Below the pieces are notes generated by a model. The model made no database searches. It saw nothing but the letters and a program-made list of their open reading frames with translations, and was not told where the DNA came from. A stretch of 64,000 bases of DNA. Origin: Natrialba sp. SSL1. Lineage in GTDB: Archaea > Halobacteriota > Halobacteria > Halobacteriales > Natrialbaceae. Below, piece by piece: positions 1 to 64,000 of this stretch; within the stretch, counting starts at the first letter, position 1; each line of letters starts with the position of its first letter. The stretch is from positions 1 through 64,000 of the forward strand of contig NZ_MASN01000060.1 in assembly GCF_001861355.1 (NCBI RefSeq), written 5' to 3'. Both the position numbers and the translations under genes were made by a program.

Positions 1-234
1 GCTTCACCCACGGGCACGGTGGCCCGTGGTACTCGCGCTGCTATTCTTTATAGATGTTCAGTCGGGGAACGGCTGTGTTTGAATCTCCCATAACGCACCG
101 TTTGTCGGATATCTGTATAATTCTTGTTTGTCACACGCCAAATTCGCTGATTATTTCGACGATAACTCGAGAAGACAACGTCTGCAGAAGAAAAATGACC
201 GATCCACAGGGAGTGATCGGGCTCTGCACCAAGA
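1..234. other. Intergenic region at left edge
   Basis: No convincing gene. The stretch is more AT-rich than the rest of the window. It holds a perfect hairpin near the edge and, on the minus strand at about 46-53, a TATA-like element that could serve a gene starting just left of the window. The short overlapping reading frames here do not look like haloarchaeal protein. Confidence 0.5.
8..29. repeat. Perfect 8-bp inverted repeat (hairpin)
   Basis: CCACGGGC and GCCCGTGG flank a 6-nt loop. An AT-rich tract follows at 43-53. It could be a terminator of an upstream plus-strand gene or an operator for a gene outside the window; the sequence does not decide. Confidence 0.45.
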
Positions 235-1422
235 CTACGGCGCAACGATTGCGTCCGTCTCGAGTACCGTCGCCGCTGCGTCCTGCACGTCGGCGAGTAT
301 CGGCTCCGGCGCGTAGACGCCGAGCCGCCAGGTTTCTCGCGCACAGGCGTCGAGGCCGGCGACGAGCGAAGAGCGCTCCTCGAGTCGCTGGAGGTCGCCG
401 TCGACGACGATTTTGGTGCGCGACTCGGGAGAACTCGGTTCCGATGGACTGTCGAGGATGACTGCAGCCGGGTCGACACCCGCGAGTTCGGCAATCTCTC
501 GCTCGAGGCTACGCGTGCGGTCGTACTCGAGTCCGACGAACTCGTCCGTGACGTCGCCGCGTCGCGCCCAGATCGCGCGCTTGTAGAGCGTTCGCTCCCG
601 GAGTCGGCGTTCCAGGTCGGCCGTCGGCTCGTGTTCGGCGAGCAACGAGAAGAGTTCCGAGTCGGTGAGGCGGGCGAACTTCTCGGGGGAGATGACCTCG
701 TCGCGCAGCACGCGCTCACTTGCGCGGTCGAGCATCGCGCCCGCGATTCGGGAGACGTGGTGGCCGTAGACGGTCGCGTTCATCAGTGTCCGGGCGATCA
801 GCGCGCTTTCAGCGGTCGCGACGTTGCCCGCCTCGAGTGCGAGTTCGCCGTCGACCGTCCGAAGCGCGTAGAGCAGCCGCGAGTGGTCGATCGTGCCGTA
901 GGGAACGCCCGTATGGTGGGCGTCGCGGACGAGGTAATCCATCCGGTCGACATCGAGCGATCCGGAGACGAGTTCGCCGAGCGGGCCGCGGCCGTCGACG
1001 GTGGCCGCGACGGCTTCGGGGTCGAGCCCCTGCTCCTCGAGAACGTCGCCGACCTCGCTGTCGGTGAGCAGCCACTCGATCTCGTCGTGGTGGCGGCCGA
1101 CGTGGCGTTCGATCGCGGCCTCGGTCTGGTGGCCGAAGGGGCCGTGGCCAACGTCGTGGACGAGCGCGGCGGCCCGGAGACGGTCCGCAAGCTGGTCGTC
1201 GAGTTCGAGTTGGTCGACGGCACGGGATGCAAGGTGGTAGACGCCGAGGCTGTGCTCGAAGCGAGTGTGGTTCGCGGAGGGGTAGACGAGCTGGACGGTG
1301 CTCAGTTGCCGAACGTAGCGCAGGCGCTGCATGGGCGCGGTGTCGAGCAGCGCCTCCGCGGTGGGACAGAGTTCGATATAGTCGTGAACGCTGTCCTTGA
1401 TCGTCGTCGCCGTCGTGGTCAT
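235..1422 (-). CDS. HD-superfamily phosphohydrolase (SAMHD1/COG1078-like)
   Basis: A 395-residue soluble protein of the HD phosphohydrolase family that contains dNTP triphosphohydrolases such as SAMHD1 and bacterial YwfO. The metal-binding set is complete: His57 in RFEHSLG, the His89-Asp90 pair in VHDVGHGPFGH, and Asp159 in DVDRMDY, followed by the family tyrosine. Length fits the family. ATG at 1422 is preceded by a TATA-like element about 28 nt upstream, so the message is probably leaderless. A role in hydrolysing nucleoside triphosphates, perhaps dNTP pool control, is inferred from the family. The exact substrate cannot be read from sequence. Confidence 0.9.
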   Translation of the reverse strand: MTTTATTIKDSVHDYIELCPTAEALLDTAPMQRLRYVRQLSTVQLVYPSANHTRFEHSLGVYHLASRAVDQLELDDQLADRLRAAALVHDVGHGPFGHQTEAAIERHVGRHHDEIEWLLTDSEVGDVLEEQGLDPEAVAATVDGRGPLGELVSGSLDVDRMDYLVRDAHHTGVPYGTIDHSRLLYALRTVDGELALEAGNVATAESALIARTLMNATVYGHHVSRIAGAMLDRASERVLRDEVISPEKFARLTDSELFSLLAEHEPTADLERRLRERTLYKRAIWARRGDVTDEFVGLEYDRTRSLEREIAELAGVDPAAVILDSPSEPSSPESRTKIVVDGDLQRLEERSSLVAGLDACARETWRLGVYAPEPILADVQDAAATVLETDAIVAP

Positions 1423-1443
1423 ACCCCTACTCTGCAGCAGTGG

Positions 1444-1453
1444 TTCTTAGATA
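1444..1453 (-). promoter_or_regulatory. TATA-like element for the HD hydrolase
   Basis: On the minus strand this reads TATCTAAGAA, centred about 27 nt from the ATG at 1422, the usual haloarchaeal leaderless spacing. Confidence 0.4.
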
Positions 1454-1540
1454 CGGTGATCCCGCGTTCGTGTGGGATGTGTGAGAGTACGGCAGGAAGG
1501 GAATCGTTCGTGCACCGTCAGGACACAGGCCCTTACACCC

Positions 1541-2041
1541 TCACAGCACGTGCTCGTCGATCTGTCGATAGGTCTCCTCGAGTGTCCCCGAGTTGTCGAC
1601 GACGACGTGGTCGCGCTCGATTGAGTCGAACGTTTCGCGCAACTGGAGGTGCTGTTCGAACTGCGCGTCGCTGATCGTGTCCGTGCGTTCCTCGATGCGT
1701 TCCTCGACGACATCGAGGTCGCAGTCGACGTAGACGAACTCACAGTCGACACCGGTTTCGTCGGCCATCGCCGCGGCCTGCTCACGGTGTGGCCGGGACT
1801 GAAACGTCGCGTCGAGGACGACGTTCGAGCCGGACTCGAGTGTAGACCGGGCGCGCTCGAGCAGGGCGTCGTACGTCGCGTGGGTCTCTTCAGGCGTGTA
1901 GGAAGGGTCGGGAAAGAGCTGCTTGCGTACCTGGTCGGTTCGGTAGCGTTCCGCGTCGATCTGTTCGGCAGTGTAGCCTGAGGCGGCCGATTTGCCGACG
2001 CCCGGGAGTCCGCAGTAGACGATCAGCGTTGCGCGATGCAC
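1541..2041 (-). CDS. P-loop kinase, COG0645/zeta-like
   Basis: A 166-residue single-domain P-loop protein. A Walker A motif (GLPGVGKS) lies at residues 11-18, directly after the first strand. A DATF segment at about 77-80 follows the second helix and resembles the substrate-binding strand of small kinases. The C-terminal half is acidic and helical and may form the lid. It belongs to the broad family of predicted ATP-dependent kinases that includes zeta-toxin-like and adenylylsulfate-kinase-like proteins; the phosphate acceptor is unknown. No antitoxin gene is adjacent, so a toxin role is unlikely. It has its own TATA element. Confidence 0.85.
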   Translation of the reverse strand: MHRATLIVYCGLPGVGKSAASGYTAEQIDAERYRTDQVRKQLFPDPSYTPEETHATYDALLERARSTLESGSNVVLDATFQSRPHREQAAAMADETGVDCEFVYVDCDLDVVEERIEERTDTISDAQFEQHLQLRETFDSIERDHVVVDNSGTLEETYRQIDEHVL

Positions 2042-2061
2042 GGTCGTTCATCCGTAAGAGC

Positions 2062-2071
2062 ACTACTAAAC
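2062..2071 (-). promoter_or_regulatory. TATA-like element for the P-loop kinase
   Basis: Minus strand reads TTTAGTAG within this span, centred about 26 nt upstream of the ATG at 2041. Confidence 0.45.
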
Positions 2072-2190
2072 CGAACCGATTTGAGATTTGACGGCAGCGA
2101 GATCCGCCGTGATACGTAGCGCCGGTACAGACCGCGTCGTCGTCGTTGCGCAAACCGCTCACCCGACGAAAGTAGAAAATGAGGTCCGGG

Positions 2191-3393
2191 TTACCGGAGC
2201 AGCGAATCGGCCATCCGGTTCGGGAACCCGGTGATGAGTTCGCGAATGCTCTGTTTCTCCTGGTCGGAGCGAAGCCGTGCACGCAGTCGCTGGCTGAAGA
2301 GTTCGACGATGAAGACGAGCACGAAGATGACGAACAGCGTCGCCATCATGTTCCCGAACATGAGTCGGCTCTCCTGGGTTGCAACGACCGCACCGAGCCC
2401 GCCAGCGCCGATGACACCGACGGTCACGGCGGACCGGACGTTGATCTCGAGGATGTAGAGCGTCCAGGCGATGAACGACGTTCGCACCTGGCTCAACATC
2501 CCGAAGAACACGACCTGTGGCTTGCTCGCACCCGTCGTACGCATCGCCTCGATCGGCCCCTGCTCGAGTTCCTCGAGTTCCTCGACGAACAGGCGACCGA
2601 GGTTCCCGATGGTGTTGAGCGCGATCGCGAGCGTCGCTGCGGCCGCGCCGAGACCGACCAGGGCGACGAAGATGAGCGCCCAGACGATGGCCGGGATCGA
2701 GCGGATGAACGACATGATCGCGCGGAAGATCAGGTTGATCGGGAACGGCGTCACGCGTTCGGAGGCGAGCACGCTGAAGAGCAGTGCGAGCGGGAAGCCG
2801 AGGATTGTTCCGACGACACCCATCGCGAGCGTCGTCCCGGCCTCTCCGAAGACGGTGAACATGCCGAGCTCTTCGAAGAAGAACGCGTAGTAGTCACCGA
2901 GATACGGCGGGAACTGGAAGATCAGTCGCCCAACCTCGGGGTCGTAAATGAGCTCGTTGCTCATGATGAACTCCCAGTAGGAGCCGACGTCGAGGAACGG
3001 GATACCCGCATCGAGACCCGGAATCTCGTTGGTCGTGACGGGGAAGTAATCCCCCATTCGCTCGGCGAAGTGACTCCAGGTAAACCGCGTCCGGTCGCTG
3101 AAGAATTCGGTCGCGACGAGCCCCTGAATCGTGACGAACGAGATCGAGACCGCGAGCACCACCCAGCCGATTGCCCGCTGCCGGCGTGTTTTCCGGATAT
3201 TCTCGAACTGTTCGTTGACACCCGCACTCGCCGACTCGAGTGGGTTCGATTCGTCGACGCCGCCGTCCGGGAGTGGGTCCGATTCGGATTCGAATTTCGA
3301 TTCGGGTTCTGGTTCGGATTCCGGTTCGCTCTCAGGTTGTGAGGTGGCAGGAGCCGTCGACGATGAACGGCTCGAGTCCGGTGAGTCAGTCAC
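2191..3393 (-). CDS. phnE: Phosphonate-type ABC transporter permease PhnE
   Basis: A 400-residue inner-membrane permease, third gene of a phnD-phnC-phnE operon. Residues about 1-60 are a hydrophilic Ser/Glu/Pro-rich cytoplasmic extension built from short repeats. A first membrane helix follows at about 75-95, then a BPD_transp_1 domain with four to five helices and the EAA loop (EAMRTTGASKPQ) that docks to the ATPase. It should form the channel for phosphonate, phosphite or related oxyanions with PhnC and PhnD. The start overlaps the phnC stop by 4 bp, indicating translational coupling. The acidic N-terminal extension is longer than in bacterial PhnE. Confidence 0.9.
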   Translation of the reverse strand: MTDSPDSSRSSSTAPATSQPESEPESEPEPESKFESESDPLPDGGVDESNPLESASAGVNEQFENIRKTRRQRAIGWVVLAVSISFVTIQGLVATEFFSDRTRFTWSHFAERMGDYFPVTTNEIPGLDAGIPFLDVGSYWEFIMSNELIYDPEVGRLIFQFPPYLGDYYAFFFEELGMFTVFGEAGTTLAMGVVGTILGFPLALLFSVLASERVTPFPINLIFRAIMSFIRSIPAIVWALIFVALVGLGAAAATLAIALNTIGNLGRLFVEELEELEQGPIEAMRTTGASKPQVVFFGMLSQVRTSFIAWTLYILEINVRSAVTVGVIGAGGLGAVVATQESRLMFGNMMATLFVIFVLVFIVELFSQRLRARLRSDQEKQSIRELITGFPNRMADSLLR

Positions 3394-4199
3394 AGTGTCG
3401 CCCCCTCGTTCGGGTTTGGCTGGTTATCTGTCGATCCCCCGTGTGATGCGTCCTCCCCGTGTGAAACAAACATTCCTTCAGTATCGATATCGCCGTAGAT
3501 TTCGTCAATCACGTCGAGAGTCAGGTCTTCACGATAGCCATCGAACACCTTCTGGCCGTCGTGTAGGCCGATGAATCGCTGGCCGTACTTGCGAGCGATG
3601 TTGACCTGATGGAGACTGATAAACGTCGTCAGGTTTCGTTCCTCGGCTGCGCGATTCAGGTATCCCATAACGTCCTGTGCACTCCCCGGGTCGAGACTCG
3701 CGACCGGTTCGTCAGCCAGTAACACTTCAGGTTCCTGCGTGAGTGCACGTGCGATACCGACGCGCTGTTGCTGTCCACCACTCATCCGGCGAGACTTCTT
3801 CTCTGCTTCCTCGAGTAACCCAACCGTATCGAGTGCCTCGAGTGCCTGCTGTTTTTCCTCGTTGTCCTGCAACTGGAGTACGCTCTCGAAAAAGCTATTC
3901 CGGTTGATGCCACCGGACAGTGCGTTCGAGTAAGCGGACATGTCGCCAATGATGTTGTGCTGCTGGAAGATCATCGCGACCTCCGGCTGCGTACTCGTCA
4001 TCGGTTCGCCGTCGATCAGCACCTGGCCGGCGGTTGGTTCCGTGAGTGCGGACATACACCGCAAGAGCGTGGATTTCCCCGATCCGGAGACACCGAGGAT
4101 AATAACGAACTCACCTGCCGGAACCTCGAACGAGATATTATCGAGTGCGACAGTATCGCCGTATGTTTTTCTAAGATTGTCGACGACAATTTTGCTCAT
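3390..4199 (-). CDS. phnC: Phosphonate-type ABC transporter ATP-binding protein PhnC
   Basis: A 269-residue ABC ATPase that energises the PhnE permease. Walker A GVSGSGKS spans residues 36-43, the signature MSGGQQQR 139-146, and Walker B VLLADE 159-164, followed by an H-loop in the SLHQVN segment. The last 25 residues are a disordered acidic tail. The gene starts 40 bp after phnD and overlaps phnE by 4 bp, so the three form one transcription unit. Substrate class is inferred from PhnD and PhnE similarity. No C-P lyase, phosphonatase or phosphite dehydrogenase gene is in the window. Confidence 0.93.
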   Translation of the reverse strand: MSKIVVDNLRKTYGDTVALDNISFEVPAGEFVIILGVSGSGKSTLLRCMSALTEPTAGQVLIDGEPMTSTQPEVAMIFQQHNIIGDMSAYSNALSGGINRNSFFESVLQLQDNEEKQQALEALDTVGLLEEAEKKSRRMSGGQQQRVGIARALTQEPEVLLADEPVASLDPGSAQDVMGYLNRAAEERNLTTFISLHQVNIARKYGQRFIGLHDGQKVFDGYREDLTLDVIDEIYGDIDTEGMFVSHGEDASHGGSTDNQPNPNEGATL

Positions 4200-4239
4200 C
4201 GGTTGGTTACCCTTGGTTTGAAGTCGCGTCGTTTGAGGC

Positions 4240-5394
4240 TTACTCTATGTCGTCGAACGCGATGTCGAGGTCCTCGGCGAAGTCACGAACCGGCTCGTAG
4301 GCGTCGTGGTCGGCTTCGACGACACCGCTGAACCACAGCGTGTGGTCGTCGAAATCCTGCCAGTCTGCTTCCTGCTCTTCGTCCAGGTCGTAGTCGTCGG
4401 TGTCGAGCGTCCCCTCGTTGTACTCCTCGAGCATCTCGTCGGGGAGATCGAGACCGAGTTCGTCAGCCAGGTCGAAGGCGTCGTGCTGGAGCTCTTCCGC
4501 CTCGACGTTCTGCATGAACTCCTCGATGTCGTATCGGAGGTCGTCCTGCCAGCCAGCGTTGACGACGATCGGTGCGCGCGGGATCGCCGGCGAGACATCC
4601 AGCAGTCGCAGTTCGGGATCTCGCGTGCCGGCGATATCGACTTCCGGGGAAATTTCGTAGAGGTCCGGATACTCGTCCTCGATCTGTTCGACCGGAACGT
4701 GTGGAACGGACGCGAACTCACCGGCACCGGCCGCTGCGATGGTGTCGTCGTTGATGAGTTCTTCGACGGCGAGGTCGTGCGAGACGCCGCTGCGCCACTC
4801 GAAGTCCTCGGCACCGCCACCCTCGGCGACGTTTCCGATGTCGAGACCGGCTTCCTGAAGCATCCACAGCGGAGCCATACCACCCGAAACCGAGCCGACG
4901 TCAGCCATCGCGACTGCCTCTCCCTCGAGGTCCGACACCTCGGTGATCCCGCTGTCTGCCGTCGTCACGAGCGTCCCGAAGTAACGTTCGGCACCGAAGG
5001 CCTCCCGCATCCCGACGACGTCGATTTCCTCGGGACCGAGCTGTGGCACTGCACCCGGTGACGTGTCAGCGAGAATCATGTCACCCTCTCCTGCACGTTC
5101 GAGTTCCACCATCGTCCCGGAGTAACTCTGCGTCGGCAGCCCATCGATCTCGACATCGAACTCGTCTTCGATCAGCTCGAACAGCGGCTGATACTGGACT
5201 TCGATGTCGATGGTATCCTCTGCTGGGTTCATTACCCAGGTGATGGACTCTGTCTCACCGCCAGTAGAACCACCCTCTCCGTTTTCATCATCACTTCTCC
5301 CCAGACACCCCGCCAGCGCGAGTGTCCCTACTGCACCAGTTGTAGTCAGGAAACGACGCCGTGAGTTGGTCGACATGCCGCTATCTTGGGACAT
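4240..5394 (-). CDS. phnD: Phosphonate-type substrate-binding lipoprotein PhnD
   Basis: A 384-residue periplasmic-binding-type protein, first gene of the phn operon. Residues 12-15 are a Tat motif (RRRF), followed by a hydrophobic stretch and a lipobox ending at Cys30, so the protein is exported folded and lipid-anchored outside the membrane. A low-complexity Gly/Ser/Glu linker at about 35-50 leads to a PhnD-like domain that opens with NPAEDT. The family binds phosphonates, phosphite or phosphate esters; the actual ligand is not fixed by sequence. The start is ATG at 5394. An AT-rich segment at about 5420-5450 probably holds the operon promoter. Confidence 0.92.
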   Translation of the reverse strand: MSQDSGMSTNSRRRFLTTTGAVGTLALAGCLGRSDDENGEGGSTGGETESITWVMNPAEDTIDIEVQYQPLFELIEDEFDVEIDGLPTQSYSGTMVELERAGEGDMILADTSPGAVPQLGPEEIDVVGMREAFGAERYFGTLVTTADSGITEVSDLEGEAVAMADVGSVSGGMAPLWMLQEAGLDIGNVAEGGGAEDFEWRSGVSHDLAVEELINDDTIAAAGAGEFASVPHVPVEQIEDEYPDLYEISPEVDIAGTRDPELRLLDVSPAIPRAPIVVNAGWQDDLRYDIEEFMQNVEAEELQHDAFDLADELGLDLPDEMLEEYNEGTLDTDDYDLDEEQEADWQDFDDHTLWFSGVVEADHDAYEPVRDFAEDLDIAFDDIE

Positions 5395-5600
5395 CTGCCA
5401 GTTGATAACTAGAGCACCATCAAATAATTTCTGATTATAGTATATGGCACATCACCCCTGTGAATGTTTGTCTCTCTACTGCTCCGGACTGCGAATCAGG
5501 AGCCCTTCGGTACCCGTAATCCAGTGACGGCAGCCCGATATATCAAGTATCCAATCTACTGGCCATATCCAATGGTGTCAAACAATGGTTGTGTCAGTGC

Positions 5601-6509
5601 TCACCCGAGTCCGAGCTCACGCGCTCGCTGCAGGTAGTGATCTTTCGCGGCATCGGTACCGGCGCCGAAATCGGTATCGGGAGCGTTCACACCGAATCCA
5701 TCGTGAGCGGACTCGAGTTCACCCGCCCCCTCGTGGAATCCCGGAAAGTGGACCGACAGTTCGTATCGGCCGACGTCAGTATCCGCGGCATCGACCAGAC
5801 GCTCCTCCGAAGCAGTCAACTCGAGTTCGAACGCGTCCTTGATCGCAGTGTGGAGCCGCGTTTCTGCGCGGGTGTAGCCCGGAAGCGTCTGCTTGACCGG
5901 TGCGGGAACGTCCGAGAGGTAGGCCTCGCTGGCGTCGTGGAGCAGTCCCCAGCGCTGGGCCGGCAGACTCCCACCACGGGCTTCGACCTCACGGCTGACG
6001 TGAACCGCATGGCGAGCGACGCTGTAGAACTGCTTTCCCTGCCCCGTAAAGCGACTGAGATTCGAGAGCGCGTGTGCGATATCCACGAGGTCGATCGCCT
6101 CCGGATCGGGATCGAGCGGTGTGATCGTCCCGCCCGACCGTCGGTTGATTACGCGATGCCCACCGTCGAGCTCGGCCAGCACATCCTGCAACCGGCCGGC
6201 GACGGCTTCGAACTCGGCTCGGGTTGGCCGTACTCCCGTTTCCTGGCCGCCATCGTACTCGAGTTCGCCGCCAGATGCGCCGTCGGATTCACGGACAACG
6301 GCCTCGAGTCGAGACAGGTCGGACTCGAGTGCGTCGAACGCGTCGCGGACCGACTGGGGACCGGTTTGCTGTTGCTGGCCCCCGTCACTGTGTTGTGGCA
6401 CGTCTGGGACGGCGCTCTTGTCTTCCACGGAGCGACTGCGCTCGTCGGAGCCAGCAACTGACTCGCCCGTGTTGTCGCTTCGATCACCAACACCGTCGTC
6501 GCCGGTCAT
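5601..6509 (-). CDS. HD-domain hydrolase, YfbR/phage type
   Basis: A 302-residue protein. The C-terminal ~200 residues are an HD domain of the type found in YfbR 5'-deoxynucleotidase and phage HD hydrolases: LDPDPEAIDLVDIAHALS, then FYSVARHAVHVS (His167, His170), the His191-Asp192 pair in LLHDASEAYLSD and a PVKQTLPGY segment. The first ~115 residues are an unusual hydrophilic, partly coiled extension, Ser/Gln-rich at 20-50. I chose ATG 6509 because the longer open frame to 7376 lies antisense to the gene at 6636. Likely a metal-dependent nucleotide phosphohydrolase; substrate unknown. Confidence 0.85.
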   Translation of the reverse strand: MTGDDGVGDRSDNTGESVAGSDERSRSVEDKSAVPDVPQHSDGGQQQQTGPQSVRDAFDALESDLSRLEAVVRESDGASGGELEYDGGQETGVRPTRAEFEAVAGRLQDVLAELDGGHRVINRRSGGTITPLDPDPEAIDLVDIAHALSNLSRFTGQGKQFYSVARHAVHVSREVEARGGSLPAQRWGLLHDASEAYLSDVPAPVKQTLPGYTRAETRLHTAIKDAFELELTASEERLVDAADTDVGRYELSVHFPGFHEGAGELESAHDGFGVNAPDTDFGAGTDAAKDHYLQRARELGLG

Positions 6510-6606
6510 ATCCGAGTGAACCGAAGACCGACGACAAAGGCGTATCGACTCGCGATACGGTGGTGGTCCCCAGCGAGGCTGTCGCAGGACAGCAGCCGTC
6601 CGCGAC

Positions 6607-6615
6607 TTTAAATAT
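6607..6615 (+). promoter_or_regulatory. TATA box for the NucS-like/zinc-finger gene
   Basis: TTTAAATAT is centred about 25 nt upstream of the ATG at 6636, a clear leaderless haloarchaeal promoter. Confidence 0.65.
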
Positions 6616-6635
6616 GATTCCGCATCACCTGCCCT

Positions 6636-7412
6636 ATGATCGACGACGCGATTCGCGTGCTCGCCGGCGACTGCACCGTCATCGCCGAAGGCACCGACCG
6701 CTCGGAGTACCGCGGCCGGGTGACGACGATCGTCAAGCCCGATAACACCGTTCTCGTCCACGACATCGACGGCTACCAGCCAGTCGCCTGGCTCACCCGC
6801 GCCGACAGCGTCTCCAGCGACCGAACGGACGACTTCACGCTCGTCGCGAAGAAAGACACCCAGACGCTTCGGATCGCGGCCCACGATCAGGACGGGTTCG
6901 CCAACTATCCGGCCTCTGCAGCAGGCACGCCCGTCGGAACCTGTCCGGACGGCGACTGCACCGGCTCGCTCGTTCGCTCGAAGGGTGTCCGCTGTGTCGA
7001 CTGTGGGACGCGCTACGGCGTGCCCGCCGATGCGACGATCAAGGACGATCAGTCCCACTGCGAGTGTGGCCTTCCGCGGATGCGCGTCGAGCGCGGCCTC
7101 GCGTTCGACGTCTGTCTCGATCGGAACTGCGAGTCGCTCGACGAGGCCGTCCGCAAGGCGTTCGACCGCGAGTGGGACTGCCCCGAATCGGGCTGCGACG
7201 GCGACCTCCGAATTCTCCGCCGTGGCGGTCTCATCGCCGGCTGTGAGCACTACCCGGAGTGTGACACCGGGTTCGCCATGCCCGGCGGTGTCGTCGACGG
7301 CGAGTGTGCCTGTGGCCTTCCGACGTTCGAGACGCGCGGTGGCTCGCGGTGCCTCGACGCGACGTGCGAGGGGCACCAGCGCAGAGAGGCCGAAGCAGCG
7401 AGCGACGACTGA
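6636..7412 (+). CDS. NucS N-terminal-like domain fused to topoisomerase-type C4 zinc fingers
   Basis: A 258-residue protein. Residues about 5-65 resemble the N-terminal DNA-binding domain of NucS/EndoMS (DUF91), with VLAGDCTVIAEG, IVKPDNTVLVHD and a YQPVAWL segment. The NucS nuclease domain is absent. Instead, from about residue 100 to the end, CxxxxC and CxC pairs recur (TCPDGDC, RCVDCG, CECG, DCPESGCDG, GCEHYPECDTGF, CACG), typical of the C4 zinc fingers of type IA topoisomerases. The protein probably binds single-stranded or structured DNA without cutting it. ATG is leaderless downstream of a good TATA box. Confidence 0.8.
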   Translation: MIDDAIRVLAGDCTVIAEGTDRSEYRGRVTTIVKPDNTVLVHDIDGYQPVAWLTRADSVSSDRTDDFTLVAKKDTQTLRIAAHDQDGFANYPASAAGTPVGTCPDGDCTGSLVRSKGVRCVDCGTRYGVPADATIKDDQSHCECGLPRMRVERGLAFDVCLDRNCESLDEAVRKAFDREWDCPESGCDGDLRILRRGGLIAGCEHYPECDTGFAMPGGVVDGECACGLPTFETRGGSRCLDATCEGHQRREAEAASDD

Positions 7413-7504
7413 CGGCTACTACCAGTGTCAGTAACCCGTTACCACCATCGAGACCACCAACCGACCACCGCTACTGACACCAGCAGCACCACTCACACCA
7501 CCAG

Positions 7505-7540
7505 CACATCCACAAGCACATCCACACGCACATCCACACG
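7505..7540 (+). repeat. Three tandem 12-bp repeats upstream of endA
   Basis: CACATCCACA(A/C)G is repeated three times head to tail, with one mismatch in the first copy. The array ends about 30 bp before the endA start, just upstream of a TTAATG element at 7545-7550. Confidence 0.6.
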
Positions 7541-7569
7541 CACTTAATGCCCGCTCGCAAAACACGAGT

Positions 7570-8697
7570 ATGTCACTGGAGGGGCGATTCGACGACGACG
7601 CAGGCGTCGTCCGCGTCGGCCACGACGCACGCCAGCGCTATCACGACTCGCGCGGCTACGGCTATCCACTCGAGGGCAACGAAATCGCACTCGCACCGGT
7701 CGAAGCCGCACACCTGCTCTATCGCGGCGACCTCGACACAGTCGTCGAAAAATCGACCGGCGACCACCTCGATTTTCAGGCCTTCGTCAGCCGCGAACCC
7801 GGCACCGACTTCGGTGTTCGATTCCTCGTCTACGCGGATCTCCGTGAACGCGGCTTCTATCTCTCGCCCGCACGGGAACCGTGGATCGACGACTCACTAC
7901 TGGACGCGGAACACGAACGGATCGACTTCGCCGTTTTCCCCCGCGGCAAGGGCCCCGGCGACGGCGAACTCGAGTACGCGCTTCGCGTCATCGGCGAGCG
8001 AACCGACATCCCCGCGACCGAACTCGCCGACACCGTCCTCGCCGTCGTCGACGAGGAGAGCGAAATTACGTACTTCGACGTAAACGGGAGAGACCCGAGC
8101 GGTGAAACGGACACCGACCTCCCGAGTGGCGTCGAGGCGGCGCTACTTGAGGACCGGGTGGTTCTCTGGGAGCCACCGATCGACCTCTACGAGGATGCGT
8201 TCTACGGCCAGCCACTCGAGGGCCGGGAGTACGAGCGGCCGACGCTGCAGTGTTCGCTGCTCGAGGCGGCCTACCTGGCCGAACGGGGTGTGATCGACCT
8301 CGCGGTCGAGACGGTCGTCGAACGTGGTCGCGAGGTCGAGGGAGAGCGGTTCGACCGGCGACTGCGGGTGTACACCGAATTACGCGAGCGAGAAATCGTG
8401 CCCAAGACGGGCTACAAGTTCGGGGCGGACTTCCGGACGTACGCGAACGTCGAGTCCGTCTCGGAGTTGAGTCACTCGGAGTTGCTGGTGCGTGTCCATC
8501 CCGACGACCACGTCTTCGAACCGCGGGATCTCGCACTCGACGTGCGGTTGGCCCACGGTGTTCGGAAGACGATGGTGTTCGCGCTCGTCGGTGAGTCGGA
8601 CGAAGAAAGAGAGGGCGATACCGGTGCTGATGCGACCGCCGCTACTGACGCCACTTCCGACATCGAGTGGTGGTCACTCGAGCGACTAACGCCCTGA
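7570..8697 (+). CDS. endA: tRNA-splicing endonuclease EndA
   Basis: A 375-residue tRNA-intron lyase of the euryarchaeal type with two fused repeats, acting as a homodimer. The first repeat (residues about 1-170) is degenerate and structural. The second carries the catalytic triad: Tyr291 in DFRTY, His302 in SHSELLVRV and Lys333 in GVRKTMVFA. The 31-residue His to Lys spacing matches the Methanocaldococcus enzyme. It cuts bulge-helix-bulge motifs in pre-tRNA and pre-rRNA. The C-terminal tail (about 343-362) is an acidic low-complexity insert. Repeats and a weak TATA-like element lie just upstream. Confidence 0.95.
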   Translation: MSLEGRFDDDAGVVRVGHDARQRYHDSRGYGYPLEGNEIALAPVEAAHLLYRGDLDTVVEKSTGDHLDFQAFVSREPGTDFGVRFLVYADLRERGFYLSPAREPWIDDSLLDAEHERIDFAVFPRGKGPGDGELEYALRVIGERTDIPATELADTVLAVVDEESEITYFDVNGRDPSGETDTDLPSGVEAALLEDRVVLWEPPIDLYEDAFYGQPLEGREYERPTLQCSLLEAAYLAERGVIDLAVETVVERGREVEGERFDRRLRVYTELREREIVPKTGYKFGADFRTYANVESVSELSHSELLVRVHPDDHVFEPRDLALDVRLAHGVRKTMVFALVGESDEEREGDTGADATAATDATSDIEWWSLERLTP

Positions 8698-8787
8698 TAA
8701 TTGTCGCCACACTGATTTCTTGGCCTCGTCACGTCAGCGATGTCTCAAACGGAACCATGAAAGTCCCGCCATACGATAGGTTCAGCC

Positions 8788-9957
8788 ATGCAACTCGAGG
8801 TGATCGGGATCGGTGGCGCGGGCTGTCGGATCGCCGACGCGATCCACACCACGGAGCCGTCTGAACAGCCGTTTCTCTGCGATACGTTCGCGTTCGATAC
8901 GGACACGCTCAGTCTGGAAGCACTCGAGTCCATCCCGGACGAGCACCGACATCGATACGGGGCGGAGATCGAGAACGGGCTCAACGGAAATCTCCAGCGC
9001 GGAGAGACGATCGGTGAGGAGCACGTCGACGAACTGAGCCGACAGCTCGACGGGGGCACACCCTCGGCTGCGGATGCCTTTCTCGTCGCTGTCGGCCTCG
9101 GGGGTGCAACCGGTGGCGGAGCCGCACCCGCGCTCGTCGCGAACCTCCAGACGCTGTACGACGCGCCGGTGTACGTCCTCGCGACGCTGCCGGCAGACCG
9201 CGAGCGCCTGCCGGACGGCGATCCGTCGGTTCCGAATGATGATACACGCGCGTCCGGTGCGGACGCCGACGGCGCGACGCGGCCGATGGCCGCACAGAAC
9301 GCGGTACGGACGCTCTCGCGGCTCGACGGCCTCGCGAACGCAATCTTCTGTTTCGACACCGAGCCGTGGCTTCGCACCGGCGAGGACCTGATCGACGGCC
9401 GCGACCGACTCAACCGTGAGATAGCCACGCGCATCGGGGCCTTCTTCGGCTCGACGGCACAGATTGCCGACAGCGCACCGAACGCTGAGACTGTCGTCGA
9501 CGCAAACGACGTAGCGCGCATCCTCGGCGACGAAACCGCACTCGTCTCGCTGGGCTACGGCGCACAGCAGGTCGACGCCGACGACTCGGGACCGCTGCTC
9601 GGAATCGACCTCGGAATCGGCCCCTTCAGTTCGGCCGACGAAGTCGAGACCAGCGCCGCCGTCAGCGCCGTCGAGACGGCTGTTGGGAAGGCGATCCAGG
9701 GGAAGCTGACACTCGAGTGCGATCGATCGAACGTCGACCGGGCACTGTTGATCGTTGGCGGGCCGCCGACGTGGCTCAACCAGACGGCCGTCGCCGACGG
9801 ACGGCGACGACTCGAGTCGGTGACGGAGTCGACGGAGACGCTCGGTGGGGACGCGCCGCGGCCGGGACGCGACGAGGTGTTCGCGCTGGCGGTGCTCGCG
9901 GGAATCGAACCGGTAGCGCGCATCGAGGCGCTGCGAAAAGCAAGCGAGGCGCATTGA
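8788..9957 (+). CDS. Divergent CetZ-family tubulin/FtsZ-like GTPase
   Basis: A 389-residue protein of the tubulin superfamily. GIGGAGCRIAD at residues 7-17 is the nucleotide-binding T1 loop. GLGGATGGG at about 104-112 corresponds to the GGGTGTG tubulin signature with two changes. The segments DAPVYVLATLPADRE and DRLNREIATRIGAFF match CetZ T5/T7-region sequence better than bacterial-type FtsZ. Residues about 148-168 are an acidic insert. CetZ proteins control cell shape and motility in haloarchaea; this one is divergent and its function is not known. The gene precedes the DUF4129 operon by 200 bp on the same strand. Confidence 0.85.
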   Translation: MQLEVIGIGGAGCRIADAIHTTEPSEQPFLCDTFAFDTDTLSLEALESIPDEHRHRYGAEIENGLNGNLQRGETIGEEHVDELSRQLDGGTPSAADAFLVAVGLGGATGGGAAPALVANLQTLYDAPVYVLATLPADRERLPDGDPSVPNDDTRASGADADGATRPMAAQNAVRTLSRLDGLANAIFCFDTEPWLRTGEDLIDGRDRLNREIATRIGAFFGSTAQIADSAPNAETVVDANDVARILGDETALVSLGYGAQQVDADDSGPLLGIDLGIGPFSSADEVETSAAVSAVETAVGKAIQGKLTLECDRSNVDRALLIVGGPPTWLNQTAVADGRRRLESVTESTETLGGDAPRPGRDEVFALAVLAGIEPVARIEALRKASEAH

Positions 9958-10112
9958 GCAGACGGCAACGGAACACCGACAACGGTGTGGTCCGGCGGGC
10001 ACAGACAGTAACCGAGTGAGGCCGCCTTCGCAACCGCGGCGATCCCCTGCTGGCGGCCGGCGGGAGAGAGCGTATGAAGATTTTGGCCGCCTGCATGTCA
10101 TCTGACCATACG

Positions 10113-10120
10113 TTTATAAT
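10113..10120 (+). promoter_or_regulatory. TATA box for the DUF4129/DUF58 operon
   Basis: TTTATAAT lies about 42 nt before the chosen ATG at 10158, which predicts a short leader of about 15 nt. An earlier in-frame ATG at 10074 would lie upstream of this promoter. Confidence 0.5.
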
Positions 10121-10157
10121 CGCCGACTCAATATGTCACGTCGAACGGAACGTTTGG

Positions 10158-12755
10158 ATGGGGTCAGAATCGGCACGCGAGACGGACGAGTCGGCGAATG
10201 GTGAGGGAGAATCATCTCCCAACGGAGAGACAGAATCGACGCCAGCCGAGCGGCCAGACTGGGGGCAACTGCTCCTCGTCTCACTGGCCGTTCTGGCGCT
10301 CTCGCTTGCTGCACTCACCGTACCCGCACTCGGCGGTGTTGCAGGGACGCCGGGTGGTGGAGACGGCGACGATCTGTTAGAATCAACACTCGAGTCGGAG
10401 CTAGGTGAGGAGCCGGACGAGAGTGAGATGGATGGTCCAGACGCTGGAGACGAAGGGAGCGACAGCGAAGAGTCGGTGGCGGATGAAGAGGCGGACGCGG
10501 ATGCGGATGAGAATACGGATGGCGCTGACGAAGAGCCGGCGGAGCAGGATCCAGACCAAGAGCACGAGCCGGAACAGGAACAGGATGAGGCAGCCGATCC
10601 AGACACCGATCCGGATGGCGACGAGTTCGATAGTGATGGCGAGGACGAGGCGGAAAGCGAACAGAGCGACGGCACCGACGAGGCCGAAGACCACGACCAG
10701 ACTGACCCCGACAGCGAGGAAACCGACGAGTCGTTCGAAGACGAGACGGAGCACGACGGTGAGAGTAGCGACTCCGACGCTGATGCTGACGAGACGGCTA
10801 CCGAGGAGTCAGAGACAGACGGCGAGGCTGAAGCAGATGACGACGCCGAACGCGAAGCGGACGAGGACGGCGAGCCCGAACAGGATGACACCGACGACGA
10901 CACCGAGACTGACAGCGGCTACGACATCGCGTTCAACGAGACCCCGACACCCGGGAGTGTCGTCGAGGTAACCGTCACCGAAAACGGAGAGACGCGCGAA
11001 AACACGGGTGTCGCGTTCGACGGTGAGCCGATCGGCGAGACCGACGCTGACGGAACGGTAACGGGGACGGTCCCGTTCACGGACACGCTGACGGTCACGG
11101 TCGATCCGGCGGACGCAGCTGCCGAATCGACGACCGAGCCGTCGATCCGTGGCCCGATTGGCGGTCCCACCGGCGCACCGGTTCACTTCTACGGCGGGAG
11201 TAGCGCGGCGCCAGCGTCCGAGCACGACGAGACAGCTGCCACCGATGGGGACGAAGCCGAAGGTGGCGATGAAGCTGCCGAGCGCGATCCGGGCACCGAA
11301 CGGACCGTCGAGATGGATGCCGATACCGAGCTCTCGATCGAGCGAGACGCACCGATGGACCACGAGGACGCCGTGCTCGCCGGAACGAACGCCACGGTGA
11401 CGGCGACGGTCGCGGAGAATCCGATTCCGGACGGAACGATACTGATCGACGGTGAGGAGGTCGGGACCACGGACGCGAGCGGAGCCGCACGGCTTACTGT
11501 TCCCGAGACGACCGGAGAAATGACGGTCGCCGTTGAGCGCGACGACATCCGCGCCGAGCGAGAGTTCGCGGTCTACGGCCTCGCAGTTGACGTGTCCGAG
11601 CGGATTCCGCTGCCCGGTCGGACCGTGACTGCCGACGTCTCCTATGCAGGACCACCGTTAGAAGACGATCACAATGGCGATTCCGACGGAAACGAGAGCA
11701 CGAGTGAAACACCCGATGCAGCGGCTAACGCAACAGTCTTGCTGGATGGAACCGCCATCGGCGAAACCGGAGCGGACGGGACCAGTTCGGTTGCGCTCCC
11801 CCTCGCGAACGAGGCCACCCTCGGCGCAGCGGTCGGCGACTCCACGGCAGAAACGACCGTCAGCGGGCTCTACCGAAACGCCGCGCTCGTCGCACTCGGT
11901 GTGCTCACCCTCGTAACCGCACTCGGCTGGCTCCTCGTCCGTCGGTTCGGACTCTCGAGGGAGACGGTTCGATCGATCCCGTCGCTCATCCGGCGTGCAG
12001 TCCGCCGCGCGGGCACGCTGGCACAGCTAATCGGCCGAAGGGGAGTCGAGGCGGTCGTCCGACTCGCACGCGGCCTCGAGCGGGCGGGTATCTGGCTCGT
12101 CGACCGCGGCCGTGACGCGCTCGCGGCAGCACGTCGGGCCGGGCGCTGGCTGCTCGCACTACCCGGCGAACTCGCAGAGCGAGGGCTCGCCGCGCTGGCG
12201 GCGATACACCCCGCACGGCTCGTCGGCGCGCTCCTCGCACTGCTGCGGTCGTTCGGTAACTCGTCCCGCGAACGAGTGGCGTCGGTGACCGGATCAGCAC
12301 AGAAAAACGCCACAGCGGGTGATCAGGCCACCAATACTGACCAGTCCGTTCGCACACTGCGAACGCTCTGGCACGAGTTCGTCCGCGCAGTTCGTCCGCC
12401 CCGTATTCGGACGAAGACACCCGGCGAGATCGGTCGCTACGCGGTCGACAGGGGGTTCCCGGAACCACCAGTTCGAACTGTCGTCGACGCGTTCCGGGAT
12501 GCGGAGTACGGTGAGTCCCCGCCCACGGAGACGCGACTCGAGTCGGTCGAGCATGCGGTCGGGTCCGTAACTGAACCGGCGGAGGACGCAAAATCGGACG
12601 AACAGTCGGCAACCGACGAGGAGCTACTGCCGGGGCGGCAGACGGACTCCACAACGGAGACGGAGACAGTACAGACCGACGGACAGCCGCCGGCAGCCGA
12701 CGACACGTCAGCGGATGAAACAGCGCCAACGGACACGGAGGACCACAATGAGTAA
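10158..12755 (+). CDS. Large DUF4129-type membrane protein with acidic extracellular linker
   Basis: An 865-residue protein and first gene of a four-gene operon. One membrane helix lies at about 38-63. Residues 70-255 are an extreme Asp/Glu-rich low-complexity linker. Two or three Ig-like or carboxypeptidase-regulatory-like beta domains follow (VEVTVTENGE, GTILIDGEEVGTT, ATVLLDGTAIGE). A second helix at about 573-596 leads to a basic amphipathic region. A cytoplasmic DUF4129-like domain sits at about 748-800 (TPGEIGRYAVDRGFPEPPV). DUF4129 proteins usually accompany DUF58 and MoxR. No transglutaminase domain is present. I chose ATG 10158 over 10074 because of the promoter position. Confidence 0.85.
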   Translation: MGSESARETDESANGEGESSPNGETESTPAERPDWGQLLLVSLAVLALSLAALTVPALGGVAGTPGGGDGDDLLESTLESELGEEPDESEMDGPDAGDEGSDSEESVADEEADADADENTDGADEEPAEQDPDQEHEPEQEQDEAADPDTDPDGDEFDSDGEDEAESEQSDGTDEAEDHDQTDPDSEETDESFEDETEHDGESSDSDADADETATEESETDGEAEADDDAEREADEDGEPEQDDTDDDTETDSGYDIAFNETPTPGSVVEVTVTENGETRENTGVAFDGEPIGETDADGTVTGTVPFTDTLTVTVDPADAAAESTTEPSIRGPIGGPTGAPVHFYGGSSAAPASEHDETAATDGDEAEGGDEAAERDPGTERTVEMDADTELSIERDAPMDHEDAVLAGTNATVTATVAENPIPDGTILIDGEEVGTTDASGAARLTVPETTGEMTVAVERDDIRAEREFAVYGLAVDVSERIPLPGRTVTADVSYAGPPLEDDHNGDSDGNESTSETPDAAANATVLLDGTAIGETGADGTSSVALPLANEATLGAAVGDSTAETTVSGLYRNAALVALGVLTLVTALGWLLVRRFGLSRETVRSIPSLIRRAVRRAGTLAQLIGRRGVEAVVRLARGLERAGIWLVDRGRDALAAARRAGRWLLALPGELAERGLAALAAIHPARLVGALLALLRSFGNSSRERVASVTGSAQKNATAGDQATNTDQSVRTLRTLWHEFVRAVRPPRIRTKTPGEIGRYAVDRGFPEPPVRTVVDAFRDAEYGESPPTETRLESVEHAVGSVTEPAEDAKSDEQSATDEELLPGRQTDSTTETETVQTDGQPPAADDTSADETAPTDTEDHNE

Positions 12756-13722
12756 TCGATCGATATGGAACGTTCTCCTCGGCCTGTTCGCGGCCTGTAC
12801 ACTTGTGTTTGGGGCCGTTCTCGCGATCACGCCGGAGTCGCTTCCGACGGCGGTACTCGAGCAGATCACCGAAATCGAGCAGGCGAGCAACCCACAAGAC
12901 GTGATTATGGCCATCAGCGGCGTCGTCGGGCTGTTCGCGCTGTGGCGAACGTACTTTTCGGGCGCGACGGATGCTGCGTCGGTGGACGGCACCAGGCCGC
13001 CACAGACGAACGAACGGAGACCACAGGCGGACGAACAGAGCACACATCGCGCGAAGGCAGAGACACCGCGTTCACAGACTCACTCGCCCCAGGGCCGACA
13101 GTCCGACCCGGAACCGCGGACCGGTCGCATCGTCGGCGGGGAGACGACGGCACGCGTCGAACGGACGCTTCGCGCACTCAAACACGGCGACAAGCGGCCC
13201 AGGCAAACGGGCGCGATCATCGACGACCTCCGGCAGTCCGTTCGGACGATCGAAGCAGCACAGGGGTGTGCCGAACAGGCGGACGACCGAATCCGGCACG
13301 GGGAGTGGACCGACGACCGAATTGCGGCGACGTTCCTGGGTGACGCCTCGGCAGGTCGGCTCTCGATCTGGCACCGACTGCGTCGGTGGCTGTTCCCCGG
13401 CCGAACGTTCGAGCGCCGACTCGAGCGAACCGTCGACGAAATCGAGCGACACGCACTCGAGTTCGATTCGAGCGAGGTGCCGCCTGCGGACAGCGAGGTT
13501 GGCGGTGATGGTGATCGCGATAATGATGATGATGAGTCAGTGGCGAAGGCCGACCCCGGCACTACGGACGGTGTGGGCGGTGCAGACGGTTCGGACAGCA
13601 TGGACGGGACAACCCACAGAGACAACACGGACGATACCGAGGACGCGGATGGGAGCGGAAACAACGCGGACGACAGCGAATCCGAGCCCGCCGCGGAACG
13701 GACGGAGGTGACCCATGCATAG
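12748..13722 (+). CDS. Small membrane protein of the DUF58 operon (DUF7269-like)
   Basis: A 324-residue protein overlapping the upstream stop by 8 bp (ATGAGTAA). Two hydrophobic helices occur at about 7-29 and 53-72. A hydrophilic linker and a cytoplasmic helical region (about 125-245) with RTIEAAQGCAEQADDRI follow, then an acidic Asp/Asn-rich tail. It matches the small membrane component that haloarchaea carry between DUF4129-type and DUF58 genes. I recall this family as DUF7269, but that assignment is from memory. No enzymatic motif is visible. The function is presumed structural within the MoxR/DUF58 system. Confidence 0.8.
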   Translation: MSNRSIWNVLLGLFAACTLVFGAVLAITPESLPTAVLEQITEIEQASNPQDVIMAISGVVGLFALWRTYFSGATDAASVDGTRPPQTNERRPQADEQSTHRAKAETPRSQTHSPQGRQSDPEPRTGRIVGGETTARVERTLRALKHGDKRPRQTGAIIDDLRQSVRTIEAAQGCAEQADDRIRHGEWTDDRIAATFLGDASAGRLSIWHRLRRWLFPGRTFERRLERTVDEIERHALEFDSSEVPPADSEVGGDGDRDNDDDESVAKADPGTTDGVGGADGSDSMDGTTHRDNTDDTEDADGSGNNADDSESEPAAERTEVTHA

Positions 13723-15184
13723 AGTCTCGCGCTGGCACTCCAGTGTAGTCGCTGCCATCGTACTCGTCAGCAGCGGCGTGCTGTTCGGTTCGGCCGCGCT
13801 CTTGCTTGCCGCAGTGGTTCCCGTGAGCTACCTCGGCTACGCCGCGCTCTCGTCGGTTCCCGACCCGAACGACGTGCTCGCCGTCGAACGGGACTGTACG
13901 CCCCGAACGCCACTTCCCGGCGAGCGCGTCGAGGTGACACTCACCGTCCGCAACGAGGGCAAGCGGACGCTTCCCGACGTCCGGCTCGTCGACCGGGTGC
14001 CGTCCGAACTCGACATCGTCGACGGCAGCGCACAGACCGCGACGACGCTCCGTCCCGGCGAGGACACCGAACTCGCCTACACGTTGCGTCCTCGCCGCGG
14101 CAGCTACACCTTCGAAGGCTGCTGGGTCCGCCTCCGAAGCCTGAGCGCAGCCGCCGTCACGACCGCCGACATGGATGCGACCGGCGAGACGGCACTCGAG
14201 TGCTCGGTGCCGCTCGACGGGGTGCCGATCCACCGCGAGACGATTCCGTTCGTCGGTGCGGTGGCGAGCGACAGCGGCGGTGCAGGCTACGAGTTCCATT
14301 CGACGCGAGAGTACCAGCAGGGAGACCCGCTGAGCCGGATCGATTGGCGGCGGTACGCCCGGACGGGCGAGTTGGGAACGGTTCGCTACCGCGAGCAGGA
14401 GTCGGCGAAGATCGTGATTGTCCTCGACGGACGGCCGGAGTCGGGCGTCGCGGCAGCCGAGGGACACCCCGACGGAGTCACGCTCTCGGCGTATGCGGGG
14501 ATCGTCTCGACGGCGGCGCTGACCGAGGCCAATCACAGCGTCGGCGTCGTCGGACTCGGCGTTCGAGCGGAGACGCCGGGCGTTTACACCGGTCCGCCGG
14601 CGTACGTCGAGCCCGGAACGGGAGCCGACGTCGGCGGCCGAATTGCGCGGGTCTGTGATACTGTTGCCGCGCAGGGAACCGGTGGCTCGGTCTCGGCTGG
14701 TTCATCGGATGCGGGTGGAACCGACCCCGAAGCAGGAACAGGACCTCAGGGAGAGCGACAGGCTCGAGCCGACGGATACGGGACCGCGGCGAGGAGCGTG
14801 GCTGGGAGCACGATGGGGAGCACAATAGGGAGGGCGACGGGCACAGCCAGCGGACTGACAGCTCAGAGCGGGCGGTCGCCGGCACAGGTCGCCGACCACC
14901 TCGCGACGCTACTCCCGTCCGACGCCCAGCTCGTGGTCTGTACGCCGGCCGTCGACGACGAAATCGTCGACCTCGCGGCGGCGCTGCGACGGCGCGACTA
15001 TCGGCTCTCGGTTGTCTCGCCGAACGTGACGACGCGGGACGAGATCGGCGCGCGGCTGGCGGCCGTCCGTCGAAGCGCGCGCCTCGAGCGGCTCCGGCGG
15101 ACCGACATCCCCGTCGCGGACTGGGACCCGGAGCAGCCGCTTACGGCGGCGCTCGGCCGCGCGTTCGACGAGGTGATCCGCTGA
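13715..15184 (+). CDS. DUF58 domain protein (MoxR-associated, VWA-like)
   Basis: A 489-residue membrane-anchored protein. Two hydrophobic helices lie at about 10-45. A beta-rich domain (about 50-170) follows, then the hallmark DUF58 segment around residues 190-240: YEFHSTREYQQGD, IDWRRYARTG and LGTVRYREQE, leading into IVIVLDG, the start of a von Willebrand A-like fold. A low-complexity Gly/Ser/Thr insert occupies about 325-385. In bacteria and archaea DUF58 proteins act with MoxR AAA+ ATPases; in Francisella and other systems they aid protein complex maturation. It overlaps the genes on both sides, by 8 bp upstream and 1 bp downstream. Confidence 0.92.
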   Translation: MHRVSRWHSSVVAAIVLVSSGVLFGSAALLLAAVVPVSYLGYAALSSVPDPNDVLAVERDCTPRTPLPGERVEVTLTVRNEGKRTLPDVRLVDRVPSELDIVDGSAQTATTLRPGEDTELAYTLRPRRGSYTFEGCWVRLRSLSAAAVTTADMDATGETALECSVPLDGVPIHRETIPFVGAVASDSGGAGYEFHSTREYQQGDPLSRIDWRRYARTGELGTVRYREQESAKIVIVLDGRPESGVAAAEGHPDGVTLSAYAGIVSTAALTEANHSVGVVGLGVRAETPGVYTGPPAYVEPGTGADVGGRIARVCDTVAAQGTGGSVSAGSSDAGGTDPEAGTGPQGERQARADGYGTAARSVAGSTMGSTIGRATGTASGLTAQSGRSPAQVADHLATLLPSDAQLVVCTPAVDDEIVDLAAALRRRDYRLSVVSPNVTTRDEIGARLAAVRRSARLERLRRTDIPVADWDPEQPLTAALGRAFDEVIR

Positions 15185-17136
15185 TGGCGACTGAACGACC
15201 ACGCGAACGCGAACACGGACACGGACACGAACGACGCGAGCGCCAACCGCCAGAGACCGGCACCGAGATGAGCGCGACGGAGCCGGTCGGACCTCTCGGG
15301 GAGAGCGAAACGGTCAGCGCACCGACGACATCAGCAGTCGCGATGGCCGCGGTCCTCGTCGGTTCGATCGTTCTCGCGGCTGCCCTGGATCTCGTTGGCC
15401 CGGCACTTCTCGCGGTCGTCAGTGGCGCAATTCTGACGGCGACCGTGACCGCAACGAAGCGCCGAACGCCAGGCGGGCGCGCCGTCGGTAGCGTCCTCGC
15501 CGTGTTCGCCGCGCTCGGGCTCGCGGGTTCGCTCGGGCTCACCCTCGCGACGAGCGGCGATCCGATGGCACTCGAGACGCGCTACCGTGCCGGCATGGTC
15601 CTCGCGATTGCGGCGGCCGCCTTCGGTGGAACGGCCACGGTGACGGGGGCGATCGGCAACAGAGCCGTCCGCTCGGCGCTGCCGATCGTCCTGGTCACGC
15701 CATTCCCAGTCGCACTCGTCGCAGCCGCGTACTTCGACCCGCTGCGAGAGGTCCTTCCCGGCGTTCCCGAAGTAGGTGAGGGGTGGTCGAGTACGACGGT
15801 ACTCGACTCGCTCCTCTGGCCGGACGAACTGGCGGCGGGCGTGTTGAGCTTTGCTGCGTTGCTCATCGGGCTGTTGTGGCTAACGACGTTCATCGTGCCA
15901 CGGCTTCCGATCGTCGAATTGCTGCCGCGGGATCGGCGAGCAGCCGCGGAGCAACGGATCGAGCGACTCGCGTCGTGGACGGGCATGGGTGGGTTCTTGC
16001 TGTTGATGGGAACCGTCACCGCGAGCGGAATCGCACTCCACGCACGGGAAGAAGAAGCGGCGTATGCCGTCGAGGCGTACGGTTATCTCGAGGCGACCGT
16101 CATTCCAGTCGCCATGCACCCGGTCGCCCGGTTCGTCGTCCTCGGGGGAATCGCCGCGCTCTGTGTGGCAGCACTCCTCTCCCGGCTGCCCGACCTCCAC
16201 CGACTCCGTCGCAGCCGCGTGCTCCGACTGCTCCCGGCGTTCACTGGTGGCGTACTGGTCGCGACGCTCGTCGCGGCCGGCTACCCGTCGGTGTTCGAGC
16301 ACTGGATTCGACCAGAACTCGAGTCCATGGCTGCGGCGGGCGACGGGGTCCCGCTGCCGGGAGGAATGGGAGCGATTCCGCCGGACGAACTGCTCAGCGT
16401 TGGCTCGCCGCCGGAAGGGGTTGCGATCGCCGCCGTCGCGATGATCGGTGTCATCGGCACGATCAGCGCGCTGGTGTGTTGCATCTGGCTGCTCGGTTCC
16501 CTACAGTTGCTCTCCGACCGTGGCGCACCCGGTACGCTTGCAGCGAGCGCGCTCGTCGCGGGTGGAATCCTCGCAGCGCTCACCGGTGCCTCGACGCTCG
16601 TCGTTGGGGCTGTCGTCGTCTGTGCGATCGTCGCCTGGGACGCCAGTCTCTACGGCGTCTCGGTGACCGAAGAACTCGGCCGCGGCGTCGATGCCCGCCG
16701 GCCTGCACTAACGCATGCGATCGGAACGGCGCTTGTTGGTGCGATTGGAATCGGTCTCGCGCTCGGACTCGCCGAACTGGGCGGGCGGCTCACGATCCAG
16801 AGCGGTGTGACGATCATCATCCCACTCGTCGTCGCGCTGCTCGCGACGTTCATCGTGCTCAAGCGCCGTGCAGTGGCCTCGGCCTCGAGTTCGAGCGCGA
16901 GCAGGGTTTCCCGACTTCCCGTTGCAGCGGGGACGATGCCCGGCGTCAACCCCGATGAGGCTCGCGCGCTCAAAGCCGCCGGCTTCGAGACGATTGGTGA
17001 CGTGCAGGCCGCAACGCGGGCCGAACTCGCTGATGTCGACGGGCTGGATGGCGAAACCGTGGAGGCACTGACAGGGGATCTGAGCGCCGCTGGCGTCACC
17101 GGCGGCAACAGCAGCGACAGTGATAGGAAAGACTAG
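15184..17136 (+). CDS. Polytopic membrane protein with C-terminal helix-hairpin-helix (DUF7519-like)
   Basis: A 650-residue protein and last gene of the operon (TGATG overlap). After an acidic/basic ~45-residue N-terminus there are about 11-13 hydrophobic helices up to residue ~560. The C-terminus (about 585-640) is a helix-hairpin-helix domain: MPGVNPDEARALKAAGFETI followed by a TRAELADVDGLDG turn. HhH domains normally bind DNA or other proteins; finding one on a membrane scaffold is unusual. I recall the family as DUF7519, from memory. The gene ends 23 bp from the convergent moxR stop. Confidence 0.85.
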   Translation: MATERPREREHGHGHERRERQPPETGTEMSATEPVGPLGESETVSAPTTSAVAMAAVLVGSIVLAAALDLVGPALLAVVSGAILTATVTATKRRTPGGRAVGSVLAVFAALGLAGSLGLTLATSGDPMALETRYRAGMVLAIAAAAFGGTATVTGAIGNRAVRSALPIVLVTPFPVALVAAAYFDPLREVLPGVPEVGEGWSSTTVLDSLLWPDELAAGVLSFAALLIGLLWLTTFIVPRLPIVELLPRDRRAAAEQRIERLASWTGMGGFLLLMGTVTASGIALHAREEEAAYAVEAYGYLEATVIPVAMHPVARFVVLGGIAALCVAALLSRLPDLHRLRRSRVLRLLPAFTGGVLVATLVAAGYPSVFEHWIRPELESMAAAGDGVPLPGGMGAIPPDELLSVGSPPEGVAIAAVAMIGVIGTISALVCCIWLLGSLQLLSDRGAPGTLAASALVAGGILAALTGASTLVVGAVVVCAIVAWDASLYGVSVTEELGRGVDARRPALTHAIGTALVGAIGIGLALGLAELGGRLTIQSGVTIIIPLVVALLATFIVLKRRAVASASSSSASRVSRLPVAAGTMPGVNPDEARALKAAGFETIGDVQAATRAELADVDGLDGETVEALTGDLSAAGVTGGNSSDSDRKD

Positions 17137-17159
17137 TACCGCGACGAACGCCACCCCGG

Positions 17160-18125
17160 CTACGGCTCGACCGCCGGCACCTCGACGCGGTCGAGCACGT
17201 TCTGGACCACCGTCGCGCCGTCGACACCCTCGATCTGCGCATCCGTCGTTAGCACGAGTCGGTGTTGCATCACCGGCTCCGCGATCCGCTTGACGTCGTC
17301 CGGCGCGACGTACTCGCGTCCCGAAATCGCCGCTCTCGCACGCGCCGCCTCGAAGTACCGCTGAATCCCACGGGGCGAAATGCCGATCTTCACCCGGTCG
17401 TCCCGTCTCGTTTCTCGCGCCAGATCGACGAGATAGCCACGCACCGCCTCTCCCATCGAAATTCGTTCTGGAACCTGCTGTAAGCGCTTGACACCGGCCG
17501 TGTCGAGCGCCGGCTCGATCGTCGGCATCTTCGTCTCGCGAGCGCTCCGACGCTCGATTAACTCGAGTTCCCCCTCTCTATCGGGGTAGCCAATCGAGGT
17601 CTTGATCATAAAGCGGTCGCGCTGGGCTTCCGGCAGTTCGAAGGTCCCCTCCTGTTCGACCGGGTTCTGCGTGGCGATGACGAGGAACGGGTCCGGGAGG
17701 TCGCGGGTTTCGCCATCGACGGTGACCTGGCCCTCGTCCATCGCCTCGAGCAGCGCAGCCTGAGTCTTCGGCGGCGCGCGGTTGATCTCGTCCGCGAGGA
17801 CGACGTTCGCGAACACCGGCCCCTTCGTGAACTCGAACTCGCCGCGCTGTTCGTTGAAGACGTGCGAGCCGGTGATGTCGTTCGGCAGCAGGTCAGGGGT
17901 GAACTGAATGCGGGAGAACTCGAGTCCGAGTGCCTGCGCGAACGCGAGCGCGGTCAGTGTCTTCCCAGTGCCGGGAACGTCTTCCAAGAGGACGTGGCCG
18001 CGTGCGAGAGACGCTGTGAGCACTTGCTCGAGAAATTCGCGATCGGTGATGACTGCGTCACCGATGCGGGAGATGACTTCGGTGCAGGTTTCGCTCGTCG
18101 AGACGGCTGAGACGTCGTCTGCCAT
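17160..18125 (-). CDS. moxR: MoxR-family AAA+ ATPase
   Basis: A 321-residue AAA+ ATPase. Walker A DVPGTGKT is at 49-56, Walker B VVLADE at 108-113, sensor 1 Asn in ATQNP at about 152-156, and arginine-finger region EAQRDRF at 167-172. A C-terminal lid domain carries the ISPRG motif. Length equals the family norm. MoxR proteins act as chaperones with DUF58/VWA partners, which are encoded convergently here rather than in the same operon. It is divergent from trpS, and the 118-bp gap holds both promoters. Confidence 0.95.
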   Translation of the reverse strand: MADDVSAVSTSETCTEVISRIGDAVITDREFLEQVLTASLARGHVLLEDVPGTGKTLTALAFAQALGLEFSRIQFTPDLLPNDITGSHVFNEQRGEFEFTKGPVFANVVLADEINRAPPKTQAALLEAMDEGQVTVDGETRDLPDPFLVIATQNPVEQEGTFELPEAQRDRFMIKTSIGYPDREGELELIERRSARETKMPTIEPALDTAGVKRLQQVPERISMGEAVRGYLVDLARETRRDDRVKIGISPRGIQRYFEAARARAAISGREYVAPDDVKRIAEPVMQHRLVLTTDAQIEGVDGATVVQNVLDRVEVPAVEP

Positions 18126-18216
18126 CGGTTGGCGTTGTCGACGCGGTCACATGAAGATACTGGCAGCCGAACAGACGCCAGTCGGCGGACAGGGTGGAGT
18201 AGAAGCGAAGGCTTTT

Positions 18217-18230
18217 GCGCGCCGGCGCGC
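18217..18230. repeat. 14-bp perfect palindrome upstream of trpS
   Basis: GCGCGCCGGCGCGC is flanked by TTTT on the left and CAAAA on the right and ends 14 bp before the trpS ATG. Its position between promoter and start would suit an operator or an mRNA hairpin. Confidence 0.5.
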
Positions 18231-18243
18231 CAAAACGGAGATA

Positions 18244-19884
18244 ATGACCGGAGACGACCCACGCGAGGAGCGGGGACCGGAGTTCGAGTTCGATTCCGAT
18301 TCCGATCTCGAGGACGAAGGCGAAGGCGAAGACGAACGCGCAGGCCTTCGAACCGATGGCGGCGCAGCGGGCGCTGACGATGTCGCGCTCGACCCCTGGG
18401 GTTCCTCGACCGTCTCCGACTACCGCAAGCTGTTCGAGGAGTTCGGCATCGAGGAGTTCGACGACGTGCTGCCGGAGGTTCCTCACCCACACTACCTGAT
18501 GCGCCGGGGCGTCATCTTCGGCCAGCGCGACTACCGACCCGTCGTCGAGGCGCTCCAGAACGACGAGCCCGCGGCCGTCCTCTCCGGGTTCATGCCGACC
18601 GGCGACCCGCACATCGGCCACAAACTCGTCTTCGACGAGATCATCTGGCACCAGCAACAGGGCGCAGACGCCTACGCGCTGATCGCCGACCTGGAGGCGA
18701 ACTCGGCCCGGGGCATGTCCTGGGAGGAGATCGACGAACACGCCCGCAGCTACCTGCTCTCCCTGCTCGCGCTCGGCTTCGACCCCGAAGACGGCGACCT
18801 CTACCGCCAGTCGACCAACCGCGAAGTACAGGACCTCGCGTTCGATCTCGGTGCCGAGGCCAACTTCTCCGAGTTCCAGGCGATCTACGGCTTCGACGGC
18901 GAAACCGACGTCTCGCACATGCAGTCGGTCGTCACCCAGATGGCAGATATTCTCTACCCGCAACTCGAGGAGCCGAAGCCGACCGTGATCCCCGTCGGCC
19001 CCGACCAGGATCCCCACGTCCGGCTAGCACGGGACCTCGCCGAACGGATGCGCTTCTTCAAGGTCTCGACGGCCTACGCCAGCTTCGAACTCGACGACGA
19101 GGAGCGCGACCTCGTCGCCCGGTTCCACGAGGAACTCGACCCCGCCGACTTCAACGACGACCAGCTCCGGTGTGTCCACGTCGCCGAGACCCTCGAGGAG
19201 ACGCCGCTCGCCGAACTCGAAATCGACGCAGAGGTCCTCGACTCCGTCCTGACGAAGCTGAACGAGGCCGGAATGGAACCGCTTCGCCCGCGAATCCGCT
19301 TTTCCGACCGGCGGGCGACCGAGGACGCCTTCGACGCCCTCATCGACGCCATCGACGGCGAGAAGCGCGTCTACGAGAACCACATCGACGCCTTCGACAT
19401 CGACCGCGCCGACGCTGAGGAACTGGCACGCGAGATCGAAGTCGACAACGGCGGCTACGGCTTCCAGCCGCCGTCGTCGATCTATCACCGCTTCATGACC
19501 GGCCTGACGGGCGGCAAGATGTCCTCCTCGGTGCCGGCCTCGCACATCTCGCTGCTCGACGACCCCGAAGACGGCTACGACAAGGTCAAGTCAGCGACGA
19601 CCGGTGGCCGCGAAACCGCCGAAGAACAGCGCGAGAAGGGAGGCAAGGCCGACGAGTGTCCGGTCTACGAGCTGTACGCCTACCTGCTCGCCGGCGACGA
19701 CGACGAGTTCGCAAAGCGCGTCTACGACGAGTGCGTCGGCGGCGAGCGCCTCTGTGGCGACTGCAAGGAACAGGCCGCACAGCTCATGAAGGAGTTCCTC
19801 GCGGAGCACCAGGAGAAACGCGCCGAAGTCGAGGAGCTACTCGAGCAGGCCGACATCGAACTCGAGTCGCCGCGGCGTCGATAG
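18244..19884 (+). CDS. trpS: Tryptophanyl-tRNA synthetase
   Basis: A 546-residue class I aminoacyl-tRNA synthetase that charges tRNA-Trp. The HIGH motif is intact (HIGH at 123-126 after MPTGDP) and the KMSKS loop reads KMSSS at 425-429. The first ~50 residues are a disordered Asp/Glu tail from hexamer repeats. An acidic insertion at about 285-410 (EERDLVARFHEELD onward) is typical of haloarchaeal TrpRS and makes it longer than the ~370 residues usual in other archaea. ATG 18244 is chosen because longer frames run into the divergent moxR gene. Confidence 0.96.
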   Translation: MTGDDPREERGPEFEFDSDSDLEDEGEGEDERAGLRTDGGAAGADDVALDPWGSSTVSDYRKLFEEFGIEEFDDVLPEVPHPHYLMRRGVIFGQRDYRPVVEALQNDEPAAVLSGFMPTGDPHIGHKLVFDEIIWHQQQGADAYALIADLEANSARGMSWEEIDEHARSYLLSLLALGFDPEDGDLYRQSTNREVQDLAFDLGAEANFSEFQAIYGFDGETDVSHMQSVVTQMADILYPQLEEPKPTVIPVGPDQDPHVRLARDLAERMRFFKVSTAYASFELDDEERDLVARFHEELDPADFNDDQLRCVHVAETLEETPLAELEIDAEVLDSVLTKLNEAGMEPLRPRIRFSDRRATEDAFDALIDAIDGEKRVYENHIDAFDIDRADAEELAREIEVDNGGYGFQPPSSIYHRFMTGLTGGKMSSSVPASHISLLDDPEDGYDKVKSATTGGRETAEEQREKGGKADECPVYELYAYLLAGDDDEFAKRVYDECVGGERLCGDCKEQAAQLMKEFLAEHQEKRAEVEELLEQADIELESPRRR

Positions 19885-19981
19885 CGGACGACGATCCCGT
19901 CGCACTCGAGAAGGCGACGCTCCCCGGTTGGCCGGTATCTGTTTTCCCGACAACAGCGTTATATTTTGGCGTCTGACGAAG

Positions 19982-19988
19982 TTATATA
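19982..19988 (+). promoter_or_regulatory. TATA box for the 20017 gene
   Basis: TTATATA is centred about 32 nt before the ATG at 20017, predicting a leader of only a few nucleotides. A second AT-rich element (GTTATATTTT) lies at about 19959-19968. Confidence 0.6.
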
Positions 19989-20016
19989 GGTGCGTTCGTG
20001 AAAGCACCCCTAACGG

Positions 20017-21549
20017 ATGCCCGCCTCTCGCCCTCCTGGCTCGTCCGATTCGACCGACGGCGCGGACGATCTCTTGCGCTGTGCGGACGTTCTCGGTACC
20101 TTCGGCGTGACGGCAACTGACCTCCGGCCAGCACAGCCTCACGAGAGCGGCGGAGTCGACGATCTCGCGAGCGCGCTGGCCGCGGAACTCGAGTCCGGTC
20201 GAAATCGAACCGCCGTGCTCCGCCAGCTAATCACCGAGAGCGAGCGCGGGCTCACCTGTTCGGCCCGCTACGCACAGGAGGCACTGGAGCGCGAACTCAT
20301 CACCGTCTTCGACGCCATCGGGTGGTCGTTCCAGTGCAAGGAGGTTACCGCGGCACTGCGGTCGGCCGAGCGGTTCCACCTGCAGGCGACCGACTACCGG
20401 GGCCGGCAACGCGAGACGACGGTCGAGTATCCAGACACGCCGCTCGGCACCGACAACCTGCCGGCGATCCTGCAGGCGATCAACGCCTCGATTCTGGCCG
20501 GCACCGACGCGCAGTTCGTCCTCCTCTCTACGGGCGTCGATCGCTGGCGCGCCGCGCTCGTCGAGGCGGGTGCACTCGAGTCCCTTCGTGACCGGTACGG
20601 TGAGCGGATCGAGATCGGTGTGGATGGCGAGCCACTGCTGCCCGAGCACGGGGTGGCGGCGTACGTGCCCGACGAATCGGGAGGGGACTCGAGTACCGTG
20701 CCCGATGGCGAGGGACCGTGGCCCGACTGGGCGGAGGGTCGCGAACGAGAACGGGGGCGGAAGCGGGGACAGGAGCAGGGTCGTGGGCAGGGACAGGGGC
20801 AGGGGCAGGGAAGCGGACAACAGCGTGGCCGAGACCGCGACCGAAGCCGAGACAAGGACAGTATACAACCAACGCTAGACGAGTTTGGGTCGCTGATCGA
20901 GGAGGCGGAGGGAGACGACGAGGGTGCCAAGGTGGGTGACGTGTCATCGACCTCATCGCCGTCCACTCCGTCCGCTGGCGATTCGTCAACTAAGACGACC
21001 GGGACGACAGCGGCTAGCGGCGAATTCGAACTCCGCGGCTCGCCGAGTGTGTCGCGGGTGAGCGACGGAAGTGACGGAAGTGGTGGGAGTGACGGAAGTG
21101 ATAGGAGTGTCGAGGAGGACAGCGCACGACATCTCGAAGCCGAAACGAGTGCTGGAACTGCACTCGAGGGATTCGATCGTGTGTCAGATGAATCGGGCCA
21201 GGAGACGACGGACACCGACGGCTTCGGCTCGCTCTCGGGCACCAGCACCACGGCCCGCGTCTCGAACGACTCCTTCGGCAGCGACGTCGAGTGGGAGACC
21301 GAAGACGACCGGTACCGTGCGCTGGGTGCCGCCCTCGGCGCAGGTGGGGCTGTGTCGGTTCGGGGGCTACTCGAGGACGACGAGTTCCTCCCCGAGTTGC
21401 CGGCAGCCGAGAAGGCGGAGACGCGTATCGAGTTCGCGGACGCGGTCGATCCGGCAGCAGTAACGCGGGCGAAGGCTGCTGCCGAGCAGTCGGGGTTCGT
21501 CTGGGTCGAATCGGGGTCGCTGGAGACGACGCGGGTGTCGAACTCGTAG
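20017..21549 (+). CDS. Haloarchaeal protein of unknown function with Gln/Gly/Arg-rich linker
   Basis: A 510-residue protein I do not recognise. The N-terminal ~215 residues form a globular alpha/beta domain (RNRTAVLRQLITESERGLTC, a FQCKEV segment, LPAILQAINASILAG). An Arg/Gly/Gln repeat region at about 240-290 looks nucleic-acid-binding-like. A long Ser/Thr/Gly/Asp linker follows, including a repeated SDGSDG unit near 345-370. A second small domain lies at about 425-505 (YRALGAALGAGGAVSVRGLL). There is no signal peptide or membrane helix. Its TATA box is strong and it stands alone between trpS and pheS. Confidence 0.75.
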   Translation: MPASRPPGSSDSTDGADDLLRCADVLGTFGVTATDLRPAQPHESGGVDDLASALAAELESGRNRTAVLRQLITESERGLTCSARYAQEALERELITVFDAIGWSFQCKEVTAALRSAERFHLQATDYRGRQRETTVEYPDTPLGTDNLPAILQAINASILAGTDAQFVLLSTGVDRWRAALVEAGALESLRDRYGERIEIGVDGEPLLPEHGVAAYVPDESGGDSSTVPDGEGPWPDWAEGRERERGRKRGQEQGRGQGQGQGQGSGQQRGRDRDRSRDKDSIQPTLDEFGSLIEEAEGDDEGAKVGDVSSTSSPSTPSAGDSSTKTTGTTAASGEFELRGSPSVSRVSDGSDGSGGSDGSDRSVEEDSARHLEAETSAGTALEGFDRVSDESGQETTDTDGFGSLSGTSTTARVSNDSFGSDVEWETEDDRYRALGAALGAGGAVSVRGLLEDDEFLPELPAAEKAETRIEFADAVDPAAVTRAKAAAEQSGFVWVESGSLETTRVSNS

Positions 21550-21937
21550 ACGGCGGAGAGTTCGGTCAGCGGAGTAATCGAGGGGGAGACGAGAAACTGC
21601 TGCGGACCATCGCGTGCGACCACTGTCACCGTCCCGCAACGCTTTTGGACCGCGCAGCGTATCGAACGCGTATGGCACCCGAATCCACCGCTCGTGCCAG
21701 CGTCGTGCGAAAGCCACAGCTCTCGTGTGCGGGATTCGGGTTCGTTTTTGCGGACTGAGTGACGGGCGGCGGACCCGCGGGACCCACATCGGGTTGACGC
21801 GGCGAAACCGGCCGCAGGGCGCACCGTTCGGTGTCGAGAGGATCAGTACCAGCCCCTCGGCCTCGAACCGCGCCACTGCAGCATCGGTCCGAGTCGGAAC
21901 CGCTAACTGACCACCACGCAGCCATCTATACAAGCGA
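21550..21937. other. 388-bp gap before pheS
   Basis: No convincing gene. A 28-codon frame at 21672-21758 follows an ACGCTTTTGG stretch, but its product has no recognisable features. I see no tRNA arm pattern and no clear TATA box close to the pheS start; TCTATACAAG at about 21925-21934 is too near the ATG for normal spacing. Confidence 0.4.
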
Positions 21938-23446
21938 ATGCAACTACCAGCAGCACAGGTCGCGGTCTTAGAGGCCGCGAGCGCGGACGAAGCAACGTCC
22001 GTCGACGCCCTCGCCGAGGCGACCGACCTGCCCCCGGAGACCGTCACCGGCGCGGTCTTCGAACTCGAAGCGGAGGGGCTCGTCACCGTCTCGGAATGCG
22101 TCGACGAAACGATCACGCTCACCGACGAAGGACGCGAGTACGCCGAGAGCGAACTCCCCGAAATCAGCCTCTACGAGGCCGCACTCGAGGCCGGTGCCGA
22201 CGACGACCCCGTCTCGATGGGGCAGGTCATCGGCGCGTCCGGACTCGAGGGCAACGCCGTCGACATCGCGCTCTCGAACTACGCGCGCAAGGGGTACGGA
22301 CAGATCGACAGCGGCGAGATCACCGCGGACCCGGACGCCGATCCGGCGAGCGACGAGGAGGCGACTGCACTCGAGTCCCTCGCCGCAGACGAGAACCTCG
22401 ACGACGCCGCAGTTCGTGATCAACTCGAGCGGCGCGGCCTACTCGAGATTTCCGAGACGACGGTCCGCGAAGTCACGCTCACCGACGACGGCGTGACGGA
22501 ACTGATGGCGGGACTCGAGACGGCCGAAACGGTCGGCCAGGTGACGCCCGAGCTCCTGACCGGCGGCGAGTGGGAAGACGTCGAGTTCGCCGAGTACAAC
22601 GTCGAAGCCGACGCAGAGCAGTTCGAGGGCGGCCGCGTGCACATCCTGCGCCAGACGGCCGACCGCGTGAAGGACGTGCTCGTCGGCATGGGCTTCCAGG
22701 AGATGGAAGGTCCGCACGTCGACGCGGACTTCTGGATCAACGACTGTCTGTTCATGCCCCAGGACCACCCCGCTCGCACGCACTGGGACCGGTTCGCCCT
22801 GGAGCAGCCGACGCACATCGATGACCTCCCCGAGGACCTCGTCGCAGACGTCGAGCGAGCACACAGGGAGGGCGTCGGCCCGGACGGCGAGGGCTATCAC
22901 TCGCCGTGGGACGAGGACTTCGCACGAGCGCTCGCGCTTCGCGGTCACACGACCTCGCTGTCGACACGGTATCTCTCCGGCGAGGAAATCGGCGAGATAG
23001 AACCGCCCGCGCGCTTCTTCAGCGTCGAGAAAGTCTACCGCAACGACACCCTCGATCCGACGCACCTGCTGGAGTTCTTCCAGATCGAGGGCTGGGTGAT
23101 GGCCGAGGACCTCTCGGTCCGTGACCTGATGGGCACCTTCGAGGAGTTCTACGCCCAGTTCGGCATCGAGGACATCCAGTTCAAGCCCCACTACAACCCC
23201 TACACCGAGCCGTCGTTCGAACTGTTCGGGACCCATCCGACGACTGGCGAGCTGGTGGAGATCGGTAACTCGGGCATCTTCCGCGAGGAGATGTTAGAGC
23301 CGCTGGGCGTCGAGTGTGACGTGATGGCCTGGGGGCTCGCCCTCGAGCGACTGCTCATGCTGATGTACGGCTTCGAGGACATCCGAGACATCCACGGCAC
23401 GCTGTGTGACCTGGAACTGCTTCGCGAGACGGAGGTGACCTACTGA
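21938..23446 (+). CDS. pheS: Phenylalanyl-tRNA synthetase alpha subunit
   Basis: A 502-residue class II catalytic subunit that charges tRNA-Phe as (alpha-beta)2. Residues about 1-190 hold tandem winged-helix-like tRNA-binding modules (LEAASADEATSVDALAEATD). The catalytic core runs from about 230 to the end, with motif 2 around FFSVEKVYRNDTLD and motif 3 in MAWGLALERLLMLMYG. The FEDIRDIHG segment near the C-terminus is conserved in archaeal PheS. Its TGA overlaps the pheT ATG by one base, so the two are co-transcribed and coupled. Confidence 0.96.
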   Translation: MQLPAAQVAVLEAASADEATSVDALAEATDLPPETVTGAVFELEAEGLVTVSECVDETITLTDEGREYAESELPEISLYEAALEAGADDDPVSMGQVIGASGLEGNAVDIALSNYARKGYGQIDSGEITADPDADPASDEEATALESLAADENLDDAAVRDQLERRGLLEISETTVREVTLTDDGVTELMAGLETAETVGQVTPELLTGGEWEDVEFAEYNVEADAEQFEGGRVHILRQTADRVKDVLVGMGFQEMEGPHVDADFWINDCLFMPQDHPARTHWDRFALEQPTHIDDLPEDLVADVERAHREGVGPDGEGYHSPWDEDFARALALRGHTTSLSTRYLSGEEIGEIEPPARFFSVEKVYRNDTLDPTHLLEFFQIEGWVMAEDLSVRDLMGTFEEFYAQFGIEDIQFKPHYNPYTEPSFELFGTHPTTGELVEIGNSGIFREEMLEPLGVECDVMAWGLALERLLMLMYGFEDIRDIHGTLCDLELLRETEVTY

Positions 23447-25164
23447 TGCCAACGGTCGATATCGACCCAGACGAACTGCGCGACCTGACGGGCCACGACG
23501 ACGTGGGCGACGAACAACTCAAAGACGACCTGTTCGGCCTCGGACTCGAGTTCGAGGGCCGCACCGAGGACGGCGCGTTCGAACTCGAGTTCGCGCCGGA
23601 TCGCCTCGACCGCCTCTCGGTCGAGGGCGTGGCGCGGTCGCTTCGCTACCAGTACGGCGACGCCCGCGGCGTGCACGTTCCCTCGACGAACTCGGCGGAG
23701 TGGACGATCACAGTCGACGACTCCGTGCCGGACGAGCGCCCGTACGTAACTGGCGCGGTGATCCGCGACGTCAGTCTGGACGAGGATGGACTCGACTCGC
23801 TCATCCAGTTACAGGAGAAACTGCACGCGACGATGGGACGCAAGCGTGCGAAGGGCGCAATCGGGATTCACGATCTGACGATGTTAAAAGGGTCGTCGGC
23901 TACCGACACCGATACTCCTACCATCGAGTACGTCGGCGTCGAACCCGACGAGGACCGCTTCGTCCCGCTCGATTCGGACGCCGAACTGACGCCCGCCGAG
24001 GTCCTGGAGGAGCACGACACGGGCCGCACCTACGCGGATCTCGTCAGCGAGTACGAACGCTACCCAGCGATTTACGACGACATCGGCCTGTTCTCGTTCC
24101 CGCCCGTCATCAACGGCCGCCGGACCGAGGTGTCGACGGAGTCCCGGGATCTGTTCGTCGAGATGACCGGCACCGACCAGTGGACGATCGACAAGATGCT
24201 GAACATCGTCTGCTACGCGCTCGCGGCCCGCGGCGCGACGATCGAAGATGTGACCGTTGAGTACGACGATCGCGAAATCGTCCGTCCGGATCTCTCGACG
24301 AAGACGAAATCCGTCCCGCACAAGCGTATCGAGACGATTCTGGGACTCAACCTCGATCCGGACGAAGTGGTCGACCTGGCAGAACGGTCCGGACTCGAAG
24401 CCACAAAAGAAGACGGCGAAGACGCCGGCGAACTCGTCTACGAGTTCACCATCCCACCCTACCGCGTCGACGTGCTCCACCCGCTCGACGTCATCGACGA
24501 CCTCGGCCGAGCCTACGGCTTCAACGAACTCGAGCCGGAGTACCCCGATGTAGGCACTGTCGGCGGTCGCCACGAGCGCTCCCGACTCGAGGACGCCGCG
24601 CGCACGCAACTCGTCGGCCTCGGCTTCGAGGACCTGCTCAACTTCCACATGATCAGCGAGGAGGAGAACTACGAGCGCCTCGACGTGTCTCCCGACGCGA
24701 ACGTCTACGGCGCTGGCGAGGCCGCGACGATCAAGGAACCCTACAGCGAGGACTTCACAATGTTGCGGACGTGGGTCATGCCGTCGCTTCTGATGGTCTT
24801 AGAGCGCAACACCCACCGTGCGTACCCACAGCACCTCGCGGAAATCGGCTTCACCGCCGCCGTCGATGAGTCCGAGAACACCGGCGTTACCGAACAGCGC
24901 CACGTCGGTGCCGTGCTCGCGAACCACGACGCCGGCTACGAGGACGCCAAGGCGCGCCTGCAGGCGCTGGCGCGACGCTTCGACGTGGAACTCGAGACGC
25001 CGCCGACCGAGCACCCGACCTTCATCTCGGGTCGGACGGCTGCCGTCGTCATCGACGGCGAGGAAGTCGGCGTCATCGGCGAGGTCCACCCGAAGGTGCT
25101 CGTCGAGCACGACCTCGAGGTGCCGGTTGCGGCGTTCGAGTTCGAGCTGGCGGCGCTGCAGTAG
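23446..25164 (+). CDS. pheT: Phenylalanyl-tRNA synthetase beta subunit
   Basis: A 572-residue archaeal-type PheT. The family order is visible: an N-terminal B1-like part, a B3/B4 editing domain at about 95-255 (ERYPAIYDDIGLFSFPPVIN), a B5 domain at about 270-345 (LGLNLDPDEVVDLAERSGLE, PPYRVDVLHPLDVIDDLGRA) and a catalytic-like core to the end. It lacks the EMAP-like N-terminal tRNA-binding domain and C-terminal anticodon domain of bacterial PheT, which is normal for archaea. It ends 24 bp from the convergent peptidase gene. Confidence 0.96.
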   Translation: MPTVDIDPDELRDLTGHDDVGDEQLKDDLFGLGLEFEGRTEDGAFELEFAPDRLDRLSVEGVARSLRYQYGDARGVHVPSTNSAEWTITVDDSVPDERPYVTGAVIRDVSLDEDGLDSLIQLQEKLHATMGRKRAKGAIGIHDLTMLKGSSATDTDTPTIEYVGVEPDEDRFVPLDSDAELTPAEVLEEHDTGRTYADLVSEYERYPAIYDDIGLFSFPPVINGRRTEVSTESRDLFVEMTGTDQWTIDKMLNIVCYALAARGATIEDVTVEYDDREIVRPDLSTKTKSVPHKRIETILGLNLDPDEVVDLAERSGLEATKEDGEDAGELVYEFTIPPYRVDVLHPLDVIDDLGRAYGFNELEPEYPDVGTVGGRHERSRLEDAARTQLVGLGFEDLLNFHMISEEENYERLDVSPDANVYGAGEAATIKEPYSEDFTMLRTWVMPSLLMVLERNTHRAYPQHLAEIGFTAAVDESENTGVTEQRHVGAVLANHDAGYEDAKARLQALARRFDVELETPPTEHPTFISGRTAAVVIDGEEVGVIGEVHPKVLVEHDLEVPVAAFEFELAALQ

Positions 25165-25188
25165 GCCGCAGCTCTCTTTTCGTGGTGG

Positions 25189-28185
25189 CTACCTGACCTC
25201 GCCGTACGTTCGCACCAGTTCTCCGTCAGCGTAGCGGCGCTGTTCGAAGCCGAGCGCGTTACACAGCAGGGTGTGGCCCATGAACGACACCGCGTAGTCA
25301 GCCATCCCGAACGGGTGCAGTTCGGTCTGCTGGGCGGGCGGGAGCACCGAGCCGACGACGGCAATCTCGCCGTCGCTCCCATCGGCGGGGAGGATGCCCG
25401 CAGCGACACCCGACTCGAGTTGGGTCGATTCGCCGTCCTGCAGCGCGGCCGTGGTGAACGTGCCGGCAACCGAGCCGCCGGCAGCCTCGAAGGCGTCCGC
25501 ATCGACGATGGTCGCGGGCTGGTCGACGCCGGTCGTGTAGCCGAGCTGTGAGCCCTTCCAGATCTCCTGCTGGCGGGTTCTGATCCCGGCGAGTAACGGG
25601 TGGTCGAAGTCCCGATCCTCCAGGTTGGCGAACGGCACGAGGATGTTCGCGATGTCGTCGCCGTCGAGATCCGCGACTGCGCCGATATCGAGTACCCCGA
25701 GCAGGTTGACACCCGAGTCCGTAAGGACGAGGTCGCCGCCGGCCTCGACGAAGTCCTCGAGTGCGCCGATGTAGCTCGGATCGTCGATGCCGTCGTCGTG
25801 GGAGACGACGACCTTGTCGTAGTGGCGCATGCCGGAGTTCCCCCGGAGCAGTCGGCCGACGCTGACGTGGTGGACGCTCATGCCGTCCACGTCGCCGTCG
25901 ACGACGTCGTCGTCGAGGTCCGCGAAGAACTCCATCGGGTTGACCGAGTACTCGCGCTGCTCGTAGCCGAGCACCTCCACAGGGTCCGGAATCTCCTCGT
26001 CGTCCGCCACGTCGACGACCGTCGTGAGGACGTTGAGTTCGGCGTCGCTCTCCGCCTCGATGGTCCACTGGCCCGCCTCGGGTTGGCGGACGAAGACCTC
26101 CTCGAAGTCGTGCGTTCGTGCGGCCGAATTTCGCGGGTCCGCCTTCGCGTCGATGTCGATTTCGTGGACGACGGTTCCGTCGGGATTTCGGACGCGAACG
26201 GCCCCCTCGGTCGCGTTCCCGACGCCCTCGAGGTCGACGAACAGCGAGTGAGAGTCCGCGGTCGTCTCGGCGCTGAGCTGTGACTGGGTACCAGGACCCG
26301 GCTGGACGACCTCGTGGTGGCGCTGGACCGACGTTGCGCGGTCCTGACCCTGCCCGCTGCCCTGTCCGGGGCTGCCGCGTCCGGGATTGCCGCTGCCGGG
26401 CTGGTCGTCGGTGTGTGGGAGATCCGCCGAGGTACGCGTCAGTTCGTCCGTCGTGACGTAGGCAGTGTCCTGGCCACCGGTTTCGACGGTCGCGTTCGTC
26501 TCGCGGGCCGTCATTGCAGCATACTCGCGCATCGAGATCCGGTAGGCCTCCTCGTAGTGGCGCGTCCAGTAGGGCATCCACTCCTTCTGGGCCTCGACGT
26601 AGTGGTTCGAGAGGATGATCTCCGGCGCGACGGTGATCGCACCGAGTCCACCGAACTCCTCGGGCTGGCCGGCCCAGCCGAGGAAGCCGCCGGTGATCTG
26701 GTAGGACAGCGAGTCGTAGATCGTCCCCCAGTCGAACAGGCCGCCGTAGCTGTCGCCGTCCGGCACGAACGGGAAGCCGTACATCTCCTCGCCGGCCGTC
26801 GCGATGTCGTCCGCGACCGCGTCGATGTCTTCCCAGAACTCCTGCATTCCTTCGCCGATCTGGATATTGACCTCGTCCAAGTCGTGCGTGCCGTCGTGGT
26901 CGAACGGCGCGTTCGTCTCGAGGTTGAACACCATGTGATCGGCGGTGTACATCCCGTGGTAGTCACAGAGGAACGCCACGTTGTCGTACTCGCGGAAGTG
27001 CTCGACGATGGCGAGTGAGTCAGGCACGAGGTCGTGGAACTCCTCTGGCGCGCCCTCCGGTTCGGCCGGCCGGAAGCTCGGATTCGTCCACCCCATCGTC
27101 GGATACTGACGGTTGGTGTCGACCGGCTGCCCCTCGAACGTGCTCGCGTTGCCACGCTGGAAGTTAGTATTGTGCTCTGCAACCCACGGAATCTCGGTCT
27201 GTGGCTTGCGCGAAACCCAGCCGTCCGGGTTCGTGAACAGGAACAGCAAGACGATATCGTCGAGCAGGTGCTCGAAATCGTCCGCCTCGCCGCGTGCGAT
27301 TTCCTCGATCAGCCGACAGCCAGCCTCCGTTCCCGCCCGCTCGTCACCGTGAATGTTGAGCGAGTAGACGACCTTCTCCTTTGCGGCGAACGACGAGTCG
27401 TCCTGCACGTCGTTCGTGACCTCGGCGACATAGATGTCGCGCGGATCGGGATCCTCGCCGGTGTACAGGTTCGTCCACCCTGGCGACTCGCCGATCGACT
27501 GGACTCGAACGCGGTCCGAGTGCGTGTCCTCGATGTACTCGAGTGCCTGGACCGTCTCCTCGTAGGCGATGTACTCGCGCGCCTCTTCGATCGGCGGGAA
27601 GACGCCGTCCGCGTAGGGCTCCTCGAGTGTCCACCAGGGGTTGGCACCGGGTGCGAACTCCATTGCGTCGATACCATCACCGTCATCGCCATCGCCCAGC
27701 GCGAGCACGTCCTCGACCTCCGCCGCCGTGAGGTGTGCGTGTGCGGACAGCGTCGGCGATTCGCGGGTGACCGCCTTCGGTGCGCGCGAGAGTTCCGGAT
27801 CTGGCTCCTCCCCGTACTCGTCCGCGAACGCGTCGAAGGCGTCCTGGTCGGTGAAGACGATGCTGGTCGCGGCTTCGTACGCCTCGGGCGTGTGATTGAT
27901 GACGTACTCGAGTTCGTCGCTGAGGACGTCGTCGCTCACGTCGGCGGTGGCGCTCCCGGGGAATGCGAGGGCAGCGCCGGTCGCTGCAGAGAGGCTGAGG
28001 AACGTTCGGCGGTCGATCGAAGAGTCGTCGTCGAAGCTCCCGACGGGCGTCTCTGCGGTGGCAGTGTCAGACGAGAGCGGCGGTTGTGATTCGTCGTCGG
28101 TCGAGTGGCGAAGAGTCTCGTCTGTGGCGTTTGGATCGTCAGCGGTACGCTGCGGGTCAGTCTCGTTGTCTACATTGTGTGACAT
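25189..28185 (-). CDS. Tat-exported M14 zinc carboxypeptidase with C-terminal amidotransferase-like region
   Basis: A 998-residue secreted metallopeptidase. A long acidic pre-region is followed by a Tat motif (RRTFLSLSA) at 59-67 and a cleavage-like Ala-rich segment near 80. The M14 domain spans about 205-560: His279 and Glu282 in NIHGDERAG and His410 in CDYHGM are the expected zinc ligands. A Gly/Ser/Gln linker near 605-635 leads to a beta-rich pre-peptidase C-terminal-like domain. A final ~260 residues resemble a class I glutamine amidotransferase or ThuA-like fold (DKVVVSHDDG, FVEAGGDLVLTDSG) without an obvious catalytic Cys. Probably degrades peptides outside the cell. Confidence 0.88.
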   Translation of the reverse strand: MSHNVDNETDPQRTADDPNATDETLRHSTDDESQPPLSSDTATAETPVGSFDDDSSIDRRTFLSLSAATGAALAFPGSATADVSDDVLSDELEYVINHTPEAYEAATSIVFTDQDAFDAFADEYGEEPDPELSRAPKAVTRESPTLSAHAHLTAAEVEDVLALGDGDDGDGIDAMEFAPGANPWWTLEEPYADGVFPPIEEAREYIAYEETVQALEYIEDTHSDRVRVQSIGESPGWTNLYTGEDPDPRDIYVAEVTNDVQDDSSFAAKEKVVYSLNIHGDERAGTEAGCRLIEEIARGEADDFEHLLDDIVLLFLFTNPDGWVSRKPQTEIPWVAEHNTNFQRGNASTFEGQPVDTNRQYPTMGWTNPSFRPAEPEGAPEEFHDLVPDSLAIVEHFREYDNVAFLCDYHGMYTADHMVFNLETNAPFDHDGTHDLDEVNIQIGEGMQEFWEDIDAVADDIATAGEEMYGFPFVPDGDSYGGLFDWGTIYDSLSYQITGGFLGWAGQPEEFGGLGAITVAPEIILSNHYVEAQKEWMPYWTRHYEEAYRISMREYAAMTARETNATVETGGQDTAYVTTDELTRTSADLPHTDDQPGSGNPGRGSPGQGSGQGQDRATSVQRHHEVVQPGPGTQSQLSAETTADSHSLFVDLEGVGNATEGAVRVRNPDGTVVHEIDIDAKADPRNSAARTHDFEEVFVRQPEAGQWTIEAESDAELNVLTTVVDVADDEEIPDPVEVLGYEQREYSVNPMEFFADLDDDVVDGDVDGMSVHHVSVGRLLRGNSGMRHYDKVVVSHDDGIDDPSYIGALEDFVEAGGDLVLTDSGVNLLGVLDIGAVADLDGDDIANILVPFANLEDRDFDHPLLAGIRTRQQEIWKGSQLGYTTGVDQPATIVDADAFEAAGGSVAGTFTTAALQDGESTQLESGVAAGILPADGSDGEIAVVGSVLPPAQQTELHPFGMADYAVSFMGHTLLCNALGFEQRRYADGELVRTYGEVR

Positions 28186-28536
28186 TCTCGCTCACGTGGT
28201 TGTTACCCACGGAAATAGTCGACCACAATACGATACAAGTACTGTGTGGAAGGAGCGACAGTCACTGGAAAACATATGTTTACAATACCGGACGTTGTGG
28301 AATCGAAGTCTGGCCAAACGGGCGAAGTAGAAGCTGAGAGAGCGGTCGACACGGCGAGTCAGGAGCTTGGGTCCCGAGGCCCGGCTACGGTTGAGACAGC
28401 ACAGCGCGGCCGCTCACGGACCATGAGTAACGCGCATCGGAACGTTCAGCGACAGCCGGCCAACGACGACACGGTGAACGGCGATGCGTGCGTGAGATAG
28501 TCAGAATCGATACGACAGACGGTGGTGACCGGACAG
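28186..28536. other. 351-bp gap between the peptidase and the AbrB-like gene
   Basis: The two flanking genes are on the minus strand. The peptidase promoter should lie in the AT-richer part (28200-28300). A plus-strand frame of up to 84 codons (28246-28500) exists, but its composition is not acidic and no family is recognised, so I do not call it a gene. Confidence 0.4.
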
Positions 28537-28734
28537 CTAGAACTCGTGTTCGACGTCGTCCTCGTCGGCCTTCTGGATGATGATTTTTCCGTCCCGGACT
28601 CGGACGAAGACTTCGTCGCCGATATCCATCCCCGCGACTGCGAGTTCGTCCTCGTGGAGATTGAGGTGGACGTTGTGATAGTTGCCGTCTTCGTCTTTCG
28701 CACCGCTTGGACTCAGCTTCTTTTTCCGTACCAT
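28537..28734 (-). CDS. AbrB/SpoVT-like small DNA-binding protein
   Basis: A 65-residue basic-then-acidic protein. The start MVRKKKLSP is followed by VHLNLHEDELAVAGMDIGDE and VFVRVRDGKIIIQKA, the pattern of a swapped-hairpin AbrB/MazE beta barrel (strand, DIGD turn, VRxGxIxI strand). Such proteins are transcription regulators or antitoxins; no toxin gene is adjacent. It is a small conserved protein of haloarchaea as far as I can recall. Its TATA element predicts a leader of about 10 nt. Confidence 0.8.
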   Translation of the reverse strand: MVRKKKLSPSGAKDEDGNYHNVHLNLHEDELAVAGMDIGDEVFVRVRDGKIIIQKADEDDVEHEF

Positions 28735-28766
28735 CGCGGGATTCTATGACGAACTTCGCCGTAGGA

Positions 28767-28775
28767 TATACTTAA
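28767..28775 (-). promoter_or_regulatory. TATA element for the AbrB-like gene
   Basis: Minus strand reads TTAAGTATA, centred about 36 nt upstream of the ATG at 28734. Confidence 0.55.
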
Positions 28776-28922
28776 GTGTTTTCGACGCCTCGGCGAATGA
28801 CCGTCTCACACACCGGTTGGACACCCAATCGAGTGAGGGGACGGACGATAGCGGCCGATAATGCGGAAATGTCGCTGACGTACGTACTTAAAGATACCGG
28901 CGCAGTCGGTCGATTTTCGGGG

Positions 28923-28931
28923 ATATATTTA
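28923..28931 (+). promoter_or_regulatory. TATA box for the MC1 gene
   Basis: ATATATTTA lies about 42 nt before the ATG at 28969, predicting a leader near 15 nt. Confidence 0.55.
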
Positions 28932-28968
28932 TGTCGGACCGTGTGCTGGTTTCGCACGGAGCAAAACC

Positions 28969-29277
28969 ATGGTACGAGAAGACGGTAAGCGAAACTTTGC
29001 GCTGCGGTCGTCGAACGGTGAAGAAGAAAGTGTGTTCTCTGGGAACACACCACGCCAGGCCGCCCTCAAGGCAGCCCGCCGACTCGACCCTGGCTCGAGT
29101 GAGGACGAAGCCGATCGAACCGAGCTTCGACTGCGTGAGAAGGGAACGGACAAGGTCCATATCTACGACGGCTGGGCCTGGGAGGAGACGGCACCCGATG
29201 ACAAACCTGACTGGATGCCCGACGAGATCACGGAGGCCAACGTCTCCAAGAAAGGGATCGATCACCTAGAAGAATAA
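28969..29277 (+). CDS. MC1 family non-histone chromosomal protein
   Basis: A 102-residue architectural DNA-binding protein homologous to methanogen chromosomal protein MC1. Diagnostic pieces appear in order: RNFALRSSNGEEESVFSG, TPRQAALKAARRLD, ELRLREKGTDKVHIYDGW, then PDWMPDEITEANVSKKGIDHL. MC1 binds and sharply bends DNA as a monomer and contributes to chromosome compaction. Compared with methanogen MC1 it has extra acidic residues, as expected for a cytoplasm rich in potassium chloride. It is transcribed away from the AbrB-like gene. Confidence 0.93.
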   Translation: MVREDGKRNFALRSSNGEEESVFSGNTPRQAALKAARRLDPGSSEDEADRTELRLREKGTDKVHIYDGWAWEETAPDDKPDWMPDEITEANVSKKGIDHLEE

Positions 29278-29335
29278 CGCTCTTGTCGACGATTTCGTGT
29301 GAACGGACGGCGAGTGGCGACAATCGCCGACGGAG

Positions 29336-30106
29336 CTAGTCTGCGTGTTCCGCCCGGTCCGTTGGACTGTTCGGGCCATCCGATCCGCCTTGTCCTCCAC
29401 CGCGACCCGGGTCGCGGTCAGTTCCAAGCGAGCGGAGACTCGTCGCCTCGGCAGTCTGTGCGAGCGCTCGCTGGCTTCGGACGACGATGCCACCAAATCC
29501 GAGGATCAGGACAACCTCGACGTAGATAACGACGAGTTGGGCGACGAAGTCGTCGGCGAGCCCGGCGCCTTCGGAGATGATTCCGGTTGCAACCAGTCCG
29601 ACCCAGCCGAGGACGATGAGATACTTGAGTTTGGTAAATAGCAGTTGCCGCTCGGACTCGAGTGCCTTCGCGGCGCGGCTGAATGGACCGAACAGGAGGT
29701 ACAGGCCGAGCCCGAGCGCTGCAAACGTCCCGAGTGTCGCGAGGAGCGCGAGCGCGCCGTCGATGAACCAGCTTCCGAGGGTAATCCAGACGCGGCCGAG
29801 AACGGCGGCGAACAGGAGCAGCGTCAGCCGTCGCCCGACGCCAGCAACCGCACAGACGACGAGGACGATTGCGATCCACATGAACGTGTAGCCGACGAAG
29901 CGAAGCACGTCGGTTTCGGCACCAAAGAGACCGCTCGCGAGCGCCATCAGCACGTACGCGAGCCCCATTGCGCCGGCGGCGATGGCTGCGGCGTAGCCGT
30001 AGCGATGAGGACCGGACGGCAGCGACCGTGCGTAGCCGCCGAAGACTGCAGCGGCTGCGAGAAACACGGCACTCGAGACGGCGAGCATCGGTGTCGTGTC
30101 GATCAC
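29336..30106 (-). CDS. Opsin-family seven-helix membrane protein lacking the retinal lysine
   Basis: A 256-residue protein with seven hydrophobic helices between about 7 and 210 and a hydrophilic tail. The last helix (IYVEVVLILGFGG) aligns with the helix G motif of microbial rhodopsins: Glu197 falls at bacteriorhodopsin Asp212 and Ile201 at Lys216, with the following GFG retained. In helix C, LRFVGYTFMW aligns with the ARYADWLFTT region: Arg69 matches Arg82, but Gly72 replaces Asp85 and Val83 replaces Asp96. It therefore cannot form a retinal Schiff base by the normal route. GTG start at 30106 has a GGAGG 11 nt upstream; ATG at 30088 is the alternative. Confidence 0.75.
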   Translation of the reverse strand: MIDTTPMLAVSSAVFLAAAAVFGGYARSLPSGPHRYGYAAAIAAGAMGLAYVLMALASGLFGAETDVLRFVGYTFMWIAIVLVVCAVAGVGRRLTLLLFAAVLGRVWITLGSWFIDGALALLATLGTFAALGLGLYLLFGPFSRAAKALESERQLLFTKLKYLIVLGWVGLVATGIISEGAGLADDFVAQLVVIYVEVVLILGFGGIVVRSQRALAQTAEATSLRSLGTDRDPGRGGGQGGSDGPNSPTDRAEHAD

Positions 30107-30429
30107 GGGGAGGTCCCTCCGAGCGAACGGACGATCGGTAGTCGGGTGCGATTCGACGGCTGTCGATCCGGTGTGAGCTGCGGTCGTCTCATCTGAAGTC
30201 GTCTCCGGAGGGAGTGTGTGAGCGGGATGTGCAGACGACTGTTTCGATACCGGATAACTGTTATCGCCGATTCGGGGGCTACCGGCGCAGATAGCGGTTG
30301 ACTCACACCGATTGGGGGTCGTATGTCATATCAAGTGGGTGTTCTGACGTGAGAGTCCACTGCCATAACACCGGCAATCGTCAGTTCAAACCCCGGGTAT
30401 TTTGACCGTCTCTCGGCAAACAGAAGGCG
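30107..30429. other. 323-bp intergenic region between divergent genes
   Basis: It separates the opsin-like gene (minus) from pheA (plus). No gene is supported. A GGGTATTTTGACC stretch at about 30387-30399 may hold the pheA TATA element. GAAGG just before the pheA ATG could act as a ribosome binding site. Confidence 0.4.
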
Positions 30430-31248
30430 ATGACTGCAGTAACTCTCGGCCCCGAAGGGACCTACTCTCACCGGGCGGCTCAGGCGATCGCCGACGCGGA
30501 CGCGATCGACTTTCGCCAGTCCGTCACCTCGATCGTCGACGCCGTCGCGACCGGCGAGTACGACCGCGGCGTGATCCCCATCGAGAACAGTATCGAGGGC
30601 AGCGTCACGGAGAGCCTCGATGCGCTCGCCGAGTACGACGTCGCCGTCGTCCGCGAGATCGTCACCCCGATCAAACACGCCCTGCTCGCACAGGGGCCGG
30701 AGTTCGAGACGATCGCCAGCCACTCCCAGGCGCTCGCGCAGTGTCGCGCCTACCTCGAGCGCGAGTACCCCGACGCCACGCTCGAAGCCGTCGCGAGCAC
30801 GGCCCAGGGGGTCGAGTTCGCCCGCGACGATCCCACCATCGCCGGTATCGGCCATCCCGCCAACGCCGACACCGGCACCGAACTCGAGGTCCTCGCCGAA
30901 GACATCCAGGATCAGGACTCCAACGCGACGCGATTCTTCGCCGTCGCGCCCGCCGAGGACCGTTCGAAAGGCGGCGGCAAGACGACGCTGGTCGTCTACC
31001 CGAACGCGAACTATCCCGGCCTGCTACTCGAACTCCTCCAGCCGTTCGCCGACCGGGACATCAACCTGACTCGCGTCGAGTCCCGACCGAGCGGCCAGCG
31101 GCTGGGAGATTACGTCTTCCACGTCGATATCGAGGCGGGGCTCTACGAGGCGCGGACGAACGAGGCGATTGCCGAGTTAGAGGAGCTCGCCGAGAAGGGG
31201 TGGGTTCGCCGACTGGGCTCGTACGATCTCGAGCACGTCGTCGAGTAA
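30430..31248 (+). CDS. pheA: Prephenate dehydratase
   Basis: A 272-residue monofunctional enzyme that converts prephenate to phenylpyruvate in phenylalanine synthesis. Residues 1-180 form the dehydratase domain, opening with LGPEGTYSH and carrying the catalytic TRFF at 167-170. The C-terminal ACT domain holds the ESRP motif (217-220), which mediates feedback inhibition by phenylalanine in the family. No chorismate mutase domain is fused. It stands alone here, about 5 kb from pheST. Confidence 0.95.
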   Translation: MTAVTLGPEGTYSHRAAQAIADADAIDFRQSVTSIVDAVATGEYDRGVIPIENSIEGSVTESLDALAEYDVAVVREIVTPIKHALLAQGPEFETIASHSQALAQCRAYLEREYPDATLEAVASTAQGVEFARDDPTIAGIGHPANADTGTELEVLAEDIQDQDSNATRFFAVAPAEDRSKGGGKTTLVVYPNANYPGLLLELLQPFADRDINLTRVESRPSGQRLGDYVFHVDIEAGLYEARTNEAIAELEELAEKGWVRRLGSYDLEHVVE

Positions 31249-31290
31249 CCAGCGTACCGCGACAGCGACCCCGCACTGTTGGCAAGATTT

Positions 31291-31298
31291 CTTTTATG
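31291..31298 (+). promoter_or_regulatory. TATA box for the 31322 gene
   Basis: CTTTTATG is centred about 27 nt before the ATG at 31322, supporting that start over the GTG three bases earlier. Confidence 0.5.
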
Positions 31299-31321
31299 TC
31301 ACTACCCCCTCGTTCAGCGTG

Positions 31322-31714
31322 ATGATAACAGCGAGCAGCCTTCCAGACCCGGATCAGTACGAGTGGGACTTCGAAACGCGCGGTCGTGTCGGCATCTGGT
31401 ACATGAAGGGCTGGCAGGGCTTCGCCGACGAAGACCTCGACGCAGCGAGCGACCACTATCGCGAGCGTGGGAAGCGGGCCGATATCGACGCGACGCTCGC
31501 GGTCTTCGGCGACAAAACGAACCTCCCCAAAGAGACCCAGGAGTACATGGGCGAAGAGTGGTCCGCCAATGGTGCGTACACCGGCGTCGACAAGATCGGC
31601 TTCGTCTCCGAGGGAACAACGGCACTGGCAGTGAAATCGCAGGTCGACGTTGCCGGTGCGAGTGTGGACAGTTTCAGCGAGCTGGAGACGGCACTCGAGT
31701 GGGCACGAGCGTAA
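31322..31714 (+). CDS. Conserved small haloarchaeal protein of unknown function
   Basis: A 130-residue soluble acidic protein. The segments FETRGRVGIWYMKGWQGFAD, HYRERGKRADI and IGFVSEGTTALAVKSQVDVA suggest an alpha/beta fold, perhaps STAS/SpoIIAA-like, but I cannot name the family with confidence. The alternative start is the adjacent GTG at 31319. It is followed 85 bp later by the bcp peroxiredoxin gene on the same strand, so the two may share a transcript. Confidence 0.75.
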   Translation: MITASSLPDPDQYEWDFETRGRVGIWYMKGWQGFADEDLDAASDHYRERGKRADIDATLAVFGDKTNLPKETQEYMGEEWSANGAYTGVDKIGFVSEGTTALAVKSQVDVAGASVDSFSELETALEWARA

Positions 31715-31799
31715 GTTTCGGTTCGCTGCGATCAGGCACCAGTCGGCACCAGTCAGGCGCACCGAAACGCGTTTCTGCGCCATCGCAGTACGACCGGAC

Positions 31800-32255
31800 A
31801 TGCCACTCGAGACAGGCGACGATGTACCCAGCGTGACCGCACCGAATCAGGACGGCGAGGCAGTCTCGCCTGCGTTCGACGACCCAACAGTCCTCTACTT
31901 CTATCCGCGCGACGACACTCCCGGCTGTACGACCGAGGCGACCCAGTTCCAGCGTGAGCGAGACACCTATCGGGAGGCTGGCGTCGAGGTCTACGGCGTC
32001 TCGACCGACGACGTCGACTCCCACCAGTCGTTCGCCGAGGCGGAGGGACTCGAGTTCGACCTGCTCGCGGATCCGGATGGCGAGGTTGCCGACGCCTTTG
32101 GCGTCGAGGTCGAGAGCGGCGCGGCCGCGCGAACGTCGTTTCTGCTCGCCGACGGCGAGGTGCAGGCGGTCTACGAGAACGTTGATCCGGACGGGCACGC
32201 GCGTGACGTGTTGCTCGATGCGATGGACGAGGGGCTGGTGACGCTGCCTGAGTGA
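31800..32255 (+). CDS. bcp: Bcp/PrxQ-type peroxiredoxin
   Basis: A 151-residue thiol peroxidase of the AhpC/TSA fold. The peroxidatic Cys43 lies in FYPRDDTPGCTTEA. The resolving cysteine found five residues later in many Bcp proteins is absent, and there is no other cysteine, so it should work as a 1-Cys enzyme needing an external thiol. It reduces hydrogen peroxide and organic peroxides. ATG 31800 is the start that opens with MPLETGDDVP, the usual N-terminus. Confidence 0.93.
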   Translation: MPLETGDDVPSVTAPNQDGEAVSPAFDDPTVLYFYPRDDTPGCTTEATQFQRERDTYREAGVEVYGVSTDDVDSHQSFAEAEGLEFDLLADPDGEVADAFGVEVESGAAARTSFLLADGEVQAVYENVDPDGHARDVLLDAMDEGLVTLPE

Positions 32256-32317
32256 GCGGCGGACGGGCCACCGCACCCGAAACGAAGCAAATGGTTCTGT
32301 TGTTCGTCCGCGGGCAG

Positions 32318-32325
32318 AATTTATC
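32318..32325 (+). promoter_or_regulatory. TATA box for hsp20
   Basis: AATTTATC is centred 28 nt before the ATG at 32350, which fits a leaderless transcript. Confidence 0.6.
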
Positions 32326-32349
32326 CCTGTCGAACACCTACGCACAGGT

Positions 32350-32772
32350 ATGCGCCGAAACCCGTTTGACGAACTCGAGGAGATGCTCGACCGCGTCAGC
32401 AAGCAGGTCGAGGAGGGGATGGCCGGCGGCGGCCTGCAGGTACCCGGCTCCGTCCCAGTGGATGTCGCCGATCGTCACGACGAGTACGTGGTGACGGCCG
32501 ACCTCCCGGGCTACGACGTCGAGGATATCGACCTCACGCTCACGGACGGGACGCTCCGTCTCGAGGCGACCCGCGCGGACGAACAAGAAGAACACGTCGA
32601 AGGACGGTATCTCCGACGCGAGCGGACGCGAAAGTCGGCGAACCGTCAGATTCGACTCCCCGATCCGGTCGACGAGGATGCAATCGATGCCGGCTACGAG
32701 AACGGCGTGTTGACCGTTCGGCTTCCGAAGGAGTCGACTGACGAGGAATCGAAGCAGATCGACATCGAGTAG
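32350..32772 (+). CDS. Hsp20 family small heat-shock protein
   Basis: A 140-residue alpha-crystallin-domain chaperone. A short N-terminal arm (MRRNPFDELEEMLDRVSKQV) leads to the domain at about 35-130, with YVVTADLPGYDVEDIDLTL and the closing GVLTVRLPKE. Such proteins form oligomers that hold unfolding clients. The acidic composition and size are normal for haloarchaea. The C-terminal IxI-type anchor appears as QIDIE. It is followed by a region of short repeats and a T-rich stretch that may end transcription. Confidence 0.93.
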   Translation: MRRNPFDELEEMLDRVSKQVEEGMAGGGLQVPGSVPVDVADRHDEYVVTADLPGYDVEDIDLTLTDGTLRLEATRADEQEEHVEGRYLRRERTRKSANRQIRLPDPVDEDAIDAGYENGVLTVRLPKESTDEESKQIDIE

Positions 32773-33085
32773 CTGCGTAGTCGAGTAGCCGAAGAGTCGA
32801 GTAGTCGATTGCTCGGGTACTCGAGTACTCGAGTGGATCCACGGCGAGCACAGCACAGCACCGCAACGGCTGTTTTTCGGTTTGGTCGATCGCAGTGCCC
32901 GAGTCGGATCACCCGACCGAGTCAGCGCCGCTGGCCTCTCGCCGAGTGACCGGACGGTCGCTCGAGTACGCGAAACGGACCCGGATTCGAGCGTAGGGGG
33001 CGAGGAAACGGACGAAGACGGCGTCGAGCGCCGGCAAGTGATGGAAAGTTATACAGCCACGACGCTCTCAGAGCTATATAAGCAA
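32773..33085. other. Repeat-rich region between hsp20 and leuS
   Basis: Copies of GTCGAGTAG-like units and ACTCGAGT palindromes fill about 32777-32834. A TGTTTTT tract at 32871-32877 could terminate hsp20. The remainder up to leuS is open in the leuS frame from 32882, but it lacks homology to LeuRS N-termini that I know. Confidence 0.45.
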
Positions 33086-35767
33086 ATGAGCGACGCGGGA
33101 TACGACCACGCAGCAGTCGAGCAACGCTGGCAGGCCGCGTGGGACGACGCGGGCGCGTATCGGACATCGGACGACGTCGACGATCCGACGTACGTCCTCG
33201 GGATGTATCCGTACCCGTCCGGGAAACTCCACATGGGCCACGTCCGAAACTACACCATTACGGACGCCTACGCCCGATACCGTCGAATGCAGGGCGACGA
33301 CGTCCTCCACCCGATGGGCTGGGACGCCTTCGGCCTCCCCGCCGAGAACGCGGCCAAGGAGCGCGACACCAACCCGCGCGACTGGACGTTCGACTGCATC
33401 GACACGATGCGCGACCAGATGCGCGCGATGGGCTTTGGCTACGACTGGGAGCGCGAGATTGCGACCTGTACGCCCGAGTACTACCAGTGGAATCAGTGGC
33501 TCTTCTCCCGGTTCCACGAGGAAGACCTCGTCGAGCGCCGCGACGCCGAAGTGAACTGGTGTCCCCACTGTGAAACCGTCCTCGCAGACGAACAGGTCGA
33601 GGGCGAGGCCGAACTCTGCTGGCGCTGTGACACCCCCGTCGAGCAGCGCGAACTCGAGCAGTGGTTCCTGAAGATTACCGAGTACGCGGACGAACTACTC
33701 GAGGACATCGACGAACTGGAAGGCTGGCCGAACTCGGTCCGCCAGATGCAGCGCAACTGGATCGGTCGCCAGTACGGTGCCGAGGTGGAGTTCGAAATCG
33801 GTGGTCACGGCTCTGTTACCGCCTTTACTACTCGCCTCGACACCATCCACGGCGCAACGTTCTTCGCACTCGCGCCGGACCACCCGATCAGCGAGCAGGC
33901 TGCCGAGGAGGACGACGATGTCCGCCACTTCATCGAGCACGAGGCTGACCCCGAGGGCGACGAGCCAAACGGTGTCGCAACAGACCTGACGGCGACGAAC
34001 CCCGTAACGGGCGAGGAGATTCCCGTCTACGTCGCGGACTTCGTCCTCTCAGATGTTGGGACGGGCGCACTGATGGCCGTTCCTGGCCACGACGAGCGCG
34101 ATCACGCCTTCGCCGAGAAGATGGGCGAGGAGATCGTCCCCGTTATCGCGCCCGAACCCGAGGAGGGCGAGGAGCCGGAGATTCCCGACATCAGCGAGGA
34201 GGCGTTCACCGATGACGGCGTGCTCGTCAACTCGGGCGAGTACGACGGACTCGACAGCGAGACGGCCCGCGAGCGCCTGACCGACGACATCGAGAGCGCC
34301 GAGCACACCACACAGTACCAGCTGCGCGATTGGGGCATCTCCCGCCAGCGCTACTGGGGAACGCCGATTCCGGTCGTCCACTGCCACGACGGCTGTGGCT
34401 CGGTCGTCGTGCCCGACGAAGAGCTCCCCGTCGAGTTGCCCGAGTTCATCAACACCACCGGCAACCCGCTGGATGCCGCCGAGGAGTGGAAGCAGACGAC
34501 CTGTCCCGACTGTGGTGGCGACGCCACCCGTGAGACGGACACGATGGACACCTTCGTCGACTCCTCGTGGTACTTCCTGCGGTACGTCTCACCCGAACTG
34601 GACGAGGCACCGTTCGACCTAGCGCGTGCGAACGACTGGATGCCGGTCGACCAGTACGTCGGCGGCATCGAACACGCCGTGATGCACCTGCTGTACTCGC
34701 GATTCTTCACCAAAGTCCTCGCGGACCACGAGGGCCTGGAACACCGCGAGCCGTTCACGAACCTGCTCGCTCAGGGGATGGTCCAGCTAGAAGGCGAGAA
34801 GATGTCCAAGTCGAAGGGGAACACCGTCTCGCCCCAGCGGATCGTCGAGGAGTACGGCGCGGACACCGCGCGCCTGTTCATGATGCAGGCCGCCCAGCCC
34901 GAGCGCGACTTCGACTGGAGCGAGGAGGGCGTGCGCTCGACGAACGCCTTCCTGACGCGACTGAAGGAGATGGTCGAAGACTTCGCCACGGAGCAGCCTG
35001 CCGGCGAGGACGACGCCATTGCACGCTACGTCGCGAACGAAATCGATGCGACAGTCGCCATCGCCGGTGGCGAGTACGACGACCTGACGTTCAACCGTGC
35101 ACTGCGTGAGACCCAGGACCTCGTCCGCACGCTGCGCCAGTATGCAGCGTACACTGAACCCCACGCAGAAACCTACGAGCGCGGTCTCTCTGCGGTCGTG
35201 CGCCTGCTCGCCCCCGTCGCACCACACCTGGCGGAGGAGTTGTACGCCGAACTCGACACCGGCGAGGACGGGGACGAGAACAGGACCGAGAACGCGTTCG
35301 TCGTCGACGCATCGTGGCCGACCGCAACGGTCGACCGCGAGTACGTCACGAAACGCCGCCAGCTCGTCGAAAACACCCGCGAGGACGTCCGCGACATCAT
35401 CGATGTCGCCGGCATCGAGGACCCGCAGGCGATCGACGTCGTCGTCGCGCCCGACTGGAAGTACGACGCACTCGAGATCGCCATCGAGAGCGACGCACCG
35501 AACCTGATCGGCGAACTAATGCAGGAGTCGCACATCCGCGAACAAGGCGATGCCGCAGCTGACTACGGTCAGGACCTGCAGGCCGAACGCGAAGCGCTGT
35601 CGATGACGCTCGGTCCCGATGAGGAACACGAGGCACTCGAGTCCGCCGCGTGGCTCCTCGAGCGCGAGTTCGAGGCGCCTGTGTCGGTCGTCCACGCGGA
35701 CGAAGTTGACGAGAGCGTGTTGAAGAACGCAGCGCCGGGGCGGCCAGCGATCGAGATCGACGACTGA
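33086..35767 (+). CDS. leuS: Leucyl-tRNA synthetase
   Basis: An 893-residue class I synthetase with intact HIGH (HMGH at 49-52 in PYPSGKLHMGHVRNY) and KMSKS (572-576 in EKMSKSKGN). A CP1 editing domain lies between, with TTRLDT-type sequence (FTTRLDTIHGATF). Zinc-type cysteine pairs occur (NWCPHCE, CWRCD). The anticodon-binding domain fills the C-terminal third. I chose ATG 33086 because MSDAGYDHAAVEQRWQ matches the usual N-terminus. An in-frame ATG at 33041 adds 15 residues and is the alternative. A TATATA at 33074-33079 is too close to be its promoter. Confidence 0.95.
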   Translation: MSDAGYDHAAVEQRWQAAWDDAGAYRTSDDVDDPTYVLGMYPYPSGKLHMGHVRNYTITDAYARYRRMQGDDVLHPMGWDAFGLPAENAAKERDTNPRDWTFDCIDTMRDQMRAMGFGYDWEREIATCTPEYYQWNQWLFSRFHEEDLVERRDAEVNWCPHCETVLADEQVEGEAELCWRCDTPVEQRELEQWFLKITEYADELLEDIDELEGWPNSVRQMQRNWIGRQYGAEVEFEIGGHGSVTAFTTRLDTIHGATFFALAPDHPISEQAAEEDDDVRHFIEHEADPEGDEPNGVATDLTATNPVTGEEIPVYVADFVLSDVGTGALMAVPGHDERDHAFAEKMGEEIVPVIAPEPEEGEEPEIPDISEEAFTDDGVLVNSGEYDGLDSETARERLTDDIESAEHTTQYQLRDWGISRQRYWGTPIPVVHCHDGCGSVVVPDEELPVELPEFINTTGNPLDAAEEWKQTTCPDCGGDATRETDTMDTFVDSSWYFLRYVSPELDEAPFDLARANDWMPVDQYVGGIEHAVMHLLYSRFFTKVLADHEGLEHREPFTNLLAQGMVQLEGEKMSKSKGNTVSPQRIVEEYGADTARLFMMQAAQPERDFDWSEEGVRSTNAFLTRLKEMVEDFATEQPAGEDDAIARYVANEIDATVAIAGGEYDDLTFNRALRETQDLVRTLRQYAAYTEPHAETYERGLSAVVRLLAPVAPHLAEELYAELDTGEDGDENRTENAFVVDASWPTATVDREYVTKRRQLVENTREDVRDIIDVAGIEDPQAIDVVVAPDWKYDALEIAIESDAPNLIGELMQESHIREQGDAAADYGQDLQAEREALSMTLGPDEEHEALESAAWLLEREFEAPVSVVHADEVDESVLKNAAPGRPAIEIDD

Positions 35768-35879
35768 GACGGCCCGGTATAGTCGCTTTTACCGCGACCG
35801 CGAGCAGACTCCGGTCGCGCCGGCAAACCGTCACAGCAGACCGGGAGGCGAGACAGTTTCAGGGGAACGAAATCAGAGA

Positions 35880-35907
35880 CTGCAGTCTGCAGTCTGCAGT
35901 CTGCAGT
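35880..35907. repeat. Four perfect 7-bp tandem repeats (CTGCAGT)
   Basis: Four head-to-tail copies of CTGCAGT, each containing the palindrome CTGCAG, sit about 12 bp upstream of the TATA box of the sensor kinase gene. Confidence 0.75.
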
Positions 35908-35918
35908 TTCGATGACGG

Positions 35919-35927
35919 AATTTATGG
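35919..35927 (+). promoter_or_regulatory. TATA box for the PAS histidine kinase
   Basis: AATTTATGG is centred 27 nt before the GTG at 35950, supporting a leaderless GTG start. Confidence 0.6.
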
Positions 35928-35949
35928 TCCGCAGGGTAGTAACTGACTC

Positions 35950-38070
35950 GTGACTCCGTCCGGCGATCCGCCACCGGCAGACGGACAGGCGAGTCCGTCA
36001 CAGGTATCGATATCGCTGTTAACCGATGCAGATATCGCAGTCGTGCAACTGACTCCGACTGGCAAGATCGTCGCGACAACCAACGCGTTCGCTGATCAGA
36101 CGGGCTACTCTCGCGCTGCGTTACAGGACAGGTCACTCACAGCACTGCTCACGCACGTTCCAGACGCGCTCGAATCAATTCTGGACGATGAAACGGCGTC
36201 GGAACCATCAGCGACACCATCGGCACCGCCGACACCAGCAACTGAACTCGATACCAACACGCTTGTGCTCCCCATCCAGACGGCAACCGGTGAGACGGTC
36301 AGATTCGAGGCCCAACTCGAGTACACCCCCACCGAAGCGGGAGCAAACGTACTCACGGGGGTACTCACTCGGCTTCCGGACGCCGAACGGGAGTCCGAAT
36401 CGGAACCCGGCGGCGATGTGACGCACTCGAATAGATCACCGGACGACGAGCCGTTTGCGTTCGTCGAGCGGCCGGCGGACACCGTCGAGGGCGAAAAGAC
36501 AGCGCCTGCGAAAGCATTCGTCGCACTGGCCGATGCGCTCTCTGACGGCATCATCGTCCTGGATTCGGACAGTGAAATTCAATACGCGAATCCTGCCGTC
36601 AAGCGCATTCTGGGCTATCCACCAGAGGAACTCGTCGGCGGCAGCAAACTCAGCATTATCCCGGAACGGCTCCGCGAAAACCACCTGCAGGCGCTCGAGC
36701 GCTATCTCGAGACGGGCGAGCGAAACATCGACTGGGAGTACGTCGAACTGCCCGGCCATCACGCGGACGGCCACGAGGTCCCGCTTGGCATCTCGCTCAA
36801 CGATTTCTTCTTCGGCGAGCAACGGTACTTCGTGGGGCTATTCCGGGATATTTCACCCCGGAAGGAAGCCGAGCAGGCGCTCCGCGAGCGTGAACAGCAA
36901 CTCAAGCAGTACAAGGAGTACACTGACGAGATCCTGAACGCGATCGACGACGTGTTCTACGTACTCGATACGGACGGCAGCCTCCAGCGCTGGAACCAGC
37001 GTCTCCGTGAGGTAACCGGCTACACGGACGACGAAATCGAGTCGATGCACGCCGCCGAGTTCTTCAGCGGTTCGGACCGCGACGCCATCACAGACGCCGT
37101 CGTCTCTGGGTTCGAAACGGGACACGCACGCGTCGAGGCCGACGTCGTGACGAAATCCGGAACGCAGATTCCCTACGAGTTCGTCGCCACCACGCTCGAG
37201 GACCCGGACGGACACCCGGTGCTCACCGGAATCGGGCGCGACATGACGACACAGCGCGAACAGCGTCGCAAACTCGAAGCATCGAACGAGCGACTCGAGC
37301 AGTTCGCCTACGCCGCCTCTCACGACCTCCAAGAGCCCCTGCGAATGGTGACCAGCTACCTGCAGCTCATCGACCAGCGATACAGCGACCAACTCGACGA
37401 AGACGGCGAGGAGTTCATCGCGTACGCCGTCGACGGCGCCGAACGAATGCGCGAAATGATCGACGGGTTACTCGAGTACTCGCGGGTAGATACGCGAGGT
37501 GAGCCACTGGAACCGGTCGATCTCGAGGGCGTGCTCGACGACGTGCTCGACGACCTTCAGCTGACGATCGAGGAGTCAGGAGCCGAGCTGACCGTGGATC
37601 CGTTGCCGCGTGTCGCTGGCGACCAGCACCAGCTTCGGCAGGTGTTTCAGAACCTCGTGACGAACGCGATCGCCTACAGCGGTGAGGGGGCGCCGGTGGT
37701 TCATATTTCGGCTGAGCGGGTGTCGGCTGTCGCTGGGGACGAGGGTGGGAACGGAGACGGAACCGGGGATGGCGGAGAGAAGATGTGGCGACTCGCGGTC
37801 GCCGACGAGGGAGTCGGCATCGAACCGGGCGAGACCGACCGTATTTTTCAGGTCTTTCAGCGACTACACGAGAGCACCGGCGACGGGACCGGCCTCGGGC
37901 TTGCACTGACACGCCGGATCGTCGAACGCCACGGTGGGCAGATCTGGGTCGAGTCCGAGCCGGGGGAGGGATCGACGTTCTTCCTGACGCTGCCAGCGGT
38001 CAGTGAGTCGTCCGGAGACGGGGACGGGGACGGGGACGAAAACGAGGACCGTGACGATCGGCGTCACTGA
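35950..38070 (+). CDS. Soluble PAS-domain sensor histidine kinase
   Basis: A 706-residue cytoplasmic sensor kinase without membrane helices. Three PAS-like regions lie at about 10-120, 190-310 and 325-440. The HisKA phosphoacceptor is His458 in YAASHDLQEPLRMVTSYLQL. The HATPase domain shows QVFQNLVTNAIAYS, DEGVGI, and the G2 box GTGLGLALTRRIVERHGG. The C-terminus is a slippage-like GDGDGDGDE tail. No receiver domain or response regulator gene is adjacent, so the partner is unknown. It probably senses a small molecule, redox or light state through PAS. GTG start is set by promoter spacing. Confidence 0.92.
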   Translation: MTPSGDPPPADGQASPSQVSISLLTDADIAVVQLTPTGKIVATTNAFADQTGYSRAALQDRSLTALLTHVPDALESILDDETASEPSATPSAPPTPATELDTNTLVLPIQTATGETVRFEAQLEYTPTEAGANVLTGVLTRLPDAERESESEPGGDVTHSNRSPDDEPFAFVERPADTVEGEKTAPAKAFVALADALSDGIIVLDSDSEIQYANPAVKRILGYPPEELVGGSKLSIIPERLRENHLQALERYLETGERNIDWEYVELPGHHADGHEVPLGISLNDFFFGEQRYFVGLFRDISPRKEAEQALREREQQLKQYKEYTDEILNAIDDVFYVLDTDGSLQRWNQRLREVTGYTDDEIESMHAAEFFSGSDRDAITDAVVSGFETGHARVEADVVTKSGTQIPYEFVATTLEDPDGHPVLTGIGRDMTTQREQRRKLEASNERLEQFAYAASHDLQEPLRMVTSYLQLIDQRYSDQLDEDGEEFIAYAVDGAERMREMIDGLLEYSRVDTRGEPLEPVDLEGVLDDVLDDLQLTIEESGAELTVDPLPRVAGDQHQLRQVFQNLVTNAIAYSGEGAPVVHISAERVSAVAGDEGGNGDGTGDGGEKMWRLAVADEGVGIEPGETDRIFQVFQRLHESTGDGTGLGLALTRRIVERHGGQIWVESEPGEGSTFFLTLPAVSESSGDGDGDGDENEDRDDRRH

Positions 38071-38167
38071 GTCGAGGAACCTGGCTACACGCCAACTATG
38101 CGGTCGGTGTGTGATTGCAGAGAGACAGACCGCGAGCCAGATCGGCGCTCAGTCGGAGACGAATCCT

Positions 38168-38202
38168 GCGTTGGTGGGACAGCTCCCGCGTTGGTGAGAC
38201 AG
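38168..38202. repeat. 15-bp direct repeat between convergent genes
   Basis: GCGTTGGTGGGACAG at 38168-38182 recurs as GCGTTGGTGAGACAG at 38188-38202 (one mismatch, 20-bp period). It lies between the kinase stop and the end of the minus-strand regulator. Confidence 0.6.
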
Positions 38203-38213
38203 AAATAACCCCA

Positions 38214-39338
38214 TCACAGCACGAAGAGCCAGCAGACCACTCCCAGGGCGGCGAGAATCGGGTGTAAAAGAATGGAGACGGCCGTCCGTGTCGAAATCGG
38301 ATCGCCGCGATCGCGGTGGCGGGCACCGAGTCGACCGACGAGGTAGGCGAGCGAACCGAGCGGCGTTGCGAACAGCGCGACGGTGAGGGGGCCGAACCAG
38401 AGGAGAACCGGATCGGCGCCGGTCCTGACGAGTTCGCCGGCGACGAGATACCCCCAGATACCGACGACGGGAGCGCTCGCGGCCGCCCAGCTTAGCAGCA
38501 GTCCGTCGTTTGCGTACGCGACCGCGGTGGCAGCGAGTACGCCCGCCGGAATCACGAGTTGCACGCCGAGCCACGCGGCGAGCGTAAGCCGATGTCCGGC
38601 ACCGACGGCGACGAGGTCCAGCGCGAGAAACGTCGCGAACGCGAAGGCAGCGATCCAGACGGTGTACCGGCGACTCGCACCGACTCGGTGACCGAACAGG
38701 AGACGCGAGCGGCCGTGCCGGCGGGTGAAAGCGGACGCTGGTGTCTCACGCTCGAACAGCCCCGCACGATCCGCCGCCAAAACGACGAGCAGCCCACAAC
38801 AAAACGTCAGGACGGCAGCCGCGAATCCGGGTGGCGTCGTCGTTGTGGCAGCCGTCGTCGCTGGTCCGGCATCGTCAGCGAGCATCCCGATCCGCGCCGG
38901 CTCGCGGACGAGCACGCCAACGACCAGCGCGACGAGACTCACGAGCGCGATCGGTGCGAACAACCGGTCGACAGCGGCTGCGAGCCGCTCGACGAATCCC
39001 GGTTCGCCAGCCGCGATGACAACCGCTTGCTTCGACGGCTCGTAGACCGTGACCTCCCGGCCGTTCTCGCCGTACCGGGTTTCGACCGGCTCCAGCAGGT
39101 CCGCCGACTCGAGTTTGTCCACGTGATAGCCGACGTTCTGAATGCTCGTCTCGAGTTCCGCGGCCAGTTCCGAGCGGGTGCAGCCCTCCTTGTAACACGC
39201 CGCTAACACGGCACGAGAGGTTTCGGAGCCGAGCGCGTCGAACAGTTGGTCCGCGTCCTCGCCCTCGAGTCCGGCGACGGCTGGCTCGTCGGCGTCCTCG
39301 CGAAATCGTCGTACGAGCCGGCCGGCGAGTCGATCCAT
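38214..39338 (-). CDS. Membrane-tethered ArsR-type winged-helix regulator
   Basis: A 374-residue protein. Residues about 28-115 are a winged helix: LFDALGSETSRAVLAACYKE, then TRSELAAELETSIQNVGYHV as recognition helix region and a YGENGREVTVYEP wing. The remaining part holds about seven to eight hydrophobic helices (from ~128 to the C-terminus) with a short polar loop containing many Thr. Such one-component membrane regulators could pass a membrane signal directly to DNA. The gene is convergent with the sensor kinase. No target is apparent. Confidence 0.85.
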   Translation of the reverse strand: MDRLAGRLVRRFREDADEPAVAGLEGEDADQLFDALGSETSRAVLAACYKEGCTRSELAAELETSIQNVGYHVDKLESADLLEPVETRYGENGREVTVYEPSKQAVVIAAGEPGFVERLAAAVDRLFAPIALVSLVALVVGVLVREPARIGMLADDAGPATTAATTTTPPGFAAAVLTFCCGLLVVLAADRAGLFERETPASAFTRRHGRSRLLFGHRVGASRRYTVWIAAFAFATFLALDLVAVGAGHRLTLAAWLGVQLVIPAGVLAATAVAYANDGLLLSWAAASAPVVGIWGYLVAGELVRTGADPVLLWFGPLTVALFATPLGSLAYLVGRLGARHRDRGDPISTRTAVSILLHPILAALGVVCWLFVL

Positions 39339-39540
39339 ACCCGAACTGTCGTACTCGATGATAAAAGCATGTCCGGGCGGTCAAACGGTCGTTTGAGCCG
39401 GCGGTACGAGCCATCCGACGGCGGATACCCGAGTCAGCTAGATCTGTCGTTGAAGGTGGTTTTGGTTTCATCCGGTGTCCCACCCGTGTAGCCATGCCGG
39501 GCTACCGTTTACGGACGGCCGCCTCGAATCCAATCGCGAA

Positions 39541-39804
39541 ATGCTCGAACTGTATCAAGCAGAAGGCTGTCCGCACAGCACGGACGTCCGCGAGACGCTC
39601 ACCGATCTCGGCGTCTCGTACGTGATTCACAACCCGCGCCGTCCCGGCGGGGAGGGCGGCGACGTGCTCAACGACCAGACCTACGAGACGATGACGGCGC
39701 TCAGCGACGAGGATTCGATCCCGTTCCTGGTCGATACGGATCGTGAAAAAACGCTCTCGGAGAGCGAGGAAATCGTGGCCTATCTCGAGGAGCACTACGG
39801 GTAA
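39541..39804 (+). CDS. Glutaredoxin/GST N-terminal-like thioredoxin-fold protein
   Basis: An 87-residue thioredoxin-fold protein with CPHS at residues 10-13, a monothiol variant of the glutaredoxin CPYC site. The cis-proline segment is SIPFLVD, and ESEEIVAYLEEHYG near the end matches GST N-terminal domains. A longer in-frame start at 39475 adds 22 residues without homology. Possible roles are glutaredoxin-like thiol transfer with gamma-glutamylcysteine, the main low-molecular-weight thiol of haloarchaea. A relative with CPYC lies at 44772-45116. Confidence 0.88.
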   Translation: MLELYQAEGCPHSTDVRETLTDLGVSYVIHNPRRPGGEGGDVLNDQTYETMTALSDEDSIPFLVDTDREKTLSESEEIVAYLEEHYG

Positions 39805-39816
39805 TCGAGTCGTCGC

Positions 39817-42030
39817 TTAGTCGGCAGCGACTTCGAGCTTCGCCGTCTCCTGTGCCCCAATGGCTTCGACGACGAGTTCGGCGATGTCGACGATTTCGAT
39901 GTCGTCCTCGTAGCCGCCGGTCTTGCGACCGTCTTCGTACATCGTCATGCACATCGGACAGGCGACGACGAATTTTTCAACGCCAGCGCCGGCGTCGGTG
40001 TCCTCGAGTGCCTCCCGAATCCGTTCCTCGCTCGGCTTTGGCTCCTCTTCGAAGTCCATCCAGAGACCACCGCCACCGCCACCACAACAGAACGAGTTGT
40101 CGCGGTTGCGCGGCATCTCGTCGAGCTCACAGCCCGTCGCACGGATGAGGTCACGCGGCGCCTCGTACTCGTCGTTGTACCGGCCCAGGTGACACGGGTC
40201 GTGGTACGTGACGGTGTAGTCGAGTTCGGTTCCGTTCAGGTCGAGCGCGCCGCCCTGCACGAGTTCCTCCACGGCCTGCGTCCAGTGGAGCACGTCGATC
40301 TCGCCGTCTGCGTTCCACTCGTCGGTGTAGTCGAACGGCATCATCGGGTCGTCTGCGAACTCCTCGAAGTCGAGCTCCGGATACTCGTTTTTGAACGTGT
40401 TGTAGGAGTGTGGGTCCGTACAGACGATTTTGTCGAACTCGCAGTCCTCCCAGGTCTCGACGTGGTGGCCGGCGAGTTCGACGTAGAGGAACTCCTCACC
40501 GACACGACGGATGTCGTTGCCGTCGTACTTTTCATCCTCGAAGAGGATCCCGAAGCTGACGTCTGCTTCCTGCAAGATTGTCGCGAGCGAGCGTGCAACC
40601 TGCTTGTTGCGCTCGTCGTAGCTCGGGTAGTCCCCGACGTACCAGAGGTAGTCGACTTCCTCCTCACGGGCGTCGGCCACGTCGAACTCGAGTTCGTCCG
40701 CCCAGTCGGCGCGGTCGCGAGGCGAGTCGCCGAAGGTGTTGCCGTCCTGCATGACGTTCTGGAAGACGTCTTGCATGCTGGGGGCGATGTCACCCTGATC
40801 GGTCATCTGGCGGTTGAGTCGCGTGAAGGACTGGAGGTGCTCGATCTCGACGGGACAGGCGTCCATGCAGGCCATGCAGGCCATGCAGGACTCCATCGTT
40901 TCCGTGTTGATGACGCTCGTGCCGCCGTCGGCGATGATCGGCTTCTCTTCGCCGCCGTCGTCGAGTTCCTCGCGGTACTTCTTGAGGTCGAGGATGACGT
41001 TTCGCGGGTCGAGCGGGCGGTCGGAGGCCTTCGCCGGACAGACCGACGAACAGCGACCACACTTGGTACAGGCGTCCTGATCGAGGATTTCCTTCCAGGT
41101 GAAGTCGTCGATGGATTCGGCGTTCGTCGCGTCTAAGTCCGACGGGACGTTTGGCAGGCGTGCACCGGCCTTCTCGTCGCGCGTGACGACGTTCGCGAAC
41201 GAGGAGATCATGTGGAACGGCTTGGCGTACGGAATCCACGCGACGAAGAAGAGCGCAAGAAGCGAGTGGGACCACCAGAACAGCCAGTGGATCGTCTCGG
41301 CGTTGTAGCCGAGGGCTCCCGCCGCGCTGTAGTCGACGCCGTTGACCGTCGCCTCGAGTGCGGCACCGGTCGTCGGTACGTCGATCGCCTGGAAGATCAT
41401 CGCGATGCCGTAGCCAACGAAGCTCACGATTTCGTGGTCAGGCATGCCGGTCGCGTAGATGCGTGCGCCTTCGAGCAGGAAGCCACCGACACCGAGACCG
41501 AACAGCGTCCAGATGAAGAGGTCGTCCTCGTTCGAGGTGTGTCGACCCCAGAGGCGGTGATTGCGGACCCAGTAGCGACGGTACATCGCCATCCCGATCC
41601 CGACGACGAACAGCAGTCCCATCGCGTCGACCATGAACTGATAGGCGAGATAGAAATCACCCTCCCAGAAGACGATGCCGAAGATGAGTTCGGACGTGTA
41701 CTGCTCGAAACCGATGATCAGCGTCGCGATGAGCAGCGTCAGGAATCCCCAGAGGATAAACGAGTGCATCAACCCGCCGTACAGATCCCGATTGAACTGC
41801 TTCTCGTTCGAGAGAACGATCTTTGCAGAACTCACGATACGACTCGGCAGATCGTTGAGACGGGCGAACGGATCGTCGTCGCCCTGCGCGTACCGGCTAA
41901 ATCGCAGGTACACGCCGTATGCGAAGACAGCGAGAGTTATCGCTACAAGGAGATAGAACAGAACGTACCCGACGTCACTGATCCCCAGGTAGGTCTCCCT
42001 CCCTGCGTTCGCCTGTGCTATGACGTTCAT
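39817..42030 (-). CDS. Fused cytochrome b-like/heterodisulfide reductase-like iron-sulfur oxidoreductase
   Basis: A 737-residue membrane enzyme. The N-terminal ~275 residues carry five or six helices with histidines in a NarI/HdrE-like heme b domain (GGLMHSFILWGF, LFWWSHSLLALFF). Two 4Fe-4S motifs follow at about 320-400 (CTKCGRCSSVCPA and CMACMACMDACPVE). Two CCG-type domains end the protein, the second with HDPCHLGRYN, SFCCGGGGGG and CPMCMTMYE. It resembles HdrD fused to HdrE and FadF-like proteins that pass electrons to the quinone pool. ATG 42030 fits the TATA spacing; a TTG two codons earlier is less likely. Confidence 0.9.
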   Translation of the reverse strand: MNVIAQANAGRETYLGISDVGYVLFYLLVAITLAVFAYGVYLRFSRYAQGDDDPFARLNDLPSRIVSSAKIVLSNEKQFNRDLYGGLMHSFILWGFLTLLIATLIIGFEQYTSELIFGIVFWEGDFYLAYQFMVDAMGLLFVVGIGMAMYRRYWVRNHRLWGRHTSNEDDLFIWTLFGLGVGGFLLEGARIYATGMPDHEIVSFVGYGIAMIFQAIDVPTTGAALEATVNGVDYSAAGALGYNAETIHWLFWWSHSLLALFFVAWIPYAKPFHMISSFANVVTRDEKAGARLPNVPSDLDATNAESIDDFTWKEILDQDACTKCGRCSSVCPAKASDRPLDPRNVILDLKKYREELDDGGEEKPIIADGGTSVINTETMESCMACMACMDACPVEIEHLQSFTRLNRQMTDQGDIAPSMQDVFQNVMQDGNTFGDSPRDRADWADELEFDVADAREEEVDYLWYVGDYPSYDERNKQVARSLATILQEADVSFGILFEDEKYDGNDIRRVGEEFLYVELAGHHVETWEDCEFDKIVCTDPHSYNTFKNEYPELDFEEFADDPMMPFDYTDEWNADGEIDVLHWTQAVEELVQGGALDLNGTELDYTVTYHDPCHLGRYNDEYEAPRDLIRATGCELDEMPRNRDNSFCCGGGGGGLWMDFEEEPKPSEERIREALEDTDAGAGVEKFVVACPMCMTMYEDGRKTGGYEDDIEIVDIAELVVEAIGAQETAKLEVAAD

Positions 42031-42051
42031 ATGCAATCAGGGGGTGGGGCG

Positions 42052-42060
42052 TAACTTAAT
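42052..42060 (-). promoter_or_regulatory. TATA-like element for the Hdr-like gene
   Basis: Minus strand reads ATTAAGTTA, centred 26 nt upstream of the ATG at 42030. Confidence 0.5.
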
Positions 42061-42178
42061 TCTTGCCACACCGCGCGAGAGACGACCGCTACGCCCTCTT
42101 GCGGAAATTATTCCTGCGTTTTCAAGTTTATAATTGTTGTCAATGCGTCAGTTGCGCCCAACGCTATCTGGCAACAGT

Positions 42179-42187
42179 CTTAAATAG
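42179..42187 (+). promoter_or_regulatory. TATA box for the Cmi4-like gene
   Basis: CTTAAATAG is centred 28 nt before the ATG at 42211. Confidence 0.6.
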
Positions 42188-42210
42188 CCTCCCATCGGGA
42201 GTGTCCACCC

Positions 42211-42801
42211 ATGAACGAAAAAACCGAAGAACTCCGCGATATCTTCACCGACGTGACCGACGGCGAGGAGACGATCACCGAATCGCAGGAAGACACCCGT
42301 GGATCACTCGAGAAGGACGAGCAAACTGACGACGAGCGACTCGAGAGCGTCGTCGCGCAGATGCGCGAGCGCTACGAGTTCGAGACGCCGCTGTCGGACG
42401 AGGAGTTGATCGCAGTCGCGAAGGCGTTCTACGACGACGACAGCGATGCGGCTATCGCTGACGACCTCGGCGCTACTCCCGAGGCCGTCTTCGAGGCCCG
42501 CATGGCCCTCCACCTCGTCGGCGAGGACGATGCCGACGAGGTGGACCTCGTTGCGATTCGCGACCGCGACGAGGACGACGAAACGCTCGCGACAGAGTAC
42601 GACGTGAGCGCCGACGAGATCCGTCGCTTCCGCCGCATTGCGGCCGCACAGGACGAATCTCGTGCCGCAAACGACCGCTACCGCGACGAGTTCGACAGCA
42701 TCCTCGCCGACGCCGACCTCTCGGCACAGATGGCGACCGACGTGCGCGAGGACGGTCTCGAAGACGCGACCGAGGGGATGGAGACGAACGTCGACTTCTA
42801 A
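42211..42801 (+). CDS. Conditioned-medium-induced protein 4-like (Cmi4) haloarchaeal protein
   Basis: A 196-residue, highly acidic soluble protein. It opens with MNEKTEELRDIFTDVTDGEE. The middle carries two helix-turn-helix-like modules: LIAVAKAFYDDDSDAAIADD followed by LGATPEAVFEARMALHLVGE, and ATEYDVSADEIRRFRRIAAA. From memory it matches the haloarchaeal family annotated as conditioned medium-induced protein 4, named from quorum-like growth experiments. The HTH-like repeats suggest DNA binding, which is inference. A strong leaderless promoter is present. Confidence 0.8.
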   Translation: MNEKTEELRDIFTDVTDGEETITESQEDTRGSLEKDEQTDDERLESVVAQMRERYEFETPLSDEELIAVAKAFYDDDSDAAIADDLGATPEAVFEARMALHLVGEDDADEVDLVAIRDRDEDDETLATEYDVSADEIRRFRRIAAAQDESRAANDRYRDEFDSILADADLSAQMATDVREDGLEDATEGMETNVDF

Positions 42802-42852
42802 CGCTCCACTCAACTGCGCCGTTCCGGTTGGCGACCCCACACGCTGCGCGGG

Positions 42853-42860
42853 TTTTTATA
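42853..42860 (+). promoter_or_regulatory. TATA box for the Cas4-like gene
   Basis: TTTTTATA is centred about 26 nt before the GTG at 42883, supporting a leaderless GTG start. Confidence 0.55.
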
Positions 42861-42882
42861 CGAAGAGCCGGCCAGACGAGCC

Positions 42883-43566
42883 GTGAGCCACCCCCACGTC
42901 ACGTTCAGCGACCTCCGAACCGCCGCCTACTGCCCGCGAAAGTGTTACTACCAGCGGACGCGCGAAACGGACCACAACCCACCGCCCGAAATCGAGACGA
43001 TCCGCACCCTTGCAACCCAGTACGAGCGACTCCTCGAGTCCCCTGTGGCTGCACTCGAGTCCGAACCGATCGCGCGACCGCCAGCCAACTATCAGCGGAC
43101 GCTGGCCGAAACGCACGAGCGCCTCGAGAAACGCGGCGAGTGGAAGCGCCTCTGCAACCCGGAGCAGTGGAACGTACTCGTTTCGGGGAAAGACTGTCGC
43201 GGACGAGTTCACAAGGTTCTCACGGAGCCGCTGGAACCCGTGCTGGTCTCGACCGGCTCACCGCCTGAGCAAGGTGTCTGGGAGCCACAGACGGTTCACG
43301 CTGTCGCGGCCGCGAAGGCACTCGCCTGGGAGCACGAAACGGTGATCGAGCGGGTCTGGCTCGAGTACCCCGCCCACGGCGTCATCCGTGAGGTTCAGTT
43401 GACGACCCGCCGGAAGGCACGGTATCGACGCGCGCTGCGGACGGTTCGCGAACTGGACGGGCCGCCAGCACGGACGACGAACCGGTCGAAGTGTGAATCC
43501 TGCGAGTTCGCCGAGGAGTGTGGCGTGCGGACGCGAACGCTGCGGTCGCTGCTCGGCTTCGGCTGA
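42883..43566 (+). CDS. Stand-alone Cas4-like protein, nuclease residues apparently lost
   Basis: A 227-residue protein of the Cas4/Dna2 PD-(D/E)XK group. The four iron-sulfur cysteines are present: two in AAYCPRKCYY near the N-terminus and others in KCESCEFAEECG near the C-terminus. In the core, where active Cas4 has a GxxD strand and an E-x-K strand, this protein reads GRVHKVLTEP and PVLVSTGSP, so the Asp is His and the Lys position is Ser. QTVHAVAAAKALAWE is the usual following helix. No CRISPR array or other cas gene is nearby. It is likely a DNA- or protein-binding Fe-S protein rather than a nuclease. Confidence 0.8.
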   Translation: MSHPHVTFSDLRTAAYCPRKCYYQRTRETDHNPPPEIETIRTLATQYERLLESPVAALESEPIARPPANYQRTLAETHERLEKRGEWKRLCNPEQWNVLVSGKDCRGRVHKVLTEPLEPVLVSTGSPPEQGVWEPQTVHAVAAAKALAWEHETVIERVWLEYPAHGVIREVQLTTRRKARYRRALRTVRELDGPPARTTNRSKCESCEFAEECGVRTRTLRSLLGFG

Positions 43567-43592
43567 GGGGCAAGCGGAGATTTCACCAGGAA

Positions 43593-44183
43593 TCAGTGCG
43601 TCGCGAACCAGGTCTCGATCTCGTCGGCCAGCGCACCGCGACGGTGGATCGTCTCGCTCGACGGATCGACGACGGTGCTTTCGGTACCCGGCGTCTCGCC
43701 ACCATCGAGCACCGCCGCGACGGACGCACGGAGGTCGTCGTCGAGGTCTGCGAGTCGCCGAACGCTTCCGCTCCCGCTCACGTTCGCGCTCGTGGCCGTG
43801 ATCGGCGTCCCTGCGCGTTCACACAGCGCCAGCGCGGTCGGCTGATCGGGGACGCGGATCCCGACGCGGTCCTCGCCCGCAGTCAACACGTCGGGGACGT
43901 TCTCGAGTCGGCGACAGAGAACCGTCACGGGGCCGGGGAGAAACGTAGCCATGAATCGCCGCTCGCGCTCGGTTGTGCGGACGTAGTCGAACGCTGCTGG
44001 CACTGAAGGGACGCCGAGCGAGATCGGCTTGGAGCGGTCCCGGCCCTTCACCTCGAAGACGCGCTCGACGGCGTCGGGATCGAGTGCGTCCGCACCGAGG
44101 CCGTAGACGGTTTCGGTGGGGTAGACGACGAGGTCGCCGTCGCGGATGGCGTCCGCGGCACGGTCGATGGAAGTGGGTGACAT
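43593..44183 (-). CDS. Threonylcarbamoyl-AMP synthase (Sua5/YrdC/TsaC family)
   Basis: A 196-residue YrdC-fold enzyme that makes threonylcarbamoyl-adenylate for the t6A37 modification of ANN-decoding tRNAs. Characteristic pieces: VVYPTETVYGLGADA at 19-33, KGRDRSKPISLGV at about 46-58, and ITATSANVSGSG. It lacks the C-terminal Sua5 domain and so is the short TsaC/YrdC type. ATG 44183 is chosen because the upstream 19 residues of the longer frame are unrelated. It converges with the Cas4-like gene. Confidence 0.93.
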   Translation of the reverse strand: MSPTSIDRAADAIRDGDLVVYPTETVYGLGADALDPDAVERVFEVKGRDRSKPISLGVPSVPAAFDYVRTTERERRFMATFLPGPVTVLCRRLENVPDVLTAGEDRVGIRVPDQPTALALCERAGTPITATSANVSGSGSVRRLADLDDDLRASVAAVLDGGETPGTESTVVDPSSETIHRRGALADEIETWFATH

Positions 44184-44256
44184 TTGGCGAGAACTGGGGC
44201 CGGTACCGCAAAAAGGATACCGCGTTCCAGCGGACGGCAAGCCCGTTCCGTCGGGT

Positions 44257-44772
44257 TCAGAGCCCGAACTCGTCCTCGAGTTCGTCGTACTCCGGGAACT
44301 CGGGCCAGTCGGTGGCGACCCACGAGGCGGTGATCGTCATGTCGTCGTCGATGGCGAAGAAGGCCACTCGCGGCTCGCTCACACCAGCCATCCCGTCGAG
44401 ATCGTGTGGAATCCCGTAGGCGTCTGCGACGTCGTTTGCCGGGTCGGCAAAGAGGTCGAACGGGGCGTCGTTCTCGGCGATGAATTGCGAAATTGCGTAC
44501 GGCGTCGAGGCCGTGACGCCGACGACGCGGTCGGCACGCTCGGCCCAGTCGCGGTCGCGCAGTTCCTCCCAGACGTAGGTGCCGACGAACGAACCGATCA
44601 TCGGCGTGAAGACGACGATCGTCTGGCCACCGCCACCCTCGGCGACGAGCTCGGAGAGCGTGCGGTCTTCCCAGAACTCGTCCGTCACGAGCGGCCGAGT
44701 GAAATCGGGTGCCGATTCGCCGACGTCAGGGTGGTCCGCCGGACCAAGATCGACGACATCGAATTCGGGCAT
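44257..44772 (-). CDS. Peroxiredoxin-like protein without cysteine
   Basis: A 171-residue AhpC/TSA-fold protein. The order of elements is that of a peroxiredoxin: APDFTRPL, LSELVAEGGGGQTIVVFTP, then VTASTPYAISQF and a late ADAYGIP. At the peroxidatic site, where PxxxTxxC is expected, it reads TPMIGSFVGTYVWEE, and the whole protein has no cysteine. It therefore cannot use thiol peroxidase chemistry. It overlaps the upstream glutaredoxin gene by one base and probably works with it, perhaps as a binding or regulatory subunit. Confidence 0.85.
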   Translation of the reverse strand: MPEFDVVDLGPADHPDVGESAPDFTRPLVTDEFWEDRTLSELVAEGGGGQTIVVFTPMIGSFVGTYVWEELRDRDWAERADRVVGVTASTPYAISQFIAENDAPFDLFADPANDVADAYGIPHDLDGMAGVSEPRVAFFAIDDDMTITASWVATDWPEFPEYDELEDEFGL

Positions 44773-45116
44773 TAGTCGTCACCCCCGGCGGCTGCGCCGG
44801 TCTCGGTTTCGGACGAAGACGAGTCACCGGAACCGTACGTCGATTCCAGATAGTCCACGATGTTCGCACTCTCGGCCATCGTCACGCCGGTCCGGTCGTC
44901 GACGATCACGGGAACCGTGCGAACACCCGCAACTCGCTTGACCACGTTGCGCTTCGAGTGCAGCGGCTCGACGAATCGCGACTGGTACTCGAGTCCGAAC
45001 TCCTCGAGCAGGCGAGCGACGCGTTCGCAGTATGGACACGCCTGCAGGCGGTAGAAGGTGATCGGTGCCTCGCCGCCGGGAGTCGCATCATCGACGTCGG
45101 TTGTGGTGTCACTCAT
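44772..45116 (-). CDS. Glutaredoxin-like protein (CPYC)
   Basis: A 114-residue thioredoxin-fold protein. The classic CPYC site lies in YRLQACPYCERVARLLEE, followed by VKRVAGVRTVPVIVDD with the cis-proline and AESANIVDYLESTYG. It should catalyse dithiol-disulfide exchange or deglutathionylation-like reactions with gamma-glutamylcysteine. The tail is a Ser/Glu/Gly low-complexity stretch. ATG 45116 gives the MSDTTTD start; an in-frame codon at 45164 would add 16 residues. It is the first gene of a two-gene operon with the cysteine-free peroxiredoxin-like protein. Confidence 0.88.
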   Translation of the reverse strand: MSDTTTDVDDATPGGEAPITFYRLQACPYCERVARLLEEFGLEYQSRFVEPLHSKRNVVKRVAGVRTVPVIVDDRTGVTMAESANIVDYLESTYGSGDSSSSETETGAAAGGDD

Positions 45117-45216
45117 GTGCAGGCGTTCGGGAAACAGCCGGGTAAACGTGTCGTCAGCGGGCAAACGGGTAGAAATGGTAAACGGTTAACCGATCGGGTG
45201 AGAAGGCTGTACATCA

Positions 45217-46620
45217 ATGGCGCTGGTTTCGCTCGCTGAGGTCTGGGTCGCGCTGTACGAGGTTCCAGTCGTGGGGCTCGAACTCGAGCAGACGACGGTC
45301 ACCATGCTTGGCGCGCTCACAGTTGCGGTTCTTATCGGACTCTCCGGGTTCTTCTCCTCGTCGGAGATTGCGATGTTCAACCTCTCGAAGCACCGGCTGG
45401 AGGGGATGGTCGAGGACGGGATCGAGGGCGCAGCCCGGGTCAAGGAGCTGAAGGACGACCCACACCGGCTGCTCGTGACGATTCTCGTCGGCAACAACAT
45501 CGTCAACATCGCGATGACCTCGATCACCACCGCCCTGCTCGGCCTCTACTTCGGCGGGCTGACCGCCGTCGTGCTCTCGACGTTCGGCATCACGGCTATC
45601 GTCCTCCTGTTCGGCGAGAGCGTTCCCAAGTCCTACGCCGTCGAGAACACCGAATCCTGGTCCGTCCGCATCTCGCGACCGCTGAAGGCCACGGAGTACG
45701 TGCTCTTTCCGCTGATCGCCCTCTTCGATTACCTCACCCGGCAAGTGAACAGACTCACGGGCTCGACCGGGGCAATTGAATCGCCGTACGTCACCCGCGA
45801 CGAGATTCAGGAGATGATCGAATCCGGCGAGCGCGAGGGTGTTCTGGAGGAGGAAGAACACGAGATGCTTACCCGGATCTTCCGCTTCAACAACACCATC
45901 GTCAAGGAGGTGATGACACCCCGGCTCGACATGACGGCGGTGCCGAAGGATGCGAGCATCGACGAGGCCATCGAGACCTGTATCCAGAGCGGTCACGCCC
46001 GCGTCCCCGTCTACGAGGGCAGCCTCGACAACGTCCAGGGAATCGTCCACATCCGCGACCTCGTCCGCGATCTCAACTACGGCGAGACCGAAGCCGAGGA
46101 CCTCGAACTCGCAGACCTCATCCAGCCGACGCTGCACGTTCCCGAGTCGAAGAACGTCGACGAACTCCTGACCGAGATGCGCGAGAATCGGATGCACATG
46201 GCCATCGTTATCGACGAGTTCGGCACCACCGAGGGGCTGGTGACGATGGAGGACATGGTCGAAGAAATCATCGGCGAAATCCTGGAAGGCGGCGAGGATC
46301 TCCCGATCGAGGAACTCGACGAGCGCACCGTGATGGTCCGCGGCGAGGTCAACATCGAGGACGTCAACGAGGCACTCGAGATCGATCTCCCCGAGGGCGA
46401 GGAGTTCGAAACGATCGCCGGCTTCATCTTCAATCGTGCGGGCCGCCTCGTCGAAGAGGGTGAGGAGATCACCTACGACGGCGTCCGGATCACCGTCGAG
46501 AGCGTCGAGAACACGCGAATCATGAAAGCACGGCTGCGCAAGCTCGAGGAGTACGGCGAGGACGACGGCGAGCAGTCAGCGGTTGCAGGTGACGCGAACG
46601 GGAACAACGACGGCGAGTAA
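45217..46620 (+). CDS. CNNM/CorC-HlyC family cation transporter
   Basis: A 467-residue membrane protein. A CNNM (DUF21) domain with three to four helices lies at about 1-190 (LSGFFSSSEIAMFNLSKHRL is its signature). A cytosolic CBS pair follows at about 205-330 (VMTPRLDMTAVPKDASIDEA, HMAIVIDEFGTTEGLVTMED), then a CorC_HlyC domain at about 345-430 (VMVRGEVNIEDVNEAL). Members export Mg2+ or other divalent cations, with CBS domains binding adenine nucleotides. The hemolysin name in databases is historical. Its downstream neighbour is convergent, with a 10-bp repeat array between. Confidence 0.92.
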   Translation: MALVSLAEVWVALYEVPVVGLELEQTTVTMLGALTVAVLIGLSGFFSSSEIAMFNLSKHRLEGMVEDGIEGAARVKELKDDPHRLLVTILVGNNIVNIAMTSITTALLGLYFGGLTAVVLSTFGITAIVLLFGESVPKSYAVENTESWSVRISRPLKATEYVLFPLIALFDYLTRQVNRLTGSTGAIESPYVTRDEIQEMIESGEREGVLEEEEHEMLTRIFRFNNTIVKEVMTPRLDMTAVPKDASIDEAIETCIQSGHARVPVYEGSLDNVQGIVHIRDLVRDLNYGETEAEDLELADLIQPTLHVPESKNVDELLTEMRENRMHMAIVIDEFGTTEGLVTMEDMVEEIIGEILEGGEDLPIEELDERTVMVRGEVNIEDVNEALEIDLPEGEEFETIAGFIFNRAGRLVEEGEEITYDGVRITVESVENTRIMKARLRKLEEYGEDDGEQSAVAGDANGNNDGE

Positions 46621-46691
46621 GCGAGAACGGAACAGCAGGCAGTGAGATCGCTGTTGTATCGATGGCCGTCGACCGGTCCGTTTCGAGGCCG

Positions 46692-46721
46692 CGTTACAAA
46701 ACGTTACAAAACGTTACAAAA
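46692..46721. repeat. Three perfect 10-bp tandem repeats (CGTTACAAAA)
   Basis: CGTTACAAAA occurs three times head to tail with no mismatch, in the 121-bp gap between two convergent genes. The period equals one DNA helical turn. The AT content is high for this genome. Confidence 0.85.
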
Positions 46722-46741
46722 TGGATCGCGATGTCAGAACG

Positions 46742-47647
46742 CTACGCCGTCGACTCCGTCCGTGACGTGGCGACGAGCCCCTCAATCTCCGTCGCGACCG
46801 CCGGCGGAACCGCAAGCCGCCGCGGCCCCGCCACGTACGTCCCGTCAGGCTGAGCGTACTCGAGTGTCAGGACGACCGTGTCGCCGATCTGTCGGGACGA
46901 CACCGACTCGATCAGCCGGAGGTCGATCGCCTGCTCGGGGTCGTAGAGGTAGATTGCACGTTCCTCGCGATCGAGTGCACCGATAGATCGCAGGAAGGAG
47001 GCGAGGACGAGTGCGACGAGCGCGAGTGGTATCAACAGTGCTGCAAGCCCGGTGAACGGGCCGGCACCGGTGGCGAGCAGTTCGTTCTGCGAGACGTACC
47101 GACCGACGAGCATCAGCGATGCGATGACGCCGGCCATGATCAGGGTGCCGGTTGCGGCGTCGATCGCGCGCTCAAGGCCGCGACCGGACGGCATCGGAAC
47201 GGGCAGCGAGTCGGCGAGTGCACGCACTCGCTGTTCGGTGTTTCCGGCGAGTATGAGGACCAGCGTGGTGACGACGAGTGCGGCAGTGAACGCGACGACG
47301 ATCGGCTGGCCGGCGGTCTGGCCGGCAAGGTCGTAGACACGCCAGAAGACGATGATCGAGATGGTAGCGAAGAACGTCCCGACGCCGAGTGACCACAGGA
47401 GCCAGACGGTCCGCGAGGTCGAGGCGTCGCGCCGCCATTGAATGGGGCCGTCTTCGGAGCGGTCAGGGTCAGGGTCGAGGCGGGGGCCGGAGTCGGAGTC
47501 GACCCCATCAAGGTCGTCAGGAACAGGGGCCGCACTCCGACTCGCGCCCTGCTCCCCGTTCGCCTGCGGATTCGAGCCCGAACCGGCGTTAGTGCTCGGC
47601 GTCGCACTCGAGTTCGAGTTCGGTTGTACGTTCGCGTCCTCCTCCAT
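46742..47647 (-). CDS. Conserved four-helix membrane protein of unknown function
   Basis: A 301-residue protein. The N-terminal ~75 residues are a disordered Asn/Ser/Pro/Asp-rich segment. Four hydrophobic helices follow (about 82-106, 117-138, 168-185, 196-220). A C-terminal soluble beta domain (about 225-300) begins DREERAIYLYDPEQAIDLRL and contains VVLTLEYAQPDGTYVAGPRR. The arrangement recalls PH-like domains on small membrane proteins, but I do not recognise the family. It is on the minus strand with phosphate transporter genes to its right, separated by 81 bp. Confidence 0.75.
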   Translation of the reverse strand: MEEDANVQPNSNSSATPSTNAGSGSNPQANGEQGASRSAAPVPDDLDGVDSDSGPRLDPDPDRSEDGPIQWRRDASTSRTVWLLWSLGVGTFFATISIIVFWRVYDLAGQTAGQPIVVAFTAALVVTTLVLILAGNTEQRVRALADSLPVPMPSGRGLERAIDAATGTLIMAGVIASLMLVGRYVSQNELLATGAGPFTGLAALLIPLALVALVLASFLRSIGALDREERAIYLYDPEQAIDLRLIESVSSRQIGDTVVLTLEYAQPDGTYVAGPRRLAVPPAVATEIEGLVATSRTESTA

Positions 47648-47728
47648 AGCTGAACTCGCCGCCGGTCGTGTAAAGACTGTTCGATGTCTACCCGGCTGTC
47701 GGCCCTGACAGTACAGGGGGTAGAAGAG

Positions 47729-48922
47729 CTACAGCAGGAGGATGTCGAGGATGGTGTACCCGCCGTAGGCGATGATGATCGAGCCGGCGAGCGAGAGGAT
47801 CCATGCGAGGACGGTGTAGCCCATCTTGCGCGCGCTCACGCCGCCACCGGCCTCAGCCGCGGCGTAGCCGCTGCCGATGATCGCGCTAACGATGATCTCG
47901 TTGAACGAGACCGGAATCCCGAACAGGACCGCCGCCTGGGCGATCATGAACGACGGGATGAGCGCGGCGATCGACCGCCGCGGCCCGAGCGAGGAGTAGT
48001 CCTGTGCGATCGCTTTGATCATCCGGGGTGCGCCCGTCCAGGAGCCGAGCAGGAGACCGAATCCACCGCCGAGAAGCAAGGCAATTAGCGGCAGGCCGAC
48101 GTCATCCGAGAGCGGAATCAGCGGGCCGATCGCCAGCCCGACCTGGCTGCCGCCAGCTGAAAAGGCCACGAGTGCACCCAGCACGAGTAGGAAGTGCCGT
48201 TCACCACGTTCGACATCGCCACGGAGATCTAAACCGACCGCACCGCCCCACAGCACTGCGATGATCGCCGTCAGGACGACGACGCCGGCGAGGTCGGGAC
48301 CGGGAACCCAGCCGCTCGAAGCCTGCGCAATCGACGCACCGCCTGCCTCAGCGGACCCGAGAATCGCGAACTCGATGTTCGCGACGAGCACGCCGACGAA
48401 GGCGGCCAGGCCAACGATCAGGTACGTCTCGGCGATTGGCTCACTCCGGAGCAAGCGAGCGATTGCGTAGGCGAGACCGCCGCCGACGAACGGCGTGAGA
48501 ATCCACAGCGTCGCAATCTCGATGTACTTCGGCCAGGCGGGATCACCCCCCATCGCGAGCCCGACGCCGACGACTGCCCCGGTGACGGTGAAGGCCGTCG
48601 CGATGGGGTAGCCGGCGAAGACGCCGATCGCGACCAGTGCGGCCGCGATGATCAGTGCGATCGTCGCCGCACTCGGCGAGAGGACGACGCCGCCGATGAG
48701 TTCCGTTCCGACTGCTTCGGAGACGTTCGCTCCCTGTAATACCGCACCGCTAAATCCGAGGATACCGACGAAGAAACCCGCACGCATCACTGAAATCGCG
48801 TTCGCGCCGACAGCGGGAGCAAACGGCGTCGACCCACTCGAGCCGGCACCGATCGCCCAGGCCATAAAGAGGCTCGCAAGGGCGGCGATCAGGAACGTGG
48901 CGATCGTCGCGATTTCGACCAT
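47729..48922 (-). CDS. PiT-family inorganic phosphate transporter
   Basis: A 397-residue transporter with about 11 hydrophobic helices. The PiT signature appears twice in altered form: PAVGANAISVMRAGF near the N-terminus and the second half repeat around SFNEIIVSAIIGSG. The large central cytoplasmic loop of bacterial PitA is short here (DLRGDVERGERH). The family co-transports phosphate with H+ or Na+ and runs at moderate affinity. Together with the phn system at the left end, the window carries two phosphorus-uptake routes, though they are unlinked. Confidence 0.9.
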   Translation of the reverse strand: MVEIATIATFLIAALASLFMAWAIGAGSSGSTPFAPAVGANAISVMRAGFFVGILGFSGAVLQGANVSEAVGTELIGGVVLSPSAATIALIIAAALVAIGVFAGYPIATAFTVTGAVVGVGLAMGGDPAWPKYIEIATLWILTPFVGGGLAYAIARLLRSEPIAETYLIVGLAAFVGVLVANIEFAILGSAEAGGASIAQASSGWVPGPDLAGVVVLTAIIAVLWGGAVGLDLRGDVERGERHFLLVLGALVAFSAGGSQVGLAIGPLIPLSDDVGLPLIALLLGGGFGLLLGSWTGAPRMIKAIAQDYSSLGPRRSIAALIPSFMIAQAAVLFGIPVSFNEIIVSAIIGSGYAAAEAGGGVSARKMGYTVLAWILSLAGSIIIAYGGYTILDILLL

Positions 48923-49142
48923 CTGTTCGGGCTTTCCAGTGGGGACTACAAGTGTGTGCCGGCCTGCGGTTGCTGGAGAACGTTGGCCCCGGTAAGTTGA
49001 GTAGTGAATTCACCTGGGGTCGAGTAGCGGGCTCGGTTCGACACGGACCGAACGAGAACGGAGGGAGACCAGCAAGAAACGGGGGAGGCCAGCAAGGAGC
49101 GAACGGGGACAACCACGCCCTCGTCGCGCGAGCGCGGCCCCC

Positions 49143-49994
49143 TCAGTCGAGATCCGCGCGCTGGAACCGCCAGTAGCCGACGAGAAACGGAACGGTCGCC
49201 CACGCGAGCAGGACGCCGAGACCGAACAGGTTCGGCGCGTGCGGAGCCGTTGTCGTCCCGCCGACAAAGGCGATATCGAGCAGATCGGGAACGTAGTATC
49301 GCGCCCCATCGAACGCGTGTAGCGGATTCAACCGGTTTGCGTACAGAAACCACGTCGGTTCCTCGAGTGTAGCGAACCGACCTGCGAGGGGATCCACGCC
49401 CGTTTCGGCCTGTCCAGTCACGACGAGCGAAACGAGCGAGATGACGAGGTTGTCCCAGAGAACCACACACAGCGCATAGAGCCCGATCAAAATCCCGATT
49501 ACTCGCGTCTCGCTGGCGAAGGTACTCGAGACGCCGACCGTCACGCCGAGCCACGCGAACGTATAAAGGATGATCACGGCGAGGCCGCCGACGATTTCTG
49601 TCGGCCCGTCCGTCCCGAACTGCGCGACGACGAACGCCAAGAGCAGGAGTGCAACGGCGAGGACGACGGCGAGGAGCGTCGCGGCGCGGCCGACGTATTT
49701 TCCGGTCACGATATCCCGTCGATGCCCCGGTTGACCGAGGAGAAGACGGATTCGACCTGAATCTCGCTCACCGACGACCGCTCGATAGCCGAGGATTATC
49801 ACGAGCAGCGGGACGAACTCCGCGAACGTGTCGAACGTCGACAGGAAGGGGTACGTCGTTCCCGCGAGGAGGTCGCCGTAGAGCCACAGCCGCGTGACGA
49901 CGAACAGGCCGAGAACGGCGGTTACGACCCAAAGCACCCGCGACCGGACCGCGTCGGTGACCTCCGCGCGGGCGATTTGCAGGGTCGCACTCAC
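49143..49994 (-). CDS. ABC-2 type permease (copy 2)
   Basis: A 283-residue membrane protein with six hydrophobic helices, last gene of a three-gene ABC operon. Typical sequence: LQIARAEVTDAVRSRVLWVV at the start, ERDSGRIRLLLGQPGHRRDI in the coupling loop, and a C-terminal PNLFGLGVLLAWATVPFLVG. It overlaps the ATPase stop by 4 bp. It is a clear paralogue of the permease at 51049-51909, so the transporter is likely a heterodimer of two related permeases with one ATPase type. NosY/ABC-2-like export is inferred; the substrate is unknown. Confidence 0.88.
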   Translation of the reverse strand: MSATLQIARAEVTDAVRSRVLWVVTAVLGLFVVTRLWLYGDLLAGTTYPFLSTFDTFAEFVPLLVIILGYRAVVGERDSGRIRLLLGQPGHRRDIVTGKYVGRAATLLAVVLAVALLLLAFVVAQFGTDGPTEIVGGLAVIILYTFAWLGVTVGVSSTFASETRVIGILIGLYALCVVLWDNLVISLVSLVVTGQAETGVDPLAGRFATLEEPTWFLYANRLNPLHAFDGARYYVPDLLDIAFVGGTTTAPHAPNLFGLGVLLAWATVPFLVGYWRFQRADLD

Positions 49995-50986
49995 GCACTC
50001 TCACCGCCCGGTGTCTCGATTGGCTCGGCATCCTCAGTCGAGTCAGTCGAGTCAGTCGAGTCAGTCGAGTCAGTCGTAAGTTCAGCGAACAGGTCCTCGA
50101 GCGAGGCCTGTTCGACGTCGATGTCGACGACGGATGCGCCGGTGTCCTCGACGCGACTGATGGCCGCCGACTTCACGCCGGGATCGGCGCACTCGATCCG
50201 AAGCGTGGCGCCGGTTCGCTCGACATCCGTCACATCGGGGAGTTCCAACAGTCCGTGATCGTCGTCCGGGTCGGGGCCGGAGCCGGGGTCGGCGTCGAGC
50301 GTGAGCACGAGCACCGATCGCGAGTCCAGAGAGTCCCGCAGGTTCTCGACCGTACTGACCGCGAGCAACTCGCCGTCGTCGAGGACGCATACGCGATCGC
50401 AGATCGCCTCTACCTGCTCGAGTGCGTGACTCGAAAAGAAAATCGTCGCGCCGCGGTCGGCTTCCTCGCGAAGCAGAGTTCGAATCTCGTGCATCCCGTT
50501 CGGGTCGATTCCGGACGACGGTTCGTCGAGGATCAGCACGTCGGGCTCGCCGACGAGTGCCATCCCGAGTGCGAGCCGTTGGGCCATTCCCTTCGAGTAG
50601 TCGCCGGCGCGCTGATCCGCGGCGTCGGCGAGTCCGACCCGCTCGAGGATCTCGTCCGGGTCGTCCGCGGCATCGTTCATCTCGATGGCAAACGCGACGT
50701 GTTCGCGTCCGGTCAGTCGGTCGTAGAGGCTGTACTCGTCGGGGAGGATTCCGATTCGCTCGCGAACTGCACGCGGGTTCTCCTGTGGGTCGTCGTCGAG
50801 AATCGACGCGCGTCCGTCCGTCGGCCGAATGAAGTCGAGCAGCACGTCTATCGTCGTCGACTTTCCAGCCCCGTTCGGCCCGAGGAAGCCGAATATTTCG
50901 CCGCGTTCGACGGTCAGGTTCACGTCAGAGATCGCCTCGAGGTCACCGTATCGTTTCGTGAGACCCTCCGTCTCTATCGCAGTCAT
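49991..50986 (-). CDS. ABC-2 exporter ATP-binding protein
   Basis: A 331-residue ABC ATPase. Walker A GPNGAGKS is at 36-43, the signature is YSKGMAQRLALGMAL, and Walker B is VLILDEPSSGIDP, with an H-loop in FFSSHALEQVE. The C-terminal ~100 residues (about 215-320) form the DUF4162-like extension seen in exporters of the CcmA/NosF type. It ends with a repetitive STD tract encoded by a 9-bp tandem repeat. It sits between two paralogous permease genes and presumably powers both. Confidence 0.92.
   Translation of the reverse strand: MTAIETEGLTKRYGDLEAISDVNLTVERGEIFGFLGPNGAGKSTTIDVLLDFIRPTDGRASILDDDPQENPRAVRERIGILPDEYSLYDRLTGREHVAFAIEMNDAADDPDEILERVGLADAADQRAGDYSKGMAQRLALGMALVGEPDVLILDEPSSGIDPNGMHEIRTLLREEADRGATIFFSSHALEQVEAICDRVCVLDDGELLAVSTVENLRDSLDSRSVLVLTLDADPGSGPDPDDDHGLLELPDVTDVERTGATLRIECADPGVKSAAISRVEDTGASVVDIDVEQASLEDLFAELTTDSTDSTDSTDSTEDAEPIETPGGESA
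50035..50076. repeat. 9-bp tandem repeat inside the ABC ATPase gene
   Basis: CAGTCGAGT is repeated about 4.7 times without error and encodes a Ser-Thr-Asp tract near the C-terminus. The unit is a multiple of three, so copy-number changes keep the frame. Confidence 0.85.
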
Positions 50987-51048
50987 TCGTTCTCAACTAT
51001 CACCAACACATGTTGAATTAAAATCGTTTGGGTCACGAACGGTTGGAC

Positions 51049-51909
51049 TCACTCGAGGTCCACACGCTGGAACAACCAGGAACCGACGAGCAGCGGCAGC
51101 GCCAGCCACGCGAGTAGGACGCCGACACCGAACAGATTCGGGCCGTGTGGCACAGCGACCGAACCGCCATCGACAGCCGCCTGAAGCACCTCGTAGCTGT
51201 AAAACACGGTTCCCGTGAACGCCTCCGCAGGCCCAAGTCGAAACGCGTACAGGAACCACGTCGCTCCCTCGGCGTACGTCACGACGGCCGGATCGGCAAA
51301 CTCGATGAGCCCGCCGAGTTCTCCCGAGCCAGTTACCGCGAGTGCCAACACTCTGGCGACAAACGGCTCCCACAGCGCGAGCAAGAGCGTGTAGGCGATG
51401 AGCATGACACCGATCACCTGCCGCCCCGTCGCGGCCATCGCGGAGACGCCGACGGTCGCACCGAGCCACGCGAGACCGTAAAGCGCCACCGATCCGACGC
51501 CGGCGACGAACTCGAGTACACCCACGCTGCCGGTCTGGGTGACGACGAGGACGAGTACGACCAGGATTGCGGCCGAGAGGACGGCGAGAAAGGCGATTAC
51601 TCGGGCCAGAAACGCTTGGATAACGAGGGTACGTCGTGTGGTCGGTTGCCCGAGGAGGAGTCGAACGCGTCCCGACTCGCGCAGTCGGACGACGGCGTCG
51701 TAGCCGATGACGATGGCGAACAGCGGGAGCCAGTGAGTGAACTGGAGGAGGACGAGGAGGAACGACTGTGAACTGGCGTCGATCATCGTCGGGTCGGCGG
51801 CCCAGTTTGCGAAGACGAGAAGGACGAGGAGGCCGGTGAGTATCCAGAGCAGATTCGAGCGCACGAGGTCGGTGATGTCGGCCCGAACGAGTGGGTAACC
51901 AAAACTCAT
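51049..51909 (-). CDS. ABC-2 type permease (copy 1)
   Basis: A 286-residue membrane protein with six hydrophobic helices, first gene of the ABC operon, 62 bp upstream of the ATPase. It begins with LVRADITDLVRSNLLWILTG, carries RLRESGRVRLLLGQPTTRRT in the coupling region and ends PNLFGVGVLLAWLALPLLVG. These three segments align directly with copy 2, indicating gene duplication around the ATPase gene. Start ATG 51909 is at the beginning of the conserved sequence. Confidence 0.88.
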   Translation of the reverse strand: MSFGYPLVRADITDLVRSNLLWILTGLLVLLVFANWAADPTMIDASSQSFLLVLLQFTHWLPLFAIVIGYDAVVRLRESGRVRLLLGQPTTRRTLVIQAFLARVIAFLAVLSAAILVVLVLVVTQTGSVGVLEFVAGVGSVALYGLAWLGATVGVSAMAATGRQVIGVMLIAYTLLLALWEPFVARVLALAVTGSGELGGLIEFADPAVVTYAEGATWFLYAFRLGPAEAFTGTVFYSYEVLQAAVDGGSVAVPHGPNLFGVGVLLAWLALPLLVGSWLFQRVDLE

Positions 51910-52292
51910 GCGAGGTTCGGTTTGTGGGGGGCGGGGAACGTAACAACTGATTGATCAAGGTCGTCGGTTCGGCGACGGCGAGCGGGAGTTGATCGACGGC
52001 AAAACGAGGGTGAAACCGGTTCCAGCCGATCATGAAACGGGAGGGGGGATGTCAGTGGCTTGCCGTGAAACAGGGGTGACGTCGCCCGCTGGACGTTTGA
52101 ACCGGAGCTTTCACGACCGACTGTGTTCGAACCCGGCGTCGGCACCGTATATTCGATGGAGGACATCTATTGATAACTAATGGTTCATCCTCGGAATTAT
52201 TAAACCCATTCCTCGATCACGCGTCCGGGTGCTGACGAGAGATGGTCCGCCTGCTCTCGCCACAACCAAGTTCACTCCCCAGTCCGCAACCG
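51910..52292. other. 383-bp gap at left border of the accessory island
   Basis: No gene supported. Composition shifts here: 52140-52215 is distinctly AT-rich (CTATTGATAACTAATGG and GGAATTATTAAACCC). The shift marks the beginning of an island that includes the next two Tat-protein genes. The ABC operon promoter should lie in the first ~40 bp. Confidence 0.45.
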
Positions 52293-53231
52293 TTAGTCGC
52301 GGACGCGCGTTGCAAGGCCGTTGTGGTCGTCGTACGCGTTGGGAAGGTCGAGTTCGTTCGCGCTCGTCTCCCAGCCGGCGCTGGCGAAGATGGTTCGAAC
52401 CTCGTCTTCGGCCGTCGTGTACGATTCGACGCTGTGTGGAACCGGTGTGTCTTCGTGGCAGTGGACCCCGACGAGACCGTCGACGAACTCCCAGGTCTGG
52501 ACGTGGTAGCGGCCATTGGCACCGTAGATGTTGGGATCGCCGAACGTCCAGGCGTATCCGAGGCTGGCGTGGGAGTCCTCGAACTGCTCGAGTTCCTGAT
52601 TCCAGGCGAATCGTCGGTACTCGTGTGGTGGAAGCGCGTCCCAGTCGAGAAACGACCAGCCGTCGTCGGTGAGTACGTCCTGAACGTCGCCGAACGAGCG
52701 ACTGGAGAGATCGCAGACGATATTGATCGGGTTGCGGCGTTCGTACCCTGTCTCGTCGATATCGCTGTAGGTCCATACCGCGTGGTCGTAGTCGGACTCA
52801 CTCGGCAAGTGACTGTCCTCTGGGCCATAGTTCTCGGACTGTGCCGCGAAGAGTTCTCGCCACTCCGCCTCCCTCGCGATGTGGGTCGTCCACGGCGCTT
52901 CGTCGACCCGCTGTCCCCGTTCGGGAAACAAGTCGTCGTCGAATTTACTTTCGTTGAGTGCAGTTCGATCGTATTCGATTTCGTCGACGAGCTCGTCCCG
53001 TTGGGACTCGAGTCGATCACTGAGAGCCGGGCTCCGTTTCCGAACGGTGACGGTGATGGTCTCGGGTTCGTACCGAACCGTCGTCTCTCGGGTCCCCTTG
53101 ACGCGGAACTGCTCGATCTCGGGTGTTGATCGGGAGGCAGCCCCGCTGGCCGAGCCGCCGATACCGAGTGCCAGTGCTGAGAGTGCGCTTCGTTTCAAAA
53201 CCGTTCGCCGACTGGTTGGTCCAGTGGTCAT
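52293..53231 (-). CDS. Tat-exported protein, possibly LssY-C-like
   Basis: A 312-residue protein with a Tat signal at the N-terminus (SRRTVLKRSALSALALG) and an Ala-rich cleavage region near 30. The mature part is acidic and rich in Trp and His. The segments YERRNPINIVCDLSSRSFGD, DVLTDDGWSF and GRYHVQTWEFVDGLVGVHCH resemble the LssY C-terminal domain pattern (DPINLV, GW, HVRFW, vWVG), but this is weak. Its codon use is less GC-biased than its neighbours in places. It is divergent from the cysteine-rich Tat precursor at 53514 and shares an AT-rich promoter region with it. Confidence 0.7.
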   Translation of the reverse strand: MTTGPTSRRTVLKRSALSALALGIGGSASGAASRSTPEIEQFRVKGTRETTVRYEPETITVTVRKRSPALSDRLESQRDELVDEIEYDRTALNESKFDDDLFPERGQRVDEAPWTTHIAREAEWRELFAAQSENYGPEDSHLPSESDYDHAVWTYSDIDETGYERRNPINIVCDLSSRSFGDVQDVLTDDGWSFLDWDALPPHEYRRFAWNQELEQFEDSHASLGYAWTFGDPNIYGANGRYHVQTWEFVDGLVGVHCHEDTPVPHSVESYTTAEDEVRTIFASAGWETSANELDLPNAYDDHNGLATRVRD

Positions 53232-53513
53232 AAATCATTTCCAATACATTGATTTATAAATTTGTTTTGTCGAGCAGTAGGTATATAGTAGAACCGTTCA
53301 GCTTTCCAGAACCTCCGCTAGTAAAATTGACTCTTCCAATCAGATGAGCCAGCGATGTGAACGGCGTAATACAGGACAGGCGTACGGTTCCAAATCACTC
53401 TCGACATCAGCCCTCGTGTCAGTCCACCAATTAATAAATGATAAGGTTCGAACTTGACCAAAACTAATTTATATCCAAAAGATATTTCCAATAGAACGTG
53501 GCCTACTCATTTG
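53232..53513. other. AT-rich divergent promoter region
   Basis: 282 bp, by far the most AT-rich long stretch of the window. It holds the TATA box of the minus-strand gene and AT-rich elements at about 53463-53490 (TAATTTATATCC and GATATTTCC) for the plus-strand gene. There is no tRNA or repeat typical of an attachment site. Confidence 0.55.
53253..53261 (-). promoter_or_regulatory. TATA box for the LssY-C-like Tat gene
   Basis: The minus strand reads ATTTATAAA here, centred about 26 nt upstream of the ATG at 53231. Confidence 0.6.
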
Positions 53514-54206
53514 ATGTCTGACAAAGACATTGATTCAGTTAGTCGACGAACAGTGCTACAAAGTGCGGCAGCCGGTGCCGTGAGTATGGGCGCAGTCGCT
53601 GCGACCGGAAGCGTCGCCGCTGACGCTGACTCGGGCGACAAACTCGCGCGCCTCGAGGCCGCGGGACTGACCCTCTCGGAGCGAGACATCGAGGCCGTTT
53701 CAGCGGAACTCGACATCGAAGTGACCGAAGACGTTAGAACCGGGCAAGCACTTCTCAATCAACTCGAGAGCGATGGCTTGCTCGCAGAAGCGACGCTCAG
53801 CGTCCTTCCGGATTTCGGTGCGACGGACGACGCCGACGGACAAATTCACGACCTCGCCGAGGGCGGATCGCGAGAGGTATCGTTCACCACGATGACGCCT
53901 CGTGGCCGACTGCAGGTCACCTACAGCGAGAGTTCTGCGCCGTTCGCCGCGCTATTCCCCGAAGACGGCAGTAACGTACTCATGTACGTGCACTCGGACG
54001 GCGACAGCTACGAGCAAGTAGAGACATCGATCGGAACGACAGACCGCGACGAACAACCGCCAACGACGGACGACTGTGATAACTGCGGTGGCTGTGACTG
54101 CGTCGGAGACTGGTGTCTCGACGGAGCCGTTCCACGGACGCACAAAAACACCTGTGCGACCTGTGACAACGCAGAGTGTATCATCACGACGACCTGCGGC
54201 TGCTAA
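53514..54206 (+). CDS. Tat-exported precursor with ten-cysteine C-terminal module
   Basis: A 230-residue protein. MSDKDIDSVSRRTVLQSAAA is a Tat signal, with a likely cleavage near residue 35-40. A middle region (about 40-175) has LSERDIEAVSAELDIEVTED and a beta-rich part resembling a propeptide. The final ~45 residues contain ten cysteines (CDNCGGCDCVGDWC, then NTCATCDNAEC and TTTCGC). This layout resembles haloarchaeal bacteriocin precursors such as halocin C8 (Tat signal, propeptide, Cys-rich peptide), but there is no sequence match I can claim. ATG 53514 opens the Tat signal; a frame from 53454 is longer but unlikely. Confidence 0.78.
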   Translation: MSDKDIDSVSRRTVLQSAAAGAVSMGAVAATGSVAADADSGDKLARLEAAGLTLSERDIEAVSAELDIEVTEDVRTGQALLNQLESDGLLAEATLSVLPDFGATDDADGQIHDLAEGGSREVSFTTMTPRGRLQVTYSESSAPFAALFPEDGSNVLMYVHSDGDSYEQVETSIGTTDRDEQPPTTDDCDNCGGCDCVGDWCLDGAVPRTHKNTCATCDNAECIITTTCGC

Positions 54207-54287
54207 CGAGCGGACACGGTCGTTTCACCACAAGACACTAACCAATATTTTCTGCTCTCAAAATCCGCAGCGACGGAAGTCGAGACG

Positions 54288-55010
54288 CTAGTTCGTCGTC
54301 GACTTCGATCCGTTCTCCGCCTCCGGTGGTGGCTCCGCCCCTTCGATCGCCTCTGCGGCGTCCGTATCCTTCTCAACTTCGACGTGCCAGCGGTCGATCT
54401 CGTCGTCGAGTTCGGCGAGTCGGTCCGAGACACGATCCTTGAGATCGTCGTCGTTCACGTTAACTTCGAAAACGAAGCGCTCACCGTTATCACCGTTTCG
54501 CGCCGCCTGCTGGACGTTCGCACTGATGAGTTCGTTATCGAAGTAGTACGGCGCGAGCTGGGTCATCACGTTCTGATACACCGTGTCCTCGACTCGGCGG
54601 AGGGCCTTCCGTCCCGCCGAGTCGGCCGCGCGAGCGACGTAGTCGATCGACTCCTTCCAGTTGTCCATCGCCGCTTCGGCGTCGTCCTCCTCGAGTTGCT
54701 CGTAGGACGCGGTGATCTTCTCGCCGGCGGTTTTGATGTCCTCGTCGGGCTCCTTCCCCGCCTTCTCGCCCTTACCCTCTTCGACGCTGGCCTGATCTGC
54801 GGTCTTCTCGCTGACGTCGGCCTCGAGGGTCTCGTGGGCTTTGGGACGCCATTCGTCCCACTCGTCGAACGCCCGCGCGAACCGTGCGCCGTAGTCGTGG
54901 TCGGGATCGTGAACCCCCTCGTCGCGCAAGGCGTACGTGATGCGCTCGCCGTGTTCGACGACGTCGGCCCACTCGCCGCGAACTTTGAATCCCGAGATGC
55001 TCTCTTCCAT
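54288..55010 (-). CDS. Conserved haloarchaeal helical protein (DUF5828-like)
   Basis: A 240-residue acidic, mostly helical protein opening MEESISGFKVRGEWADVVEH. A charged Lys/Glu-rich linker at about 65-90 is followed by a helical domain (NWKESIDYVARAADSAGRKA, TVYQNVMTQLAPYYFDNELI) and a small beta-alpha part (GERFVFEVNVNDDDLKDRVS). I recall the family as DUF5828, from memory. No catalytic motif is visible. The ATG at 55010 fits promoter spacing; the GTG at 55034 lies too close to the TATA box. Confidence 0.8.
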   Translation of the reverse strand: MEESISGFKVRGEWADVVEHGERITYALRDEGVHDPDHDYGARFARAFDEWDEWRPKAHETLEADVSEKTADQASVEEGKGEKAGKEPDEDIKTAGEKITASYEQLEEDDAEAAMDNWKESIDYVARAADSAGRKALRRVEDTVYQNVMTQLAPYYFDNELISANVQQAARNGDNGERFVFEVNVNDDDLKDRVSDRLAELDDEIDRWHVEVEKDTDAAEAIEGAEPPPEAENGSKSTTN

Positions 55011-55040
55011 TCGAGTGAGCGGGTAGTAAGACACGGACTG

Positions 55041-55050
55041 GTATAAACTT
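55041..55050 (-). promoter_or_regulatory. TATA box for the DUF5828-like gene
   Basis: Minus strand reads AAGTTTATAC, centred about 35 nt upstream of ATG 55010 and only ~11 nt from GTG 55034, which argues for the ATG. Confidence 0.55.
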
Positions 55051-55188
55051 CTTCGCTGCGTCAGTGATCGCTTCGGACACCTGTTATCGTGGAACTGGAT
55101 GGCATAACCTGCCCATGAGACCCATCACAGCCAGATATCGTCGCGGCTGATCGACAGTGTGAACTATCCCGCGGGTGGCCATACGAGT

Positions 55189-55866
55189 ATGCCCATCGAA
55201 GACCGCGACGATGCGTATCTCGTCACGCACGCACTCGCAAAACACACGCTCTCACAGCTTCGAGACGTCCAGACCGAGCAGGTCAGTTTCCGCAAGGGGC
55301 TCGTCAAACTCGGCCGGATCTGTGGCTACGAGATCATCGACGGTCGCATGGAAACCGAGTACGTCGAGATCGACACGCCACTCGAGCCGACCATGGGCGA
55401 GCAGGTACGCGGACTCGACGATGTGGTCATCATCAACGTACTTCGCGCGGCGACGCCGTTCGTCGAGGGACTGCTGAAGGCCTTCCCACGCGCACGACAG
55501 GGAGTCATCAGCGCGAGCCGCGACGAGGAGGCCGGCCGCGAGGACGACGGCTCGTTCCCGATCACGGTTGACTACGTCAAGCTACCCGAGATCACCGAGG
55601 ACGACACGGTCATCATCGCCGATCCGATGCTCGCGACCGGCAGCACGATGTGTACCGTGCTCGACCACGTCATCGAGAACTCGCCGGACCCGGAGAACCT
55701 GATCGTGCTCTCGGCCGTCTCGGCACCCGAAGGACTGCTCCGCGTCGACGACGAGTTCCCCGAAGCCGATCTGCTGACGGTCTCGATCGACGACTACCTC
55801 GACGACGACGGCTTCATCGTTCCTGGCCTGGGCGACGCCGGCGATCGGGCGTTCCGTACGACCTGA
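55189..55866 (+). CDS. upp: Uracil phosphoribosyltransferase
   Basis: A 225-residue salvage enzyme that makes UMP from uracil and PRPP. The PRPP loop [14 protein letters not shown] and the C-terminal uracil-binding [14 protein letters not shown] are both present. The flexible region [20 protein letters not shown] carries the family arginine. Length equals the family norm. The ATG at 55189 opens [19 protein letters not shown]; a GTG at 55159 would add 10 unconserved residues. In archaea the enzyme is often activated by GTP and inhibited by CTP. Confidence 0.95.
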
Positions 55867-55972
55867 GCCGCAGACTGGAGTTCGCCGTCTCCCAACCGGA
55901 ATCCGTACCCGCACAGCCTGGCAGTCGTTGTACTCGAGTCCACGCGAGACGTGACGGTGCAGTCACTCGTTC

Positions 55973-56166
55973 TCACGGACACGTATCGATCCCGAACAGC
56001 GCGTTCAGCGGACACCGCTGGATGATCGCCGTCGCGAGCAGATCGCTTCCCGCGACGAACGCGAGTGTCCCGACCTTTTTTCTCGGTTGCTGTACCCGAA
56101 AACGAGTAATCCGGCTGCGATGATGGTCCGGAGGCTACGGTCGACGCCGCCAACGTTCGGGTTCAT
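55973..56166 (-). pseudogene. DUF2892 (YgaP-like) small membrane protein, frameshifted
   Basis: Read from ATG 56166, the frame gives MNPNVGGVDRSLRTIIAAGL and then an A6 run (T6 at 56076-56081 on the plus strand). After that run the family sequence continues only in the next frame: KVGTLAFVAGSDLLATAIIQ then RCPLNALFGIDTCP and a stop. Adding one A restores a complete 64-residue DUF2892 protein with its NVGGxDR start and CPLN-GIDTC end. It is a small two-helix membrane protein, often rhodanese-associated. Either a real frameshift, slippage-based expression, or a one-base sequencing error in the homopolymer. Confidence 0.75.
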
Positions 56167-56273
56167 ACACTCCGTAGAGAGGCCATGACCGTAGGTGTGG
56201 GCCCTGAAAACGCGTGGCTGAGTCGAGAGAACTGGGAACGGTGACAGCCGCGCTCTCGATCCGTTCGTTCCCC

Positions 56274-58517
56274 TTAGTCGTCTTCGCTGGCTCCCGTTCC
56301 CTCGTCGTCATCCACCTCATCCATCCCTCCCGACAGTCCCGCATTCGGGTCGCGCTCGAGTGCCGGCGCAACCTCGCGGGACTCGGCGTAGCCGTCGAAC
56401 CAGCGGACGATGCGCTCGAGTCGGTCGACGATGTGGCCTGGTTCACCGGACCGGGAGAGTTCGTGGCCCTCTCGTGGGTACCGGACGAGACGAGTGTCGA
56501 CGCCGTGTTTCTTCAGACCGAGGTAGAACAGTTCGGCGGTGTTCGCGGGCGTCCGGTAGTCCCGATCGGAGTGGAGCACGAGTGTTGGCGTCTCGACGTT
56601 CGGGATGTGTGCAACGGGCGACTGCTCCCAGAGGAATTCGGGCTCTTCCCAGGGTGTCGTGTCGAAGTCGCCCTCGATGAGCTTGAACGCGTCCGTCGAG
56701 CCGTAGAAGCTGGTGAGATCGTAGACACCGCGCTGGGAGACTGCGGCCGTGAAGCGGTCCGTCTGGGTGACCGCCCACGAGGTCATGAATCCGCCGAAGC
56801 TTCCGCCGGTGACGAACAGTTCGTCCTCGTCGACGAACTCGCGTTCACAGACCTCGTCGACGCCCGCGAGCACGTCTGCAAGCGTCACATCGCCCCAGTT
56901 TCGTTCGATCGCCATCGCGTGGTCCTCGCCGTATCCCGTCGAGCCGCGTGGGTTACACCAGAAGACGACGTAGCCCTGCGCTGCGAGCGTCTGGAACTCG
57001 TGCCACATCGTTCCCGCAGTCGTCCACTGGGCGTGGGGACCGCCGTGGATTTCGACGACGAGCGGGTAGGTTTCGTCCGGACCGCTCGCGGCGTCGGCGT
57101 CGAACTCGGGTGGGGTGAGCAGCCAGCCCTGGATCTGGTTGCGCTCGCCGTGGTCGTCGCTGTTGCCGTCGCCGTCGCTGTTGCTGTTGCTGTTGCTGTT
57201 GGTGTTGGTGTTGCCACCCTCAGTCCCGACGTCACCGCTCTCGAACCAGATCTCCTCCGGCTGGCGCACCGCTCGATCCGCGAGCAGGTCGGCGTTGACC
57301 CGCGTCAGCCGGTGTGTCTCGTTTCCGCCGCGGGTCGTCACGAAGACATCGCCGGGGTGGTCCCACTCGCTCTGTACAAGCGCAACGGCGTTGTCGCCGA
57401 CCGAGAAGCCCGAAACAGTCACGTCATCGCCGTAAACGCGGGTCGGCTCCTCGAGTGCTTCCTCGTCGCTGTCGAGCGTCGTCGGCACGTCGACCGACCA
57501 GAGCACGTTCGATCCTTCATCCGGCGTCGTGAAGTACAGCAGCTCCTCGTCCGGCGCCCAGGTGAAGTTGCCGTCGATCGTCCGATCCACCGACGTCGTC
57601 GGCGCCGTCTCCGCGCCAGTCTCGCGGTCGTGAACGCGAATGTCAGTCTGGCGCAGCGAGGCCTGTTCTTCGGGCGTGAACGCGTACGCGATCCGCCCAT
57701 CTGTCGTCGCCTCGAGTTCGGTGACCCAGCCGGTCGTCTGCGTAAAGACCGTCGCCTCACCCGTTTCGAGGTCGTGTTCGTACAGGTCATACTTGCTCGA
57801 GTCGTCTGCCTCGACCGCATCCTCGGCGGTTTTAACCGCGTAGTAGACCGTCTCGTCGTCGCCCCAGGTCGCTCCGACATGGTCTTCGTCGCCGTCAGTG
57901 AGGCGTTCGATCGCGTTCGTCTCTTCGGGGTCAGTGTCAGTCAGATTGAATGGATCGGACTCGAGTGCAGCCTCGATATCGAGGACGTAGACGTGACTCC
58001 GCCGGCCGTCCATGTACTCCGTACCGGCGCGGTAGATCATGCGGTCGATTACGCGCGGATCCGGCGTCTCGGACTCGTATTCGGGGTCGACAGCGAGGTC
58101 ACGTCCCTCCTCGCGGTCGTCGGCGGTGACCTGTTGGGTGAACAGGAGGCGGCTGCCGTCGGGACTCCACTCGAGTCCGGTGACGCCGCCGACGACGGAC
58201 GTGAGCTGGCGAGCTTCGCCGCCGGTCGTTGTGGGGAGCACCCAGAGCTGCTGTCGGTCGTCGTCCTCGCCGCGGGTGCTGGCGAACGCGAGGCGGTCGC
58301 CGTCGGGGCTCCAGCGGGGCTGGCTGTCGACGCCCTCGGTGATGGTGAGCTGTGTTGGCTCGTCGCCGCCGACGGGGACGACGTGGATGGTCGCCTCGGA
58401 GGATTCCTCGTCTTCGGGGAGCTGTTCGACGTATGCAACGCGCTCGCCGCCTGGCGAGAGTTGCGGGTCCGAAACCTGCCGCAGGTCGTAGAAGTCGGTC
58501 GCCTCGATCGTGTTCAT
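56274..58517 (-). CDS. S9 family prolyl oligopeptidase-like serine peptidase
   Basis: A 747-residue cytoplasmic peptidase. The N-terminal ~430 residues are a beta-propeller with TolB/WD40-like repeats (QPRWSPDGDRLAFAST, GLEWSPDGSRLLFTQQ). The C-terminal alpha/beta hydrolase has the nucleophile Ser573 in GGSFGG, the acid in HSDRDYR and the histidine in REGHELSR. A low-complexity Asn/Thr/Ser insert from hexamer repeats sits between the two domains at about 430-450. It probably trims short peptides as acylaminoacyl peptidase or dipeptidyl peptidase relatives do. ATG 58517 opens MNTIEATDFYDLRQVSDPQL, the normal family start. Confidence 0.93.
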   Translation of the reverse strand: MNTIEATDFYDLRQVSDPQLSPGGERVAYVEQLPEDEESSEATIHVVPVGGDEPTQLTITEGVDSQPRWSPDGDRLAFASTRGEDDDRQQLWVLPTTTGGEARQLTSVVGGVTGLEWSPDGSRLLFTQQVTADDREEGRDLAVDPEYESETPDPRVIDRMIYRAGTEYMDGRRSHVYVLDIEAALESDPFNLTDTDPEETNAIERLTDGDEDHVGATWGDDETVYYAVKTAEDAVEADDSSKYDLYEHDLETGEATVFTQTTGWVTELEATTDGRIAYAFTPEEQASLRQTDIRVHDRETGAETAPTTSVDRTIDGNFTWAPDEELLYFTTPDEGSNVLWSVDVPTTLDSDEEALEEPTRVYGDDVTVSGFSVGDNAVALVQSEWDHPGDVFVTTRGGNETHRLTRVNADLLADRAVRQPEEIWFESGDVGTEGGNTNTNSNSNSNSDGDGNSDDHGERNQIQGWLLTPPEFDADAASGPDETYPLVVEIHGGPHAQWTTAGTMWHEFQTLAAQGYVVFWCNPRGSTGYGEDHAMAIERNWGDVTLADVLAGVDEVCEREFVDEDELFVTGGSFGGFMTSWAVTQTDRFTAAVSQRGVYDLTSFYGSTDAFKLIEGDFDTTPWEEPEFLWEQSPVAHIPNVETPTLVLHSDRDYRTPANTAELFYLGLKKHGVDTRLVRYPREGHELSRSGEPGHIVDRLERIVRWFDGYAESREVAPALERDPNAGLSGGMDEVDDDEGTGASEDD

Positions 58518-58629
58518 GCAGTTCGGTACCGAGGTGTGTGTAAAAAAGGTTGGTCCACCGGAGAACGCGGCCGGGACGGCGACTACAGTACGGCTATCTG
58601 TCAGCAGTTCATACGTAGGTGACAGGTAC

Positions 58630-59517
58630 ATGTCCGACCGCTCGTCCACCGACGCCACTGGTGGCTCCGCCATCGCGCAGTCGTCACCACTCCCTCCAGC
58701 AACGGATTCGATCGTCGTCGCAAGCTTCTTCGGTATCCTCGGTGCAGCGGTCGCGCTGACCATGTCGCTCGCGGGGGACTTCGGGTTCGCCGTCGTCCTC
58801 GGCTCGACGCTGCTCGGACTCGGCGGTGGCGCACTGTTCGGTGCCGGTCTCGTCCGCTTCATCCCCGATCTTCTGGCCCACCACGGTGGCAGTCGTAGCC
58901 AACACCTCGTGATCGTGCTGCCAGCCGCACCCTTCGCCGTCGTCGGCTTCGCAGCGATTTTCGGTCCAGTTGGAACCGAACTCGGGTACGTCTCGGTTGG
59001 CTCGATGAGCGCGCTCGTCATCCTTGGCTACGCGCTCCGCGCGGTCGCATCGACCCGCTACGCAGAAACGGTGACGGCAGACAGCCCGCTCCAGACGTGC
59101 CGGTGGCAACCGCCACGGTCACCCAGAATGGACGCCGTGTTGCTCGTCATCTGGCTGGGTCTCGCCGTCGTTTACGCAGTCGCCGGCGACTGGCTCTCCA
59201 CGCTCGTCTGGGGCACACTCGGCGTTCTGTGGCTCACCACCGGTCTGATCGAGGGCCGGTTCCAGATCGACGGACTGGGGACGACACCCGAGATCCGAAT
59301 CTACGAAACCGGCTTCGTCAAACAACGACCGCTAACCAGCACGTTCGTCTCCTGGGAAACCGTCGACTACGTCCGTCTGCGAGACGACGAACTCGTCTTC
59401 GACCGCGGCCTGTTCGATACGCGACTCGACCGCGACGCACTCGAGTCGCCCGACGAACTCCTCGCGGCGATTGAATCGAAGCTCTCGGATCGAACGGCGA
59501 CGCTTCCGCACTCATAG
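58630..59517 (+). CDS. Membrane protein with C-terminal soluble domain, unknown function
   Basis: A 295-residue protein. Residues 1-25 are polar. Five to six hydrophobic helices follow between about 27 and 210 (VVASFFGILGAAVALTMSLA, LVIVLPAAPFAVVGFAAIFG, DAVLLVIWLGLAVVYAVAG). The last ~75 residues form a soluble part, PEIRIYETGFVKQRPLTSTF followed by WETVDYVRLRDDELVFDRG, reminiscent of PH-like domains. I do not recognise the family. It is divergent from the S9 peptidase with a 112-bp shared upstream region. Confidence 0.75.
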   Translation: MSDRSSTDATGGSAIAQSSPLPPATDSIVVASFFGILGAAVALTMSLAGDFGFAVVLGSTLLGLGGGALFGAGLVRFIPDLLAHHGGSRSQHLVIVLPAAPFAVVGFAAIFGPVGTELGYVSVGSMSALVILGYALRAVASTRYAETVTADSPLQTCRWQPPRSPRMDAVLLVIWLGLAVVYAVAGDWLSTLVWGTLGVLWLTTGLIEGRFQIDGLGTTPEIRIYETGFVKQRPLTSTFVSWETVDYVRLRDDELVFDRGLFDTRLDRDALESPDELLAAIESKLSDRTATLPHS

Positions 59518-59705
59518 CAGTTGCTACTACAGGATCCGTGTTCGGTTGGTGGCTTGAACGTCGTCGTCAGTACCGGGCAAGCAGTTACCGAAGGGGGAGT
59601 TATCTATGCAGAGTCTCTCAAAAACCGCCTGCTGAATAGAGCGTGGGTCTCTCGTGTTGACTCTGCAGACGTGTCTGCATATTGTAGGCACTACCGCCGA
59701 CAGCA

Positions 59706-60359
59706 TCAGTAACCGAGCTGGTCACGGACGAGGACGACAGTCGTCCGCCCCTCCTCGAGTTCCTGTCGGAAGATCAGTTGTTTGGCGATAGCGCTTTCAA
59801 CGCCGTAGGCATCCTTTGCACGCTCGTTCTCTAACGGATACGCGACCGATTCGAGGCGATCCAGTGCAGCGTCGAGATCGTCGACAATTTTGTTCACGCC
59901 GCTGACGATAACGACGTTGTTGGCAGCGAAGGGGTAGGCACCGATACGACTCCCGGAACGGTCGGCTGCGACCAGTTCGCCGGTCTGTGCGACCGCGTTG
60001 ATCCCACCGAGGAAGTAATCAGCCGTCTGCGATTCGCGGCGTGCGGCCTGTCGTTCGGCATCGTCATCGATACCCCAGATTTCGTCCGGAAGGCTCTCCC
60101 ACCCGTGGTCGCCCTCGCTCAGGTACTCTGTGAACCCGATTTCTTCGAGGGTCGTCGAGTGGCCGTTCATGACCGAGGCCTCCGCCGGAATGTGCGATTG
60201 GATCGTTTCGAGGGCGTCCGCGGCGCTATCAGCGACGACGACGGTGAAGCCGTTGGCCTCGAGATTTGCAACGGTCTCGCTGACGGTGTCGTCACCAGGA
60301 AGTTCGTCGAGTGATGCGTCGATTTCGGTTTCGTCTGCGTAATCGGATTTCTGTGACAT
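59706..60359 (-). CDS. LUD domain protein (LutC/YkgG-like)
   Basis: A 217-residue protein of the LUD family. Characteristic elements are VMNGHSTTLEEIGFTEYL, AQTGELVAADRSGSRIGAYP and NNVVIVSGVNKIVDDLDAAL. LutC takes part in L-lactate oxidation in a LutABC complex, but lutA and lutB are not adjacent, so the role here is open. The start is uncertain: ATG 60359 opens MSQKSDYADE, while GTG 60386 fits leaderless spacing from the TATA box and adds nine residues. Confidence 0.88.
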   Translation of the reverse strand: MSQKSDYADETEIDASLDELPGDDTVSETVANLEANGFTVVVADSAADALETIQSHIPAEASVMNGHSTTLEEIGFTEYLSEGDHGWESLPDEIWGIDDDAERQAARRESQTADYFLGGINAVAQTGELVAADRSGSRIGAYPFAANNVVIVSGVNKIVDDLDAALDRLESVAYPLENERAKDAYGVESAIAKQLIFRQELEEGRTTVVLVRDQLGY

Positions 60360-60406
60360 GATGTTCGGAGAAGCGTTCGCGTACACCCATCAATAGTCGT
60401 GAGAAT

Positions 60407-60415
60407 CAGATAAAT
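60407..60415 (-). promoter_or_regulatory. TATA box for the LUD gene
   Basis: Minus strand reads CATTTATCT, centred about 25 nt before GTG 60386 and 52 nt before ATG 60359. Confidence 0.5.
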
Positions 60416-60606
60416 GCTCCCGGACACCGATGTCGGCTAGTAACACGAGCGTTACCGACAGCGGTGACACGGCGGCGCTCACGTTGGATAGCGAACCATC
60501 CGCTCACGCAGTTGCCGACTGCTACGGGTCTGTTTCACAGATATATTTTGATAAAGAAACGGTGCTACTATCTACTCGAAGAGAGCGATCAAGGGAGAAC
60601 GAATAC

Positions 60607-61221
60607 TCACGCCGACTCGAGTACCGCCCGCCCGCTGGTCGCGCTCCGAATCCGATCCCGGAGCGCCTCGGCGTCGGCGACGGGCACCCGGACATCGAAG
60701 GAGACGTCGGCCTCGTACGCGGCGTCGAACTCGTAGCCCTCGCTCTCGAGAATGCCCCGAACGGTGCCGGAGTCGTCGTACTCCACAGTGATCGAGACGC
60801 GTTCGTGCGGGCGCTCTTCGATAACACCCGCCGCATCGACGGCATCCTTGACTGCGCGGGAGTAGGCCCGGACGAGCCCGCCCACACCGAGATTCGTCCC
60901 GCCATAGTAGCGCGTAACCACCACGACGCAGTTCTCGATTTCGCGCTGGGTGAGCACGTTGAGTGCCGGCTTTCCCGCCGAGCTGGCTGGCTCACCGTCG
61001 TCACTCGAGTACTCTCGCAGCAGGTCGCCGTCGCTGTCGGCGCGGACGCGGTACGCGGGGACGTTGTGGGTCGCGTCGGCGTACTCCTCGCGAATGGCCT
61101 CGATGAACGCCTCTGCGTCGTCGACGGCGTCGACGGGGCGGGCGTGGCCGATGAACTCGGAGCCCTGGACGACGAACTCGGCGGTTGCGGCCTCGGCGAT
61201 GGTGTTGTAGGTCTGGCTCAC
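60607..61221 (-). CDS. IMPACT/YigZ family protein
   Basis: A 204-residue two-domain protein. The N-terminal UPF0029/Impact domain shows EFIGHARPVDAVDDAEAFIE, ATHNVPAYRV, SDDGEPASSAGKPAL and VVVVTRYYGGTNLGVGGLVRAYS. The C-terminal DUF1949-like ferredoxin fold begins about residue 140. Eukaryotic IMPACT binds GCN1; bacterial YigZ is of uncertain function. Length and order match YigZ exactly. It lies 46 bp upstream in transcription from no other gene and ends near an AT-rich stretch at about 60540-60580. Confidence 0.92.
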   Translation of the reverse strand: MSQTYNTIAEAATAEFVVQGSEFIGHARPVDAVDDAEAFIEAIREEYADATHNVPAYRVRADSDGDLLREYSSDDGEPASSAGKPALNVLTQREIENCVVVVTRYYGGTNLGVGGLVRAYSRAVKDAVDAAGVIEERPHERVSITVEYDDSGTVRGILESEGYEFDAAYEADVSFDVRVPVADAEALRDRIRSATSGRAVLESA

Positions 61222-61267
61222 GGGTTCTGGGTGTCCTTGGTGTCCTCAATGCCCCCACTGTTCGTGC

Positions 61268-61771
61268 TCACTGCAGTTCGATCTTCCGGACGAACTCGAG
61301 ATCCCGGAGTTCGGTGATCGCCGTCCCCGAGATGTCCTGGTCGGTGATCAGGTACAGTCGCGGCTCGTCGGTGAACTCGGGGTCCTCGCTGATCGTCTGG
61401 CGGATCGAGATGTCGTTGTCGGCGAGCGTGCCGGTCACCTGGGCGACGATTCCCTTCTGTTCGGCGTTGTCGACAGCGATCGAGAGCACCGTCAGGTCGA
61501 GCACGGGCGCGAGGTCCATCAGGCTCGGCACCTGCGAGATGTTCTGGAAGATGCGCCGCAGTTCGGGATCGTCGAGGATCGCGTTCGTCGTCGAGTCGAC
61601 GACGCGCCGATCGACGTCGATCTCGCGGGCGATACCGGTGTTCGGGATCTCGATGCCGCCCGAGACGACGCGGCCATCGTCGTTGACCGAAAAGCCGCGC
61701 TCCAGCAGGAGCCGGATAACCGCCTGCTGGCTCGGGGACCCCTCGAACTTCTCCATGATCTCGTCGAACAT
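61268..61771 (-). CDS. ACT-domain regulator of amino-acid metabolism (COG2150-like)
   Basis: A 167-residue protein. The N-terminal half is helical with a winged-helix-like part (EGSPSQQAVIRLLLERGFSV, GIAREIDVDRRVVDSTTNAI). The C-terminal half is an ACT domain (LDLTVLSIAVDNAEQKGIVA, DNDISIRQTISEDP), which usually binds an amino acid. It probably acts as an amino-acid-responsive transcription factor. ATG 61771 opens MFDEIMEKFE, the normal start, and lies 29 nt after a clear TATA box. Divergent from the zinc-ribbon gene. Confidence 0.9.
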   Translation of the reverse strand: MFDEIMEKFEGSPSQQAVIRLLLERGFSVNDDGRVVSGGIEIPNTGIAREIDVDRRVVDSTTNAILDDPELRRIFQNISQVPSLMDLAPVLDLTVLSIAVDNAEQKGIVAQVTGTLADNDISIRQTISEDPEFTDEPRLYLITDQDISGTAITELRDLEFVRKIELQ

Positions 61772-61796
61772 TCGTTGGTGGGTATACGAGTGCCCG

Positions 61797-61804
61797 AGTA
61801 TAAT
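61797..61804 (-). promoter_or_regulatory. TATA box for the ACT-domain gene
   Basis: Minus strand reads ATTATACT, centred about 29 nt upstream of ATG 61771. Confidence 0.6.
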
Positions 61805-61903
61805 GGTCGGTGATCGACAGCCGGTCACCCACGACGAGCGCTATCGGACGGAGTACCCCCAATCCGAACACCCGAGTCGCTGCCGGCGGTACGTCTGACG
61901 GAC

Positions 61904-61911
61904 GTTTATTA
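61904..61911 (+). promoter_or_regulatory. TATA box for the zinc-ribbon gene
   Basis: GTTTATTA is centred 28 nt before ATG 61936. Confidence 0.6.
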
Positions 61912-61935
61912 CCACTCCGCCTGCTATCGCACCCC

Positions 61936-62763
61936 ATGCGCGCACTGCAGCACTGTGACTTCTGTGACAGCGAGGCCGCCGGCACCTTCGAGGTCCTCCC
62001 ACCCGAACTCGAGCCGACCGATACAGAGCAGCGACGGGTCGTGCTCTGTCCGGCCTGTAAGGAGCAGCTCGGAACGCTACTCGAGCCGCTGCTGGCTCGC
62101 CTTCGTGGCGAACCGGCCGTGGAGGTCGACGGGGCCGCCAATCGGAGCGGCACTCACGCTGACGAGCGAAGTGAGGAGGGCAGTGAAGATGGAGACGAAA
62201 GCGAGACCGAGAGCGAGGACCAGAGCGACGCTCCGTCCACAGCTCGCGGAAACGAAATTACGTTCGGCGACGCGGAGGCGGTCGAAACAGCAGCAACTTC
62301 TGGAATCGAGACGGGAGAAACCGCAGGATCAGAGTCAGCGGCGACGCTTGAAGCAGACCGAGACCCGGAATCAAAATCAAAATCAGGATCAGGATCAGAA
62401 CCAGCAACCAGTACCGATACGGAGCCAGCAGGCGAGTTGGAACCGGTTCCGGAGACGCAGCCAGCAACGAACGCGGACGCGGACGCGACATCGGACACCT
62501 CGGCGACAACCGGAGAGACCAGGACAGACAGCGTCAGTACGGCCAGGAAAACCGACGAACCGTCGAAACCAAGCGTACCGCAGGCCTACCCCAAGGTCAT
62601 CCGTCTCCTGCGCAACCGTGAGTTGCCGATGGACCGCACCGCCGTCGAATCGCTCGCTGCCGGCGCGTACGACCTCGAAGCCGAGCAGGCCGAGGCCATC
62701 GTCGATCACGCACTCGAGAAGGAGGAGTTCACCGAACGGAGCGGGAAGCTTCACCGTGCCTGA
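61936..62763 (+). CDS. Zinc-ribbon protein with long disordered linker
   Basis: A 275-residue protein. An N-terminal zinc ribbon uses CDFCD at residues 7-11 and CPACKEQL at about 38-45. Residues 60-205 are a Glu/Ser/Thr-rich low-complexity linker with slippage-type repeats (a Lys/Ser/Gly/Glu dipeptide run near 143-152). A small helical domain at about 210-275 (PQAYPKVIRLLRNRELPMDR, AYDLEAEQAEAIVDHALEKE) closes it. I do not know its function; the two folded ends suggest a nucleic-acid or protein bridging role. It ends 10 bp from the convergent hisB. Confidence 0.78.
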   Translation: MRALQHCDFCDSEAAGTFEVLPPELEPTDTEQRRVVLCPACKEQLGTLLEPLLARLRGEPAVEVDGAANRSGTHADERSEEGSEDGDESETESEDQSDAPSTARGNEITFGDAEAVETAATSGIETGETAGSESAATLEADRDPESKSKSGSGSEPATSTDTEPAGELEPVPETQPATNADADATSDTSATTGETRTDSVSTARKTDEPSKPSVPQAYPKVIRLLRNRELPMDRTAVESLAAGAYDLEAEQAEAIVDHALEKEEFTERSGKLHRA

Positions 62764-62773
62764 GACATCCTGG

Positions 62774-63373
62774 CTACTCGGTCAACGTCCCCTTCGTACT
62801 CGGCGCTCCCTCCCGGCGCTCGTCCACCCGCGTCGCATCGTCGAGTGACCGTGCCAGCGCCTTGAACAACGCCTCAGCCTCGTGGTGCGCGTTCTCGCCA
62901 GTCACGCCTGCGTGCAGCGTCAACCCCGCGTTCATCGCCAGCGACTCCGCGAAGTGACGCGCCATGTCGCTCGTGAACTCGCCGATCTGATCCTGGGAAA
63001 ACGTCCCGTCGAAGTAAAAGCGCGGCCGCCCGCTTACGTCCACTACTACGTCCGCAACCGCCTCGTCCAGCGGTACCCGCCGATCCGCGTACCGGACGAT
63101 CCCCGCACGGTCACCGAGCGCCTCGTCGAACGCCGACCCGAGCACGATCGCCACGTCCTCCACCGTGTGATGATCGTCGATCTCGAGATCGCCGTCGCAC
63201 TCGAGTTCGAGGTCGAACAGGCCGTGGCGGGCGAAGGCGGTGAGCATGTGATCGAAGAAGCCGATACCGGTGTCGACGGTGGCCGAGCCGTCGCCGTCGA
63301 CGGTTAGCGTGCAGTCGATTTCCGTCTCGCCGGTGTCGCGCGTGACGGTGGCGCGACGCTCGCTCGTGGTCAT
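62774..63373 (-). CDS. hisB: Imidazoleglycerol-phosphate dehydratase
   Basis: A 199-residue enzyme of histidine synthesis that converts imidazole glycerol phosphate to imidazole acetol phosphate. The manganese-binding repeats are intact: [31 protein letters not shown], and the second set [19 protein letters not shown] with [13 protein letters not shown]. There is no fused histidinol phosphatase. ATG 63373 opens [20 protein letters not shown], the usual start. No other his gene is in the window, consistent with the scattered his genes of haloarchaea. Confidence 0.95.
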
Positions 63374-63734
63374 GTGGAAGCGATTGCGCCCTCGGTACAA
63401 GGGGGTTGCGCTCGTGGCGAGCGTGTCGAGCGTAGCAGATGTCGCGAGTGTGGCGAGCGTGTTGAGACGAGGCAAGCACGACGAGTCTGCCACGTGGTCG
63501 CAGTCGGTTACGAGCGGGGATAGGCAATGTGTGTCGGTCGATGGCGCGAGGAACCGGAACTGGTATCTGCAGATGAGTGTCGACTCGCTCGACACGCGCG
63601 ACGGTATTGGGTGCCAAGAGAATCGGGACGAGCGCGGGTCGGGCAGAACGAGGGGCCTACTCACACCAGTGCGGACCGCTGGGGAACTGACGGATAAAAC
63701 GACCTTAGATTCGTTTGTAAAACGTCTCGTCCTA

Positions 63735-63750
63735 TTTAGAAGAGTCTAAA
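63735..63750. repeat. Inverted repeat TTTAGA-AGAG-TCTAAA
   Basis: A perfect 6-bp stem with a 4-nt loop, in AT-rich sequence about 110 bp before the edge gene. It could be an operator or a terminator. Confidence 0.5.
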
Positions 63751-63811
63751 ATGATTGTTTCGGTGTCACTACGACCGTGAAACGGACCGAAATAGTGCCA
63801 ACCGTCGGGCG

Positions 63812-63819
63812 CTTATATG
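63812..63819 (+). promoter_or_regulatory. TATA box for the right-edge gene
   Basis: CTTATATG is centred about 46 nt before ATG 63862, predicting a leader of about 20 nt that contains the ribosome binding site at 63848-63854. Confidence 0.5.
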
Positions 63820-63847
63820 ATACGTCCAGTGAATGTCGCTGATACGA

Positions 63848-63854
63848 AGAGGTG
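63848..63854 (+). promoter_or_regulatory. Shine-Dalgarno-like GAAGAGGTGA region
   Basis: GAGGTGA is complementary to the 16S rRNA 3' end and ends 7 nt before ATG 63862. Most genes here are leaderless, so this leadered start is an exception. Confidence 0.55.
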
Positions 63855-63861
63855 ACCCGCG

Positions 63862-64000
63862 ATGTCTAACTCAACGCCCAGCCCCTCCCCACTTTCGAAC
63901 GAGTCCGTCCCCCCAGCGGGAACGGACGGCGACCAGCAGGCAGAGTCAGCGACGAACAGTGCCCGAAACGTCCTCAAGGGATCAACGCAGTTCCTGTGCT
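63862..64000 (+). CDS. Truncated gene at right edge, unknown function
   Basis: Forty-six codons are visible and the frame runs off the window. The N-terminus MSNSTPSPSPLSNESVPPAG is low-complexity and polar, followed by SARNVLKGSTQFLC. It is too short to assign. It is preceded by a TATA element and a Shine-Dalgarno-like site, so translation start is well supported. Confidence 0.7.
   Translation, partial: MSNSTPSPSPLSNESVPPAGTDGDQQAESATNSARNVLKGSTQFLC

Follow-up and report, generated by a model that had tools for sequence, protein, structure and literature searches.

An opsin-related protein of group B lacking both the retinal-binding lysine and an adjacent transducer in Natrialba

The opsin-like gene of Natrialba sp. 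SSL1 described here encodes a haloarchaeal opsin-related protein (ORP) of group B, a class that was already described in 2016 and is not new. The gene was found in a 64 kb stretch of DNA, referred to below as the window (Table 1). Three observations are added to what is known about the family: a residue signature that defines a subclade, the loss of the transducer gene from a fixed chromosomal slot, and an upstream element shared by opsin and transducer genes. Comparison of sequences makes it fairly probable that the protein is a retinal-free subunit that serves as the receptor in a taxis or signalling complex and works in trans via a transducer encoded on contig C30 of the same genome.

Table 1. 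Features of the opsin locus in the window. Codon positions count from the GTG at 30106.
Feature	Position	Strand	Basis or remark
MC1 chromosomal protein, left border of the slot (context only)	28969..29277	+	PF05854, E 3.6e-49; synteny
ORP, group B, 'YVE' subclade, 256 aa, GTG start	29336..30106	-	open reading frame and translation; PF01036; tree; residues
Codon 201, Ile, at BR K216 / NpSRII K205 (retinal-binding lysine)	29504..29506	-	alignment columns
Codon 197, Glu, at BR D212	29516..29518	-	alignment
Codon 105, Arg, at BR M118 / NpSRII V108, retinal-ring pocket	29792..29794	-	alignment
323-bp gap at the place of the ~1.65-kb transducer gene of other genera	30107..30429	.	synteny
Palindrome GATAACTGTTATC, core of the conserved upstream element	30253..30265	.	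146 bp before GTG
15-bp element GGCRATAAYNNTTAT (here GGCGATAACAGTTAT)	30254..30268	-	common to ORP-type transducer promoters
Prephenate dehydratase (pheA), right border of the slot (context only)	30430..31248	+	PF00800, E 2.6e-49; synteny

The reading frame is open over its full length and ends in a stop codon. Membership in the Bac_rhodopsin family, proposed in the initial annotation, was confirmed by a profile search, in which residues 5 - 211 of the translated sequence matched PF01036 with an E value of 8.5e-7 and a score of 29.1 bits, above the cut-off of 24.6. The protein is a family member without the retinal-binding lysine. A search of solved structures with the single sequence returned sensory rhodopsin II and bacteriorhodopsin at ~4e-4. 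A profile made from nine Natrialba relatives matched the sensory rhodopsin II of Natronomonas pharaonis (NpSRII) over its full length with an E value of 1.9e-18, ahead of all pumps, and hhalign related these proteins to lysine-bearing opsins with a probability of 98.7%. The ancestry, as these profiles show, is of the sensory type, on the sensory-rhodopsin branch. The seven-helix topology is derived from homology and hydropathy, because an AlphaFold2 prediction with a three-sequence input (mean pLDDT 45) added nothing. The nearest relatives are the proteins of N. hulunbeirensis (89%) and N. chahannaoensis (87%).

The retinal site is altered. Alignment with lysine-bearing opsins bore out the assignments made earlier from the sequence alone, and the residue numbers used there (R69, G72, V83, E197 and I201) are correct in the translation. 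In helix G, bacteriorhodopsin D212 and K216 correspond to E197 and I201. In helix C, D85 and D96 correspond to G72 and V83, so that both carboxylates of proton transfer, acceptor and donor, are gone; W86 is replaced by Y73, and Arg82 is kept as R69. Helix G has no lysine elsewhere, because the only lysines in the full translation are residues 147, 159 and 161. The pocket carries four further replacements (W189 by Gly, Y185 by Leu, G122 by Thr and M118 by Arg), and the W182 equivalent is retained as W168. The tyrosine that contacts the transducer in NpSRII, Y199, is kept as Y195. Judged by its sequence, the protein is predicted to have no retinal chemistry.

Becker et al. described 48 haloarchaeal 'opsin-related proteins' (PMC4915679). 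In their group A the K216 position is Arg; in group B it is Leu or some other hydrophobic residue. Group B is further marked by the replacement of W178 by Gly and Y174 by Leu, with Y51, R72, Y199 and D189 kept (NpSRII numbering). Many ORPs adjoin HAMP/MCP transducers, but 15 members of group B are unlinked. Two ORPs were purified and failed to bind retinal; of nine tested for transcription, eight were transcribed (PMC4915679). The Natrialba protein has I201, G175, L171, Y51, R69, Y195 and D185, as expected for group B; Ile201 is not the Arg of group A. It also shares with group B the opsin fold, the Natrialba hosts and the partial lack of linkage to transducers. The present search found three ORPs in N. 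magadii, the same number as given in PMC4915679; the third (L081) probably corresponds to WP_004215682, one of the ORPs examined there for transcription.

To sample the family, 125 genomes of the taxonomic family and 391 of the class were searched, which yielded 78 ORPs. These were aligned with 13 lysine-bearing opsins, and a tree was calculated without columns 197 and 201, using a 'quick' method with SH-aLRT support and no bootstrap. ORPs separate from the canonical, lysine-bearing opsins with an SH-aLRT value of 100, and the protein from the window lies on the ORP side. None of the 78 aligned ORPs has a lysine in the K216 column, and all 78 have Tyr in the column of NpSRII Y199. The search found no viral copies. 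Four other opsins without the lysine (L121, L123, L124 and L074) have His at the K216 position, and three of the four adjoin transducers.

Within the ORPs, the Natrialba protein belongs to a clade of 22 members (SH-aLRT 100), for which the label 'YVE' was coined in the present analysis. The K216 column of the clade contains only Ile, Leu or Val, a distribution that had been proposed as a sign of a distinct function, and no lysine was seen elsewhere in helix G of any of its 22 members. The D212 column is Glu in all 22 YVE members, whereas it is Asp in all 36 other ORPs of group B. The M118 column is Arg in 21 of the 22, compared to none of the 69 other opsins aligned, and Asp66 is likewise present in 21; Arg105 and Asp66 are lacking in the same member, the long-branch L122. 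In the text of PMC4915679 this subclade (Glu for D201 and Arg for V108 in NpSRII numbering, and Asp at residue 66) is not set apart, nor are the loss of a transducer from a fixed slot and the common promoter element described.

The gene occupies a slot that is conserved in several genera in the order pheST, small protein, MC1, [opsin, transducer], pheA, bcp, hsp20 and leuS. In the window, pheA is followed by genes for a peroxiredoxin, Hsp20 and LeuS. The small protein next to MC1 in the slots compared is represented by a 65-residue frame on the minus strand (28537-28734), which resembles AbrB by eye and looks like a DNA-binding protein. In many genomes of the Natrialbaceae, MC1 also has a transporter of the NarK family as a neighbor, once together with NasA; this holds for 45 of the 63 genomes that carry NarK.

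Of the 15 YVE members from other genera, 13 have an adjacent transducer gene on the same strand, usually overlapping the opsin gene or separated from it by a few bases. The transducer is 5' of the opsin in all linked members except L122, where it is 3'. The N-terminus of the cognate transducer resembles that of N. pharaonis HtrII (E 6e-29), including the Asn of the INLG motif in TM2, and the single full-length cognate transducer that was scanned contains HAMP and MCPsignal domains. In all seven Natrialba species the slot and the opsin are kept, but the transducer is missing from the slot. The gap between the opsin start and pheA contains no transducer remnant, and no MCP core was found within the window, so the protein lacks the adjacent partner of an SRII-HtrII pair. 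Loss of the transducer in Natrialba is more likely than its gain elsewhere, because the linked members span the YVE clade and Natrialba is nested within it. The opsins L085 and L100 are further unlinked YVE members. The opposite event has possibly occurred at L142 (G043 C3:3403781-3403996 and 3405269), where an ORP-type transducer is accompanied by a seemingly decayed opsin with a frame of 92 codons.

The palindrome GATAACNGTTATC has a single copy in the window, 146 bp 5' of the opsin gene. The overlapping 15-bp element GGCRATAAYNNTTAT gave 24 matches in 2.18 Mb of strand searched; these do not represent 24 independent events, because overlapping loci and related species are among them. The downstream genes that were identified, a set without L142, L143 and a few short loci, all encode ORP-type transducers or orphan YVE opsins. 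The element lies 67 - 93 bp 5' of the transducer starts. Besides positions 30254-30268 of the window, it is found at loci L081-L085, L096, L097, L100-L104, L108, L110, L112, L113, L135, L136, L142 and L143. In 0.865 Mb of the window's genome, which is about 19% of the total and was chosen to take in both known sites, there are two copies compared to 0.02 expected from base composition: one precedes the opsin and the other precedes the C30 transducer. The element is possibly the operator of a regulator.

One intact ORP-type transducer was found per Natrialba genome; for the genome of the window this is the C30 transducer, with genes for CheA and archaellin nearby. The only extra match (L141 6160-6918, at a contig end of G000 C48) is a fragment of a second ORP-type transducer that ends at a TnpB-like frame and was probably broken by a mobile element; as it derives from the other transducer type, it was rejected as a displaced cognate transducer. 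From the shared DNA element and the pattern of presence and absence, we infer that the orphan opsin is coupled in trans to the C30 transducer. The receptor would respond to something other than light, probably a small ligand that enters the vacated pocket with the subclade-specific Arg105 and Glu197. The stimulus would move helices F and G, and the transmembrane helices of the C30 transducer would take up this movement and relay it to CheA and the archaellum. The coupling in trans, the binding of a ligand in the changed pocket and the output via CheA are the conjectural steps of this scheme. The output may not be swimming, because the closest relatives, N. hulunbeirensis and N. chahannaoensis, are apparently among the species called non-motile in PMC4915679 (its ref. 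24). A more specific version is tentative: the YVE proteins could form a distinct ORP lineage with a charged Arg105/Glu197 ligand pocket, in which Natrialba dropped the transducer and uses a paralogous one in trans under a shared promoter element.

The rather unlikely alternative that the orphan ORP acts without any transducer draws on the absence of one at the window locus and on the suggestion that unlinked members of group B regulate other processes, such as stress response or membrane homeostasis (PMC4915679). Several unlinked ORPs are located near heat-shock genes (PMC4915679), and here Hsp20 is 2.2 kb away. However, Hsp20, bcp, leuS and pheA belong to the conserved slot and also surround linked ORPs; these genes are kept together as one block, so the proximity of Hsp20 says little about function and was discounted as a clue. 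The positions that contact the transducer are unchanged in the orphans, which differ consistently from their linked relatives only at residues 19 and 127, and the promoter element common to opsin and transducer genes also speaks against independence. That the opsin is a relic in decay since the transducer was lost is improbable. It evolves somewhat faster than the neighboring genes, but its frame is intact in all seven Natrialba species, its upstream element is kept, and dN/dS among Natrialba is 0.17 - 0.33, overlapping the 0.15 - 0.28 of transducer-linked paralogs (NG86 method, with dS near 1 for the more distant pairs). A pseudogene was rejected on the basis of the intact frames and dN/dS, and the orphan gene is apparently maintained under purifying selection.

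The buried Arg could bind an oxyanion, and a NarK-family MFS transporter is found 3 - 901 bp away in seven YVE loci (with NasA adjoining once) and in no other ORP loci, which would fit a nitrate or nitrite receptor. This idea was rejected as positional, because NarK adjoins MC1 in 38 genomes without a YVE opsin at that locus and is therefore a feature of the MC1 neighborhood, not of the opsin. Nine YVE genomes, including that of the window, have no NarK ortholog at the threshold used, and a nitrate receptor is highly improbable. Equally slight is the chance of a photoreceptor with a non-covalent or alternative chromophore. Other chromophores were left open by Becker et al. (PMC4915679), and the W182 and Arg82 equivalents are kept, but the four pocket replacements argue against it, as does the retinal synthesis side of the genome: Brp/Blh (PF15461) was not detected in it or in three other Natrialba genomes, while the same search found it in all six control genomes, which have lysine-bearing opsins. 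In a separate case, locus L006 (G005 C1:2654074, probably N. magadii) holds a halorhodopsin-like gene with the lysine, in a genome without a Brp/Blh match. The least probable possibility is a carrier derived from opsin pumps or a heteromeric partner of a retinal pump, for which the bacterial Rh-noK sets a precedent (PMC10308929). The initial annotation had offered 'sensor or carrier'; the sensor half is in keeping with relatives that are co-encoded with HtrII-like transducers, whereas no evidence for a carrier was found. The profile is closest to sensory rhodopsin, donor and acceptor carboxylates are lost, and no potential partner was seen: PF01036 has three matches in this draft assembly (99.5% complete), all without the lysine, and alignment revealed no lysine-bearing opsin among them, although the PF01036 search passed over some divergent ORPs that an ORP profile picked up.

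Beside the group B ORPs, the SRII-HtrII system of Natronomonas pharaonis is among the closest known systems. NpSRII is the best-matching solved structure, its contact residues are kept in the Natrialba protein, and the ORP relatives are paired with NpHtrII-like transducers. The differences are the missing retinal lysine, the altered pocket and the lack of an adjacent transducer. Fungal ORPs, to which the protein was initially compared, are also opsin relatives without the lysine, but they are reported to have arisen by independent losses on other branches and to be evolutionarily distinct from the haloarchaeal ORPs (PMC4915679), which are the direct relatives. Rh-noK and most freshwater FArhodopsins likewise miss the retinal-binding lysine; however, they are related to xanthorhodopsin or proteorhodopsin and adjoin a functional rhodopsin or flotillin (PMC10308929), neither of which was found here. 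In the open-access literature no functional study of haloarchaeal ORPs after 2016 was found.

The subclade signature, the loss from a fixed slot and the shared element together make the question of ORP function testable. The residues characteristic of the YVE subclade point to a candidate pocket for what ORPs sense, and the promoter element ties the orphan opsins to one specific transducer. The genus-wide natural loss of the transducer provides a clean test of whether ORP receptors can share a signalling partner. In the sequence examined, the motif was seen only at genes of ORP systems, and it gives a handle on the regulator and, through it, on the stimulus. If the more specific version outlined above is true, Natrialba would possess an opsin-type chemoreceptor that works without retinal and whose receptor subunits can be exchanged.
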